This document shows, one piece after another, positions 1 to 64,000 of a stretch of 64,000 nt of DNA. Position 1 is the first letter of the stretch; each line of letters begins with the position of its first letter. A model generated the notes under the pieces. The model did not search any database. It saw only the letters and a list, made by a program, of their open reading frames with translations, and was not told where the DNA came from. A program made the position numbers and the translations under genes. This stretch comes from Buxus sempervirens (Eukaryota; Streptophyta; Magnoliopsida; Buxales; Buxaceae): positions 34,452,213 through 34,516,212 of the forward strand of contig OX387185.1 in assembly GCA_947561395.2 (NCBI GenBank). The letters run 5' to 3'.

Positions 1-2084
1 CGCACACCCCCCTGTTTCGCTCATTTCACTTGGCAGGTTGCCCCGTTTCGCCGGCATGCTGACAAAAATCACTAGAAATGCAAATCAGCGATTTTCCTTT
101 TGCGAAACGCATCTCAGACTCAAGAAAACAAAATTGTAAAGACTGCTCCAGATTTTGCAAGTGAATCCGGTTACTAAAAGAACATTGTTATTGCAGATAA
201 TACAGAAAAAAGGATCTGGTAGAGAAAAACCTCCTTTGTGTAATGAATCCAAATCCTAGAGTCCAGCGGATTGGAGTATATTAAGACTTCATTTTGGAGA
301 TAAAAAATTTGGGTGAGTTCTAACTGATCTGACAGCCTGGGATCTCTTATGAAATCCAGATTCTTAGCCAAGTCTGTTGGGGACCAGAAAAGGACTGCCG
401 ACAACAAAGAATCCTTAAAATGCATATGACAAAACAAATGGGGGAAACAAGAAGAAAGAATGGAGTATCCCTACCAAGGATCATGCCAGATCTCATTTTT
501 TATGCTATTTTATAGCTTCCATGCTAAGTAATGATTATTGTTTTAGCTGGTTCATTTTGCAACATCTTGGAGTCTTTGTAAGGAGAAAGAATCTCATCTT
601 GAAGAATATCTATGTTTTCAAAGTTGTCAATGCAAAAATCTATTGCTATTTTGAGCATCCTTTGTTTCAAAAATGCTAGTTAGATAAATTTTACACCAGA
701 AGATAATATATCTTTAGTGCAGACTAACCGGTTGGTTGGCTTTTGGGTTATGTGTATTCTTTTCTTAATGTTACAGGCTTTAATGTTTTTATATGTGGGG
801 ATTCTCTTCCCTTCATATTTTTATCTCCCTAAATTTTTTCAATTTAGAGTAAAATAGAGAGTCAATGTGGTAACCAACAGAAATATGTTAGGCTTAATGC
901 GTTTTCATCACTTAGATAAATTTTACACCATCTGATAATCTATTATTATTTCAGACTAACTGGTCAGTAGGCTTTTGGGTTATATGTGTTATTTTCTTAA
1001 AGCTATGAGCTTTGATGTTTTCATATGTGGGGATTTTCTTCGCTTCATATTTCCATCTCCCTAAATTTTCCTATTTAGAGTAAAACAAAGAATCAATGTG
1101 GTAATGATGGAAATATGTTAAGTTTAATGCATTTAGTAACACTTATAAGCAAGAATCTTTTATCCTTCATGGGGATAAAAGAGTATGCAGAAAAATACAA
1201 GAATCAACCATAAGGTGACCTAAAGTTATTCTCCCACCACCTGCCATAGTAACCTTACTCCCTCATATCATCCCGAGGACAACCCACAGAGAGATCATGC
1301 ATAGCTAACTTATCTGCCCAAGGGGATCATTCTTGCTCATAAAATAAAAGAGATTTGTCCGCAAGAAAGAAAGGACCATCTGAATAGCAAGTTTAAGACC
1401 TAGATAAGGAGTTTATGGAGGTTCATAAAAAATTATGTTATACTAACTATGGATAAATGGAAGGGACATTAGAGTAGATGTAGAATCAATTATAAACCCC
1501 CAATTCCATGTTTCTGCCAGATTGATATCAATAGTACTGATCTGTTACCATACTTCTAAGAAATATCATGTTGTTTCCCATTATTTATAATTTATTATAT
1601 TGGAAAGAATTTCGGATGTTATAATTTTGTTCCCTATTAGAAAGTTATGTGATCTTTGTGATTAGCAAGTACAATTTGTCCTCTAGTAGTGTGGGAAATC
1701 CAAAATTCACTAGATATTATCAGTCTATTGGATGTTAAACCTTTTAGATTTATTTTTTATTTTCACAAAAGTGACTTTCTTTTTTACAAGATTCTGGTAA
1801 AAAATTTGTAAGTTATGTTTATTAAATCTTTATAAAAGATTCATTTCATAGAATTGCTGAGGAACAAAACCCTTCGACCTTTCTATTAAACTAGTGAGGG
1901 TTGTTTGTTTGACTTGCTTGCACCATAAATGGACATGGAAGTTGTACAATAAACATGAAAGTGTTAGTTTATCAATCCTTAATGCAAGAAAATATTCATT
2001 AAAGATCATTTGACTATCTATTTTTTCTTTATTAGATTGAAAAATTCATATCTTCATTGAATCTTGTATTTGTGTCATAGCCAC
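1..2084. other. Unassigned non-coding DNA
   Basis: AT-rich sequence without a recognisable gene. The longest open frame (174-437, minus strand, 87 codons) matches no family I know and has no supporting signals. The only clear structure is the tandem duplication listed at 680-1140. It may be an upstream intron of the host gene whose exons begin at 5531, or intergenic DNA. Confidence 0.5.
680..1140. repeat. Diverged tandem duplication, two units of about 230 bp
   Basis: Unit 1 (about 680-909) and unit 2 (about 912-1140) share the same order of words: TTAGATAAATTTTACACCA near the start, then GCTTTTGGGTTAT, TATGTGGGGATT, CTCCCTAAATTTT, ATTTAGAGTAAAA and finally AAATATGTTA. They differ by scattered substitutions and small indels, so the duplication is old. 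No open reading frame crosses it. Confidence 0.85.
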
Positions 2085-3400
2085 TTGATTGGCCTCATCA
2101 TCACCATCAACCCAACAAAGTGGGGTCCACAAGATGGATCTTGTCTCTCCCTCCTGCTCTATCAAAAATTATATCTTCTATTAATTTATGTTTATATAAG
2201 TCTTCTTTTATTAGCTCTATCCATGTAGTTTTAGGTCTCCCTCTTGATCTCTTAGGTCTTTCACTATGCATATTCTTACACCTTCTTATAGATGCATCAT
2301 CTCTAGGTCTCTGCTTTACATGTCCAAACCACCTTAACCTACTCTCCTCAATTTTTCCTTAGTGTATGCTATGCCTAATAACTTTTGAATATCTTCACTT
2401 CTTTACTTAGCCCTTTTTCTTGTTTTCAATCTTAGCATCCTCATCACAATGACAATCATATTCTAAACATTTTTCCTTGTTGCCCAACATTATGTATTAT
2501 ACAACATAGCTAGTCTAATTATTGTCTTATTAAACTTACCCCTTATTTTAAGTAGAACATGCTTATCATACAATACCCTAAAAGCACTCCTCCACTTATG
2601 CTAACCATCTCTAATATTATGTGCTACGCCTTCATCAATTTCTTTATCTTTGTGTACTACTGATCCAAGTTATTTGAATTTATTCCTTAAAAGAATATCC
2701 TAATTATCAATTCTCTTAGTTTTCTTAGTTATATTTTTATTTATATTAAAAGGGCATTTCATATATTTAATTTTCGCACAACTTATTTTAAAACCTTCTG
2801 ATCCTAAGGCATCTCTCTACGATTCTAATCAACATTTACTTTCTTCTCTCATGTGACTTACCAAAGGTACATCATCTACAAATAACATACATCAAGACAC
2901 CTCATCTTGAATATGACTCGTCAACTCATCCACTATTAAAGCGCATGAATAAGTGCTAACACAGGACCCTTGGTGTAAACCTATTTTAACTGGAGACTCA
3001 GTTTTCTTTCCGCCAATAGTTTTTACATTAGTTAAGGCTTTCTCATTATGTATCCTTAATTGCATCAATATATTTCTTTGTTAAACCTTTTTTTATAAAA
3101 AGTCAACCAAATTAATTCCCTCGGAACCTTGAACCCTATCATATGCTTTTTCCAAATTAATAAAAACAATATGCAAATCGTTGTTCTTTTCTTTATTCCA
3201 TTAGCTATCTTAGTAAAATTATAGCTTCTGTAAAGGACCTTCCAGGCACAAATCGAAAGTTGTTATATATTGGTATTACTATGCTATGTTTTCAAATATT
3301 GGCATTTTCTCAATCCTTAAAATTTCATTAAATAATTTAGTCAACCAAGATACACAAATATCTCTCATGCACTTCCATACCTCTATAAGGATGCCATAAG
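2085..3400 (-). mobile_element. RTE-clade LINE remnant, copy 1
   Basis: Minus-strand 3' half of a plant RTE-type non-LTR retrotransposon. The 3' end lies near 2090, where the plus strand reads CATCATCACCATCAAC, matching the TGATGATGA-type tail of this clade. Going leftward on the minus strand I see the reverse transcriptase region that in copy 2 encodes the 'HQGSTISPYLFALVMDEL' block, but here it is broken by many stops and frameshifts. It collinearly resembles copy 2 (3405-4395), with the same orientation and order of conserved words (GGGGTCCACAA against GGGGTCGGCAA near the 3' end). No target duplication was found. It cannot be active. Confidence 0.8.
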
Positions 3401-4406
3401 TTTCCTTTATCATCATCATAATCATATAAGCTAGTTCCCACCATAGTGGGGTCGGCAACACGAATCTTGTCTCTCCATCCATCTCTATAAAAAATCATAT
3501 CTTTAGTTAATATATGTTTTTGTAAGTCTTTTTTTATATACTCCACCCATGTCTTTTTAGGTTTTCCTTTTACTTGTTTAGGCCCTTGAATATGCATAAT
3601 CTCTCATCTTCTTACAAGTATTTCTCTAGGTCTCCGCTTTACATGACCAAACTATCTTAACCTACTCACCTCCATTTATCCCTAATGCATGCTATGCCTA
3701 ACCACTTTCAAATGTCTTTATTTCTTAGTTTTCCCACAAGTCTATTTTAGCATCCTCATCTCGGTAACACTCATCTTCTGAACATGTTGATTCTTTACTG
3801 CCTAACATTTTGCACCATATAACATAGCTGGTTTAATTGCTGTCTTATAAAACTTACGCTTTAATTTAAGTGGAACACGCTCATCACACAAAACCTTAGA
3901 TGCACTCCCTCCTAAGCCAACCAACTTTAATTCTATGTGCAACATATTCATCAATTTTTCCATCTTTTTGTACCATTGATCCAAGATATTTGAACATATT
4001 ATTTAAAGGGAGATCCTGATTGTAAATTCTAATAGTTTCATTAGTTATATTTTTATTTGTTAAAATGGCATTTCATATCTTCAGTCTTTGCACAGCTTAT
4101 TCTAAAACCCTTTGATTCTAAGGTGTATCTCCATAATTCTAGCTTCGTATTTAATTCTTCTCTAATGTGACCCACCAATACTACATCATTTGCAAATAAT
4201 ATATACCAAGGCATCTCATCTTGAATATGAGTCATCAACTCATCCATTACTAAAGCGAAAAGATAAGGGCTAATAGTTGACCCTTGATGCAAACCTTTCT
4301 TAACTGGGAAATTAGTTGTCTCACTGCCAATAGTTTTCAATTTAATTATGCTATAAGTTTCCCTTATAAAAATAAATTTTAAAAAAAAAAAAAAAGAACT
4401 GCTCAA
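3337..4406 (-). pseudogene. RTE reverse transcriptase, broken
   Basis: Three minus-strand frames give a decayed RTE reverse transcriptase. Frame 4406-4053 carries the palm-domain block KKGLHQGSTISPYLFALVMD followed by 'WYILFANDVVLV', where the usual catalytic F-A-D-D has become F-A-N-D; losing that aspartate would abolish activity. Frame 3984-3802 carries the downstream 'KVLCDERVPLKLKRKFYKTA' region, and frame 3597-3337 the C-terminal 'GKPKKTWVEYIKKDLQ' block that precedes the stop in this clade. Frame changes between the pieces and the altered catalytic motif show it is dead. The endonuclease domain is absent through 5' truncation. Confidence 0.85.
3405..4395 (-). mobile_element. RTE-clade LINE remnant, copy 2
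   Basis: Second 5'-truncated RTE LINE, immediately 5' of copy 1 on the minus strand, so the two lie head to tail. Its 3' tail is the CATCATCATAATCATA stretch at about 3409-3425. Frames at 4406-4053, 3984-3802 and 3597-3337 (minus) encode consecutive parts of one RTE reverse transcriptase and its C-terminal region, in order but in different frames. It ends near 4380-4395 at an A-run on the plus strand, a likely internal truncation point. The head-to-tail pair could be two insertions at one hot spot or one tandem event. Confidence 0.85.
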
Positions 4407-5530
4407 TATCTTCCTCTATTTGTGTGTGTATCCATAATTGGTTTAGCTATTAATCAAGACTAAAGAAAGAGTAATGCTTGAAATAGTTGGAAAGAGTGAT
4501 CAATTTGCATTTGCTAATGGGCCATAATCTTGTGTAGGACCTACCAAAGTAGGGTCCTGAAATGGGCAGAATATAATCTTTGGCATTTTTACGCAACTGT
4601 TTATGCTTAGACTTCCCATTTTCACACTGGAGACCAGAGTTTTTTTACAATTATACCAAATGATGGTCACTATATCTTAATCTAAATCTATATTATGGTG
4701 AAGCAATGATTTGCATATACTGGAGTATGATTCTAATATGTAATGGTTACATCTTCGAGGTTGTGTTTCAGTAAAGAAATTGAACTTGCACGTGCCCCAA
4801 TTCTAAATTCTTAACCACATGAAAGCATAAAAGACTCTTCCTGTTCTCTTCTTACAAGAAAAACTCTACTCCTCACCTTAAAACAAACCCCTTTTTTTAT
4901 ATACTTTTTTAATTTACTTATACTAATAGTAAATTAAGTGTAATTAATTTTTCTTTTTCAGTGTAATTATATCAAAAGTTAATTTTTCATTGTGATTACC
5001 AAATGTTAATTTTTCAGTGTGATTACCAAATGTTAATTTTTCTTTTTCAGTGTGATTACCAAATTTTAATTTTTCTTTTTCAGTGTGATTATATCAAAAG
5101 TTATTACGTCAGTAAGAACATACATATTTTAATAATTAATGGTACAGTAGAACGGTTCTAAAAAGTTTATAAATAGTTTGTTAGGTATGCACTATGGAAC
5201 CAAATTTGTGATGAATGTTAGAGATATTTATTTATGATTAGAGATAAAATTATCCCATTTGTTAGAATAATTGTCAGCACTTGTCTGGTGTACTTTATTA
5301 GAACTTTATTTCTTGAGTTAAGTGATGTTATATCTGGCGTTCTTGCTTATTATAATTTATTAAGTCATACATTATTTCAAGTCTTATATGTCCGGTGTCC
5401 TGTAGTTGATATGTTGACAATTCTTAGTTTCTTCTAGTCATATTGTCAAATATTTTTAAATTTACAGAGGATCTGTCTGACACTACCACATTTCCTTTTG
5501 CTTCTTAATTTGGTCATAAGCTGTTTGCAG
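4396..5530. other. Unassigned AT-rich DNA upstream of exon
   Basis: No coding signal that I trust. It contains the short tandem repeat at 4935-5105. Because 5531 opens a phase-consistent exon with a CTGTTTGCAG acceptor, at least the right part should be intron of that gene. I could not find the preceding exon. Confidence 0.4.
4935..5105. repeat. Short tandem repeat, about 25-35 bp units
   Basis: About five units built from AGTGTGATTACCAAA, then TGTTAATTTTTC and an optional TTTTTCAG extension. The first and last units carry ATATCAAAAGTTA instead of ACCAAATGTTA, so the array is nearly symmetric in its variant order. AT-rich and non-coding. Confidence 0.8.
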
Positions 5531-5652
5531 GGCTTTTATTGATCGATCTGTTTCATTGGTTAGTGTCAGGAGTAGAAGGAGCAACAAAGCATCTTTTGGA
5601 TGAGAACACCCATGTCTTTAGCCAAATTTTATCAAATCTTTCTATGCATAAG
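5531..5652 (+). CDS. Host gene, internal exon 1 seen here
   Basis: A 122-nt exon bounded by acceptor CTGTTTGCAG (ending 5530) and donor AAG|GTGAAATG (from 5653). After a 2-nt split codon it gives 40 open codons, starting L-L-L-I-D-L-F-H-W-L-V-S-G and ending in 'ILSNLSMHK', and it exits in phase 0. The peptide looks helical, with a hydrophobic start. The next exon in phase (12645) begins with I-Q-D-N, giving one continuous protein over a 6992-bp intron. I do not recognise the gene with certainty; it reads like a conserved plant protein of unknown name. Upstream exons were not found. Confidence 0.7.
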
Positions 5653-6082
5653 GTGAAATGACATATAATTTTTCTTAGTTGAATTATCATGATTATATCA
5701 GTTTCAGTAATTAATGCTAATAATATATTGGTGGCATCTTCTTTTCAAGAATGAGAAAATGCATGCTTACTGAGAAGTTCTTTTATTTGTAATTCTCTAG
5801 CATGAATCTTTATGCAATATCCAGCATATTGGTGTTCATGAATCTTGTAATTGACTTCTATCTACCTGAGCTGTATGTAGTTGCTTTATCAGTGTTCAAG
5901 GTTAACCACATGCTAAATTAGCAATAAAAAAAATTGTATAGAATCAACATAATGGAAAGGAAAAGGAAAAATGGTATGAGCTGCAAGATTTTAGGACATA
6001 ACTGCCTCATTGGGAGTGATTAAAGGCTTGTAAAATATCTTTCATGCTTTAATGGAAATCTTAGATTCAATGGATTTTTTGT

Positions 6083-6388
6083 AACCAAATTCAGCCAAGG
6101 TAAGTGAACACATTGGCCAAAGGTGCTTTGTTCGGGTGTTTGTTATACAACGGATTCCATTTCCGTAGTTGATTGTTAATTTCTTCTTGTACTTCCTCTT
6201 CTGCAAATTCTTCCAATTATTGATCAGAAAGAAAACTTTTAACCAAATTCATTCAAGATAATTGGGCACGTTGGCCAAAGGTGACTTTCTTAGGGTGGTG
6301 CGTATACAACGGATTCAATTTTCCTGTGTTGAGTGTTAAGTTCGTCTTGTGTTTCCACTTCTGCAAATTCTTCCGCTTATTGATCAGG
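6083..6388. repeat. Tandem duplication, two units of about 150 bp
   Basis: Unit 1 (about 6083-6229) and unit 2 (about 6241-6388) share AACCAAATTCA, TTGGCCAAAGGTG, ATACAACGGATTC, TTGA..GTTAA and CTTCTGCAAATTCTTCC, ending in TTATTGATCAG. Identity looks like 80-85% by eye. Non-coding. Confidence 0.85.
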
Positions 6389-7561
6389 GGAAAAAAAAAG
6401 GAAAATATTAGCTAAAGATGATAATTTTTGGCCTGAACCAAGAATATTTGAGGTTAACTAAATTCATAATTTGATTTGTGGAACGTAAGAACACTATTCA
6501 TGCTGTTGACCCCACTTACTTGGAGAGAATTTTGTTGATTGATTGTAGATTTTTTGTTTGAAGTGGGTCTATTTATATTATATCATGACAACTGGATCTG
6601 GAGGATGTATGAATCCATTATTTTCATGGGTTCCATCCTGGATTGTTAACAGTCCTACCTAAAAAATCAGCCAATATATGCATGTGACCAGCTAGCACTT
6701 AGTGGTTTCTTATTTTGGAACCTTTATGGGTTCTTTTGAACACTCAATACAGTATATTGGAAGTTACTGCAGATTCAGTTCATTTATAAAATAAACTTCA
6801 TATCTTGTCCCGCTATTTTTGCTTGTTCACTTCAATCCTCTTTTCCATGATAATGATGAACTTCAGATGATTTGAGTTTTTTGATTTACCAATGTGTATA
6901 TGTAACACGTATGCACACGTGTATTTATATGCACGTGCGTATATGAAGCTTTGACTTGGTTTTAGCATTGTAGTTCAAGTTTATCAAGTGTTTTCTTCTT
7001 GTTGAAGTCCTTCATTTAATGTTTCCTTGCTAGTCAAGTTGTTGACTTGTTATTTTTCAGTATCATGTTTTTGACTACCTATGAGATAGCTTGCTTTGTG
7101 AAGCACTAATCCTTAATTTTAATTGTATAGAAGAGTTCTATGGTCAAAACATCTCTGTAAAGTTTTGTTTTTATAAATGTGAATTGGAATGAAAATAAGT
7201 AGAGTTTTGGTCTGGTTAAAACTTTCTTTTAAACTAGTCGTAATTCATAATAGATTGATTCTTCTGAAGAAGTTGGTGATTTTTTAAATTTTTTTTATTT
7301 TTCTGAATAATGAACTTTAAAAAAAATTAAATAAAATAAGAGATGGATGTACAAGAAACAGTTATCCCAATCAGGCTGCTGAAAGATAAAAATATAACTT
7401 GAAGCAAAAGAGATGAGGTGGGTCAAATCAGTAAGTATAACATCAACCCTTCCCCAAAAGCATCTCCTATATTGGTATATCTGAAAAAGGTCTCTCTCCT
7501 CAATCTTCTTTCAGCAAGTTTTATCTGCTATATGATCTCGACTCATGGATAAATGAGATGT

Positions 7562-7780
7562 TCAACTCAATAACAGATGTTTCAACAATTGAAAGAGATG
7601 GACATTACCTCTATGAGCCCCCATGCGCACAGAAAACCGTGATGTCACCATGTAAGAATCCCCTTCAACCTCTAGTTCTATAAATCCATGTGATGCTGCT
7701 TCCCACAATCCTGTCATCAATGCATAGATCTCAACCTGAGAAAGTCCTTGGTGCAAGATCGTGCAGATATAGTCCCCCAC
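7562..7780 (-). pseudogene. RNase H-like (RVT_3 type) fragment
   Basis: The minus-strand frame contains 'LSQVEIYALMTGLWEAASHG' followed by 'FIELEVEGDSYMV'. This matches the plant RNase H-like domain seen in LINE-derived sequences, where an A-E-x-x-A-L-x-x-G-L helix precedes a V-E-x-D-S strand. The aspartate of the E-G-D-S motif is present. The domain is partial: the N-terminal strand with its first catalytic aspartate and the last part are missing, and no reverse transcriptase adjoins it. It lies in the large intron, antisense to the host gene. Probably a dead LINE scrap rather than a gene. Confidence 0.55.
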
Positions 7781-8689
7781 TCCCCTAACTTAAATGATCT
7801 TAACATCTGGGTTTCCTAAAGAAAACCGTTAAAGTTTAGACTGATAATACCATCAATTTGTGGTTTCCTATATAAACACTATTTTGATGAATGTGAAGAA
7901 GGAAACAAAATATTCTTTCACTGTTTGAACACCCAGACAGAAAGATCCCTGCACACTGGAAGAAATGAATCCAATGAAACCAACTCAATAAATGACTGGG
8001 TAATGCTGACATCATATCTTTCTGTTCCTCTCTCTTCAAAAGGGCCCATGTATGTATTGATGTAAAGTAGGGTTCAATAGTTTAACTTCCCCCTTTTGCC
8101 CAATTTGGGGAATCTACACTGATTCAACAACAGCAAAATTCTTGCTAAATTTCCCCTGGTAACTGCCAAGTATATCCTTTGCTTGAAGCTTCATGAAGAC
8201 TCACCACCCATGCTGAGCCTGCATATAAGGTCCAGTATGCATCAAATTGGTGACAGAGCAATGAACCTGATCTGTGCCCTCTGGTCACTTCATACAACCC
8301 ACAAATTTTTGCAGTTTAGAAAATTGTTGTGTATTTCTGTTGTGACTTATTTGAAGGGATTATCGTCTCATAACATCTAATGTTTGTGCTGAGAAAAATT
8401 AGCAAAGCATCAGTGTTGAAGCTGAGTGTATCTGCAATAGCTGCAAATGATCATATATTGGGAATTGCTACCAGTCTTTTATGATATACGATGATGGATA
8501 CTTGAGGGCTGCTAGTATTGATGAGGTATAACGAATTGGGAATGTTGACGTCAATATAAGCTTGTGTCTGCTAAATCATTGGAGATAGGCATGTAGAGTT
8601 TTCAAATTCAAGCTTAATTATGTTTTCAAGCCAAAGGAGATCAGACTCGTTTGATAGCAAGTAATTGGGAATATCAATGAAAGCAATTT

Positions 8690-8765
8690 CCACTCATCAT
8701 CATCATAATCATCATAAGCCAATTCCCACTAATGAAGTCAAAGTTCCACTAATGAAGTCAAAATT
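8690..8765 (-). mobile_element. RTE LINE 3'-end scrap
   Basis: The plus strand reads CATCATCATCATAATCATCA then TAAGCCAATTCCCAC, the same 3'-terminal signature as RTE copy 2 at 3409-3440. Only about 45 bp of the element remain, so this is an extremely 5'-truncated insertion. Next to it the 17-bp word CCACTAATGAAGTCAAA is directly repeated (8727-8763). Confidence 0.65.
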
Positions 8766-9599
8766 CAAGCACTAGCTGAATCTTTTACAATGTACTCAAG
8801 GAGGAATTCTTGTTGGGATGAGGAGAAGAATGCAACAATCCCCTTTTTAATAGCCCTCTTGGAATTGAGAGAAATGAATGGAAAAGAGAAGAAAGTCATT
8901 TTCCTCTAGTTTTAAGATGAAATTAAGGGAGAAAAGAGAACAGGGGTGGAAGTAATACCCATATTATTGTTTCCAATGATCAAATTTGTAAGTTCTTGAG
9001 ACAAAAAATCTTCTCGAGGGTCATCCATCATCTTCCGCTTACAGCAAACACCATCACCAATCTTCTTACCACCACTTTTGCTTACTGCTTAGTGCTTACA
9101 ACCAGCTACCACTTGTGAACACCATGGACCTCCCACCAAAACATCATCCATGCCTATGAACACTTAAGACCAATCACTCCTATGAAAACCACTACTCATG
9201 CCTCCCTCAGCCTATTTCAGACCACATACAGCTGTTACGCACAGTACTTCTTGTCACCAATTCTCCTACTATTGCCACCCACCGTCTGATAATGCCATCA
9301 GTTCGCACTGGGAACCGTCAATACCACCAGCATCATGCACAACTACAAACAAGATCACTTGATATTCCCTTCACAATGACATACCACTACCTCCACTACC
9401 ACCATCATCAATGGCAATCATCACTACCACAAACCAATTGAGTACTATGGACGCCCAGTGCCTACTGCAGCCACCCACCATCTACTGCAGCCACCAAACA
9501 ATCTTTCAATTCATTGGCTGGCATAGAATATTAAAAAAAAAAAAAAATTAAATATTCATCTAGCAAACCAAGTCATAAGCAAACTCGGAGTGACAGGGC

Positions 9600-9800
9600 C
9601 TCCAAGATTATTGACATGGCTGACTAAGGCAATAGAGTATTGTTGATGAATCTATTTCCACCTTCAAATCTTTAAACCCTTGAGCTTTCACTTCCTACAA
9701 AGTTGTTACAAGTGAATTAAGGGCAATTCTCTATAGTCTATAGAAAGCCTCACCCCTACTTGCTCCATTAGGATTATACACTCCAACAAGTACTTATTCA
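9600..9800 (-). pseudogene. Possible second RNase H-like scrap
   Basis: One minus-strand frame, with two internal stops, reads N-P-N-G-A-S-R-G-E-A-F, later 'EVKAQGFKDLKVEIDSSTIL'. The G-F-x-x-L-x-V-E-x-D-S-S pattern resembles the same RNase H-like domain as at 7562-7780. It is short, broken and recognised by eye only. Confidence 0.35.
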
Positions 9801-11036
9801 AACCCATTGTCAGTGTTTCTTGAATTTCAATAAGAAAGAGTGATTCTATATGAGTCACCTCTCCATCCACATTTGAAGTATTCTAACTTGTTAAGTATTG
9901 CTTCCAACGACCCATTCAAACGAAGTACCTCCCATTATAACATGCCTATCCACCACCTGATTTATGTTAATGATATGTTCATTGTTAGTAATGACACTAT
10001 CAATCTGGTTAAAAGAAGAGTTGTGCAAGTCCTTTGCCTGAAGGACTTAAGAACAGGAAGACCAGTGTTTTTTGTTTTGGCGTCAAAGGTGTCAACACAA
10101 AATGTAGGGAGAAAAAGGAATGTCGACCATTCCTGGAAGTCAACAAAATGTCGCAAAATGTCAATGGCATTAAGTACAAGTCATTTAAAATACTAAAATG
10201 TTAATTCTAGAATACTTTATTATTTTACTGTTTTTTTTTTCTAAAATACTCATTTAAACCTAGAAATAGCATAATTCTAGAATAATTTATGAAATACTCA
10301 TTTAGATCGCAGTCTTTCCTTATTTTCATCAAAACATTAGCTTTGGTGATTTTTCTAGCGAGTCAGTGAAATTTTGGCGACATGTCGGCAAAATTTTGCC
10401 TATGTTAGCTGGCAAAATTTCAATTGACACAACATTGAAAACCTTGAGCAAGACAACTCCTAGTTCTGAAGATCCTTTTTTTAGGAGAAAGCCAGGAAGT
10501 TGTCACAATAAAGATACATTGAGAAGTTTCTTCAATTGTTCAATGTAAACAATGCATGTCAACTTGTGTCTCCACTTGCAAGGTCAAGTTTAAGTTCCAA
10601 ACAATGTCCCTCCAGCAAGGAGTCATATATTATTTATGGCAAACCTTATTTATGCTATGATGTACATAAAGATGAACATTGCATATGTAATTATTGTTTT
10701 CTGATTTCTTTTCAATCTAAGTAAAAATTTGGTGCTCTGAAGGTGGTAAACCTACGCTTGAGAGCTATATAGATGCAGGCATGGCTGGAGTTTTTGGTAC
10801 CAATAAAATTACTTCAAATTATATATTCATGTTTTTGTTAGAGCTTTGGCATGGAAATTTAAGTAGCAAAGTTTTGAAACCACAGAATGTTTTATGTTGC
10901 AGCTACGACAGCATGCAAGGAGATTTTGTCAATAAGGAGGTTTAGGAATTAGGTTTGAATCATCAGCTTCAATACTAGGAAAAGTCACATTAATGTGAAC
11001 CTCCGTATGAGTTAGGGTTGGGGAGCGGGTGGGATA

Positions 11037-11067
11037 GGGAAGGGAAGGGAAGGGAAGGGAAGGGAAG
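11037..11067 (+). repeat. (GGGAA)n microsatellite
   Basis: About six tandem GGGAA units within GATAGGGAAGGGAAGGG. Simple sequence repeat inside the large intron. Confidence 0.95.
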
Positions 11068-12644
11068 AATTTGTTACATGTCCTATCCCATAATGAGGTG
11101 TGACCTATGTTCGAAGTGGATGAATACTAAAAGAATCCAAATTTCTTTCTCGTGGAAAGTGTGTTTTTTCAGGTATTCATTAATTATCATACTACCACAG
11201 TGCTGAGTTTTTCTTTGTGATCAAGATATTTCATGTTTTGGCTTGGAATTGGCTTCTGTAGCCTTTTGGAAACTCTGTTTCTCTCCAATGTCCTTCTCTC
11301 ATTGTTGTAGTTGCTGAAGTATGCCATTTTGACTACTGCTTCTTCTTTTTGGGTGTTTTCTAGCTAAGCCAATAACATTATTTTGAGGCGACTCATATAG
11401 AATCACTCCCTAGATTTAATCTTCGGGACGCTAGAATCTTCGTGACACTTAAATCAAAAATCATGATCCCGACAGTGAAACCGGTTGATCTCTATTTCTT
11501 TCCTTGATTTTGTTTCTTCGCAATAACAACCTTAATCCAAAATTGATATGAAAGTCCTTATTTTTCCCCCTCTATGATCAAGATTTTTGTCTTGCATCTT
11601 TTCACACATATGTGCCTCATGGAATTAATTATTCAGTAATTATGGATTACTTTGCATTATCATATTCTTTCATTGCTTTGGTTTCTTTCCACCTTTTTTT
11701 TTCTAGTATAAAAAAGGTGTCAAAATGATAATAAGTAGATTGAGTTACAACATATATGTGAAAGAGTATTTCCTTTCCACTTTATGGGTTTGATTTTTTG
11801 TCTCACAAAAACATTTTTATTGTATTGATAGTCCCAACTCCTTATGCTAAAATTGTGAGAGTTTCAAATGTTTGTATATAAATTGCAGAAGGTCAGAAAC
11901 CGTTAACATGATTCAAAATTAGAGAAAAGTATTGATTTGACAGGGCTTTCAGTTTGGAAACCCAAGAATTGGATAGTGATGGGTTCTGTTGGAAAACATA
12001 CTGAATTTATACCATTCTTGGTAATAGGTCTTCCTACTGGGTGAATTAGAGGGCATTAGTCTTGGACATTTGGGCTTCCTGTTTAGTGTCATCATTGATC
12101 TTCAGCGAATCAATGATTGTGGTACAATGGATGGGAAAGTGGGGAAGGGAAATAGCGAACATTGTCAGATGCTCCTGGAAAGAATCACATGTAAGACCCT
12201 CTATGGATGGGCTATCGAGTCTAAAAATACTGTTCAATACTCTGGTCACTAACATTGATCTTTATGTAATTTAGAGATTGTATCTTTTTGCAAGTGATAA
12301 TTCTTTTATTCTTCTATAATGAATTTTCTGGTTCAAGATGACTTTAAGTGCATAGGTCTTCAACAGCTGCCACAGTGATTTATTATTTCCTATGTAAACA
12401 TCAATGGTTATCCTTATGAATGCGGTTGCTAAATGCAAGAAAAATGGTAAGAGGTGCAAAGTGCACCTTCAATCCATCATCCTGTCTTTATGTATTATCA
12501 CTTCATTTCCATAATCATTTTATGGTTTTGTGCTTAAACAACATTTCTTTCTCTTGGCACAAAGTGTATTTTTTTTTCTCTTGTCTAACTAAATACTAGC
12601 AAGCTCCATATGCAACTATCGTGAACTCAAGTTCATCTGTGCAG

Positions 12645-12706
12645 ATACAGGATAACATTGATCTCTTTTGTCGCACAAGAAACAATATCACAACCATATT
12701 GAACAC
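12645..12706 (+). CDS. Host gene, internal exon 2 seen here
   Basis: A 62-nt exon with acceptor ATCTGTGCAG ending 12644 and donor GAACAC|GTAAGTAGG. It enters in phase 0, encodes I-Q-D-N-I-D-L-F-C-R-T-R-N-N-I-T-T-I-L-N, and leaves two bases (AC) of a threonine codon completed by the first base of exon 3. Phases match on both sides, and the strong GTAAGT donor supports it. The product is charged and alpha-helical in appearance. Gene name not recognised. Confidence 0.72.
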
Positions 12707-12839
12707 GTAAGTAGGTGTACTCACATCCTCAATTTGTTTAATGACAATATTTATACACCTCTTTCTCATCAATCAAATGATGATACTTTGGTTTTTAAGA
12801 CTGTTTCTCACTTTTTTTTTTAAAATCAAATTTCTGCAG

Positions 12840-12936
12840 CATGAGTGATATGCCTGGAATCATGAGGCAGATGCCACCATTGCCTATATCAATCAATGAT
12901 GAACTCGCAAATAGCATTCTACCTAATACCTCTAAG
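12840..12936 (+). CDS. Host gene, internal exon 3 seen here
   Basis: A 97-nt exon with acceptor TTTCTGCAG ending 12839, behind a long T-rich tract, and donor TCTAAG|GTATGC. The first base completes threonine, then 32 codons follow: 'MSDMPGIMRQMPPLPISIND' then E-L-A-N-S-I-L-P-N-T-S-K. The intron between exons 2 and 3 is 133 bp. It ends in phase 0. The next exon is not certain: candidates at 13049 (acceptor TTCTTCAG) and 14617 (acceptor GGTGACAG) each reach a stop within about 15 codons. The P-G-I-M-R-Q-M-P-P-L-P run is distinctive, so a protein search should identify the gene. Confidence 0.72.
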
Positions 12937-15900
12937 GTATGCTGTTTGGTAAATCCTGTGATTTTTTGGATCTCTATTGTAATGATTAGTAGGTAAGCAT
13001 GTCTGTATAGGGTTTAGGGCTCTTAATCCGTCTCAAATTTTTCTTCAGATAAATATTAGTTACAAGTACCTTTCATTAGTTCCATGTAGCTGAAGGCTCC
13101 TCAGTTTTTTACCTTCTTCCGGAAAGGGCCCTCATCTTTCGATATCAAAATGGAAACTAGTCATTTTTCCTTATATTAATTTAACCATATGGTATGAATT
13201 CATTGAATTGTATTGTCCATCTATTTTATATCTCATTTTTTATTTCTAAAAGAGAAATCATACTTCTTTTTGGGTCACTGGTGGACACTCAAAAACCGAG
13301 TGGAATTTTGTTTTTCGTTGGCTTTACTTGCCAGAAGAAGTGCTTATTGTTCATGATTTTATACTAGGTAGTGTTCTATGTGCAAATCACTTTTTTTCTG
13401 TCTTATGTTTTACACACCTAACAATATTAGGGAAAAAAAAATCAACTTAATAATGTTCAGAATTGTTGTGTCTCTATCACATTCATGTTCATTAGGAGCA
13501 TAGCGTCACCTATTATGAAAGGGTTTCAAGTGGGATGGATATGAATTAGTGTAATGGATAACTATTAAGTTGTTAAATGTGCCTTTATGAACTTGAGTAT
13601 TACCCCATTTGTGAAGGTAAGACAAACTATTGAGGGGGTGGGACTTTTATAGAGGAGCTGATTACTTATACATATAATGGCTAAGAACATGCCGTGGGCC
13701 ATTTTCTTAAACTCAGTAATGCTAAGGCACAAATCTCCAATCAGATATCGATTCCATCCATGTATTTTACTTATGCTTTTGTGCTTGATCTTCAGACCAC
13801 AATTTTTGGCTTGCCTGGTGGGATCCATATGAAGCAAGAGCCAAGATGTTGATGGGAATTGTCTGTATACTGTATTGGAGGGGTTTTATCTGGTCTGTAA
13901 GTATATTTTTCTTCTGTAAATGCACGAGAAGCTTGTAGGAGCTCTTCTTCCTTTTGTGTACACACACATACATAACGCTCACCAGATGCGTGCGGATGCA
14001 TGGGTCCCATGAAGAGGAAATTCATAGATATCCCATTTTTGGAATCTGCAAAGATCTACCAAATACTGAACCAAGCACAGGATAATAAAACAGACCACCG
14101 GATAGGATTCTAACCAGACCTTTTTCTACTTTTGTAAACTATAACTACTCCTGACTCAAGGCCATGTATAAATTTCAGGAGACAACAATGTATGCTTCTT
14201 TGTGCTTGTTCCCACTTTTAATTGTTCTGCCTTTACCTTGACTAACAGGCATGATCTTCATGTTCCCTATTGTGGAATGATCATTAAACCTAACTCAATA
14301 TTGTTTCTTAGAAGTTTTATATGCAAAATACACTCTGTGTTTTACATTCTAGCACCATTGCGCACTCTTATGTGATTATAGTTTTCCCCCATCTTTATAA
14401 TGCTTTAAAAAAGCAAGAAAATATTTGTAATGTGCTTTCTTGATTTTCTTAAGTGTCTTTATGCTTGAAAAATTGAAGGCCTCATGTACTTCCATTCTTT
14501 ATTACAATAAACAACTAGATTGTTTAGGTTTGGATCTTATTTGCAATTTTAAGATAAGAACAGGGTGTCCATCCAAATCAGAACTCTGGAAACATTGTTC
14601 TTATTTTGGTGACAGGTACCACAGCATAAGCTGTATCATAGTTATTAGAGAAGGTAGCTGTTTTTCTTCGTTGGAAGGGCTTTTTATTTTATTTTGGAGA
14701 ACATGATAGCAAAATTTTTTTATTTCTATTACTTTACATACAAAATCAAAAGCCAAACCCAAACATGAACTGAAAAATCTGCCACACCCATGAAAGCTTC
14801 CAATGCCAGAAAAAGGACAACAAATTCAGGAAGATCATTGCACTCCATATCTGATTTGCCAAAACATCTTAAAAGTCTTGTGTTAGACTCATTATTTGCT
14901 GATGCCCTAATGTGGTTGAATGTTATATTCAACCACTAAATATTGCATTTCTTCTTGGCTATTTGTAAAACCCTGTAAGTATTATGCCCCTGTAAGTTTT
15001 TGTTTTCTTAAACAAGTTGAATCGAGTGCAATATCTAACCAAATTAATATAGATGTAGAACTTGTTTGGCTCTGCAAGACTTTTCTTTTTTCTTTTGTCC
15101 AAGTAAATTTCAACACAAAAAGGTAGCCTAAGCATACACTTATAACTATGTGATTCTGAGTTTCATTGTACAATGTATTTGGCAAGACCCAATGTTTGAT
15201 GGCCATTTGCAATTAAGCTAATACTAGCGGAATTTACTGCACGTATGTAGCTAAAAAGGTTAGGACAGGTAAGAGATGAGAAATTGTTGAAGGGTGCCTT
15301 TTGGAAAGTGAAAAATGAAAAAGACAAAAGACGAAGGGCCCATCGAAATATTTAAGACAAAATGACATGAAAGGTTATTTTCAGGAAAAAAAAATAACTA
15401 TACTTGACAGTTGAAGACAATTGTGGTTTGTGGATAAAGAAAAAGTCAATTTATACTTGATGGTCGAGACAATTGTGGAAAAAGGAGTGCTAGAGAAAAG
15501 TTGTAGACCGCGTGATGTTTCTACCACTGTCTGTCGTAGCGCGAGAGGATAATTTTTAAAAGTTGGGAATGTCCAATCAGGAAACAAATTGTTACGTGCT
15601 TAATCTTTGCTCCAAAAGCCCCAAGGCTTATGGAAACTTTGTTGGTTAAGCACTTAACAACTAAGACCGTAATATGGTAAATGTACATGTGTCTTGCATG
15701 TGATAAATATGTAAACGTGACAAAGGGTGTAGCGGTTAGGGTGTGTTTGCATTTGTGTCTTGCCCCTGGTTCTTGGGCTTAGAGGAGACCAAGAAGTTGA
15801 GGGAGTTGTTCGCAACAGTTCACATTTAAAATCTATACTTAAATGGATAAGACAATTATGTTCCTGTATTAGTTAACTTACTACATGGTTTATAAAGTTA

Positions 15901-16266
15901 TTATTGGTAAGAGGGATTTTTTTTTGGCACGCTTCCCAAGCCTGTTTTCTCTTTACATATAATATGAATTTTGCATGGAGGCTTACATGACAAAATATTG
16001 GTGCGTTTTATTTGTAGACCAAATAAGTACTACATATTTGGAATACCATAATAAGGGGAATGGCACTCGCTTGGCAAAAGAATTAGATAATCGTGCAACT
16101 AGTTAGGAGATAAAAGTAAAAATAAGGATATTTTGGACAATAGTAGGATGCTACAAGGTAAAAGTAAATAAGAATAAAAGTGGACATTTGAGACAATAGT
16201 AGGTAGTTATAACGGTATAACCAATTACTTGGGAGATGAAAGTGATTAGAGTTTAAAGTAAGGGGC
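12937..16266. other. Intron or downstream region, no clear gene
   Basis: AT-rich sequence following exon 3. Open frames on both strands (13565-13837, 14440-14706, 14982-15212 and others) have no recognisable domain and low-complexity composition. Around 16095-16230 there is an imperfect tandem pair built on AAAAGTAAA..AATAAG, then GGACA, then GACAATAGTAGG. The rest shows nothing I can name. Confidence 0.4.
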
Positions 16267-16274
16267 AATTTGGG

Positions 16275-16681
16275 TAGAGCTGGCAACGGGTCGGTTTGGG
16301 TAGGGTCATAATCGGGTTTGGGTTAATTGAGTCGGGTTCGGGTCGGATTCGATTATGGCGGGTTGGAAAGCGCAAACCCAACCTGCCAATAAACGGGTTC
16401 AACCCATCAACCCGTTTATTATTTTTTTATTTTTCAAAAAATATTATTAGAATAGGGTTTGGGGGTTAATTGGCTTGGGTTGTACCGGGTTCGAGTCGGG
16501 TTGGGGTTAGTCGGGTCGGGACAATTTTGGCCCGTCGGGTTGCCGGGTCATAATCGGGTTGACCAGATTATTGGCGGGTTGGGGAAACCCCAACCCAATT
16601 AATATATGGGTCAACCCAAACCCATTTTAATCGGGTCGTTCGAGTTGACTTGTCGGGTTGGGCCACATTTTTCCAGCTCTA
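16275..16681. mobile_element. Non-autonomous hAT MITE, 407 bp
   Basis: Terminal inverted repeats begin TAGAGCTGGCAAC on the left and end TTTTTCCAGCTCTA on the right. The element is flanked by a perfect 8-bp direct repeat AATTTGGG (16267-16274 and 16682-16689), the target length typical of the hAT superfamily. The interior is low complexity, dominated by CGGGT and GGGTT on one strand, as often seen near hAT ends. No transposase is present, so it would depend on one supplied elsewhere. The intact target duplication makes it one of the cleaner insertions in this half of the window. Confidence 0.92.
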
Positions 16682-17133
16682 AATTTGGGGGTGAAATCTC
16701 AGTAAAATATCTTAAGGGTTCCCTTCTAATAATATAGATCAATAAAAGATGTTTCCTATACATTACCCTATTGGGAACTAATCCTAATTTTGTCAATGCA
16801 TCAATTACTACGGCTTTTTATGGACACCAGTTTTTTAGTACTAGCTTTTGCATGGAATAATAGCCTACTGGGAACAGTATTGTTTTTTTTGGTGAAGAGT
16901 GCACAGAATTATATTATATCTTGACAGTTCTTACAAAGGTTGCTCCCAAAAAGTCAGCAAAGTGTACACTAGATAGAATTTCCATCCTCTGCCTTTAGCT
17001 ATCAAATGCTGAACACTGTTTATATGCTTCCAAATAGGGGAATCAGAATTTTTCTTTCTGCTTTCCAGAAACTTTCTATCTCAGAATTATTTGGATTTGA
17101 AGAATTTTGACCAAAAACAATCATTTTCCAAAG

Positions 17134-18675
17134 TTAATTCCCATGCCTTCTTGGCCAGAGGGCTTCATTAAAGGCTTTTAAATTTTTTACATTTAGACCG
17201 CCTACCTCCTTTGGTCTGCATATCCTATCCCAACCAAGTGCATGAAAAGTCCTTTCCTTTTTGGGTTGGGTCCAAAGGAAAGTCTTTGTCTCTTTCTCAA
17301 TCAGATCAATGGTCTTTTTGGGCATCTTTTGGCATGACATGAGGTGGATGGGCATTCGCATGATCACAGAGTTGATCAGGGTGGTTCTTTCTGCTTGAGT
17401 CAACAGTTTTGCTTTCCAACTAGCTAATCTTTTCAAAATTCTGTTGTTTATTTTATCAAAAAGGGAATTGGTTATCCTTCCTTGCGCAAGTGAGATACCA
17501 AGGTATTTCTTAAACTTTTAATTGGCCTTTACTCCAAAAATTCCCTCAATGTCTCCTCTAGCTTTGCCTTTTATGCAAGGACTGATAATGAGTTCAGTCT
17601 TGGACAGATTTAATTCATGGCCAGCTATATTGCAGAATTCCAAAAGGATTTTTAAAATGTTTTTACCTTCATTGGTAGTGGCCTTTCCAAATAGCAACAG
17701 GTCATCAGCAAACATCAAGTGTGATATGGAAGGATTTCTTCTATTAATCTTCAGCCCCTTGATGGTTCCACATGTCTCTGCATCATGAAGAGCTTTTGAT
17801 AACACTTGCTGGGTAATGATGAATAGGTAGGGAGAGAGAGGATCTCCCTACCTAATCCATCTTGATGGTTTGATATGTCCTGCAGGATTTCCATTAACTA
17901 GAACAGAATATGAAACAATTGTCACACATTGCATAATTAGGTAAACCCAATGATGACTGAAACCGGATGCAACCAAAGCTTTACGAATTAAGTCCCATCG
18001 AAGTCTGTCATATGCTTTTGAGAGATCAGCTTTCAAAGCAAAACCACTAGATTTTCCTTTCTTCTTGCCTCTAATGAAATGCATTACCTCTTGGGCGAGG
18101 ATGATGTTATCATGTATAGATCTCTTAGCAAGAAAGGCACTCTAATTAGGAGAAATAATTTTTGTCCCTAAGGGCATCATCCTATTCACCATTATCCTAG
18201 TGATTATTTTAAAACAAAAATTGCATAGGCTTATAGGCCTATAATAAATAGTCCTGATTGGGTGGTCCAACTTTGGGGATTAATGTGATAAAGGTGTGGT
18301 TCATGCCAGGTTCAATCATCCCATATTGAAAAAATTCCTTGATCATAGTGGTAATTCTATCTCCCAATACTTCCGATAAAAAAGACCCTGGTAACCATCA
18401 GGTCCTGGGCTTTTCCTTAATCTCATATCATTGATAGTATTTAAAACTTCTTCATTGCTGACTAGCCTTAGCAAATTGATGTTATCCGCTTCATCAATAA
18501 CAGAGTTAAGGTTCAAGCTCACTTGGGGAATAGAAGTATCACAATTATCATGAAACAAATTGGTGAAGTAATCCACAAAACATTTTTCAATTTCTTCCTG
18601 ATCAGAATACAGATCACTTTTGCTATCCTTCACTTGAGTTATTCTATTTCTTTGTTTGCAAGAAAGGGTAGACAC
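17134..18675 (-). pseudogene. L1-like reverse transcriptase, broken
   Basis: Domains in order on the minus strand: a linker with 'LRKSPGPDGYQGLFYRKYW' (K-S-P-G-P-D-G is the conserved start of the L1 reverse transcriptase), 'ALKADLSKAYDRLRWDLIRK' with the first catalytic aspartate, then 'SHLMFADDLLLFGKA' with the intact F-A-D-D active site, then the thumb with 'LNLSKTELIISP' and 'SWKAKLLTQAERTTLINSV'. A stop follows the S-R-W-I-R segment, and the frame changes at least three times between 18343 and 17436. The active-site motif survives but the gene cannot be translated through. Confidence 0.88.
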
Positions 18676-19121
18676 GTGAAAGAATCTTGTATTAATATAC
18701 CCTTGTCGTAGCCAGTTAATTCTGGATTTCTGGGCCCATAATATTTCTTGGATTCTTAAAGTATGGAAGTATTATTTTCTAAGCCTTTGCTCTTTAAATA
18801 TTAATTCACTACCGCTTCTTTCCTCAATCAAGACCTGAATGTCTCTAATTTTGGAGAAGAGCCTAGAGGCTTTAGTATGAATATTTCCAATAGCTTTTTT
18901 GTTCCAATGCTTTAGTTCCTTTCCCAAACTTTTGAATTTATCAATCAGGGAATAGAAGGCTTCCCTGTTGTTGTCTTATTCCATTCCCTATTGATAACAT
19001 CCCTATATTCCTCCTCCATCCAAAAAAATTCAAACCTGAAGGGCCTCGTCCCCGTCTTTTTGATAGGTCATGTGTTAATCAAAGATGGACTGTGATTAGA
19101 ACCCAAGATAGGCTCCTGAGA

Positions 19122-19480
19122 TTAATAGAGTGTTGGGAAATTTAAGGAACCACTCAGGGTTGCAGGATATATGATCAATTTCTCCTTTATCCTCCCCAAA
19201 CCTGATCTACTATTATTCCTGGTGTATTTGAGAAACTTGGAGTGGTATTTCAGGAGATTGCAGTCATTGATTAAATCATTAAGAAGGTTAGCTTGGCTTA
19301 CCTTGTATCTGTTGCCTCCTTGCTTACCATTCTCGTCCAAGACCACATTGAAGTCTTCCAAAAGCATCCAAGGGGACTGGACTCTTACCCCAATCTCTCT
19401 AATCTGATCCCATTGTTGTCTTTGAATATGAATTTGGTGACTTGTATGTACAAAAGTGATAGCTACTTCTCGTGTGGAGT
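19122..19480 (-). pseudogene. L1-like endonuclease C-terminal fragment
   Basis: The minus-strand frame reads 'WMLLEDFNVVLDENGKQGGN' then D-L-I-N-D-C-N-L-L. This is the APE-type endonuclease region in which the family normally has G-D-F-N; here it is E-D-F-N. The block with T-R-N-N is also recognisable. The frame ends before the catalytic C-terminal histidine block. It belongs to the LINE whose reverse transcriptase lies downstream on the same strand. Confidence 0.75.
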
Positions 19481-19614
19481 TCTGATTGAGCTTTAAATGA
19501 ATGAGCCATCAGTCCTGCAAAGTCACTTTCAAAAAAATGGTTCCGTCCCAAAGGAGCCAAAAACCGCCCGAAAGACCTTGGGAAGGGAACCACAAAAAAT
19601 TTTCAAAACCAAAA

Positions 19615-19864
19615 TTCCTAATGCTCCTTTCTGAACTTTTGTCTGATGCCATAGTCTTAGAAAGAGCACCAGGTTGGGCTTGTAATTTCTGATAAAAAAA
19701 TTTAAATATTTCTTCATCGAGGGTTGCCCAATCCCATGATTCCTAATGCTCCTTTCTGAACTTTTGTCTGATGCCATAGTCTTAGAAAGAGCACCAGGTT
19801 GGGCTTGTAATTTCTGATAAAAAAATTTAAATATTTCTTCATCGAGGGTTGCCCAATCCCATGA
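19615..19864. repeat. Perfect 125-bp tandem duplication
   Basis: Positions 19615-19739 and 19740-19864 appear base-for-base identical by eye, both starting TTCCTAATGCTCC and ending GCCCAATCCCATGA. It abuts exactly the point where the 5' LTR of element C is truncated (19865). The identity in a heavily mutated neighbourhood implies a recent event or an assembly artefact. Confidence 0.9.
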
Positions 19865-20298
19865 GCTTTCTCTTATTTACCTTTAAATCTCTCTCTGGGA
19901 AGCTTGAATTCCCAAAATTGACCTCCGAAATTGGTCAAATCCCCCCCAATTCATACCTTAGGCTTGAATTGGAAGGATCTAGACACATTTTTGTGTCTAC
20001 CCTTGGGACTTTCTTACCCCTCCTCTTGCCTATAAATAGAGGGCCTCTTCTCTAGCAAAGGGATAGAAAATTGGAAATCTAGAATTCTTGAAGAAGAAGG
20101 GAACCTCTACCCAATTCTCTATTCAAACTCTCAAGCATTCAAGGTAACTTCTAAACCATTCTATTTACTTTCATTTCAATTCAAGTACTCTCATCTTTTA
20201 CCTTTCTGTAGTGTAAGGCCATTAGGTGTGTTTGCAGCCTCAAACCAAGCTCAAAGAACTTTAAGCCACCTCTCTAGCCGTAAAACGTGAAGATAGAG

Positions 20299-22790
20299 TG
20301 TAAGCACCTCATTTTTGCACCCCTCTTAAAAGGTAGAAAGAAATAAAGCAAAATCCTAAAAGAAAGGCTAAAACCCTGAGGGGGCAAAAGTTGACTTTTT
20401 GATCAAGTGATAATTGACCACCTTGCTCTATCCCAGTGAATAGAGAATCCTGACACGGTTCCAATGCAATTGAGTTTGCTGGAATCGGGGCTCGGATGGA
20501 GAAGATATGAGCAAAACAGTCCCAAGGGCAAATAAGTCAGCTAAAAATATCTTAATTAAACTAATTAAGATGAATGGGAAATAATAAAAATTTGAGAAGT
20601 CTAATTCGTCCCAGTGGGCGGCTGAGTCATCTCAGCCATCAACTCAACCAAAAAAGGGGAAGAAAAAGGGTTCGTGACCGCATATGAAGTACGGTCAATA
20701 TTTCGGCCATCGCTCGCGCGAGCCAATCAGCACAAGCGGTGAGCAAAAAGTAACCGCACTTACAGTGCGGTTGCATGGTTCGTCAGTCTGTGCCTGCGCG
20801 AGTTTGTCCCCTAATCATTACTGAAAAGACAGGGCCAAAACCGCACGGTATGCGATTTTGTCCCAGTTTTCTATAAAAGCAAAATCCAAACAGTAAACAG
20901 GGGCTGGCTCGATTGGATGGTTTTCCACCTCTTCTCCCCCACTAACCCTGGTGCGAAATCCCCTCCTTTTGCTCCCCTTTGCTCCCTAAACCCCCAAAGC
21001 ATAATCCTAAGACCATTCTACCCTCCTTTCTCTCTTCTTCTTCACTTTCCATCCAAGCAAGGAGAGGGAGAGCTGCTGTTGGTGGCCAAAGGAGGGGCTC
21101 CAGCCATTTTGTTTGCTTCAAAGGGGTTCGAATACATCTTTCAAGGGTGTGTAAACCCTAAGGTAATGTTTCCTACAATTATTTGTTCAACATAAATCAA
21201 AATAGGCTTATTTCAAGCATGACTAGGGTGTTACCCATTTTGGAATGTTTTCTTTTCTCCTTCAGCATGATAATCTCTTTTTTTTCCTTCACTTATATCC
21301 ACTATTTTGGCATGAGAAAACTCCCATGCTAAGGGGAGCAGGCTTTCGGTTTCAAGGGAGGGATTATCCCACTTCAAGCATGGTTTAATGGCCTATTAGT
21401 GGATTGTTTTGTTATTGATTGTCCCGTTCAAACGGGGAAGAGTGTTCCCCCTTGTTTGTTTATCTAATGTACCCCATATTAATCCTCCTTTCTTCCCCTT
21501 CTGTAAATGATCTTGTTTATATGGTCTTGTGTTTGTTGAGCATAGAGTTAGTAATAGAGTTGGTTAGTTCACTTAGGTTAGATTGCATACATGTTTTCTT
21601 TTTGAGTGTTTGATCCCTCCATGCCCCCACTCTAATGCCTTTTAGTGGCTGCCATGTGTAATAAGCATGCTTATTCTTTCTACATGTATGGGTACGCATG
21701 TCCTAAATAGGTCCTCATGCAAGCATATCATCGTTAGAATCATGCTAAGCTATTCCTATGTTTGTGTGTCACTTGATTTCCATGCATAGGAGCCTACACA
21801 TGCACTCCACTGTTCATGCACATAATATGTAGAAATGCATGCATGTGCCTCATGGATCCCCTTGTCCTATTTATTTGTTGTTTTGTGAAGGATGAAGGAC
21901 CAAGGATGAAGGACTAAGGTGGGGGCACTCAAGCCCCTACCTTACTGCTGGAAAAATCCCAAGAGGGGAGGGGTAAACCCTAGGCCTTCCCCTTTGTCTT
22001 GCTTGGACCCAAAAAACACCCAAAAAGAGACCAAGGAGGGGTCTCCCCCCTCCACTTAACCACTGTGGGCCCACACAGAGACCCACAGCAAGTTGCAAAC
22101 CACCCTGGAAAGAAGCCGAGCTGGATCCCGAGGCCACTTTGGCCTTTCCTGGATTTTTGGGCCCGAACTATATACTCAGAGTGGTTCGAGCGAAACTACA
22201 CTTGATCTGTGGTTGTGCTTTGACTGCACAGGATGTGCAGTCGGTTCCCAGAAACCCTTAAGAAATCCATTTTGGGACCCGGTTGAACCCAATCTGACCT
22301 GAATGCACAAGACCCGACTTATGGGGTTTTTATGGTCAACCCAAATCCATTTTGAGACTGTGGGCCCGGATGGGCCCACCCTGGTTTTGTGGGTCTTCCA
22401 ACGGGGCCCATATCAGACCCAGATCACCTAACTAATCCAGATAAAATCAAATAAAGGGACCTACACAACTTTGGTGGTCCCCCTCCAGACCAATAAAATA
22501 TGCATGCTGGCATAGAAGCAGGGTGAGTTTAGAATTGAGTTGATTCGCAAACCAGGAAAACTAATGGGACCCGTCACTCGAAGGAGCGAACCAGGGTGTT
22601 TACGGGCTTCCCCGGACCGGAACCGAGCCCTTTCTCAGAATCTCAAGCCGCAGACCAAAATAGATATCCTTAGGGCATCCAGGTGTTTGCCTGCACCCCA
22701 TCAGGCAGTGGCGACTTCCTTTTCCCGTTTTACCTCTTTAGAAGGCATGCACCTTTTCCGTGCGCCTTCGCTGGTGCGACCATGCGCACA
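20299..22790 (+). mobile_element. Solo LTR E1 (family E), 2492 bp
   Basis: Starts TGTAAGCACCTCATTTTTGC and ends CCATGCGCACA. The flanking 5-bp repeats are TAGAG on the left and GAGAG on the right, and the undamaged target in the other LTR of C (44531) reads GAGAG, so the left copy has one mutation. It has a TATA box (CTATAAAAGC at 20871), hairpins just upstream (20676-20772), a donor-like CTAAG|GTAATG at 21163, and a second perfect hairpin at 22222-22242 (GACTGCACA / TGTGCAGTC). No internal element sequence is present, so it is a solo LTR. Related copies: 47309-50484 and the outer part of 30686-34485. Confidence 0.92.
20676..20772 (+). other. Hairpin cluster upstream of the E1 TATA box
   Basis: Three inverted repeats in about 100 bp: GACCG..CGGTC (20676-20696), the 12-bp palindrome GCTCGCGCGAGC (20712-20723) and a perfect 9-bp-arm hairpin AACCGCACT / AGTGCGGTT (20752-20772). 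TATA follows about 100 bp later. The sequence is unrelated to the cluster at the corresponding place in the other family E LTRs. Confidence 0.85.
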
Positions 22791-22926
22791 GAGAGCTAGG
22801 GAAAACAAGCTATGAGATGGATCCTTAGGTTTAGATCCCTCTTTGTTTGATTTTGATGTGATATGCCATATTCTTTATTTTGTGTGATTTTTATCCTCAA
22901 ATTGGGAGGAATTTCATAGATCTAAG

Positions 22927-25522
22927 TGTGGGACCATGGAAATCACCTATGTGACTACCTAATCTCTGCACAGAATTCACAAAACAAAGGAGTCGCCACC
23001 ATTCAAAATCAAGGTGTGAATGGACACCAAAGTGAGCATAATAAGAACAAAGTAGAGCCAAAGTAGCTTTAATTCATGTTCTTATCCAGAAATTAAGGGG
23101 GTTAGGTTATGAGTAAGAGAAGATGTTAGGCACCCTTATCCATACAAGATGGTTGCCATATGCCTATTCATGCTACATATATGCTTGCATACAAAAAATC
23201 ATTCAAAAGCATGTAAAAGTAAACAAATACATGTGTGATTCCTCCATATGAGTAGTCCAATAGATTCTGGACTCTCTCTATGGATATATCACCTCTAGGA
23301 CTTCATCATCCAAGTAAAAATCAAGGTAAAAATTGAAGGAAAGCAAATCAAACCAAATCTAAAAAAAAAATCAGGAGTTTAAGTGTTTGAGCTAGGTAAT
23401 TCAATTAGTCATATGTCAACCAATTCAAACTCAAATTGAGTGAAACTAAGGCCACTTGAAAGCTTATTTGAATTTGAAGACTTAGTAAAAATTTCATTCA
23501 AATCTGATAAAAAACAAAGGAGATGTGCTTATTCAAAGATGCTATTGTAAAACAGTAAAAGTGATTAGTAGCCAACTTTGAAAGCCTATTCGTGGAGATT
23601 GGCTCCATATAAATCCTTGAAAATTGGTGTAAATGAAATATGAGGTACCATCTTTCGAATATAATAGGCTTTACTTAAAACTTCATTCATTTGTAGCTTG
23701 TGTGCTCTCTCAAACACGTTTAGAGGATCACAGATTAATTTTGTAATCTGCTACTGAGCAGCACAGAGTCAATCAAGTACACATAACTCAAATCAAAGTG
23801 AAAAGTTATGAAATTAATTGAATTTGAAATTAGACTCATAAAGGAAGACTCAGAAATTGAAATCACTGAAATCGGAGTTGAAATGAGCCTTTGGTGCTCA
23901 ATCAAAATGGCAAGTACAACAAACTGTTCTAATCTGACTCATCAATTTCAATCAAATGGTTTGAAAAATCGGCTTCATATTAATTGCTTAAATTTTACAG
24001 GATTAAACTAAACTTCTTCACCTTTCACTTGCCTCTGAAATTATTCAAAAATTCATCCATATGATGAAGTTATAAATGATCCAAGACAGGGCACAGGTTT
24101 TGTCCAGATCTGTAAAATTTTAGTAAAATCAAGCCAAAACCATGTGCGTGTGTGTGCTTGTGATCCATTATATTTGACTTGAAAATATTTGAAATAACTT
24201 GAAAAGAATCCAAAAACATCTAGGGCACTTATTTGTCTTAGATCTCCCATTGTTTGGAGAGGGAGAGCCAAATTTACCCAAATTGGTTGAGATTTGCTCA
24301 ATTTGAAAGAGAATAGACCGTGAGGTCTTTTTTAAAAGATTAAAACCAATTAACATCAAATAAAAAAGTCCTAAGAAGTTGTTCCAAAGCCTTTGATCTC
24401 AGATCTACTATATTGAGCATAGTAGATCTAAGATCTATACATAATTTGACAAAATCAAGTAGATGTGTGCATTGAAATGTGTAGGAAATCAGATTTTAGG
24501 AGAGAATTGAGATCCAATACTATCAAAAAGTATGGATCTATATAATTCCTCCAGAATTAAAGACAAAACATACACAAACCGCAATCACACACAATCATAA
24601 ACAAATCATGCATATATTTCATCAAAATGGTTCTAAGCCTGAAGGATCAATTCCAATACTTTTTTCCTCTAGCTCTCTTTTCATGTTTTACAGCTAGAGA
24701 GGAGGCTTAAGGTATTTTAAGCATGGTTTGGGGCTTTAATCACACACAAGGCTTTACACTACAGAAATGTAGAAGATGAGAGTGTTTTAATTAAAAGAAA
24801 AATAAAGGAGAAAGGTTAGAGAATTACCTTGGATGCTTGAGAAGCTTGAGTGGAGAATTAGGCAGAGGTTCCCTTCTTCAGGAGCTCTCAATCTTCCAAA
24901 ATTCCAACCATTTGCTTGAGGAGAGGCCCTCTATTTATAGGTAAGAGCAAAGGTAATAAAGTCTTAAGGGTAGACATAAAATTGTGTCTAGATCCTTCTA
25001 ATTCAAATCTAAGGCATGAATTGGGGGGAATTTGACCAATTTTGGAGGCCAATTTGGGGAATTTAGGCTTCCTAGAGAGAGGTTTAAAAGTAAATAAGAG
25101 AAAGCTTGCGAGAACTTTCAATTTGAATTAAACTCTTCATGACCAAAAACTCAAGTTGGCTTCAAATAAAATACTTTATAGCTGAAAAAAAATTTCAGTC
25201 ACTATAGAATATATGTATGATCGAAATATTATTTCGAATCAAATTCAGTTATAACCCACGTGCAATTGCTGATGCGGCATAACTGTAAAAGATTCGAAAT
25301 GCGAGCTCATAGATATGAACCGAAATATTATTTCGGCTATACATGTAATTATTAATGATCGAAATATATTTTCGGCTACAAAAGAAATATTAATCACCGA
25401 AATACTTCTTCGGCTACAAATAACATGTTAATATCCGAAATTTAATTTCGGTTAATCTTGAATGAATTCTTTTCAACATATATTCATTCATTGTTTTATA
25501 CAGTGCAATTTGGGTGTCTACA
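22927..25522 (-). mobile_element. Solo LTR B (family C), inserted in reverse into its own family
   Basis: On the plus strand it starts TGTGGGACCATGG and ends TTTGGGTGTCTACA; read on the minus strand this is TGTAGACACCC...GGTCCCACA, the same termini as the 3' LTR of C. It is flanked by perfect 5-bp duplications CTAAG (22922-22926, 25523-25527). The intact target lies at 44661-44665 in the 3' LTR. It is thus a family C LTR in minus orientation inside a plus-oriented family C LTR. Minus-strand TATA (CTATAAATAG) at 24931-24940 and a donor-like CAAG|GTAATT near 24827. Solo LTR, 2596 bp. Confidence 0.95.
25220..25451 (-). repeat. Array of CCGAAAT...ATTTCGG palindromes in LTR B
   Basis: Imperfect palindromes begin at 25220, 25320, 25359, 25397 and 25435, the last four at a spacing of 38-39 bp. 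Examples are CCGAAATATTATTTCGG and TCGAAATATTATTTCGA; where one arm changes from C to T the other changes from G to A. The array lies about 280-500 bp upstream of this LTR's minus-strand TATA box, in the presumed U3. A matching array is at 43931-44064. Confidence 0.9.
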
Positions 25523-27131
25523 CTAAGCTACCTCATAGCTCTAGGTCTAAAATTCCTCCATAGATTTGATTTTTCACAAAAATTTTACAAAGCACATAGT
25601 CACTTGTGTTCGTTTTTTCAAGTCTAGGCATGGTTTTTTAGATCTATCATGTTCAATATGGTAGATCTAGGAATTTGGCCTTAAAATAAAATCTCAGGAC
25701 TATCATGATGTTTTTTATTCAATTTAGATCTCTTAGAAAAGGCCTCATGGTCAAATCTCTTTAGATCTAAAAAGTTCTTTATGGAATTTGGAATTTATTT
25801 GGTTCAAACTTTCCAAATTATGAGAGATTTGGACTAAATTCTTGTCCTAGATTTTTTTACAGACCTCCTAACTCATTTGAATTCATTTGGATTTGATTTC
25901 AAGAGCCGAATGCTCAGATCTAAGGATTTGGTACAGTCTTCACTCAATTTTTTACAAATTTGAACAGAACCTGTATCCTGTCTTGGATCATTCATAACTT
26001 CATCATATGGATGAATTTTTGAATGATTCTAGTGGCATGTGAAAGGTGAGGAAGTCTAGTTTAAGCCTGTAAAATTTGAGCAATTTACATGGAATTGATT
26101 TTTCAAACCATTTGATTGAAATTGATGAGTCAGATCAGAATAATTTGTTGTACTTGTCATTTTGATTGAGCACCAAAGGCTCAATTCAACTCCGATTTGA
26201 GTGATTTCAATTTCTGAGTTCATTTTCAAATCTAATGGGTTTCATAAATTTTCAATAAAAATTGAGCTGTGTGTGCTTGATTGATTCTGTGCTGCTCAGT
26301 AGTAGATTACAGAGTCAATCTGTGATCATTTGGGTATGTTTGGGAGACCACACAAACCACAAATGGATGGAGTTTTGCATGAGACTTATGCCATTCGAAA
26401 GATGATGCCTCATACTTTATTTACACCAATGTTCAAGGATTTATATGTGGCTAATCTCCACGAATAGGCTTTCAAAGTTGGCTACTCATCACTTTACATT
26501 GTGTTATATCAGTAGATTTGAGCAAGCCTAACTCTCTCGTTTTAAATTGGATTGGAATGAAATTTTTACTGAATCTTCTACTCCATATTATTTTTCAAAT
26601 GGCTTTGGTTTCACTCAATTTGAGTTTTAATTGAATGATTTACGATTGATTGAGGTTTCCTAGCTCAAATAGCTTAAGTTTGCATAGATTTTTCCAGATT
26701 TGGTTTGATCTTTTTTTCAATTTTGTCTTGATTTTCACTTGAATCATAATGTCCTGAGAGTGATGGGACCTTAGAGATCATCCAAATCCAATGGATGTAT
26801 CTCAAGGCAAATCACACATCTCTTTTGTCCCTTTTTGTTTATTTTCAAGAAATTTTTTATATGTAAGCAAGTTTAAGCATGAATAGCATATGACAACCAT
26901 CTTGTATAGATAATTGGGGGTGCCTAACACCTTCCTCTACTCATAGCCTAACCCCCTGCCCTATCTCTGGACTGAACCATGAATTAGAGCTAATTTGACA
27001 CTATTTCACTCTTTTATGCTCACTTTAGTGTCCATCCACACTTAAATCTTGGATGGTGACGACTCCTTGTTTATGTGAATTCCATGTGGTGTCTAGGAAT
27101 TCATCTAGGTGATTTCTATGGTCCCAACACT

Positions 27132-27148
27132 TGGGACTCCACTGGGGA
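27132..27148 (+). promoter_or_regulatory. Primer-binding-site-like sequence of element C
   Basis: TGGGACTCCACTGGGGA begins with the TGG expected for pairing to a tRNA CCA end and lies two bases after the LTR end at 27129. I do not assign the tRNA. The neighbouring motif TGGCGACTCC in the LTR ends (27054, 46213 region) is similar in sequence. Confidence 0.65.
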
Positions 27149-28950
27149 GATTTGAGGGTTTGAGCCATGTTTTGAATGTTTTACTATACTATATCATGAT
27201 TGCTTGCAATTTGTGTTTAATCATGCTAATCTACATGCTGATGTGCTTTTGTTTTAAATTCAATAGCTACTTGACATATGTTTGAGCGTGTCTTTTGTTA
27301 TGTTGAATGCTTAAATTGCTTGTATTTGTTTCTTTATACATGATTTCCATAAGATGCCTTGTTTAATAGAGGATTTATGTGTGGCTTCAAAAGAGTGGCA
27401 AGGGTGGGACGTTGTGTTGAATGTTTCGTATCTTTTCAAATGCACTTGAGCACTTATAAACTCCTCTTACACAGCCACCTATTACCTATAGGAAGTTGAA
27501 CCCGAATGTGTGTAGCTTGGTGCATCGAGGTCGTTACTTCAGAAAGCGAAAGTGAAAACATTCAGCCTAATTCTTTAGCCAATGATGCGCATGATGAGAA
27601 TGTGAATGGGTTATACACATTCACGCATGAAGGTGGTGTTATACACATTTTGACCAAAATGAGCCCAAACTACATATGGGAAAGGGATTTGCAATTGAAT
27701 GAGGTTGCTTACATGGTGTGGAGATATGATGTGAATATCATGTATGCTGGAAATAATGCTAGGTTATCTCATTTTTAATCCATGTTCCATAATTTTTTTA
27801 TACTTTCCAAGTTATGCTCAAGGTGTCCATGTCGCTTGGGAATTCCATGTTCCCTATATTTATCTCATTTTAAGCTTGGTGTGATCCTTAGGAAGGGTCT
27901 CAAGATTCTTTTAGATGCATTCCCTACCATTGGACCATAGGAGGCAACCCAAAGAGTTCAAGTCTCATGCATTGAGTGTCAAATTGTGGAGGGAGCCTAT
28001 GCCCACTTTATGCATGAAGGAGTACTAACTTCCATTTTGCAGGTATTCAAGATAAGGAGCATGTGAAGAAGCAAGAAAGATCAGAAGTTCTCTTTAGTTT
28101 TTTTAGTATAGAATTTTTTGTTTTGTTTTCGAAAGCCCATTTGGAAGGCAAAATTGTATTAATTGGCCCTTGAAGGCCCCTTTATATTTTAAGCTTATTT
28201 GTACATTTATTTCATTCCTTGGAGGGCTTTGAAAGCCATTTTATATGCACTTGTTGTCCATGGTTAATGTGTCTTTTGTATACTAATAAGTACCCCTTCT
28301 TGTGTTTTCTTTGTGCCTATGCATATACATGCACATGTCTAAAAGGTCAAGCCCAACTTGAGGCATTCCTTATTAGGTGCAAATAATGGCGGACAATGAG
28401 TTTGAAATGACTAAAAGATGCCCACATGATTTGGAAAGCAAATGAATAAAGAAGAAGCTTTTATGGATTAACCTAATATATAGATCGGTTACAAAGGTTT
28501 ATATTCATAACCGATATTAAAGTTCGGTAAAGCTTTTATTTATAAATAACTGAATAAATTATTTGGTTACATTATAAATAGCCTTTTACCGATCTGATAT
28601 TTTAGTTACAAATCAGAAACTTCCCAAAAACCTTTCACTCTCCAATTCTTTCAATATATCATGGTTAAAACATTGTAAATAATCTGTGAGCATCTTAATT
28701 GCATTAATTGAGATCAATTCAAATGTTCAAAGGATGAAATGAAGGATTAAGCTCAATTTGGATTAGTTTTACCTTCAATTCAACTTCCAAATCAAAATGT
28801 GATCATGGATTGAATGTGCCATCCTTTTTGGGGGTCTTCTCTACAAACATCCTTTAATGAAGGTGCTAAACATAAAAGCATATCAAGGTTTCCAAATGTG
28901 CCTAAATCTCCAATTTTTTTGGGGGCATTTTGTAAAATTTCCTTCATAAG
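27149..28950 (+). other. Leader of element C, non-coding
   Basis: Sequence between the PBS-like site and the hairpin array. The longest frame (27506-27778, 90 codons) has no recognisable domain, although it is acidic and not low complexity. It includes the three-unit palindrome remnant at 28511-28610. No splice sites were confirmed. Confidence 0.5.
28511..28610 (+). repeat. Internal 39-bp-period palindrome trio, U3-like
   Basis: Units begin at 28511 (CCGATATTAAAGTTCGG), 28550 (CTGAATAAATTATTTGG) and 28589 (CCGATCTGATATTTTAG), exactly 39 bp apart. Spacing and motif match the LTR arrays at 25320-25451 and 43931-44064, but this copy sits in the internal leader, not in an LTR. Confidence 0.7.
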
Positions 28951-28955
28951 GTCAT

Positions 28956-30410
28956 TTGAGAACCTTTAAATCTCAAATTTTCAAAATTGATTTTCAAAAT
29001 GATCATGGCTTTTCAAAATAATTCTCATAAGTCAATTGGGAACCTTTGAATCCCAAAAACTTTTCAAAATAAATTCCCAAAGGTCCATTGGGAACCTTTG
29101 AATCTCAATAGCTTTTCAAAAAAAATTCTCATAGGTCAATTGGGAACCTTTGAATCCCAAAAAGCTTTTTCAAAATAAATTCTCATAGGTCAATTGGGAA
29201 CCTTTAAATCCCAAAAACTTTTCAAAAATAATTCCATAGCTCCATTGGGAACCTTTGAATCCCAAAATGTTTCCAAAATTATTCTTTTAAGTCCTTTGGG
29301 ATCCTTGGAATCCCAAAAAAAAATCTTTTAAAATTCTTTCTCATAGATCAATTGGAAACCTTTGAATTCAAAACAAAAATAAAATAATAATAATAAAAAA
29401 ATGCAAAAAGAAAAATAATAAAAAAATCCATTTGTTCGGAGCCTCTTTTCAACTCCATAAGCTGAAAATCATTTCAAAAACTTCATAGGCTATATAAAAG
29501 CCTTTAAATTTCAGAATTCCTCCAAATTTCATAATTCATTCCATAGGCTCCTGAAAACCTTTGAATTTCAGATTTTTTTATCTCTTAGGCCCTTGGAAGC
29601 CTACTTAATTCCAAGAAATCCTCATAGGCCCTGGAAGCCTGCATAATTCCAAGAAATCTTCATAGGCCCTTAGGAAGCCTAAGTAATTCCTAAAAATTCA
29701 TAAGACTGCTGGAAGCCTGAAATTCCAGATAATTCAAATTTCATAGGCCCTTGGAAGCTTGCATAATCCCAAGAAATCCCCATAGGCCGTTGGAAGCCTG
29801 AGAAATTCCAAGAAACACTTTATAGGCTCCTGAAAGCTTGCGTAATTTCAGGGGGCATTTGGAAGCTTTGATTCCAAAATTTTAATAGGCCTCTGGAAGC
29901 CTGAGTAATTCTAGAAACCACTCATAGGACCTTTGAAAGCTTGAAATTTCAGAAATTACCCTTTGAGATGTCTGAAAGCCTTTAAATTTTAGACATTCTC
30001 ATATTTTTGGGCCGTCTATAAGCCTCGAAATTATAGACCCATCTTATCTTTGGGCTATCTAAAATGCCTCTGAATTTTAGACAACTTTTTGGGTAATCTA
30101 TAAGCCTCTGAATTATAGACACATCTTATCTTTGGGCTGTCTAAAAGCCTCTGAATTTTAGACAACTTTTTGGCCGTTTAAAAGCCTCTGAATTTCAAAC
30201 ATCTTTCACATCATTTTGGGTCGTCTAAAAGCCTCTAAATTTTAGACACATTTCTTTGGGCTGCCTAAAAGCCTCTGAATTTTAGACACATATTCTTTGG
30301 CCCGCCTAAAAGCCTCTGAATTTTAGACACATTCTTTAGGCCATCTAAAAGCCTTTGAATTTCAAACATTTATCATTCTTGGGGATCTTTTGGAAGCCCT
30401 TAAATTCCAA
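28956..30410 (+). repeat. Array of about 28 covarying hairpins in the leader of C
   Basis: Units of about 40-55 bp, each with a 6-8-bp inverted repeat around a 9-10-nt loop. Early units: TTGGGA/TCCCAA with loop ACCTTTGAA (29036, 29140, 29194, 29245). Middle units: CTTGGAA/TTCCAAG (29592), TTAGGAA/TTCCTAA (29670), CTGGAA/TTCCAG (29709), CCTGAAA/TTTCAGG (29829). Late units: GTCTATAA/TTATAGAC (30014) and GTCTAAAA/TTTTAGAC (30139, 30223). Loops keep A-A/G-C-C-T-x-x-(x)-G-A-A while stems change on both sides together. Spacers keep CATAGG or TTTGGGC words. No open frame crosses it. The gag start lies 220 bp downstream. Confidence 0.88.
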
Positions 30411-30632
30411 TTTTGATCAAAACAAAAAGGAAAAAATATATAAAAGAAAAAAAAATTGTAATTCAAACTCCTGTTCACCCAAACATGCATACATGCATCC
30501 ATGAATTGTGTGAGTTTGAGTTGAAATATGCACTAATTTCGTTTCTTTTTCTTTTCCTTTCTCAAGGTCTTCTTTGGAAGTAATCATTGTTGCATTCCGA
30601 AGTCTATACTTGCTGAGATCAAAAGTTGCCAA
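30411..30632 (+). other. Leader segment before gag
   Basis: A-rich and T-rich sequence between the hairpin array and the gag ATG at 30633, with a short ATGCATACATGCATCCATG run (30484-30502). No other feature seen. Confidence 0.5.
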
Positions 30633-33600
30633 GATGAATCCTGAGAATCAATCGACTGTTTCTGCCCATGATTTTAACCAGTTACTGTGAGACAAGGAAA
30701 AATCACCTAGATGAATCCCTCCGTCATCACACGGGCTTAACGAAATGGGAGAGTCGCCACCATTCAATTTTAGGTGTGAATGGATACCAAAATCTTCAAA
30801 ATAAGCAAAAAGGCAAAACTAGAGTAAAAATAACTCTACTTGAAAATAAAATCCAGAGATGGGTAAGGGAATTAGATTATGAACGGGGAAAGGTGTTAGG
30901 CACCCCCATTCACCCACACAAGGTGGTTGCCAAGTGTTGTTCATGCTCAAAAAATAAGAAAGCTTGCTAAAATAATCAAAAACCTTGAAAAAGGATTAAA
31001 CAAATGTATGATATTTCCACATGATAAATCTAATGAATTCCAGATCCTCTTTTATGTCAATATCACTTCTGGGACATCACCATTAAATGGAAATCAAAGC
31101 AAAACTTGAAAAAAACCAAGTTGAGCCAAATCCGAGAAATTTGGTAAAAGATAGAGCCATTTGTCTTGAAATCATTCAAATCCAGTTTAAATTGAATCAA
31201 ACCAAATCCATTTGAAATATTATGATAAATAGAAGACTCATGCAAATTTTCAATTAAATCCGGTCAAAACCCTAGGAGTTATGCTCCTTTGAAATTTGCT
31301 GTTGAAAATCAGTAAAAGTAACAAGTGGGTAACTTTGGAAATTCATTTGGAAAAATTGGCTCCATATAAATCCGTGAATTTTTGCATGAATAAAGTATGT
31401 AGAGCCATCTTTCAAATGAAACTAGCCTCATACAAAAATTCATCCGGATGTGCCTTTGGTGACCTCCCAAACAGGCCCCGAAGATCACAGATTAACCCAG
31501 AAATATGCTGTTGAACAGTTCTGAGTAAATCAATCACCTACGACACAAATGGAATCAAAAAATTATGAAACCAAATGGATTTGAAATTAGACTTCTGAAG
31601 GAAAACATAGAAACAAATATCACTCAAATCGGACTTAAAACGAACACATGGTGTTCATTCGAAGTGACAGGTTCAGCAATCAGACCTGAACTGTCCTGTC
31701 AACTTCGACTGAATGGTATCAAAAATCCCCTTCATAAAAATTAATGAAATTTTACAGGCATAAACTGGACAGCCTCATATTTCCCACGTCTCTAGAGTCA
31801 CTCCAAAATTCATCCGGATGATGAATTTATGAGTGTTCGAAGTTAGGGTACAGATGCTGTCCAATTTTGTCATTTTCAAGTAAAATCAATCCAAAACAGT
31901 GATCAAGTGTGTATAATCCGTACAATCTAAATCAAAATCATTTCAAAAGGTATTGAAAAACCTCCAGGAGGAAATTGGGCACAAGTTTGGCTCACCATTC
32001 TCTCCGATTGGAGAGAATATGCCAAAAACCCTAAAGTGGAGCAAAAATGCCCAAAACCGAGAGGTTAGACCTAGAGATCTTCAATACTCGAGATAAACTT
32101 GTTTGAAATCAATAAGAAACATCCCAGAAATGCTTGGGGCTATTTATTTCAGATCTATCACAATGAATGCAATAGATCCTAAATACAAGCCGATTCTGAC
32201 AAAACGAGTGCAATATATGCATGTGTACAAATTAACTCTTCAATCACATACATAACACCATATGACATTCATATCAATCAAATGGGGTTCTAAAAAACTT
32301 AGGGTTCCGTTCCATTCTTGTTTCTCTTAGTTCTCTCTCCCCGTTTTACGGTTCTTCGAGATAGTTTTGGGGTACTTTGAGTATGAAACGGTTTTCATAG
32401 AATCAATTCCCAGTCTCGTTTCCCCTAGATCCCTTTCCACGTTTTACAGCTAGAGGGAGTCTCCAGGTACTTTGAGTAGGGAAAGGGGTTTCAAGTACAC
32501 AAATTAGGCCATTATTCTACAGAAAGGTAGAAGAAAGATCTATTTCTAGAATTTAAGAACATAAAGGAAAATGGGTTTTAGGCTTACCTGGAGGTGCTGG
32601 AAGCAATGGGGCAGAGGGTTTTAGGTTTACCTGGGTTTTTGAGCTCTGTAACACTTCCCCGGTGTTCCCCAGACTCCCAGGAGACCTTTAAACATACACT
32701 GAAATTAATCTAACCTACTTCATGACACAACTCCAAATCTCTTTAAAGAAAACCAATCCCGATTATTGTAAAGAAACAACTACGAACTAACAGCTACAGG
32801 GGGTAACGGGGTGAACGGAGCAACAACAAGACAGCAGGTGGCAGGGGGTTAGGGGAGCATGTTGGCAAGTCTAGCAAAAACAAAAAAAGACAATAATAGA
32901 CAGAGATTGCATGCGCAAGAAAAAAAATAAACTTTCACCTACGCCTGGACTGGACCTCCGAGCATGTCAAATAACCGTCAGGGAAAGGAAAAAGAGGGGG
33001 GGTTTATAGGGATACAAAAGACTTACTTAATCGGGAACACACTCCCTTGAAAACGAACACAGAATAATCCCCACAAACACTAAGGTGAAGGACCCCAAAC
33101 GATCGCGAACACGACTCTCGTTGTCCCATGAAGTTACACACGTGGTCCACCGGACCTTGAGAGACTTTCGTGCTCATGGGAGTGGAATTTTAGTGCATGC
33201 AATCTACTGAGAAAATTTTCTAAACATGGCAACATATCTCTGCTATTAGACATGCTGTGTAAAATACAAGGGAGAACATTACCTTGGAGCTTTCGAAACC
33301 CTAGAGGGGAGCGAGCTCCTCCTTGAAGCGCAAATGGTTGCTGGAGCAGCTTCTCTCCACGCCAACAGCGAGTCCTCCCTTTTGGTCGTTAGGAAATGGA
33401 GAAGGGTTGGATGATCTTAGGATGGGGGCTTGGGGTATTTCGGAAGGCAGGAGAGGGTAGAGATGGAACCAGTCAAGGTGGAGGAGACGGGTTATCGCCG
33501 GCGTCCAAAGAACCAACGAAGGAAATCTCCAGCCAAAGAATCCAACCAGGAAAATAGCCCAAAAATCCCAACCCAAGAAAAGCTCTTGACCGAAAAAATC

Positions 33601-33674
33601 CCCCAACCAAAAGAGAGCCAACCCTTTGCGAGAGAGATGGCCGCAGGCTTTATAGGTAGGAAAAAGAGGGTCCG

Positions 33675-33730
33675 CCAGGTTGGCGCCTGGCTGGTGCCGA
33701 GCGCATTTCGCGCTCGCCCTGCTTGTGCGA
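33675..33730 (-). other. Hairpin cluster upstream of the LTR D TATA box
   Basis: CCAGG/CCTGG (33675-33690) and a perfect 7-bp hairpin CGAGCGC/GCGCTCG (33698-33716), nested in a wider TGCCG...CGGCA pairing ending at about 33735. It begins about 20 bp upstream of the minus-strand TATA box. GC-rich and unlike the clusters in E1 or E3. Confidence 0.75.
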
Positions 33731-34002
33731 GCGGCAAAATGATTGAAAAACCATTAATGCGGCTGCCAAATGGTTGGAAAATCCGGTTTTTTCAGATTTA
33801 GTTCCTGTATATTTTTGATTTAATCCGATATTCTGGGATATTTACAGATTTGGTCCTTGGGATATTTCGTACATTTGGATATTCACGGATTTGATCCCCG
33901 AGATATTTTCCTGCGCAACCTGCCACGTGCGCAGCTTTTTGCCACGTATGCAGTTTGCCGATTTTGCTGTTCGGAAACTTCGACAGCTAATATCTTCTCC
34001 AT

Positions 34003-34438
34003 CCGGACTTCGATCTAGGCAAACTCAGTTGCGTTAGGACCGTATCGGAGCCCTCTATCCAATGACATAGGGGTAAGCATCTAGATCGGGGTTTAGCAGA
34101 AAGCCAACTTTCGGCTCCCCTCAAGTTTGACCGGCCCGCAGGACCTTCATCCGGACTCTGATTCCTGCAAACTCAATTGCGTTGGAACCATGTCGGGATT
34201 CTCTATCCAATGACATAGAGGTAAGCATCTGGATCGGGGTTTAGCAGAAAGTCAACTTTCGGCTCCCCTCAAGTTTGACCGGCCCACAGAACCTTCATCC
34301 GGACTCTGATTCCTGCCAACTCAGTTGCGTTGGAACCGCGTTGGGATTCTATATCCATTGAGATAAAGCAACGTGGCCAATTATCACTTGATCAAAAAGT
34401 CAACTTTTCACCCCTTGGGGTTTGACTTTTTGTCCAGG
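34003..34438 (-). repeat. 148-bp tandem repeat near the start of LTR D
   Basis: CCGGACT words at 34003, 34151 and 34299 mark units exactly 148 bp apart, each with GCAAACTCA.TTGCGTT, CTATCCAATGACATAG, GGATCGGGGTTTAGCAGAAA and CTCCCCTCAAGTTTGACC. E3 has diverged units of the same repeat at about 49985-50400, and E1 has about one. The unit count therefore varies between family E LTRs. Confidence 0.9.
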
Positions 34439-35753
34439 GTTTGCATTTCTGGCTTTTCCAGGAGTGCAAAAATGAGGTGCTTACAGCTACATTTCCCCAA
34501 CCTCAAGTACCACCTCCACCACAACCAACATTTCTCCAACCCATCCTTGGAACCATCAAAACATGGAGGAAGTGGATGAACTTGAGGAGAAAGAGAAAGA
34601 ACAGCTAAGGGAGGAATTGGAAAAGAAATTTATGGAAAAACTTGAAAAGATTCAAGATGAGTTGAGGGAAGTGAAGGGTGTAAGTTCATATGGGGGAACT
34701 AACTTTGAGGATTTGTGCTTTTATCTCGATGTTAGCCTTCTGCCCAAATTCAAGTGTCCGGACTTCGAGAAGTATGATGGCACTAGGTGCCCAATGAGCC
34801 ATTTGAAGCTATATTGTGGGGCATTGTGACAATTTAGGAAGGATGATGGAATCCTAGTTCGATTGTTTCAAAGGAGTTTGACGGGGCCTGCATTAAGGTG
34901 GTTTTCCATGTTAGACCACTCAAAGATTCCAAGATGGAAAGATTTGGTTGACGTTTATTTGGTTCAATATCGCTTTAACTCCGAAATCATGCCAGATAGG
35001 TACAATATGATGAGAATGACAAAGAGAAGTGATGAGACAATTAGGCACTATGCAAAGAGGTGGAGAGAATCAGCTGCATAGGTCAAGCCACCTACTGGAG
35101 AACAGGAAATGATTTCCACTTTTACCACCACACTAGGAAAACCATTCTACAATCATTTGGTGGGTCAGACTACCACTAATTTTGCAGCCCTGGTGCAAGT
35201 CACAGATCGGATTGAGGATGCTATAAGGTTTGGGAAAATTGTGGACTCCTTTGCACTCCAGTCTTTGGCCAACCAACAAGGTTCCATTCCCTTTACTTCA
35301 CAGAAAAGGAAGAATGATAATGGAAGAAAGAAGAATGAAGAAGGGAGGCAGAGGTGAATATGGTGCAACCTTCTAGGTAACCCTGTCAAATCAACGTCAA
35401 TTCATCCCCTGCCAAACTAATCCATCAAAATCCCTTGCTTCCTATTCAAATCAATGTACCCACAGGCCAACCAGTTCCCAAGGAGGAAAATGAAGTAAGA
35501 AAGAGAAGAGAATTTTCAAAACTACCTATGAAGCCATCTGAACTTCTCCCAACCTTACTACAGAAAGGGTATGTGACTCTAAAACAACCAAGTCCTCATG
35601 CAAGCAAGGGGAAGAATTATGATCCATTTGCAAAATGTGAATTTCACATGAGCACCCCAAGGCATAACATAGATTAGTGTTTAGCCCTAAAGCATGCAAT
35701 ACAGGATTTATTGGACAATAATACTTTGTCTTTCAATTCAGTCACGCCCGCTC

Positions 35754-38116
35754 TGTAACGCCTCGGATCCGTGTTCTTCATTAAAGATATAACACGTCTC
35801 CTAGGGGTTAGTCAAGGATCTCAATAATGGTGATCGTTGGATAATCACCCACATTTTATATCACATCAGAGTGCACAATTCAGAAGTTTCTATCCAGGCA
35901 AGTTATGAAATCATCACATACATCAGATGGGCCCAAGTTTACTATCTTATTACAATTCCTCAAATTCAACTTAACAAGTTTAAGACCAAACAACCTGCTG
36001 GACTAAGGTCGGTAGTAATAATCCTCCTCCCTATATGTATCAGCCGGATCTACCCCCGTAGGCACCTCACCACGAATATCTGAAAAACAAAGCAACAACG
36101 AGGGAATGAGATACGAATATCTCAGCGAGTGACACATGCATGCAGAAATAGTTAACACAGTTATAAGACATGCTTGACAAATAAGCAACGATAATAACAA
36201 CATAATTCCAATAACAACTCAAACCAGGTCAATGTTATGCATATGGTTATATTGATTAATTTACATGCCAAGTAGACACTCCACACCTCCATGTACACAG
36301 TTCCGGCCTACTCAGGGTTTCGGAAACTCTGAAATGACGTCCTACTCAGGGTATCGTCATCCAATGCCGGCCTACTCCGGGTATCGGCACTGACAACCAG
36401 GCCTACTCAGGGTATCTGGCTGCTCTACACTGGTCGTGACAACACACGTGGCCATGCAATTACACCAACAAACACATACCAACACATTACTAAGCTTAAC
36501 ATGGATCCATGGGAAGCTAAACCCAAACCGATAAATAACCGTTTAAAACTCTGCATTAGTACACATCACCCGTGGTCCCAACCAGAACATCAACTCACAC
36601 AAGTGTTCCAACCAGAACATCAACTCACACAAGTAATCAAGTAAATGATATTTACAACTTAATTCAAAACTTGCCATCAAAACGGGGTTTAATAAATCAA
36701 ATCAAGTACCAAACAGTGCATGCTTCAAGAGGACTAAAATAAAGCCCTAGTATGTAGATATCCCGAACATCCTCGACTTATTTCCCAACATCTACTTCAT
36801 AAGCCTTTACTAAACCTAGGATCTATCTTCAATGTTCTCACAAGCAAATTTTTATCTCTAATGTCGTAAACAATTATTTGGGTAAGTGGTCGAAGACCCT
36901 CTAGCATCCAAAACCCCTTGGTTTTACGAAATTATAGGATTCGGCAAGAAAAACAACTGGGCGCTCACTTCCCTAAGTGGGCGCCAGGTAGGCGCCAAGT
37001 GGGCGGTGACTTATTTCACGAAAATGAGGTTGGCACTCACTCGTGGACGAGTGGGCGCGAACCAGGCGCCAGACGGGCGCGAGAAAAGCGCGAGAAGGGC
37101 TCTGGAAATTGAGGTAGGCGCGAGCTGAGCGCGGAGTGGGCGCTAGCTCGGCGCCAGGTCACATTTCTGGGCGCTTACTTCCCGAAGCGGGCGCCAAGTG
37201 GGCGCCAAGTGGGCGGTGACCCACTGCGACTTTCAGTTCTCTGTTAATCCCAGAACTCCAACTCTGGCTGAATTTTTCCTATCTGTAACTAATTATCTAG
37301 CCTCCCAACACTCCCAGGACACATTCAAACCTATTTTGGATTTAATCTAACATGATTTCCAATTATCCCCAATTCCACTGTACAAAACCCTCCGTAACTG
37401 TTTTTGCCCAGAAAACACCGAGAATACTTCAATCATAAACCATGCATTCATTCAACCAAATACACGAATAAACCCGAAAACTCGGTTGTAAAACAATGCC
37501 ACTCACTTGTATGCGCTTAATCCCAGAACAACAGTTTCTTCCAAAATCGGCCGAGCACAACTCCGGCTGCGCACGAAGATGAAATAGTAGCCGAACGATT
37601 CCTCTGCTCGCGAGAGAGATAACCCGCAGAAATCCGACTCCAATGAACTCCTAGCAGTCCTTCTGAGTCTTGCTCTTCATGGAATAACCCCAATCGCCAT
37701 TACAGCCGCAATCGCCAAATCGCCCAGCCCTCTCCAGCTAACGAGACTAACGCAAATTACTTCCGTAAGTTACGCGTATTCCTACAACCCAAACCCTACT
37801 TTCCCTTTTTGGTATCTTTACCTCGCGAGACATACGCCGCTTGATAACTTTCCCTTTTTCCTTGATCCTATGCGCGCTCGCCCACTGGAAACCCTACATA
37901 TTCCGCATCCACTTACGTTAATAAGCAGACACTACACTTTAATAATAATAAAATAATAATATAATTTTTTTCCAGAAAAACGGCTATATAACGCCTGTAC
38001 ATACGAGTTTGGGCTAAGCCCTCAAACCACAAAAATCACCTGATAAACACAGTATATATATATCAAACTGAATAACTAAATAAATAAATAAACTCACAAA
38101 AAATCAGGGTCTTACA
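35754..38116. mobile_element. Solo LTR F1, 2363 bp
   Basis: Starts TGTAACGCCTCGG and ends CAGGGTCTTACA. Perfect 5-bp duplications CGCTC flank it (35749-35753 and 38117-38121). It interrupts the distal gag region of C. It shares with F2 (53337) the start TGTAACGCC, the conserved 18-mer TGAGATACGAATATCTCA (36107) and an adjacent ACACATGCATG. Both ends read TGTAA/TTACA, so orientation cannot be fixed without internal sequence; minus is more likely because the reverse strand begins TGTAAGACCCTGATTTT. A GC-rich patch is listed separately. Confidence 0.93.
36959..37215. repeat. GC-rich GGCGCC repeat patch in LTR F1
   Basis: A GC island in AT-rich surroundings. The stretch GGCGCTCACTTCCC..AAGTGGGCGCC at 36960 forms an 11-bp-arm hairpin with one mismatch and recurs as GGCGCTTACTTCCCGAAG at 37170, each followed by GCCAAGTGGGCGGTGAC. 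CACTCGTGGACGAGTG (37038-37053) is a perfect 7-bp-arm hairpin. At the matching place F2 has a GC-rich patch of different sequence (about 54948-55130). Confidence 0.8.
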
Positions 38117-38147
38117 CGCTCCTCCCGCTAGCAATAAAGGGGCATGC

Positions 38148-38543
38148 ATGTCAAATGTAGTAGGGGCAATTTTTTCTAAAAAAAGAAGATTTGACCCTTC
38201 TCAGCTTATTGCTCCTATTAGATCAATAGTCAAGGTTCGTTTTGAAAGAGAAGATGAATCTCATAAAATTGATGTTGCTGGAGGTAAATGTGATGGGAAG
38301 TACGGAAAAGAAAGAAGTGTATCAGAAAATGAAAAAGAAGAGATACAAATGTGGAAGGAAAAAGAAATTATGGGTGAAGAAGCAAGAGAGGGCCTGATAA
38401 CAATACCAAAACAGAATGTTCTAAAGCAAAATGAAAATGGGGTAGAGTTGATTGAGAAAGAAGGATGGCAGAGAAAGAATGGGAGTGTTTTTAAAGAAAA
38501 TAATGAGGAAAAGGTTGAATTCATTCTGCCACGCATTAACTAG
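38148..38543 (+). pseudogene. Lysine/glutamate-rich frame of element C
   Basis: An open frame of 131 codons beginning M-S-N-V-V-G-A-I-F-S-K-K-R-R-F-D-P-S, strongly charged from residue 30. It lies directly after the solo LTR F1 target duplication, so it continues the reading that ended near 35753. By position it would be the region between gag and protease in an autonomous relative. I recognise no catalytic motif. It may be part of a gag-derived ORF of this non-autonomous lineage. Confidence 0.4.
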
Positions 38544-40971
38544 GCAGTCATTCAAATTCCAGATCAAGTAATATCACTTCTTCCAATGGTTAAGCATAAT
38601 GTCCTAAATATGAAAGCGATTGCTGATCATAGAAGGGAAAGCTTGCCTCAACCAGCAGAAGATGAAAGTTTTTGCAAAAATCTGGAAAAATCAACTTGTG
38701 CCTTTGAGAATAAGGGCAATTTTTGAACTCCCGCGTTCTTTGAAAAGAAACCCCTCATAAAAAGAATGCACATTTCCTAAGGACCCTAAGGAGCCTTGTC
38801 TTTAGGAAGTGATTTCAATAAAAGCTCTTTAAAAAGCAAAAAAGATTTTCCCTTTAACATTTTTTTAGAGAAAAAAAAGTTTTTAGCAAGGTCCTTTTAC
38901 TTATGAATTATATCTCCCATTGAATTTCATTGAGTTGAGTATGACTTCGACATTGGGCTCAATTTTGTGACCAAAATCGAAGAAAAAGACATTCTAAATG
39001 AAAATTCAAATCTGTTTAAGTGTCATGAGAAGAATATTTCACAAAAATTTGAAGTGACCAATCTTATGGACTTTGGAACTAAAGATGACCCGCAGTTTTC
39101 ACTTGAAAGCAGCAAATGCAAAGTTTCTTCATTAAAATGCAAAGAGGGTTGCATATCACTTGATTGCTCTAGTAAAGAAAGCTGATGGTCAAACAATTGC
39201 AGAAGTCCTTTTATTTTGAAGAAGTTTCTGCATTTTGGAGCCGAAGAGGACTCGTAAGTATTCCTTTTGCACAAAAAAAAATGGAAGAAGATCAGGTTAC
39301 TTAATTTGGATTCAAGTTGTTGTACATTTATAGAATCGGATGAAAGAGAAGCTTGATTAAATGAGAAGGATTTTTCGTGGCTGTGATTCTATATGAAGAG
39401 GTTTCCATCTTGACAGAAGGTGATGATTTATAAAAAAAAAAAAAGTAAAAAATGAGAAAGCAAAGAAGAAGGAAATATCCTGAGCTAGTCATGTAGTACA
39501 ACTCTACCAAGTTTGAAAATTCAAATTTTTCTTAAAATGATAAAAAGGCCTTTCTTTCTTATATCCCCAAAATTTTTGAAATCCCTAGTTAGACCCTTTG
39601 AGCTTGATAAAATTTTCCAAATAACCTAAACTGAGAGTTGTAACCCCAAACTGGGGCAAATTTATTAAGGCATAAAAGAAGAAGAATGAAGTGACAATTT
39701 GAAAAAAAAAAGGAAGAAGAAGGGGCTACTATTGAATTTCAAAAGGGATTTTGAAGATGTTTTTAGAAAAGGGAGCAAAGAAATGAAAAGAGGAAGAAAA
39801 AAAATTTTGAAGATGAAAAAGAAGAAAAAGTGATCATCAAATGCTATGGGATATTTGGAGAGTGTCTTCAAAAGGGGCAATAAAAAATTGTAAAGAGAAG
39901 AATAAGAAAAGAAGTTCAATACTAGGGTGAAAGTTCTAAAAGAAGAAGAACTTCAACACTGGGGGCAATTTTATATTGATGAGAAAAGATGCCTTAAGAA
40001 TTGCAATTTTAGTTGACCCATTTGAACACATGTTGTTTGAGCCTTTTATCTTTTCTTTCTTGAACCAAGCCAAGCCTACATTTCGTCCCATTTATAAGTC
40101 CTCTTTGATTAAGAAATTTTGAATTAAGGCAAGTATGACTACATTAGTTGCTGGTAATAAAGGATAAAAAAAAAGAGAAAAAAAAGGAAAAAATGGAGAA
40201 AATGTAGTGAAAACCCGGAAGGGCACTACATGGAAAATAATAAATCATCTACAAGAAGGAAATTATCAGAGAGGAAAATCCAAAATTGGCATAGATCCAT
40301 ATGAAGTCCCCATGTTAGTGGTTCTTTTGAGATACAATCACTCTCCAGGTAATTGAGGAAAGTCATATTTTCAAGACTGAAACAACATAATTAGAACTAT
40401 GGTACAACTGTTTCTAAAGCTTCTGTAAACAAGTCGATGGCCATAAAAATTGCCATTAGGAAATTGTTGCTGAAGTTGAAGTCGTATAAGAAGAAATGTA
40501 TAAAATTGGTGGGAAATATGAGGAAGTTCTAATACTATGGATACAACTAAGAAACAATTGTTCTTCAATTGGATGAAGGAAGATGTCTCTCTAAATTGGG
40601 GCAAAATAGTCAGATTGAAATAGCCGTCATATCTGGAGTATCAATTGACAAGCCGATAGTCATGAGAATGATTCTAAAGGTTCCAAAGGCTTATTTTGGT
40701 CCTTCTTCATTTTTTGAAATAATCTTCTCATTATTCGACTTGGTTTTAATTCTTTTAGACTATATGCTAATAAGTGATTGGGCCATTTTTTTCAAAAAAA
40801 ATATAAAAACACAAAAAAGGCAAAAATAATATTTTTGGCCTATGATGAGCATCTGTGTCTTTTATGAAAACATTGGTTTTACAAGCATTAGAGAATTTTG
40901 AGCCCATTAGTATAAAACCTACTTTCTTATTTTTGTATTTGCATTCTTTTATTAGGGTTTCTTTTTGCAAA

Positions 40972-40973
<2 letters not shown>

Positions 40974-41012
<39 letters not shown>
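40974..41012 (+). repeat. (GA)n microsatellite
   Basis: About 19 uninterrupted GA units, followed by A-rich sequence. Simple sequence repeat in the 3' internal region of C. Confidence 0.97.
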
Positions 41013-41017
<5 letters not shown>

Positions 41018-41706
41018 AAGAAAAAAGAGGATCGTCTTTGTTGAAGCGCAAATAATTCTTCAAGCAATCAAAACCGGGGTATGCTCAGTGTCTTTTCCTC
41101 TGGGTTTTCAAGGAAATGAATTACGATATCTGGAAGAAGCAGCCAAGCCCTAGCCTTCAGATTTAAAAAAAAAATTGCTTTGAAGCAGTTGCATGTTTTC
41201 TCCTTTAAACAAGGGTTTCTAATTCTTCAATCATAAAGAAGGATTTTATTGGGGTAGTTAGAAGACATGAAGAAGAGATCATGGATAGTAAGGGCATGAG
41301 GTTAGATCAACAGATCATGATTCTAAAATCCATTAATCAAGAAGAGGGCATTCACTTGGACAATTAATAAGCATGAAGGCAGGTTATGGGCAGCAAGGGC
41401 ACGTACATCATTCTTAAGAGAGCAAGAAGATGAAAAAGCGAATACAAGGAGCGGGATATTCAAGCACATGGCATCCAGGTAAGTGAAAAATAAATAAATA
41501 AATAAAATTCAATAAAATATTTCCTTCCTTATCATTAAGCCATAGGGTGAAAAGCATCAAAGTAATTGAGTTTGTAGAGGTCAATTTTAAATCCACGTTC
41601 TTTTTCAAAATTTGCTTGTCTCAGATTTCTATTCATAGCCACAAGAGCTCCAAGAAATTTAAGGTAAAGAAGAGACGCCACCCCGTCAAACTTTAAGCTG
41701 GGGTTT

Positions 41707-43130
41707 TGATGTGCCTAAATTTTATACATGTTTTGTCATATGTTTACCCTTAATTTTATGCTAGTTGGTGTTTAATTTGCCTATTTATTAGAGTTTTTAT
41801 GTATTTTTGTTTATTGTTGTTTAGGAATAAATAAATTGAAAGAGTCAAGAGATTGAGAAGGGGATCTACAAGATATTCTCAGAATTTTCGAATGAACCAA
41901 AATTCTCTTCATCAAGAGAATAGGAAACTTTAATTTCCCGAGTTCCAGAAACATCCTTCAGTGTTTTGAGCATAACTTGAGCTAGAGAGCTCCAATAAGG
42001 GCAATCTTGGTGTTTATGGAAAGCTAAAAGAAGGCCCTACAAATTTAATGTTGAAGAGTTTCTCAAAAACAGTCATCTTGATGGAGAAAATTGAGCATTA
42101 ACATCAGAAACGGAAAACAGCTATTTTCAGAATTCAGTTTTGGAAAAGAAGTAAAAGGGGCTTTTAAAGCAAGGAAGGAAATTTTATATAAGAGAGACAC
42201 AAGAGAGGAGGACGACCAGAGCTTAGAAGAGAGGAGTTTTTCACCATTGGAGAGGATTGGAAGCTTGGAGGAAGAAGAAGAAAACAGAGGCTGAATTGGA
42301 GTTTGTCGATAACTACAATTCTCTATCTACATACAATTTCCCTCTTAACTTTCTCATCTTCTCTTTGTCCAATTTTCATTATGAATTTCAGAGATTTTAT
42401 AGTTTGTTTGGATTCAATTATGAGCTAATTTCTATTGCTAAGACTCCGATGTAATCTCTCCATGACAATTCTGAATCCTACTTCTATGTACTCATGATGT
42501 TATTATTCTTTTTGAGTATACATCGTTAAGTTTAATGCTTTCAATTATCTGGCCAATAGTTGAATGATTTGTTGTGCATGTTAATTTGAGAGATGATGCA
42601 TGTAGTTTAGCTTCGTTTGATGTATGCCATGAATTGAACGAAAGACAGAAATGTGCCAACGTGATTCGTGCTGTTTGTTTTTGTTGGATATTATTAATCT
42701 TAATGTACTCAATTGCTTTTAAATTCGCATAAGCATATCGCGGGTTATTGCATGTTGGGTAATTCTAATTCTACTCGAGAGAGGGTTTTAGATATATTTA
42801 AAATATTTCACCGTCAAATAGGATAATAATTGATTAATTGCTCGGTTAGGATTTGGAATTGGATTGGTTTGACGAATCGGATGCCTTAGTGTTTTCTTCT
42901 TGGGTGAAATATCCTTATTTTTAAGTGTTTGGTCAAGTCCTTATTTTTCGATTCAACTTTTATTGTTTTAATTTTTCAAATTCAAAACATCCCACTTTTG
43001 TTGATTTTCAAATAATTTAGAATTAGAACAATTTCGATAGCTAATAGGTAAATAGTCCTTGTGGGTTCGACATTCTTTTCATCAATATATTACTTGTTAC
43101 GATTTCGTGCACTTGCGAATTTTCACAACA
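41707..43130 (+). mobile_element. Solo LTR G, 1424 bp
   Basis: Starts TGATGTGCCTAAATTTTA and ends GCGAATTTTCACAACA, flanked by perfect 5-bp duplications GGTTT (41702-41706, 43131-43135). TATA-like TTTATATAAG at 42183. The end, with CTTGTGGGTTCGACATTC and CGTGCACTTGCG, is of the kind seen in Athila/Tat-type Ty3/gypsy LTRs; the family call is tentative. Hairpins lie about 250 bp upstream of the TATA box (41881-41938). It is inserted in the 3' end of C, about 150 bp before its 3' LTR. Confidence 0.93.
41881..41938 (+). other. Three overlapping hairpins in the U3 of LTR G
   Basis: AGAATTTT/AAAATTCT (41881-41906), ATTCTCTT/AAGAGAAT with loop CATC (41902-41921) and GGAAA/TTTCC (41923-41938). The first two share the middle arm, so they are mutually exclusive, like alternative RNA folds. 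Confidence 0.8.
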
Positions 43131-43286
43131 GGTTTCATTGGCCATCTTCAAATCCATGTTTTTAATATCATTCATTTGTTTGACCAAAGCAGGTCTAATT
43201 AATGAGATGTATTTCAAACGTACAATTTTGAGTTGTGTCTTTCCTTTTTTCTTCATTGTGTTACAACTCTAGCAAAGAGTGGCAGC

Positions 43287-46281
43287 TGTAGACACCCCAA
43301 AATTGCATGATTTTTTATAAATCTTGAAGGAGAGAAATATCTTATTGGAATTTTCAAATTCTTAGCATTGGGTTTGAGATCCTTAACCCATTTGAATCTA
43401 AAACCACAAAGGAAAAGCCCGAATTCAATTTTTTACGCGAAGTCAAACTTTTCCTATTGAATTTTGTTGACTTTTGACCCCAAAAAATGAAATATTTTTT
43501 AAGACAAGATTTCAATATAATTTTTCTCGGTAATAAGGTTTTTAGCAATGTTATTGCATAAATGAATTTTTTGAGTCTTTAAATCTTAACAAATACCTTA
43601 GCATTAACATGTTTATTTTTTTAACCGGACCTGAAAACCCGGAATTTAGCCTTGAACTGCAAAGTTGACTTTTTATTCATTTGGAATTTGGGTCTGGAAC
43701 TATTTTTAATGGATTCAAATTTGGGGGGGCGGGGGGTTGTTTGCTTATTTACATGTAATATCTTAAGTAAATGGTGATTAAAAAATACAAGGACATTTAC
43801 TTAAATGATATTACATGTAAATAAGTATTACATGTGCAGGTAAGGGTCAAAACTATGCAAAAGTTGTGCAGAAAGGTTTTTTTGCCCTGAATCAAAAATT
43901 CAATTCGGTTAAGCTAAATTTTATGTGTAACCGAAATTCAATTTCAGTCATGAAGTATTATATGTATGATCGAAATTGAACTTTGGTCATGAAGTGTTAT
44001 ATGTATGTTCGAAATTATATTTTGATTATAAAGGGTTTTGTGTGTAGCCGAATTGAGTTTTCGGCTATAAGTGAATTTGTTCAATTTGAAAATTCACACG
44101 AGTTTTCTCTTATTTACCTTTAAATCTTTCTCTGAGAAGCCTGAATTCCCAAAATTGACCTCCGAAATTGGTCAAATTCCCCCCAATTCATACCTTAGGC
44201 TTGAATTGGAAGGATCTAGACACATTTTTGTGTCTACCCTTGGGACTTTCTTGCCCCTCCTCTTGCCTACAAATAGAGGGTCTCTCCTCTAGCAAAGGGC
44301 TGAAAAATTGAATATCTAGAACTCTTGAGGAAGAAGGGAACCTCAACCCAATTCTCTACTCAAACTCTCAAGCATCCAAGCTAACTTCTAAACCATTCTC
44401 TTTACTTTCATTTCAATTCAAGCACTCTCATCTTCTACCTTTATGTAGTGGAAGGCCATTGGGTGTGTTTGCAGCCCCAAACCAATCTTAAAGTACTTTA
44501 AGCCACATCTCTAGTCGTAAAACGTGAAGAGAGAGCTAAGGGAAACAAGCTATGGGATGGATCCTTAGGTTTAGATCCCTCTTTCTTTGATTTTGATATG
44601 ATATGCCATATTCTTTATTTTGTGTGATTTTATCCTCAAATTGGGAGGAATTTCATAGATCTAAGCTATCGCATAGCTCTAGGTCTGAAATTGCTCCGTA
44701 GATTTGATTTTTCACACAATTTTACAAAGCACATACTCACTTGTGTTCTGTTTTCAAGTCTAGGCATGGTTTCTTTGATCTACCACGTTCAATATGGTAG
44801 ATTTGAGAATTTGGCCTTAAAATAAAATCTCAAGACTATCATGATGTTTTTTATTCAATTTAGATCTCTTAAAGAAGGCCTCATGGTCAAATCTCTTTTG
44901 ATCTAAACAGTTCCTTATGGAATTTGGACTTTATTTGGTTCGAATTCTCCAAATTATGAGTGATTTGGACTAAATTCTTGTCCTATATGTTTTTAAAGAC
45001 CTCCTAATTCATTTGAATTCATTTGGATTTGATTTCAAGAGCTGGATGCTCAGATCTAAGGATTTGGTATAGTCTCCACTCAATTTTTTACAGATTTGGA
45101 CGGAACCTGTATCCTATATTGAATCATTCGTAACTTCATCATATAGATGAAATTTTTGAATGATTCCAGAGGCATGTGAAAGGTAAAGAAGCCTAGTTTA
45201 ATTTGCAAAATTTGAGCAATTTATTTGGAGTTGATTTTTCAAACCATTTGATTGAAGTTGATGAGTCAGATCATAACAGTTTGTTGTACTTGTCACTTTG
45301 ATTGAGCACCAAAGGCTCATTTCAACTCAGATTTAAGTGATTTCAATTTTTGAGTCTTCCTTTATGAGTTTATTTTTAAATCCAATTGGTTTCATAAGTT
45401 TTCAATAAGAATTGAGCTGTATGTGCTTGATTGATTTTGTGCTGCTTAGTAACAGATTACAGAGTCAATCTGTGATCATTTGGGCATGTTTGGGAGAGCA
45501 CACAAGCCACAAATGGATGGAGTTTTGAATAAGGCTTATGTCATTCGAAAGATTATGCCTCATAATTCATTCACACCAATTTTCAAGGATTTATATAAAG
45601 CCAATCTCTACGAATAGGCTTTCAAAGTTGGCTACTCATCACTTTTCATTGTGCTATATCAGTAGCTTTGAGCAAACCTAACTCTCTCGTTTTAAATTGG
45701 ATTTGAATGAAATTCTTACTGAGTCTTCTACTCTATATTATTTTTCAAATGGCTTTTGTTTCACTCAATTTGAGTTTGAATTGAATGATTTATGGTTGAT
45801 TGAAGTTTCGTAGCTCAAATAGCTTAAGTTTGCACATATTTTTCCAAATCTGGTTTGATCTTCTTTTTTCAATTTTTATCTTGATTTTCACTCGAATCAT
45901 GATGTCCAAAGAGTGATGGAACCTCAGAGATCATCCAAACCCAATGGATGTATCTCAAGGCAAATCACACATCTCTTTTGTCCCTTTTTTGTTTATTTTC
46001 AAGAAATTTTTTTATATGCAAGCAAGTTTAAGCATGAATAGCATATGTCAATCATCTTGCATGGATCAGTGGGGGTGCCTAACACATTCCCCTACTAATA
46101 ACCTAACCCCCTGCCCTATCTCTGGACTAAACCATGAATTAGAGCTAATTTGACTCTATTTCACTCTTTTATGCTCACTTTAGTGTCTATCCACACTTAG
46201 ATCTTGGATGGTGGCGACTCCTTGTTTATGTGAATTCCATGTGGTATCTAGGATCATCTAGATGATTTCCATGGTCCCACA
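43287..46281 (+). repeat. 3' LTR of element C, 2995 bp
   Basis: Starts TGTAGACACCCCAAAATTGC and ends TCCATGGTCCCACA. From 44097 it is collinear with the three pieces of the 5' LTR and on the opposite strand with solo LTR B. It preserves the uninterrupted targets of E1 (GAGAG at 44531) and B (CTAAG at 44661). The TATA equivalent is CTACAAATAG (44268), and the donor-like site is mutated to CAAGCTAACT, so this copy may be transcriptionally weakened. The flanks GCAGC and TTAAT do not match, as expected for a 3' LTR rather than a solo LTR. Confidence 0.88.
43931..44064 (+). repeat. 39-bp-period palindrome array in the 3' LTR of C
   Basis: Units at 43931 (CCGAAATTCAATTTCAG), 43970 (TCGAAATTGAACTTTGG), 44009 (TCGAAATTATATTTTGA) and 44048 (CCGAATTGAGTTTTCGG), each 39 bp apart, about 200 bp upstream of the TATA-like box. 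Same motif as in LTR B. Confidence 0.88.
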
Positions 46282-46623
46282 TTAATAGAAAAAATTGCCT
46301 CAATTTTTTAAAAACTTAATAAACAGTTGCTAAACTATTCCTCCCCTTCCACCTTTTTCTTCATACATGTTGTAATGCACATTCACCCAGCTAGTAGTAT
46401 ATAAAGGATGTCAAAATCAAGTAAGTAGCGTAAGCGTTTAACCCAACTAAGCCCCTCAGGTCAGCCTGTACTTACCATGCATATCTACAAGCTGGCGATA
46501 GAAGCCATATATTTTTTTTTTGGGTTTTTATTTTTTATTTTTCCAGAAAAGGGCATCAAGCTCAAGTCCAATTATAATTTGAGATCTGCAATTTTAAGAA
46601 ATTCACTTGTCTTTTTTTGCAAA
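46282..46623. other. Flank between element C and Helitron
   Basis: AT-rich DNA with no recognised feature. Presumably the DNA into which C and the Helitron inserted. Confidence 0.5.
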
Positions 46624-46868
46624 CTAGTGGAGGCACGTGCACAACTGCAAGTTAGCCCACCTCTTTGGATAGTTTTGTTTTTAGATAATTGTATTTATAT
46701 TAGTGATAACCATGCATCATGAAAGTAGGGGTTAAATTTGGAAAGTGGATTAGGATGATGGTTTTATTTACGATTTTTATGTGTTGTGGAGGGTATTTAT
46801 GGGGAGAAAAAGGGAGGGCTAAAATCCCTGGGAAATATTCCCAAGGTTTGCTTTACTAAGAGTATAGA
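46624..46868 (-). mobile_element. Small non-autonomous Helitron, 245 bp
   Basis: On the minus strand it starts TCTATACTCTTAGTAAAG and ends in CTAG (plus-strand CTAG at 46624). Insertion is between A and T: the plus-strand flanks are A at 46623 and T at 46869. A GC-rich hairpin-forming stretch (GGCACGTGCACAACTGC on the plus strand) lies just inside the CTAG end. Termini resemble the element at 52701-52877. No Rep/helicase sequence. Confidence 0.75.
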
Positions 46869-46928
46869 TTCTAATGTTAACAATCACTTAATATCTCTTA
46901 TTTATCGAAGTATAAGAGATAAATAATT

Positions 46929-47308
46929 TGTTAGGAATATAATAAAATATATAAATTTCACCCCTACTATTTGTCCCACATTGGGAATTCATTATCATTT
47001 CACCCAACATATAAGAGATGGACTTCCCTCACCTTAATGCCTAGGTTTTAAGGTTGAGGCCCCTCCTCTTATGTGTTGTTGGGCTTTCTACATGGTATCA
47101 GAGCCTTAGGCAAACGCCAAGGTCTTGGGTTTTAACCTCCACTCCACCTGTTGAGAATCAAATATTCCACGTGTATGGCCTCCCTAAAATGGGTCCCCTA
47201 AAGTGGGTTTGAGTCCGGCTCACACGTGAGGGGGAGTGTTAGGAATATAATAAAATATATAAAGTTCACCCCTACTATTAACTTGAGCTGTTGGTAGGTG
47301 AATCAAAT
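46929..47308 (+). mobile_element. TRIM-like miniature LTR retrotransposon
   Basis: 5' LTR 46929-47092 (TGTTAGGAATATAATAAAAT...TTTCTACA), then a PBS matching initiator-methionine tRNA (TGGTATCAGAGCC, 47093), about 120 bp of non-coding interior, a polypurine tract GAGGGGGAG (47228-47236) and the start of a 3' LTR (47237, TGTTAGGAATATAATAAAAT again). The 3' LTR is cut after 72 bp by solo LTR E3. The two LTRs agree for about 42 bp and then diverge, so one has an internal deletion. It has no coding capacity, fitting a TRIM. Confidence 0.8.
47093..47105 (+). promoter_or_regulatory. Primer-binding site (tRNA-iMet type)
   Basis: TGGTATCAGAGCC directly follows the CA end of the 5' LTR. This is the usual copia/TRIM PBS complementary to the initiator-methionine tRNA 3' end. 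Confidence 0.85.
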
Positions 47309-48343
47309 TGTGCGCACCCGATTTCGGTCGCACGGCGAGGCGCACGCAAAACTATGCGTGCCTCGGGATTTGTTTGGAGTCGCCACTGCCTGATGGGGTG
47401 CAGGCAGACACCTGGGTGCCTAAGTTCTTCTACTAAGGCTTTTGGTCTGCGGCTTTGAGATTCTAAGTAGGGGCTCGGTTGCGGTCTGGGGAAGTCCGTA
47501 GACACCCCAGTCCACCCCGTCAAGTGACGGGTCCCATAAGTTTCCCTGTTTTTGAGTCAACTCAGTTGGTTTCTCACTCACCCGATTCCTATTCCAGCAT
47601 GTAATTTGATTAAGTCTGGCGGGACCGCCAAAGTGGTGTGGGTCCCTTTACTTGATTTTATCTCCTTAATTAAGATGATCTGGGCCTGGTGGGGTGGGCC
47701 CCGTTGGAAGGCCCACGGTATCCCTTGGTGGGCCAAGTGTGGCCCTTTGGACTTTGGTTCAATTTAAATTGCTTTTATTTTGGAGTTCAAGTTGGATTAG
47801 TTAAGTGGATTTCATGCCAAAAGTGGGCCAGTGATTGCTTAGTGGGCCCTTGAGTGGGCCCCACAATTGTTTGCCAAGTGGTTTTGATTATCTTGCTTAA
47901 TCCATGCCAAAATGGGCCAAGCATTGGGCTTGGGGCCCTTTACCTGGGCTTGGGCTTGAAAGCCCAAGGCTTCCTGAGTTAGGGTTTGGGAACCCTAACC
48001 TTGGTTGGGTTCATGGGCTTAGTGGGCCCGATAGGCCCTGCCCGTGGTCTCGGCCAAACCACATCCTACTTTAAGCATGCATGGCCCAACTAGGGCTTGG
48101 GTGGGCCTCAAGTGGTCTGGCCCACTCAAATCTTTTATTTATCTTAGTTAAGCAAGAATAAATTGGTCGGGCTTGGTGGGCCCCGTTGGAAGGCCCACCG
48201 GAAACCAATTTGGACCGAGTCGGTCCATGGCCCATCTTGGGTTTCCGGGTCACCCGGAAACCCTACTGGTTCTCCCGGATTTGATCAAACAAACCAAAAA
48301 ATCACACAAGATCAGCAAAAATGGCAAAAAAGGAATTCTGGCA

Positions 48344-48450
48344 GTGTAGCCGGCCTGAGATGCCGGTTACACACAGGGCTCTGTGTATCCGGCATCTTTA
48401 GCCGGCTACACATGGGCTTCAGTTGATCCGGCCTGAGTTGCCGGATCAAC
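48344..48450 (-). other. Four consecutive GCCGG hairpins in LTR E3
   Basis: GTGTAGCCGGC/GCCGGTTACAC (48344-48372), ACACAG/CTGTGT (48371-48386), GTGTATCCGGC/GCCGGCTACAC (48383-48411) and a perfect 11-bp pair GTTGATCCGGC/GCCGGATCAAC (48422-48450). They lie downstream of TATA, in the transcribed part. The equivalent place in E1 holds an unrelated perfect hairpin (22222-22242). Confidence 0.88.
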
Positions 48451-49628
48451 CCACAGAAGCCTTTTCTCGAATTTTTGCATTGGGGCTGGGTTTCTGGGTC
48501 TTCTAGGATGTTCTAGGGATTGTGTGGGCTCCTGTGTGAGCCCACATTAGTTCAGGTGAGAGCCCCTTGGCTCTCTTGAAGGGTTTTGCGAATTAAAGGG
48601 AACAAATGGGGGCTAGGATTTGCCCCCTCCCTTTCTAGACCAAAACATTACATAACAGGGATTCAAGTGCCCCTATTCCCGGTTTCTTTTCCCAGAAAAT
48701 CCCACAATTAATTTACACAAAACAGCAAATAAACCGAGAAGCCTACTCGATCCTCGAAGTAGCAAAACCCATGCTTTAAAGGGTGATCATCCCATGCATG
48801 CATAAAAGAAACAATCCATAAACCACATGTAGACCAAGTGAACAACAAACCTAGCATGCATCACACATTAGTCTAACCTACTTGATTAACGAGAAAGTGA
48901 TCTAAAGAAGGATGGAAAGGGGGGTTACATGAGGGATACATTAGAATGAAATGGAAGGAACATGCTCCTCCGTTAAACATAAAATGATACCAACATAAAT
49001 ATCTCTACGGAATAGCAACCCTATACCACTTAAAATCCATGCTTTAGGAACTATCCTTCTCCTAAAATACCCATTTTTACCTCATGCAAGCAACATCCTT
49101 GTGATGGCAAATATCAAACAAAATAGTGAAAACAAAGGGACAAGCATGCATTTACCCTAGTAGCAAGCACATGACATGCACAAAAAAACCAACATGCTTC
49201 AAATCATGTCATCTTCATATATGTGAAATAAGACAAAGAAAGGAGCTCACCTTGGGAGTTTAGACTCCTTTTTGAATGTGTGGAACTCCTTAGAAGCTCC
49301 ACCAGCAGCCGACCACCTCCTTTGGTTCCTCCAAGGAGCCACTCCAAGTTCCTTCCAAGACTTGCAAAATGAAGGAGAAGAAGGAAGGGGAAGGGTTAGG
49401 TTCTTTAGGTTATGCTTTTGAGTTTTTGGGAGCCAAAGGAAGGTAAGGTAAGGGGAGAAGGAAGGAGGAAGTGAGTGAGGTGAGAGAGAACTCCAAACCA
49501 AAAATCAGCCGACCTCCACAATTGCTAGGGTTTTTTCTTTTTATAAGCAATGACCAAAATGCAAATATTTCCCTACTTTATCACCAAAAGCATACCCCTT
49601 TCTCATTCATACCCTTTTTTTAAAAATA

Positions 49629-49738
49629 AGCAATGATTATGCATCATTGCTTCAAGACTTAGCCTCCAAGTAAACTTGGAGGCAAAGTCTTGCTTGGGGA
49701 AGGCTTGGACGAATTCTCCACATGGAGAATTCATCCAA
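49629..49738 (-). other. Three back-to-back hairpins upstream of the E3 TATA box
   Basis: AGCAATGAT/ATCATTGCT, perfect 9-bp arms (49629-49651). Arms of 18 nt with one mismatch and loop TAAA (49653-49692, from CAAGACTTAGCC to AAGTCTTG). Arms of 15 nt with one mismatch and loop ACAT (49705-49738, centred on GAATTCTCC/GGAGAATTC). Together they fill 110 bp, about 85-195 bp upstream of the minus-strand TATA box. Confidence 0.9.
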
Positions 49739-50489
49739 CCACATGTTTTTTTTTATTTTCTTTTTTATTTTCTTTTTTTTTCTTTATGTACTTTTATTAT
49801 TATTATATTAGGATTTTTTGTGTTAAGTTTTGGATGCACATGCATCTTTTAATTCTTTCTTTTTCTTTTATTTCAAATGCTTTAATTAGATTATTTTTTA
49901 ATGCAAGACTTTTCATTTTGCTGCTCTTTCTTCACTATTTGCCACGTGTGCAGATTTTCAGAAACTTCAACTGCCCACAACTCACTCATCTGATATCCGA
50001 TTTTAGTAAACTTAGTGGCGTTGGAATCAGTGCGAGATTCCCTATCCACTAAATTTCAGTTTAGCAGCAAATTCGAGTTTTTTAGCAGAAGTGTCGGGCC
50101 GCGTCCGGGAGCCGGTTTTGCTCATATTTCCTTATCCGGGACTTCGATTCCAGCAAACTCAGTTGCGTTGGAATCGTGTCGAGATGCTCTTTCTGCTGAT
50201 ATCAAATGAGGCAACTGATCTGGGGTTTAGCAGAAAGTCAATTTCTGCTTTTCTCAGATTTGACCAGTCCATAACTTCTTCATCTGGACTCCGATTTGAG
50301 CAAACTCTGTTCCATTAGAATCGTATCGGAATCTTCTTTCCAATGGTGGGAAGCATGGCAACTGATTTGCACCAGATAAAAAGTCAACTTTTTGACTTTC
50401 TCAAGTTTGACTTTCTCAAGTTTGACTTTTCAATTAAAATTTCATTTTCTGTATTTTGGGAGGTGCAAAAATGAGGTGCTTACACAAAT

Positions 50490-51180
50490 AAACCAAAATA
50501 AATACATATTTAGAATTCCTGCAAAAACCAATTTATCAAAACAATATACTATAAGCATAAGAGGGATATAATCAAACACAAGAAAGTAAAATAACGCACT
50601 AGTATTTACACAAAACATAACCCCTCCAATAAAAGGTAGGAAAAAAAACCATAGTAACTACAAGCAAAGATCCAGTATCTCAACAGAAGAAATTCCTGAA
50701 AATTCATTTGTACCTAAAACCGTACACCTCCATAGTAGAAGGATTCCTTCTTAAGTGTTTGCCAAAACTTGACATATAACTATTATATCAATATATTATA
50801 AAGATGAGTGTTCGACTTTAAACCAAAAGAGCAACTCACCACAACCTTCTAACCCTGCCGGAAAAACTTATAAATTTTCTATTATGGAAGCTTAAAAAAA
50901 CGGTTTCTTGGGATCTATGAAAACCTCAAGAAACACTAATTTTTTTTCCTTTCTTATTCTTTCTTTTTCTGTTCTTTTCTAAGAGCGTGAAACATATCAA
51001 CACTGTGTCTAACCATGGGCCTAGATTCTACCCAACATTATGAGGATTATGGTGTATTTATCTCCACCATATATTGAAAGGATAAAGAGTTCTTCATAAG
51101 GTGATTGACACTTGCATATTGTCAAAGGGATTGGTTTTGTGTTCGATTTACTGGCAAGAACTATTCTGCTTGAGAATTCT
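50490..51180. other. Unassigned segment after LTR E3
   Basis: Should contain the rest of the TRIM 3' LTR (the E3 target duplication joins 47308 to 50490), then unassigned AT-rich sequence up to the copia remnant. No gene seen. Confidence 0.4.
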
Positions 51181-53331
51181 AGTTTAAATTGCTTGTTAAA
51201 GGCAATGATCTATAGGGTCACATTGATGGTTCTGTCAAGTATGAAGGCACTAATGCTAACAAGGCAGTCTAGGAAGTAAAAGATGTAAAAGTTGCTACGC
51301 AAATTCTCAATTCTATAGAGCCGGACATCATTCTTAGCATATGTCCTCACAAGACGGTGAAGGATATTTGGGAATATATGAGGAAAGTTCATAACCAGGA
51401 AAATTCTACAAGTCAGTTTCAACTGGAGTTTTAGGTTGTAGGCTACTCACTTGGGGATCAATTTATCCGAGACTATTATTCTCTTTCTTTTCTTTTCTTT
51501 TCTTTTGTTTTTTTTGAATTTATGGACTGCATAGTCTGATATTATCTGCAGCAAAGTGCCAAATGAATCTTTTGCTATGATTCATCAAGTTCATGAGACT
51601 AGTAAGTGGGATCAATTCTTGATGAAGCTGGAGCCTGAATGGGAGGTAATATGTTATAATCTTATGAATCATGATAGTCCATCTTTAGATGTTTGTCTGG
51701 GGATTCCTATGTGACGAACACTACACAGAAACTTAGGCTTCTATGAAGCAATAAGGATTTTCCAATGAGCCTCTAAATATTTCTTATGCTACCCAAGGCC
51801 AAGGAAAGAGATGAGACATGTGCTCAATAAAGTGTTATAGTTGCAAGGAGTATAATCACTTTGCAAGAAATTGTCAGAAGAAGTTTTGTAATTATTGGAA
51901 GAAGGATGGACTTATCATCAAGAACTGTCACATTTGGCCTCAGAATCATCACCAATTAAGGGGCTTATCATTCTGCTATTTCTACTGTTTCCACCATGCC
52001 AACTACCTCATCACCATTCATCCGGCCAGTTGCCACAAGTATTGCAACACCTAAGATGATTCAGCAAGTGATCATCTCTGATTTTTTAGCTCTCGGGATC
52101 TTAAGTGATAATAAACCTTAGTACTTTGATTCTCATACTTCTAATCATATGGCTTATTTGGCTACCTACCTTTTCCATGTCAAACCTTATGATGAGAACC
52201 TTCTTATCCATGTTGCCAAGGGGAGAGCATTGCTAATTATTGTAGTTGGAAATTTGAATTCTACCTTGAATAATGTTTTTGTTTATCATTGTTTGTCCAC
52301 CAATCTTCTTTCCATTGGGCAACTCGTTGAAAATAATTGTGATGTTCACTTCTCTCTCCTTCTGGTTATTGGGAGCAGGATTGAGTGCCCGGGATATTAA
52401 TCTTGAAGAAGCCTAAAGTGGATTGCCTGTTTCCATTGCACACAACCATTTTACACACTATGCCTTGTTCTTTTTTAGTTACGTGTAGTCGTTCAAGTTA
52501 GTTGTGGCTCAAACGGCTTGGCTACCATAACTCACATGTATTGCTTTTCTTGTTCAAATCTGATTACTTGGCAATAAAATTCTTGGTTCTCTTTTAACTA
52601 TTCTATTTGATTATACTACTTGTAGGTTAGGTAAGGGTAAGGGACTTCCTTTTCCTTCTCCTACATTATTTACGATTAAATGTGTTCACATTATTCATAA
52701 CTAGGGGGCTGCACGCACTACACGCGTAGAAAACGTTGGCCCATTTAGATAAACAGCGAGAGGTAGTTAGTTAAAAATAGTGGGGGATTGTTTTGTTTGG
52801 GAAGAGCAAATTTTAGAAAAAGGGGGGCCAGAATCTAGAGGGAATATTCCCCCTCTTCTCTTTATTAGTAGTATAGATGATGTTTATGGAATCGCTTCAA
52901 TTGTATTAAATGGCTAGTATAAGTATTTTGTGGCCTTTATCAATGGAGACAATAATTTTATCTGGATCTACTTACTTAAGTCCAAGTGTGAAGTGTCCAA
53001 TGCTTTCCAAAAATTCTTAGCAATTTTATCTTCTTGATGTTGATCGCATGCTACTTATGGAGTCTTCCGTTCCACCATGCTTTTAGGGTGAAGCTCCCTC
53101 TATGGTTGTAGATTTGATAATCACCTTCCTTCCTCTACTTTTCAGGACGATTCTCCATATCTTTGCCTTTATAGTTGTCATTTTGATTACATTAATCTTC
53201 ATCCATGTGGTTGTGTTTATTTTGTTCTTCTTTGTCCTTCTGAACGTACTAAACTTATTTTGCAATCATTCAAATATGGATTTCTTAGTTATACTATGTC
53301 TCAGAAGGGATTTTGTAGAACACCGTTCCTA
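51180..53331 (+). pseudogene. Copia element K1: gag, zinc knuckle, protease and integrase remnants
   Basis: Plus-strand Ty1/copia gag-pol in ruins. 51220-51470: gag (UBN2-type) with 'VKVATQILNSIEPDIILSIC' and 'TVKDIWEYMRKVH'. 51820-51950: CCHC zinc knuckle C-Y-S-C-x4-H-x4-C, then a second cysteine/histidine cluster. 52130-52400: the protease region, where the usual F-D-S-G-A reads F-D-S-H-T, followed by 'CLSTNLLSIGQLVENNCDVH'. 52500-53330: pre-integrase and integrase with 'FIWIYLLKSKCEVSNAFQKF'. Stops, frame changes and a Helitron insertion (52701) break it. It is cut at 53331 by solo LTR F2. A reverse transcriptase scrap at 60070-60256 may be its continuation. Confidence 0.85.
52701..52877 (-). 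mobile_element. Small non-autonomous Helitron, 177 bp, inside copia integrase
   Basis: On the minus strand it starts TCTATACTACTAATAAAG and ends GTGCGTGCAGCCCCCTAG, the TC...CTRR arrangement of Helitrons. A short hairpin (CTACGC/GCGTGCAG, with a 2-nt bulge) lies just before CCCCCTAG. The flanks are A (52700) and T (52878), the usual A-T target. Removing it joins 52700 to 52878 and restores one open integrase frame across the site, so the boundaries are exact. Related to 46624-46868. Confidence 0.88.
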
Positions 53332-53336
53332 CTAAA

Positions 53337-55711
53337 TGTAACGCCCCGAACCCGGGTCAGTGCAAACCGGCACCCGACCCGAACCCGGTTCGCTACTGTA
53401 ACAACCCGAATTTAGTTCAACAACCAAATCCGAGGTGTTACTGGCCCATATCAATTACAACATCAATAACATACCAGACCAAAGAAAGTAAAATCCAATC
53501 ATTTTATTAAACTATCAGAGTTTCGGAAACAAGTATGTGCAGAAGTGTAAATCAAAATCCTCAACTAAGCATAAAGCTTGACCATCAGTCAGTAATATCA
53601 AAGTCTGGTAAAATGAACTGGTTACTATCTCTCTCTTATCTCTCTCATACATCGATCCAAATAAATGATAATAAAGCAATCAAAAATGCTAAGTCTATAA
53701 CATCAATCCACCTCAGACAAGATCTGGATAATAATAATCCTCCGGCGAATACTCGGCTATCTCTCCCTGGAAGTCTAAGAGATCCCCCTCTCGCGTATCA
53801 GCTGAAAAAATGGAATAGAAGTAGGGTGAGATACGAATATCTCAGTAGGTAACACATGCATGACTAAACAGTTAATATAAGCAAAGTAACATTTCATGCA
53901 CGATTAAGCAACATCGATAAATCAGGCTCGCATAATCATTTATACCATTCATGAACACAAAACAGTTTGATAAACAGTTCTAGAAATGATTTTCAGTAAG
54001 TTTTAATATAAGAACTCAATAGCCAAATCAGTAGCTTAATCCATACATTGCCAGGATGTACTAAGCAGTCACATCCAACCAATATCCCAATCACATGCAT
54101 CCCGCACGTGCACAATAATAATAATAATCATATCAAGTGTTGTGTTTTCAGTGTCATTGTAGGACTCACAAAGATAGATAAACCTTTTGAGATGATTCTC
54201 AACCAATTGCTATACCACCGTGCGACTTAGGAGCGATGCTACTAATGATACTCAAGCCCCATGCAGCGCAGCTTAGACAAGAGCCGTAGTCACCGACTTA
54301 TTGCACACGTACCCATCAGAGTTGGCATGTACCACCAGCATGTACCACCAGCATGCAGCACCAGAATCAATACATGGAGATGGTCGCTTATCCACATGTA
54401 CAGGGAATCACCAGCGGCTCACCGGGGTGTCCCTCCAGACATAGGACCTTCCCAGACAAACTAACTTGCAAAGGAAGCGCGTCGCATATAGGAGTAACTC
54501 AACCCAAATGACATATCCCTCAGCTATCTAGCTACGACTATGGATCCATAACCAGCTATGCCCACTAGACTCCAAAATTCCCTAAAGTATCATAATTCTA
54601 TAAGGGTTGGTGCCTAGCGGCATATAATGGTTATATCTGTACATTTACTTCATTATTCAGTCATTCGAATTCTGAATTCTCTTTATAATGTCTTCTGATT
54701 TATAATGCCATTTAGAAGTGTTTAGATATTCAAATGGTAGTTAGGCTTTTCCAAAATCACATTTCTCATTTACCTTCAAAACTTGGCAACTAATGTCCTA
54801 AATATCTCCCTAATTTGTTTTTCTGTAAAACAGGGAATTAGATAGTTTATTTTGGTCTTAAAAGACCTTAGTTAATCATTAAAATTGTCTAAAAATAGTT
54901 TAGAGTTGAATTAGGTTCGAAATTATGAAAAATTGGAATTTCTGCTTAGAGCGCCTGGGATCGCTCAGGATCGCTCCGGGTGGTCTCCAGTCGGCGGTAG
55001 TTCAATTTCGAGCGCCAACGGTCCGTCGTCCCGCGGTCCACGGCGTCCTCAATTTTATAACCAGCGCCTAGGATCGCCGATGAGCGCCGAGTACAGTCGA
55101 GGTCGGCGGTCATACAAAATCGAGCAGAAATAGTTCTAAATCATGATTTTTCTCGTCTAAACTCATTCTAATGTATTTATAACATGCTTAGCTAACTAAA
55201 TACAACATTACATATCATAGAAACATGCGTTTGCGATTAAACAGAGGTAAATCCAATTTTAAAACCAAAACGATGTCACCTACCTCTATACGCTGATTTC
55301 TCCTTCTCTATTCTGAACAATGGCGAACCTCTAGCACTGAGAAACTCTCTGGACGATGAACGCACGCCCAGCCCTTCCTTCTTCTTCTTCTCTTGGTCGT
55401 TCAAACAGGTTTCGTCACTTGCGGCTCTTCAATACGAGCGACAATACAACTATAAAATTTAGGTTATTTCTTTATACATATATATACCCCCTGATCCTAT
55501 GCATCTCCCATGCAACTCTTCTATACACCTTGCCCAATTAGAATACATACCTCGATATCTCACGATCGGACGGTCAGATCTGCGCCTAATTCTGGATCTC
55601 CGCTAAGTTGATCACCCCCTACAATATTAAAATGTTTCTATCAATCATAACTCTTGGTAATATTATTTACTAATTTAATTTATTATTTAAGGAAAAATTC
55701 GGGGTTTTACA
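53337..55711. mobile_element. Solo LTR F2, 2375 bp
   Basis: Starts TGTAACGCCCCGAACCCGGG and ends TTCGGGGTTTTACA. Direct repeats ACTAAA (53331-53336 and 55712-55717) flank it, a 5-bp duplication plus one chance match. It shares TGAGATACGAATATCTCA (53826) and ACACATGCATG with F1. It carries a GC-rich patch at about 54948-55130 rich in GAGCGCC and GATCGC. It sits between copia K1 and the inverted TRIM-like LTR piece at 55712. Orientation unproven, probably minus. Confidence 0.92.
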
Positions 55712-55845
55712 ACTAAAAGCTCAAGCTAATAGTTGGGGGTGAATTTTATATATTTAATATATTTCTTAACACTCCCCCCTCACGTGTGGGCCGGACTCAA
55801 ACCCATTTTTAGGGAACCCATTTTAGGGAACCCATTATATGGGCT
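55712..55845 (-). mobile_element. Inverted TRIM-like fragment: LTR start, PPT and part of the interior
   Basis: On the minus strand, TGTTAAGAAATATATTAAA (55771 leftward) matches the TRIM LTR start at 46929 and 47237, preceded by a polypurine tract (plus-strand CTCCCCCC, 55772-55779) and by interior words shared with 47160-47227 (TGGGTTTGAGTCCGGC, CACACGTGAG). It is truncated on both sides, by F2 on the left and by a copia junction on the right. Confidence 0.75.
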
Positions 55846-55870
55846 CAAACAAGCGCCTCGAACATGGTAT
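55833..55870 (+). repeat. 38-bp copia reverse-transcriptase scrap fused to a PBS
   Basis: Matches 58350-58387 (encoding [12 protein letters not shown]) at 35 of 38 bases and ends in TGGTAT, which is also the first six bases of the PBS (TGGTATCAGAGC, 55865). The junction therefore lies in a 6-bp microhomology between the W-Y codons and the PBS. Confidence 0.88.
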
Positions 55871-55876
55871 CAGAGC
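55865..55876 (+). promoter_or_regulatory. Primer-binding site of K2
   Basis: TGGTATCAGAGC, complementary to the 3' end of the initiator-methionine tRNA. It lies 20 bp before the gag start codon at 55896. Confidence 0.85.
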
Positions 55877-55895
55877 AGGACGGTTTCATTTGGGA

Positions 55896-56712
55896 ATGAT
55901 GGCTACTCCAAGTTCCTTTTCTACTGTTCCTGTATTTTCTGGTGAGAATATGACTACTGGAATATCAAAATGAAAACTCTTTTTCTATCACTTGATTTGT
56001 GGGATGTAGTTGATGGTGGGGTTTCTGCTGAAAGCTCATCTGATTCTAATCAAATCAAGTTGGATAAGCAAAAAGATGCCAAGGCTCTCTTCACATTGCA
56101 ACAAGCTGTGAGTGAATCAATCTTTCCTAGATTGATGCGAGCCACTTCTTCAAAGCAAGCCTGGGATATCCTTCAACAGGAATTTCAAGGAAACACCAAG
56201 GTCAAGACAATCAAGCTTCAAGGGTTGAGAAGAGAACTTGAAAATCTCAAGATGAAAGAATCTGAGAAAGCAAAGGATTATTGCTCCAGACTTATTGAGG
56301 TAGTAAATCAGATGCGGGCTTATGGAGAAGAAATGTCTGATGAAAGAATTGTTCAAAAAATCCTAATAAGCTTATCAGAAAAATACGACCATGTGGTTGC
56401 AGCAATCGAAGAATCTAGAGATCTCTCTACCTTCTCTGTTACCGAGTTGATGCGCTCATTACAAGCTCATGAGCAGAGGCTTGATAGGAGGAAGGCTCTT
56501 TGGAAAGTGCTTTCCAGTTGAAGGTCAATCTGAAAAAGCAAAAGGATTTTAAGAAGAAGAACAAGAGCCCAGCAAAATTAGGAGAAAGTTCTCAAAAGAA
56601 AGCTACTAAGAAAAGGGAATATCCACCATGTGGCATCTGCAGAAAGAACAACCATTTGGAAAAAGACTGCTATCATCGTGGGAAGCCTCATGCAATGGCA
56701 TCTACGATTTGA
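55896..56712 (+). pseudogene. Copia K2 gag, frameshifted
   Basis: Starts M-M-A-T-P-S-S-F at 55896; a 1-base loss near 55946 shifts the frame, and the main body continues from about 55950 to 56521 as a UBN2-type gag with 'QAWDILQQEFQGNTKVKTIK' and 'DERIVQKILISLSEKYDHVV'. A second shift near 56500 moves to the frame with the basic linker and the zinc knuckle C-G-I-C-R-K-N-N-H-L-E-K-D-C (56629-56670). Gag packages the RNA into particles. Only two frame lesions and no internal stop in the body suggest modest age. Confidence 0.9.
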
Positions 56713-56792
56713 AGAATAACAATCAGGTGGTTGCTGAAGTAAGAATGGGAAATGGCAAGAACTTTCCCATCTACTAGAGCTACCCAAGAGCC

Positions 56793-57872
56793 ATGATGGC
56801 CAGATTTGATGAATCAACTCTATGGCATCAAAGGTTTGGTCACTTTAACCTAAATGCATTAAGGTTGTTAAATCAGAAAAATATGATGCATGATCTACCA
56901 CTTCTAGACCAGAACATGCCTATTTGTGAAGGGAGTATGTTGGGAAAGCAGCACAGACAGCCTTTTCCTACTGGAGAAGCTTGGAGAGTAAAATCAGTTC
57001 TTGAATTGGTGCATACTGATTTGTGTGGTCCAATGAGGACACCCTCTCAAAGTGAAAACAGGTATTTTATACTGTTTATTGATGATTTTTCTAGAATGAC
57101 ATGGGTTTATTTTCTCAAAGAAAAATCAGAAGTTTTTCAAATATTTAAAACTTTTAAGTTGCTGGTTGAGAATCAATGCGGCAGCAAGATCAAAACCTTG
57201 AGAAGTGACAGGGGAACTGAGTTCAACTCAATGAAATTTGATAATTTTTGCAAAGAAGAAGGGTTGGAGCATCAATTGACAGTAGCCTATACTCCACAAC
57301 AAAATGGAGTCTCTGAGAGGAAGAATAGGACTGTCATGGAGATGGCTAGATCCATGCTAATGGCAAAAGGGCTTCCTAAGAAATTTTGGGTAGAGGCTGT
57401 CAACACAGCCGTGTATATTCTCAACAGGTGTCCTACAAAAGCAGTGAAAGATCTAACTCCTATAGAAGCTTGGAGCGGACAAAAACCAACTGCTAATCAT
57501 TTGAAAGTGTTCAGGTGCATATGTTACATTCATGTACTTGAACAAAAGAGGCACAAACTAGAAGAAAAATCAGAGAAGGGAGTTTTCCTTGGATATAGTT
57601 CTCAATCCAAAGGATATCGGGTTTTAAATCTAAAAACTAAGCAGCTGGTAACAAGCAGAGATGTTGTATTTGATGAACATTCTGCCTGGAATTGGAAAGA
57701 AAAAGAAGAATTAGATCAACCATTGTTTGTACCAAGGAATGAAGAGACCGAGGAGATGCTGGAAATTCCAATTCAAAGGGTTCAACCTTCATCACCAAAC
57801 TCAACTCAGAGAACTAACAGCAACCTTGAGAACCAGATCTCTCATCACCCGAGTCACATCCCAGAAGATTAA
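56793..57872 (+). pseudogene. Copia K2 integrase region
   Basis: A 359-codon open frame. GAG-pre-integrase zinc motif L-W-H-Q-R-F-G-H, then cysteines in 'MPICEGSMLGKQ' (the usual second cysteine of C-x2-C is serine or methionine here, which may spoil zinc binding). Catalytic core: 'LVHTDLCGPM' (first D), 'LRSDRGTEF' (second D) and 'PQQNGVSERKNRT' (E). C-terminal 'FLGYSSQSKGYRV' block is present. Upstream, the gag zinc knuckle passes within a few codons into 'TIYDLKNN', so the aspartic protease between them has been deleted near 56703. Integrase would insert the cDNA. Confidence 0.92.
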
Positions 57873-59443
57873 GGCCTCTAAGTGAAATTTATGAGTCATG
57901 CAACTTTACCACCATAGAGCCTGAAAATTACACAACAGCTGCAAAAGAACAAGTGTGGGTGGATGCAATGAAGGAGGAGATCAAAATGATTGAGAAGAAC
58001 AAAACATGGGAGCTGGTTCCATATCCTGACAGCAAAGATGTTATTGGAGTTAAGTGGATTTTCAAAAGAAAGCTTAACTCTGATGGATCTTTAATGAAAT
58101 GAAAAGCAAGACTCGTTGCTAAAGGCTACTCACAGCAGTTTGGAATTGATTACAATGAGACCTATGCACCAGTGGCTCGGCTGGACACAATCAGAACCAT
58201 TGTTGCACTTGCAGCACAAAAGAGTTGGAAGATTTCTCAACTCGATGTCAAGTCATCATTTCTCAATGGAGTTCTTGAAGAGGAAGTCTATGTTGAACAA
58301 CCCGAGGGCTTCAAGAAGGAAGAAGGCAAAGTGCTTAGATTGAAGAAGGCATTATATGGGCTCAAACAAGCGCCCCAAACCTGGTATAGCAAGATTGATG
58401 GTTACTTTTGTGATCAAGGCTTCAAGAAAAGCTTAAGTGAACCTACACTCTATGTTCAGCTCAAAGGTAATGCCTTACTCATAGTCTCTTTATATGTTGA
58501 TGACTTGATTGTGATTGGAAATGATCCAACCAAGATTGAAGTGTTCAAGCAAGATATGATGAAGAATTTTGAGATGACTGACTTAGGCTTAATGCATTAC
58601 TTTCTTGGAATGGAAGTATGTCAAAAAGATGGCATTTTCATCTCACAAAAGAAATATGCTAAAGATTTGTTAAAGAAGTTCAATATGTCTGAATGCAAGT
58701 CTGTGGCTACTCCTCTAGTTGCAAATGAGAAGCTAAAGAAAGAAGATGGGGCAAAAAATTGTGATGTTACAGCATATAGGAGCTTAACTGGGAGCTTGTT
58801 GTACCTCTCTGCCACACGACCTGACATCACATATGCTACTAGCTTGCTGTCAAGGTTCATGCAACAAATTCATTTTGGTGCTGCTAAAAGAGTACTGAGG
58901 TACATTCAGGGCACTAAAGAGTTTGGCATACGGTACAAGACATGTCCTCATTCTAGGTTGACTGGTTTTACTGATAGTGATTGGGCTAGATCACTTGATG
59001 ATATGAAAAGCACTTCTGGGTATTGTTTCAATTTGGAAAGTGGAATGTTTTCGTGGGGATCAAGAAAACAAAGTTCAATTGCTCAATCTACTGCTGAAGC
59101 TGAGTATGTTGCTGCTATTGGTGCTGCAAATCAAGCCATTTGGTTGTGCAGAATTCTTGAAGATATGGGTTCAAAACAGCAACTTCCAGTGGAGATCTAT
59201 TGTGACAGCAAATCAGCCATTGCTATGTCAAAGAATCCTGTCTTTCATAGCAGAACCAAGCACATTGCAATAAAATATCACTACTTGAGAGATGTAACAG
59301 CAAAAGGAGATATTGAGCTCAAGTTTTGCAGATCTGAAGATCAAGCAGCAGACATCTTGACAAAATCTCTTTCCCGAGACAAGTTTCGAAGGCTAAGGTT
59401 GATGCTTGGGGTTTCTGGAAAAAGCATCAAGGAGGAGTATTGA
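57873..59443 (+). pseudogene. Copia K2 reverse transcriptase and RNase H
   Basis: The frame opens in the RT N-terminal block 'KTWELVPYPDSKDVIGVKWI', has one stop at about 58100 in place of the conserved tyrosine before K-A-R-L-V-A-K-G, and then runs open to 59443. Palm motif Y-V-D-D-L at about 58495; '[20 protein letters not shown]' upstream carries the other catalytic aspartate. RNase H: '[19 protein letters not shown]', '[11 protein letters not shown]', '[20 protein letters not shown]' and '[11 protein letters not shown]', with all acidic residues in place. The C-terminal A-D-I-L-T-K-S-L is typical. Apart from the stop, the enzyme looks intact. Confidence 0.93.
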
Positions 59444-59650
59444 AGTTGGAACTTGTACCTATCTTTAATGATGCTATTTTCCCATTCTCTATCTTTAGTT
59501 CATTTTGTTGTTGCTGCTATGAACTATTTCTTGTAAACTGCAGATCCATTACTGCTATGTTATTCCCTATGTGGCATATAAGTCTCTCTTGAGCTAATGC
59601 AATGGCAGAACCTTTAGTAGTTCTCAACCTCTGGTTTTCTGATTTATCAT
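59438..59650 (+). repeat. Copia K2 3' LTR, approximate
   Basis: Follows the polypurine tract AAGGAGGAG. It starts TATTGAAGTTGGAACTTG, where TG would be expected, so the terminal G has probably mutated to A. The right end is uncertain; a possible ..TTATCA end lies near 59649. There is no 5' LTR to compare with. Confidence 0.55.
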
Positions 59651-60069
59651 TTCCTCGGTTCATCTTTCTTTCATAGATTTCCTTGCTTTGATCCATCTTC
59701 GTAGCGTCTTCATATCTCTCGAAACGTAGTTTTCTTTGAATTGAACTTTTCTTTTAGTTTTTTCTTTTAGTCCCATGTTGACTCTTCCTCTTCGCCGTTA
59801 GTTTGGTTGCCTAAATTTTCAAGATTCGAGCGTACCAAGCCAGGTTGTCTGTATGAACATCAACGATCATGGGACACAACTCCTAATATCGCTCCAGAGC
59901 ATCCAGTACCCCTCTAGATCAAGTTCCAGTGCTAGATCGTCCCTAATGTTCTACTTGACCCTCTCGCCCTCCTGATAGGTATGGTTTTCCATCCTCTTCT
60001 TCAGGCCTATTTGATGTTTCGTTTTTCATTACTTCAGCTATATGTCACCACTATTTCTACCTGTTATAC
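59651..60069. other. Unassigned segment, perhaps copia K1 remnant
   Basis: C- and T-rich sequence with no clear domain. It lies between K2 and a copia RT scrap and could be decayed K1 sequence. Confidence 0.35.
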
Positions 60070-60256
60070 TCAAGCAGTGCAACGTAAGTGTTGGTAGCAG
60101 GGTATGCTGGATGAGTTCCGTGCTCCTGAGGAGAATTATATGTGGGACAATGTGCCTTGCCCTCCTAACGTGCAGCCTATTGAGAGCAAGTGGGTGTATT
60201 CAGTAAAATTGTGATTTGTTGTAAGCTTCACATTGTTGCCTTTGGTAACAAGTAGG
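60070..60256 (+). pseudogene. Copia reverse-transcriptase N-terminal scrap
   Basis: The plus frame reads 'GMLDEFRAPEENYMWDNVPC' followed by P-P-N-V-Q-P-I-E-S-K-W-V-Y-S-V-K-L, the N-terminal copia RT block (W-x-x-A-M-x-x-E-x...W...V-x-x-K-W-V-Y). Further on, a frame-shifted K-L-H-I-V-A-F-G-N-K is still visible. It is cut at 60256 by the hAT element. Its style (K-W-V-Y-S-V-K-L) differs from K2, so it belongs to another copia family, possibly K1. Confidence 0.75.
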
Positions 60257-60837
60257 TAGGGATGCTAAACGGGTTGGCTCGGCACAGCCCGGGCCTGTTT
60301 AGCGCGTGCCTGGCATGTTGTGGCCCGCCCGGCCCATTTTGCATATACCCTAGCATGGCCCAACCCACAGCACGCTTGGGGCTGGGCCATGCCAAGCCGG
60401 GCATGGTGGACCGGTGGGCCTAACGGGCCAGGTTCCTTTTTTTTTTTTTTTAAAACAAATAAAAATAGGAAAAAATCATTAAAAAAATTCTAAAAAATAT
60501 GTTTATTATTCACAAAATTGTCTTACACATAATGGGATGGATTTTGCTCAAAAAATGTAAATAAATTAATTATTACAAGTACAAGTACAACTTTGCAAAT
60601 AATATATAATACATTTGCACAAATAATACTGCATCACTATAGTATGAGCACATCCCAACTAGGTTGGCACCCACTCATCTATCTTTCATTTGTAGATTAA
60701 AAAAAAAAAGAAAAAGAAAGTAGAATTCCTAAACTTTGATTACAAAAAATATAATAAAACTTAGATTAATCTGGAAGAATAAATTTATCAAGATTCAAAT
60801 CATCGAAGTCTCCAGCAAGTTGATCATCCTCATATTC

Positions 60838-62753
60838 CTAACCTCTCAGTTCATCCCTTAGCCAATCTATTAGACAGACACATACTTGCACCATCTCCGA
60901 TGTTAATCTACTCCTATAGTCGTCTACCGTTCGTCCACCTGCACTAAAAGCTGATTCCGATGCAACTGTGGACGTAGAAACCATTAGTAGATCACATACC
61001 ATGGTGGAAAGCACAAGATAACTAACCTGATTTTGCTTCCACCATATCAAAATATTAAAAGAACTATGCTCATCCATAGTATGTAAAAGTAATGGGGGGC
61101 TTTCTAAATAAATCCTTAACTCAGATGATCCTCCACTACCAGATGCTAGTTGTTTTCCCCTTCTTTTCCCACTTAAAAAATTCTAGTGGGAATTATCTAG
61201 TAGTGTTTCTTAGGTCTGAGTCTAACCATGTCCGCTACTGCTAGTATCATATTCAGAAAAAAGTCTTTCTAATAGGTCTTTTATTTTACATATATCTATT
61301 TGAAAAGAAGATCTCATATTATCATTTATTCCTTCTATTAAATCTTCCGCTCCTAATTTAATCCTAGGGTCCATTGTACTAGCTAAACAATATAAATTAG
61401 GCATATCTTACTAATATTTTAAAATTTTAGCCTCCATTGCAGGGCAAATATCCTTAGCAATGGGCGTGTCTATATATTTTTTAAAGCAAATACTTATTTG
61501 ATATAGTATAGTTAAAACATTTGGGGATGTTGGGTAATAAACCCCTGATAAGAATCTTGTTGCATCATAAAAAGCTTTTAAAAAATCTCTTAAAATTTCT
61601 GCTATTTGCTAGTCAAGTTCTATTAGTTCACTTTGAGGCACTTTTGTTTTAGAAAATAGTGTAAGTTCTTGTTTCAATTCTAGTGCAGCTTCTAGCATTA
61701 AATATGTTGAATTCCACCTATGTTCAACATCTAGGGTAATTTTTTTAGGTTGCTTTCCCAAACTTGCACAATAATTTTTAAATTCTCTAGCAGTTGTGCT
61801 AGATTGTTTTAAATATCTTATTGCATCTCTAATATTCATTAATGAAATTGGACAATTTTTAAGCCATCATGCACAACTAAATTTAGGATGTGACAAGCAC
61901 ATCATATCTAACATGAAATAAACATCCCTCTACATTTAAGTTTAAGTGTTGTTTTAATATTTCTATTGCAACATTATTAGCACTTGCATTATCAAGTGCT
62001 AGAGCCATTACTTTATTTTGTATTTTATACTTTCTTATATTATGTGCTATAGCATTTGCTATAGCTGGTCCAAAATGTCTAGAATCTAGTGACGCAAAAG
62101 TTAATATTCTTTTTTTCCATACTCCAATTCTCATTTATATAATGTGCAATTATAGCTAAATAACTTATTTGTTGTCTACTTGTCCGGATATCTGAGGTTA
62201 AAGCCACCTTAAAGCTATTGTTTGAAAAAGTTTCTATTAATCCAGTTTTCATTTTTTCATATAATGTTATAGCATCCTTTCTTAAAGTGTGGCATGAGAA
62301 GGGTTTATATCCTATTGCTAGATATTTAGTTATTAGACGGTTAGATCTTTTAGATTCTATTAATCTAAAGGGTAATTCTTCTTGTATTATCTATTTTACA
62401 ATTTCAAGCCTAGTTTCTTCTTGATTAAAAACAAAATTGCTATAATTAACACTACTGTTGAAAATTTGGGCTTGCCTAGGGTCTATTTGGCCATATCTTG
62501 GAAGGCATTTCTACAAATGCCATTGCAAGTGGTCTGTACCACTTTTTCCTTTATAACTAAAATTTTTTTTGCAACGGTTACAAACTGCCCTCTCTTCACT
62601 CCCTATAGTTTCAATTGTAAAATTTATCCAAACACCGGAGGTTCTACTCCTCTTGGTGCTCCTAAGTGGTAGGGAAGATGATCCCATCTCTTGGAAAGGC
62701 AAATCAGCTTCATGATCTTGGATGGAAGGGTCACAATATGGGGATTGGGTCAC
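60838..62753 (-). pseudogene. hAT transposase (Ac/RICESLEEPER type), broken
   Basis: Minus-strand pieces in order: BED zinc finger (62690-62520) with C-N-R-C-K-K-N-F...D-H-L-Q-W-H; a middle segment about 62500-62135 with one stop and 'SDIRTSRQQISYLAI'; the catalytic region at 62134-61883 with 'LDSRHFGPAIANAI' and 'VMALALDNASANN' (catalytic D) and 'GCLFHVRY'; 'VEHRWNSTYLMLEAALELKQ' (61839-61609); 'LYCLASTMDPRIKLG' (61404-61222); and the C-terminal dimerisation domain at 61077-60838 with 'VSTVASESAFSAGGRTVDDY'. All parts of a standard transposase are represented, but stops and frame changes between pieces prevent expression. It would excise and reinsert hAT DNA. Confidence 0.92.
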
Positions 62754-63612
62754 ATCATCAGAAAAAGTTGGGTCAGAATAGGTCTAAGAAATTCTCTTTC
62801 TTCAGTGTTAAAGCACATAGACTGCTTGGGGTCCATTATCAAATTTCGAAAAAAAGTTTTGTTAATAAATAATGTAATAATAAATTATTGGTGATACACT
62901 ACCTATAGTAAAGTGAGGAATAATGTACGCAAAAATACACCAAGAAAATTCCCAGGTAACTGGAGGGGTCACAAACGGTCCCACTTAAAACCCAGTTTCC
63001 TTAGGCAATTATCTCGTCATTTGTGACAACTTTCCTAGAGATGCACTTAGTTGCACAGTAGTCACCCACTATACCAGGTTTTAAAATAATAAGAAAGGTA
63101 GAAGGAGAGACTTACTTAAATATATAATATTTATACTAATTTTAAAATCAGAAAATTAAATAGAAGACTCTTTAGAATGAAGCTTGAACTTTGCAGTTGA
63201 AGCCTTCAACCTCCAGAGACTTCCCACTTTTGATGCTTGAACAATTTAAAAATTGTAACTATTTCTTGATAGCTATAGAGATGAAGAGAGTAAAGGAGAT
63301 TGTAGAAGAGAGTAAGAGATTGTAGAAGAGGTGTGGTTTGGAGTGGGAAGGGTTAGGCCTATTTATAGAAAACCAAAAGTGCCTTTTTACCACATCGACC
63401 CTCCAATATGACTGTTATTTGGTAGTTGGAAGGGTGAAAATGGTCATTTATAATCAATTACAAGCATACCCCCTAATGTGGCTATTATATGGCTGTTTGG
63501 GGGTAAAACAGTCAAAAAGTGGAAAACCCCACTTTTTGGAGGAGCCAAACGGCTAGCCGTTTTGCTGGTCGGCCCGCCGGGCAAACACGCGGGCGGCCCA
63601 TCGGCCCGCAAG
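62754..63612 (-). other. 5' untranslated and subterminal part of the hAT element
   Basis: Non-coding. On the minus strand this leads into the transposase start. It has C-rich subterminal repeats (CGGCCCGCC, GGCGGCCC, CGGCCCGC at 63570-63610) mirroring the G/C-rich left end, and a 16-bp perfect palindrome AAACGGCTAGCCGTTT at 63547-63562. Other short frames here look like chance. Confidence 0.6.
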
Positions 63613-64000
63613 TGTAACGCCCTAGATCCAGGTTTATTTAAACACATAAACCCAAATCTGGTTCGTTAGGCAAAATGACCCAAAACACTATTCCAGACTT
63701 AAACAATTTCATTTATTATATCAGAGTGTGAAAATAAAAACATCTTTCAGAAAGCGCGGAATTGAACTACCAAAATAATCCTTTTATATTTCATCTAAAA
63801 AGTCTGGAAATGGTTCAACTAAATAACATAAATATCATCCACCAAGGGTGTGGAATAAAGATACCAATCATCCTTCAAATAACATCAAACTCCTCAATCA
63901 AAATACTAAAAATAATCCCTAAGAAAAATAAATCTAGATGTTTCTCCATGTCCTTCTGGACCTACACAGGAATGAAATAATCTTCTTCCTGATAATCACA
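63613..64000. mobile_element. LTR F3, left part, runs off the window
   Basis: Starts TGTAACGCCCTAGATCCAG inside the hAT subterminal region. It shares the start with F1 and F2, and the following TTCATTTATTATATCAGAG matches the TTTTATTAAACTATCAGAG stretch of F2. Left flank GCAAG would be the target duplication. Solo LTR or full element cannot be decided. Confidence 0.8.

Follow-up and report, generated by a model that had tools for sequence, protein, structure and literature searches.

The 64,000-nucleotide stretch of DNA analyzed here (the window) appears from its content to be nuclear DNA of a plant, in which LTR retrotransposons are nested. One of these elements, here called E1, could be followed along the + strand. 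Its 5' LTR is present as three pieces (19857-20298, 22790-22926, and 25523-27126) that match positions 44094-46279 of the 3' LTR, which spans 43287-46281 (+ strand), starts with TGTAGACACCCC, and ends with GGTCCCACA; the last part of the 5' LTR is taken as 25523-27129. A nested solo LTR of the E1 family lies at 22927-25522 on the - strand, again starting with TGTAGACACCCC and with CTAAG on either side. Two bases past the 5' LTR end is a PBS-like site, TGGGACTCCACTGGGGA (27132-27148, + strand), which we take to be of the tRNA-Arg type. A perfect 125-bp tandem duplication (19614-19864) adjoins the truncated start of the 5' LTR.

Downstream of the PBS-like site, the + strand carries an array of tandem hairpin units (28954-30412), the main subject of this report. 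Directly after the array there is a short open frame (30634-30685) whose ATG at 30634 is a possible gag start, reading MNPENQSTVSAHDFNQL by eye. This frame is interrupted by a later solo LTR of a different family (30686-34485, - strand, flanks GTTAC/GCTAC), which separates the leader from a gag piece at 34830-35081 (+ strand, stop-to-stop frame) matching Retrotrans_gag PF03732 with an E value of 1.1e-7; five other pieces in the same Pfam scan gave nothing above the cut-off. Between 38100 and 43300 there are 17 sense ORFs with a length of 50 aa or more, and the 11 of these that were scanned against Pfam gave no match to a pol family. Ten of the pol-region ORFs gave a single Pfam match, to a frog skin peptide propeptide, which we rejected as implausible and under the cut-off (E 3.5e-4). 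Because the scanned ORFs hold no pol match, E1 looks either non-autonomous or heavily decayed, and we read it as an old, broken, apparently pol-less Ty3-type LTR retrotransposon. A first-pass annotation of the window had placed the array in the leader of a non-autonomous element. The features on either side (5' LTR and PBS-like site upstream, gag downstream) and the 11 ORFs without pol agree with this placement, which we make by position and strand only.

The array consists of 31 units, where the first-pass annotation had described about 28 hairpins at 28956-30410, and all seven of the stems quoted there (7/7) are found in it. Sub-array 1 (28954-29374) contains 8 units at a spacing of about 52 bases, with stems of the TTGGGA/TCCCAA type and the loop ACCUUUGAA. 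Sub-array 2 (29492-29954) contains 12 units spaced about 39 bases apart, with CTTGGAA/TTCCAAG-type stems and loops of 7 to 10 nt, and sub-array 3 (29970-30367) contains 10 units at about 41 bases, with GTCTAAAA/TTTTAGAC-type stems and the loop GCCUCUGAA. A final single unit, TTGGAA/TTCCAA, lies at 30388-30412; all are on the + strand. Core spacings range from 51 to 80 bases in sub-array 1, 29 to 57 in sub-array 2, and 37 to 47 in sub-array 3, with one additional gap of 142 bases, and an A-rich stretch (approximately 29370-29430) separates sub-arrays 1 and 2. One degenerate candidate unit near 29441 was excluded from all counts. The units arose by tandem duplication, which also produced higher-order copies. 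They comprise 18 distinct inner arm pairs.

Hairpins with a stem of at least 6 bp and a loop of 7 to 10 nt are concentrated here: we counted 22 in the array, whereas 239 other segments of 1.45 kb averaged 2.9 (maximum 11) and 200 dinucleotide shuffles averaged 2.5 (maximum 9). Both strands of the window had no match to an Rfam family at the gathering score, and we therefore rejected a known RNA family as the identity of the array. Outside the array, unit-like hits numbered 23 on the sense strand and 22 on the antisense strand. One unit-like hairpin, TGGGAA GCTTGAA TTCCCA, occurs in the E1 LTR copies (19902 and 44139; degenerate in one copy), and given these background hits it may be there by chance. 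In the array, ATG is rare and CAT frequent: across 28940-30420, sense ATG occurs 6 times compared to 18.6 in shuffles (0 of 300 as low) and CAT occurs 39 times compared to 25.4. Avoidance of upstream AUGs was set aside as an explanation because the leader 5' of the array is ATG-rich (63 versus 48.5) and because the repeats are not independent.

We quantified stem pairing across all units. In the inner six stem pairs, 174 of 186 cells are Watson-Crick, 4 are G-U, 6 are A-C, and 2 are other combinations. When all eight stem pairs are counted, 202 of 248 cells are Watson-Crick, with 5 G-U, 23 A-C, and 18 other, as the two outer positions are frequently unpaired. The register of the units was chosen by eye and by pairing score, which biases these percentages upward; this choice alone, however, creates no matched variation between the arms. 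When arms were shuffled among units within sub-arrays (20000 shuffles), the number of Watson-Crick cells averaged 155.9 and never exceeded 170, compared to the observed 174.

Tandem units share ancestry, and we compared the array with three tree-aware nulls in which the substitutions on the tree were re-placed over columns or branches. The Watson-Crick fraction of 0.935 compares with 0.41, 0.62, and 0.67 in these nulls (reached in 0 of 1000 runs each), which include neither gene conversion nor unequal exchange, and the units compared are not independent. Compensatory cells numbered 42, compared to 9.3, 3.5, and 5.4 (reached in 1, 0, and 0 of 1000). The summed G statistic was likewise lower in the nulls, the observed value being reached in 2, 0, and 0 of 1000. 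As for pair types, the observed number was equalled in 641, 28, and 26 of 1000 null runs, and pair-type counts alone are indecisive. Among APC-corrected column pairs, the top four are all stem pairs.

This result held when the analysis was varied. A rerun that added the columns of a second helix (S1, described below) and used a new tree gave 0 of 2000 on four measures for the main stem (S2); a tree built from non-stem columns gave 0 of 1000 on three measures, as did the 18 distinct arm pairs alone (0 of 1000 on three measures). A covariation count tool reported 94.8% of cells paired compared to 80.9% when shuffled (0 of 500) and a covariation of 0.564 compared to 0.270 (0 of 500), with smaller differences for pairs showing two-sided change (5 versus 3.3; 8 of 500) and for pair types (9 versus 8.0; 69 of 500). 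In the same tool, sliding the arms by a single column reduces pairing to 56 to 58%. The stem arms of the 31 units covary beyond what descent of the repeats accounts for. The annotation that drew attention to the array had staked its claim on a comparison with a null following the tandem-repeat phylogeny, and the array exceeded that null (0 to 1 of 1000, 0 of 2000, and 0 of 1000).

The claim that loops stay alike while stems covary was also borne out, in that the loop ends (RCCU...AA) are nearly invariant across units. The first loop base is G in 22 units, A in 8, and T in 1, followed by C in 31 of 31, C in 27 of 31, and T in 30 of 31; at the 3' end, the penultimate base is A in 30 of 31 and the last is A in 31 of 31.

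We next considered when pairing was maintained. Between the two E1 LTR copies we counted 141 differences over 1602 sites. Provided that both LTRs belong to E1, approximately 8.6% of pairs, or 16 of 186, are expected to have changed since insertion, and the 12 non-Watson-Crick inner pairs fall within this expectation (P = 0.18 for at most 12). If the LTRs do come from one element, pairing was near-perfect at insertion and may even have been complete, and the present mismatches need no cause other than post-insertion decay. Arms that changed in concert around a constant loop suggest that a repeated structure was maintained during the active life of the element.

The suggestion that imperfect units differ by G-U-compatible changes applies to 4 of the 12 non-Watson-Crick inner cells; 6 of the others are A-C and 2 are of other kinds. 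With 4 G-U versus 6 A-C cells, there is no preference for G-U and no bias toward an RNA strand, and a G-U bias as proof of RNA selection is therefore absent. We also folded the array region, a check proposed along with the original claim: the global fold of segment 1 is ordinary (z = -1.0, with 13 of 100 shuffles equally good), and 29420-30420 folds on both strands, more stably on the antisense (-280) than on the sense strand (-240.1) in a comparison made with no shuffle control. Global folding was accordingly dropped as a line of proof, and selection on RNA, as the first-pass annotation had it, is not established by the wobble counts or by the segment 1 fold.

A more specific feature of the units is a potential second helix. 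The bases flanking the stem, (A)GGC or AGGU, are complementary to the loop sequence GCCU or ACCU, so that the four bases 5' of the stem can be matched with the first four loop bases (S1). Because the flank complements the loop and S1 interleaves with S2, the units could form H-type pseudoknots. When the offset that pairs best is taken, 17 of 31 units have an S1 score of at least 3.5 of 4, whereas 500 flank shuffles gave 1.08 such units on average and never more than 5; control loop offsets gave S1-like matches in 8, 3, and 3 of 31 units. When offsets were instead assigned manually by homology, S1 is 78.2% Watson-Crick compared to 56 to 58% in two nulls (reached in 23 and 31 of 2000) and 89.5% paired when G-U is included compared to 72% (48 and 34 of 2000). 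Covariation within S1 was not significant, since its 8 compensatory cells were reached by 359 and 562 of 2000 nulls and its G statistic by 626 and 711 of 2000.

We also applied a rough energy model, which combines Turner stacks from ViennaRNA with assumed values for the pseudoknot penalty and groove limits. In this model, a pseudoknot is possible in 21 of 31 sense units, 11 of 31 antisense units, and 37 of 465 shuffles, and it is predicted to be more stable than the nested fold for 12 of the 31 sense units, for none of the 31 antisense units, and for 1 of 465 shuffles. The predicted preference reaches at least 2 kcal in just 2 of 31 sense units. Given the common descent of the units and the assumed limits in the model, these results do no more than suggest an H-type pseudoknot in the units.

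Considering all of these data, our preferred reading takes the array as a cis element of tandem, structure-forming units within the 5' leader of a Ty3-type element that is now dead and was probably non-autonomous; we give this reading a probability of about one half. Under it, the units would have been selected for their folded sense RNA while E1 was active. The folded unit would often be an H-type pseudoknot with (A/G)GGC/GCCU or AGGU/ACCU as S1, an L1 of approximately 1 to 3 nt, the covarying stem of 6 to 8 bp as S2, an L2 of 0, and an L3 mostly of 5 to 6 nt with an AA end. Least securely, the approximately 30 equivalent folds may have given Gag, or an RNA-binding protein of the host, multiple sites on the genomic RNA. 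Loop ends that hardly vary, stems that are free in sequence, and a flank that matches the loop are together what is expected if shape and loop are read by a protein or by the tertiary fold of the RNA itself. A stronger version, in which approximately 30 tandem H-type pseudoknots with drifting stems and a fixed loop presented Gag or a host protein with a multivalent RNA scaffold that a non-autonomous element used to compete for packaging, seems to us unlikely.

The main competing explanation, which the first-pass annotation had also named and which we consider doubtful but worth taking seriously, is mutational. Template switching at a hairpin, by a DNA polymerase or a reverse transcriptase, rewrites one arm from the other, so that stems drift yet continue to pair with little or no selection on RNA. 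Such arm copying agrees with the lack of RNA-strand bias in the wobble counts and with changes of both arms on a single branch, including A-T to T-A, of which we found 13 on the stem-free tree and 7 among the distinct haplotypes. Template switching with the loop retained has been described for RNA genes (PMC8794818), and quasi-palindrome correction has been described in yeast (PMC3820800). However, arm copying leaves both the near-invariant loop ends and the matched S1 flank unexplained, and these fit selection better. One-sided intermediates also exist, with G-U in units 3, 19, 20, and 21 and A-C in units 12, 15, 26, and others, although they may represent later decay. Selection and arm copying may both have been at work.

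We regard it as quite unlikely that the arms were kept or shaped at the DNA level, whether by hairpin or cruciform structures of the DNA or cDNA or by small-RNA targeting from the host. The symmetry between G-U and A-C cells would suit a DNA structure, whereas the variable arms speak against a sequence-specific dimeric DNA-binding site and the pseudoknot geometry, in our rough model, would favor sense RNA. Stems of 6 to 8 bp are short for Dicer substrates, which weighs against a small-RNA route. A precedent for targeting does exist in Sirevirus LTRs, whose palindromes are hotspots of small-RNA mapping (PMC5311732). Finally, an ordinary minisatellite, with arms complementary merely by descent from one hairpin-bearing repeat, accords with the tandem and higher-order duplication of the units but is very improbable given the covariation above the tree-aware nulls and the arm shuffles within sub-arrays, even with pair-type counts indecisive.

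Several known systems resemble the array in part. Arrays in Tat-lineage elements (Ogre, Retand) are likewise tandem, variable in unit length and sequence, and located inside plant Ty3-type elements, but they occupy the 3' part of the element, downstream of gag-pol (PMC7004042, PMC11963269), whereas the array described here, at 28954-30412, is upstream of the gag piece at 34830-35081. Paired arms go unmentioned for Tat-type arrays in the available text of these reports, and the terms "hairpin," "inverted repeat," and "secondary structure" occur 0 times in that of PMC11963269. Membership in Tat/Ogre is itself assigned by RT-RH-INT phylogeny and the aRH domain (PMC6317226). In Sireviruses, which are copia-type, a single element can carry as many as 32 short palindromic boxes in its non-coding parts; these have constant arms and a CGG-CCG core and are located in the LTRs or upstream of env (PMC2829016); here the arms vary (18 distinct pairs, with no CGG-CCG core), the loop is constant, and the location is the gag leader.

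For the preferred reading of a structured leader element, one precedent is the Ty1 pseudoknot, which, like the possible pseudoknots and possible Gag sites here, is at the 5' end of the genomic RNA of an LTR retrotransposon. The Ty1 case, in a yeast copia-type element, is one long-range pseudoknot, whereas we propose approximately 30 small local ones. The stems of the Ty1 pseudoknot are preferred Gag sites, and destabilizing the pseudoknot abolishes preferential binding there; point mutations in these stems left packaging unaffected, which counts against a packaging analogy (PMC8396678). Consecutive small H-type pseudoknots have been described for the 3' ends of TMV and STMV (PMC4683447, PMC3551766), but the STMV model of three pseudoknots in the 3' part is mostly unsupported by SHAPE (PMC3551766), which counts against a string of pseudoknots. 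Template-switch hairpin mutations share with the array a two-sided stem change and a kept loop, and they were described for RNA genes rather than for a tandem array (PMC8794818).

We searched for relatives of the array in virus and prokaryote collections. Exact patterns matched 0, 0, 1, and 1 stretches of viral contigs, and the two stretches found had no similarity to the window (blastn, E 1e-3); genome contigs gave 0 pattern matches, and a gag piece pattern gave 17 matches with no confirmed relative. Because these collections hold viruses and prokaryotes, the negative results say little about plants. In the open-access literature searched, at a level short of full texts, we saw no retrotransposon leader with an array of covarying hairpins or pseudoknots. 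For plant Ty3-type elements, the array offers a concrete candidate for a structural signal that is repeated within the gag leader, on the evidence of a single sequence from one element. The units act as evolutionary replicates within one molecule, making the array a natural experiment on how stem pairing is kept during sequence change, by selection through single steps or by arm-copying mutation.

The window also contains a second, different cluster of GC-rich palindromes at 47251-48750, with 12 hairpins of at least 7 bp, where 100 shuffles averaged 1.5 (maximum 6). Examples are GGTGGGCC/GGCCCACC at 48175 and GTTGATCCGGC/GCCGGATCAAC at 48422. Part of this cluster, 47378-47716, is similar to 22389-22716 on the opposite strand.
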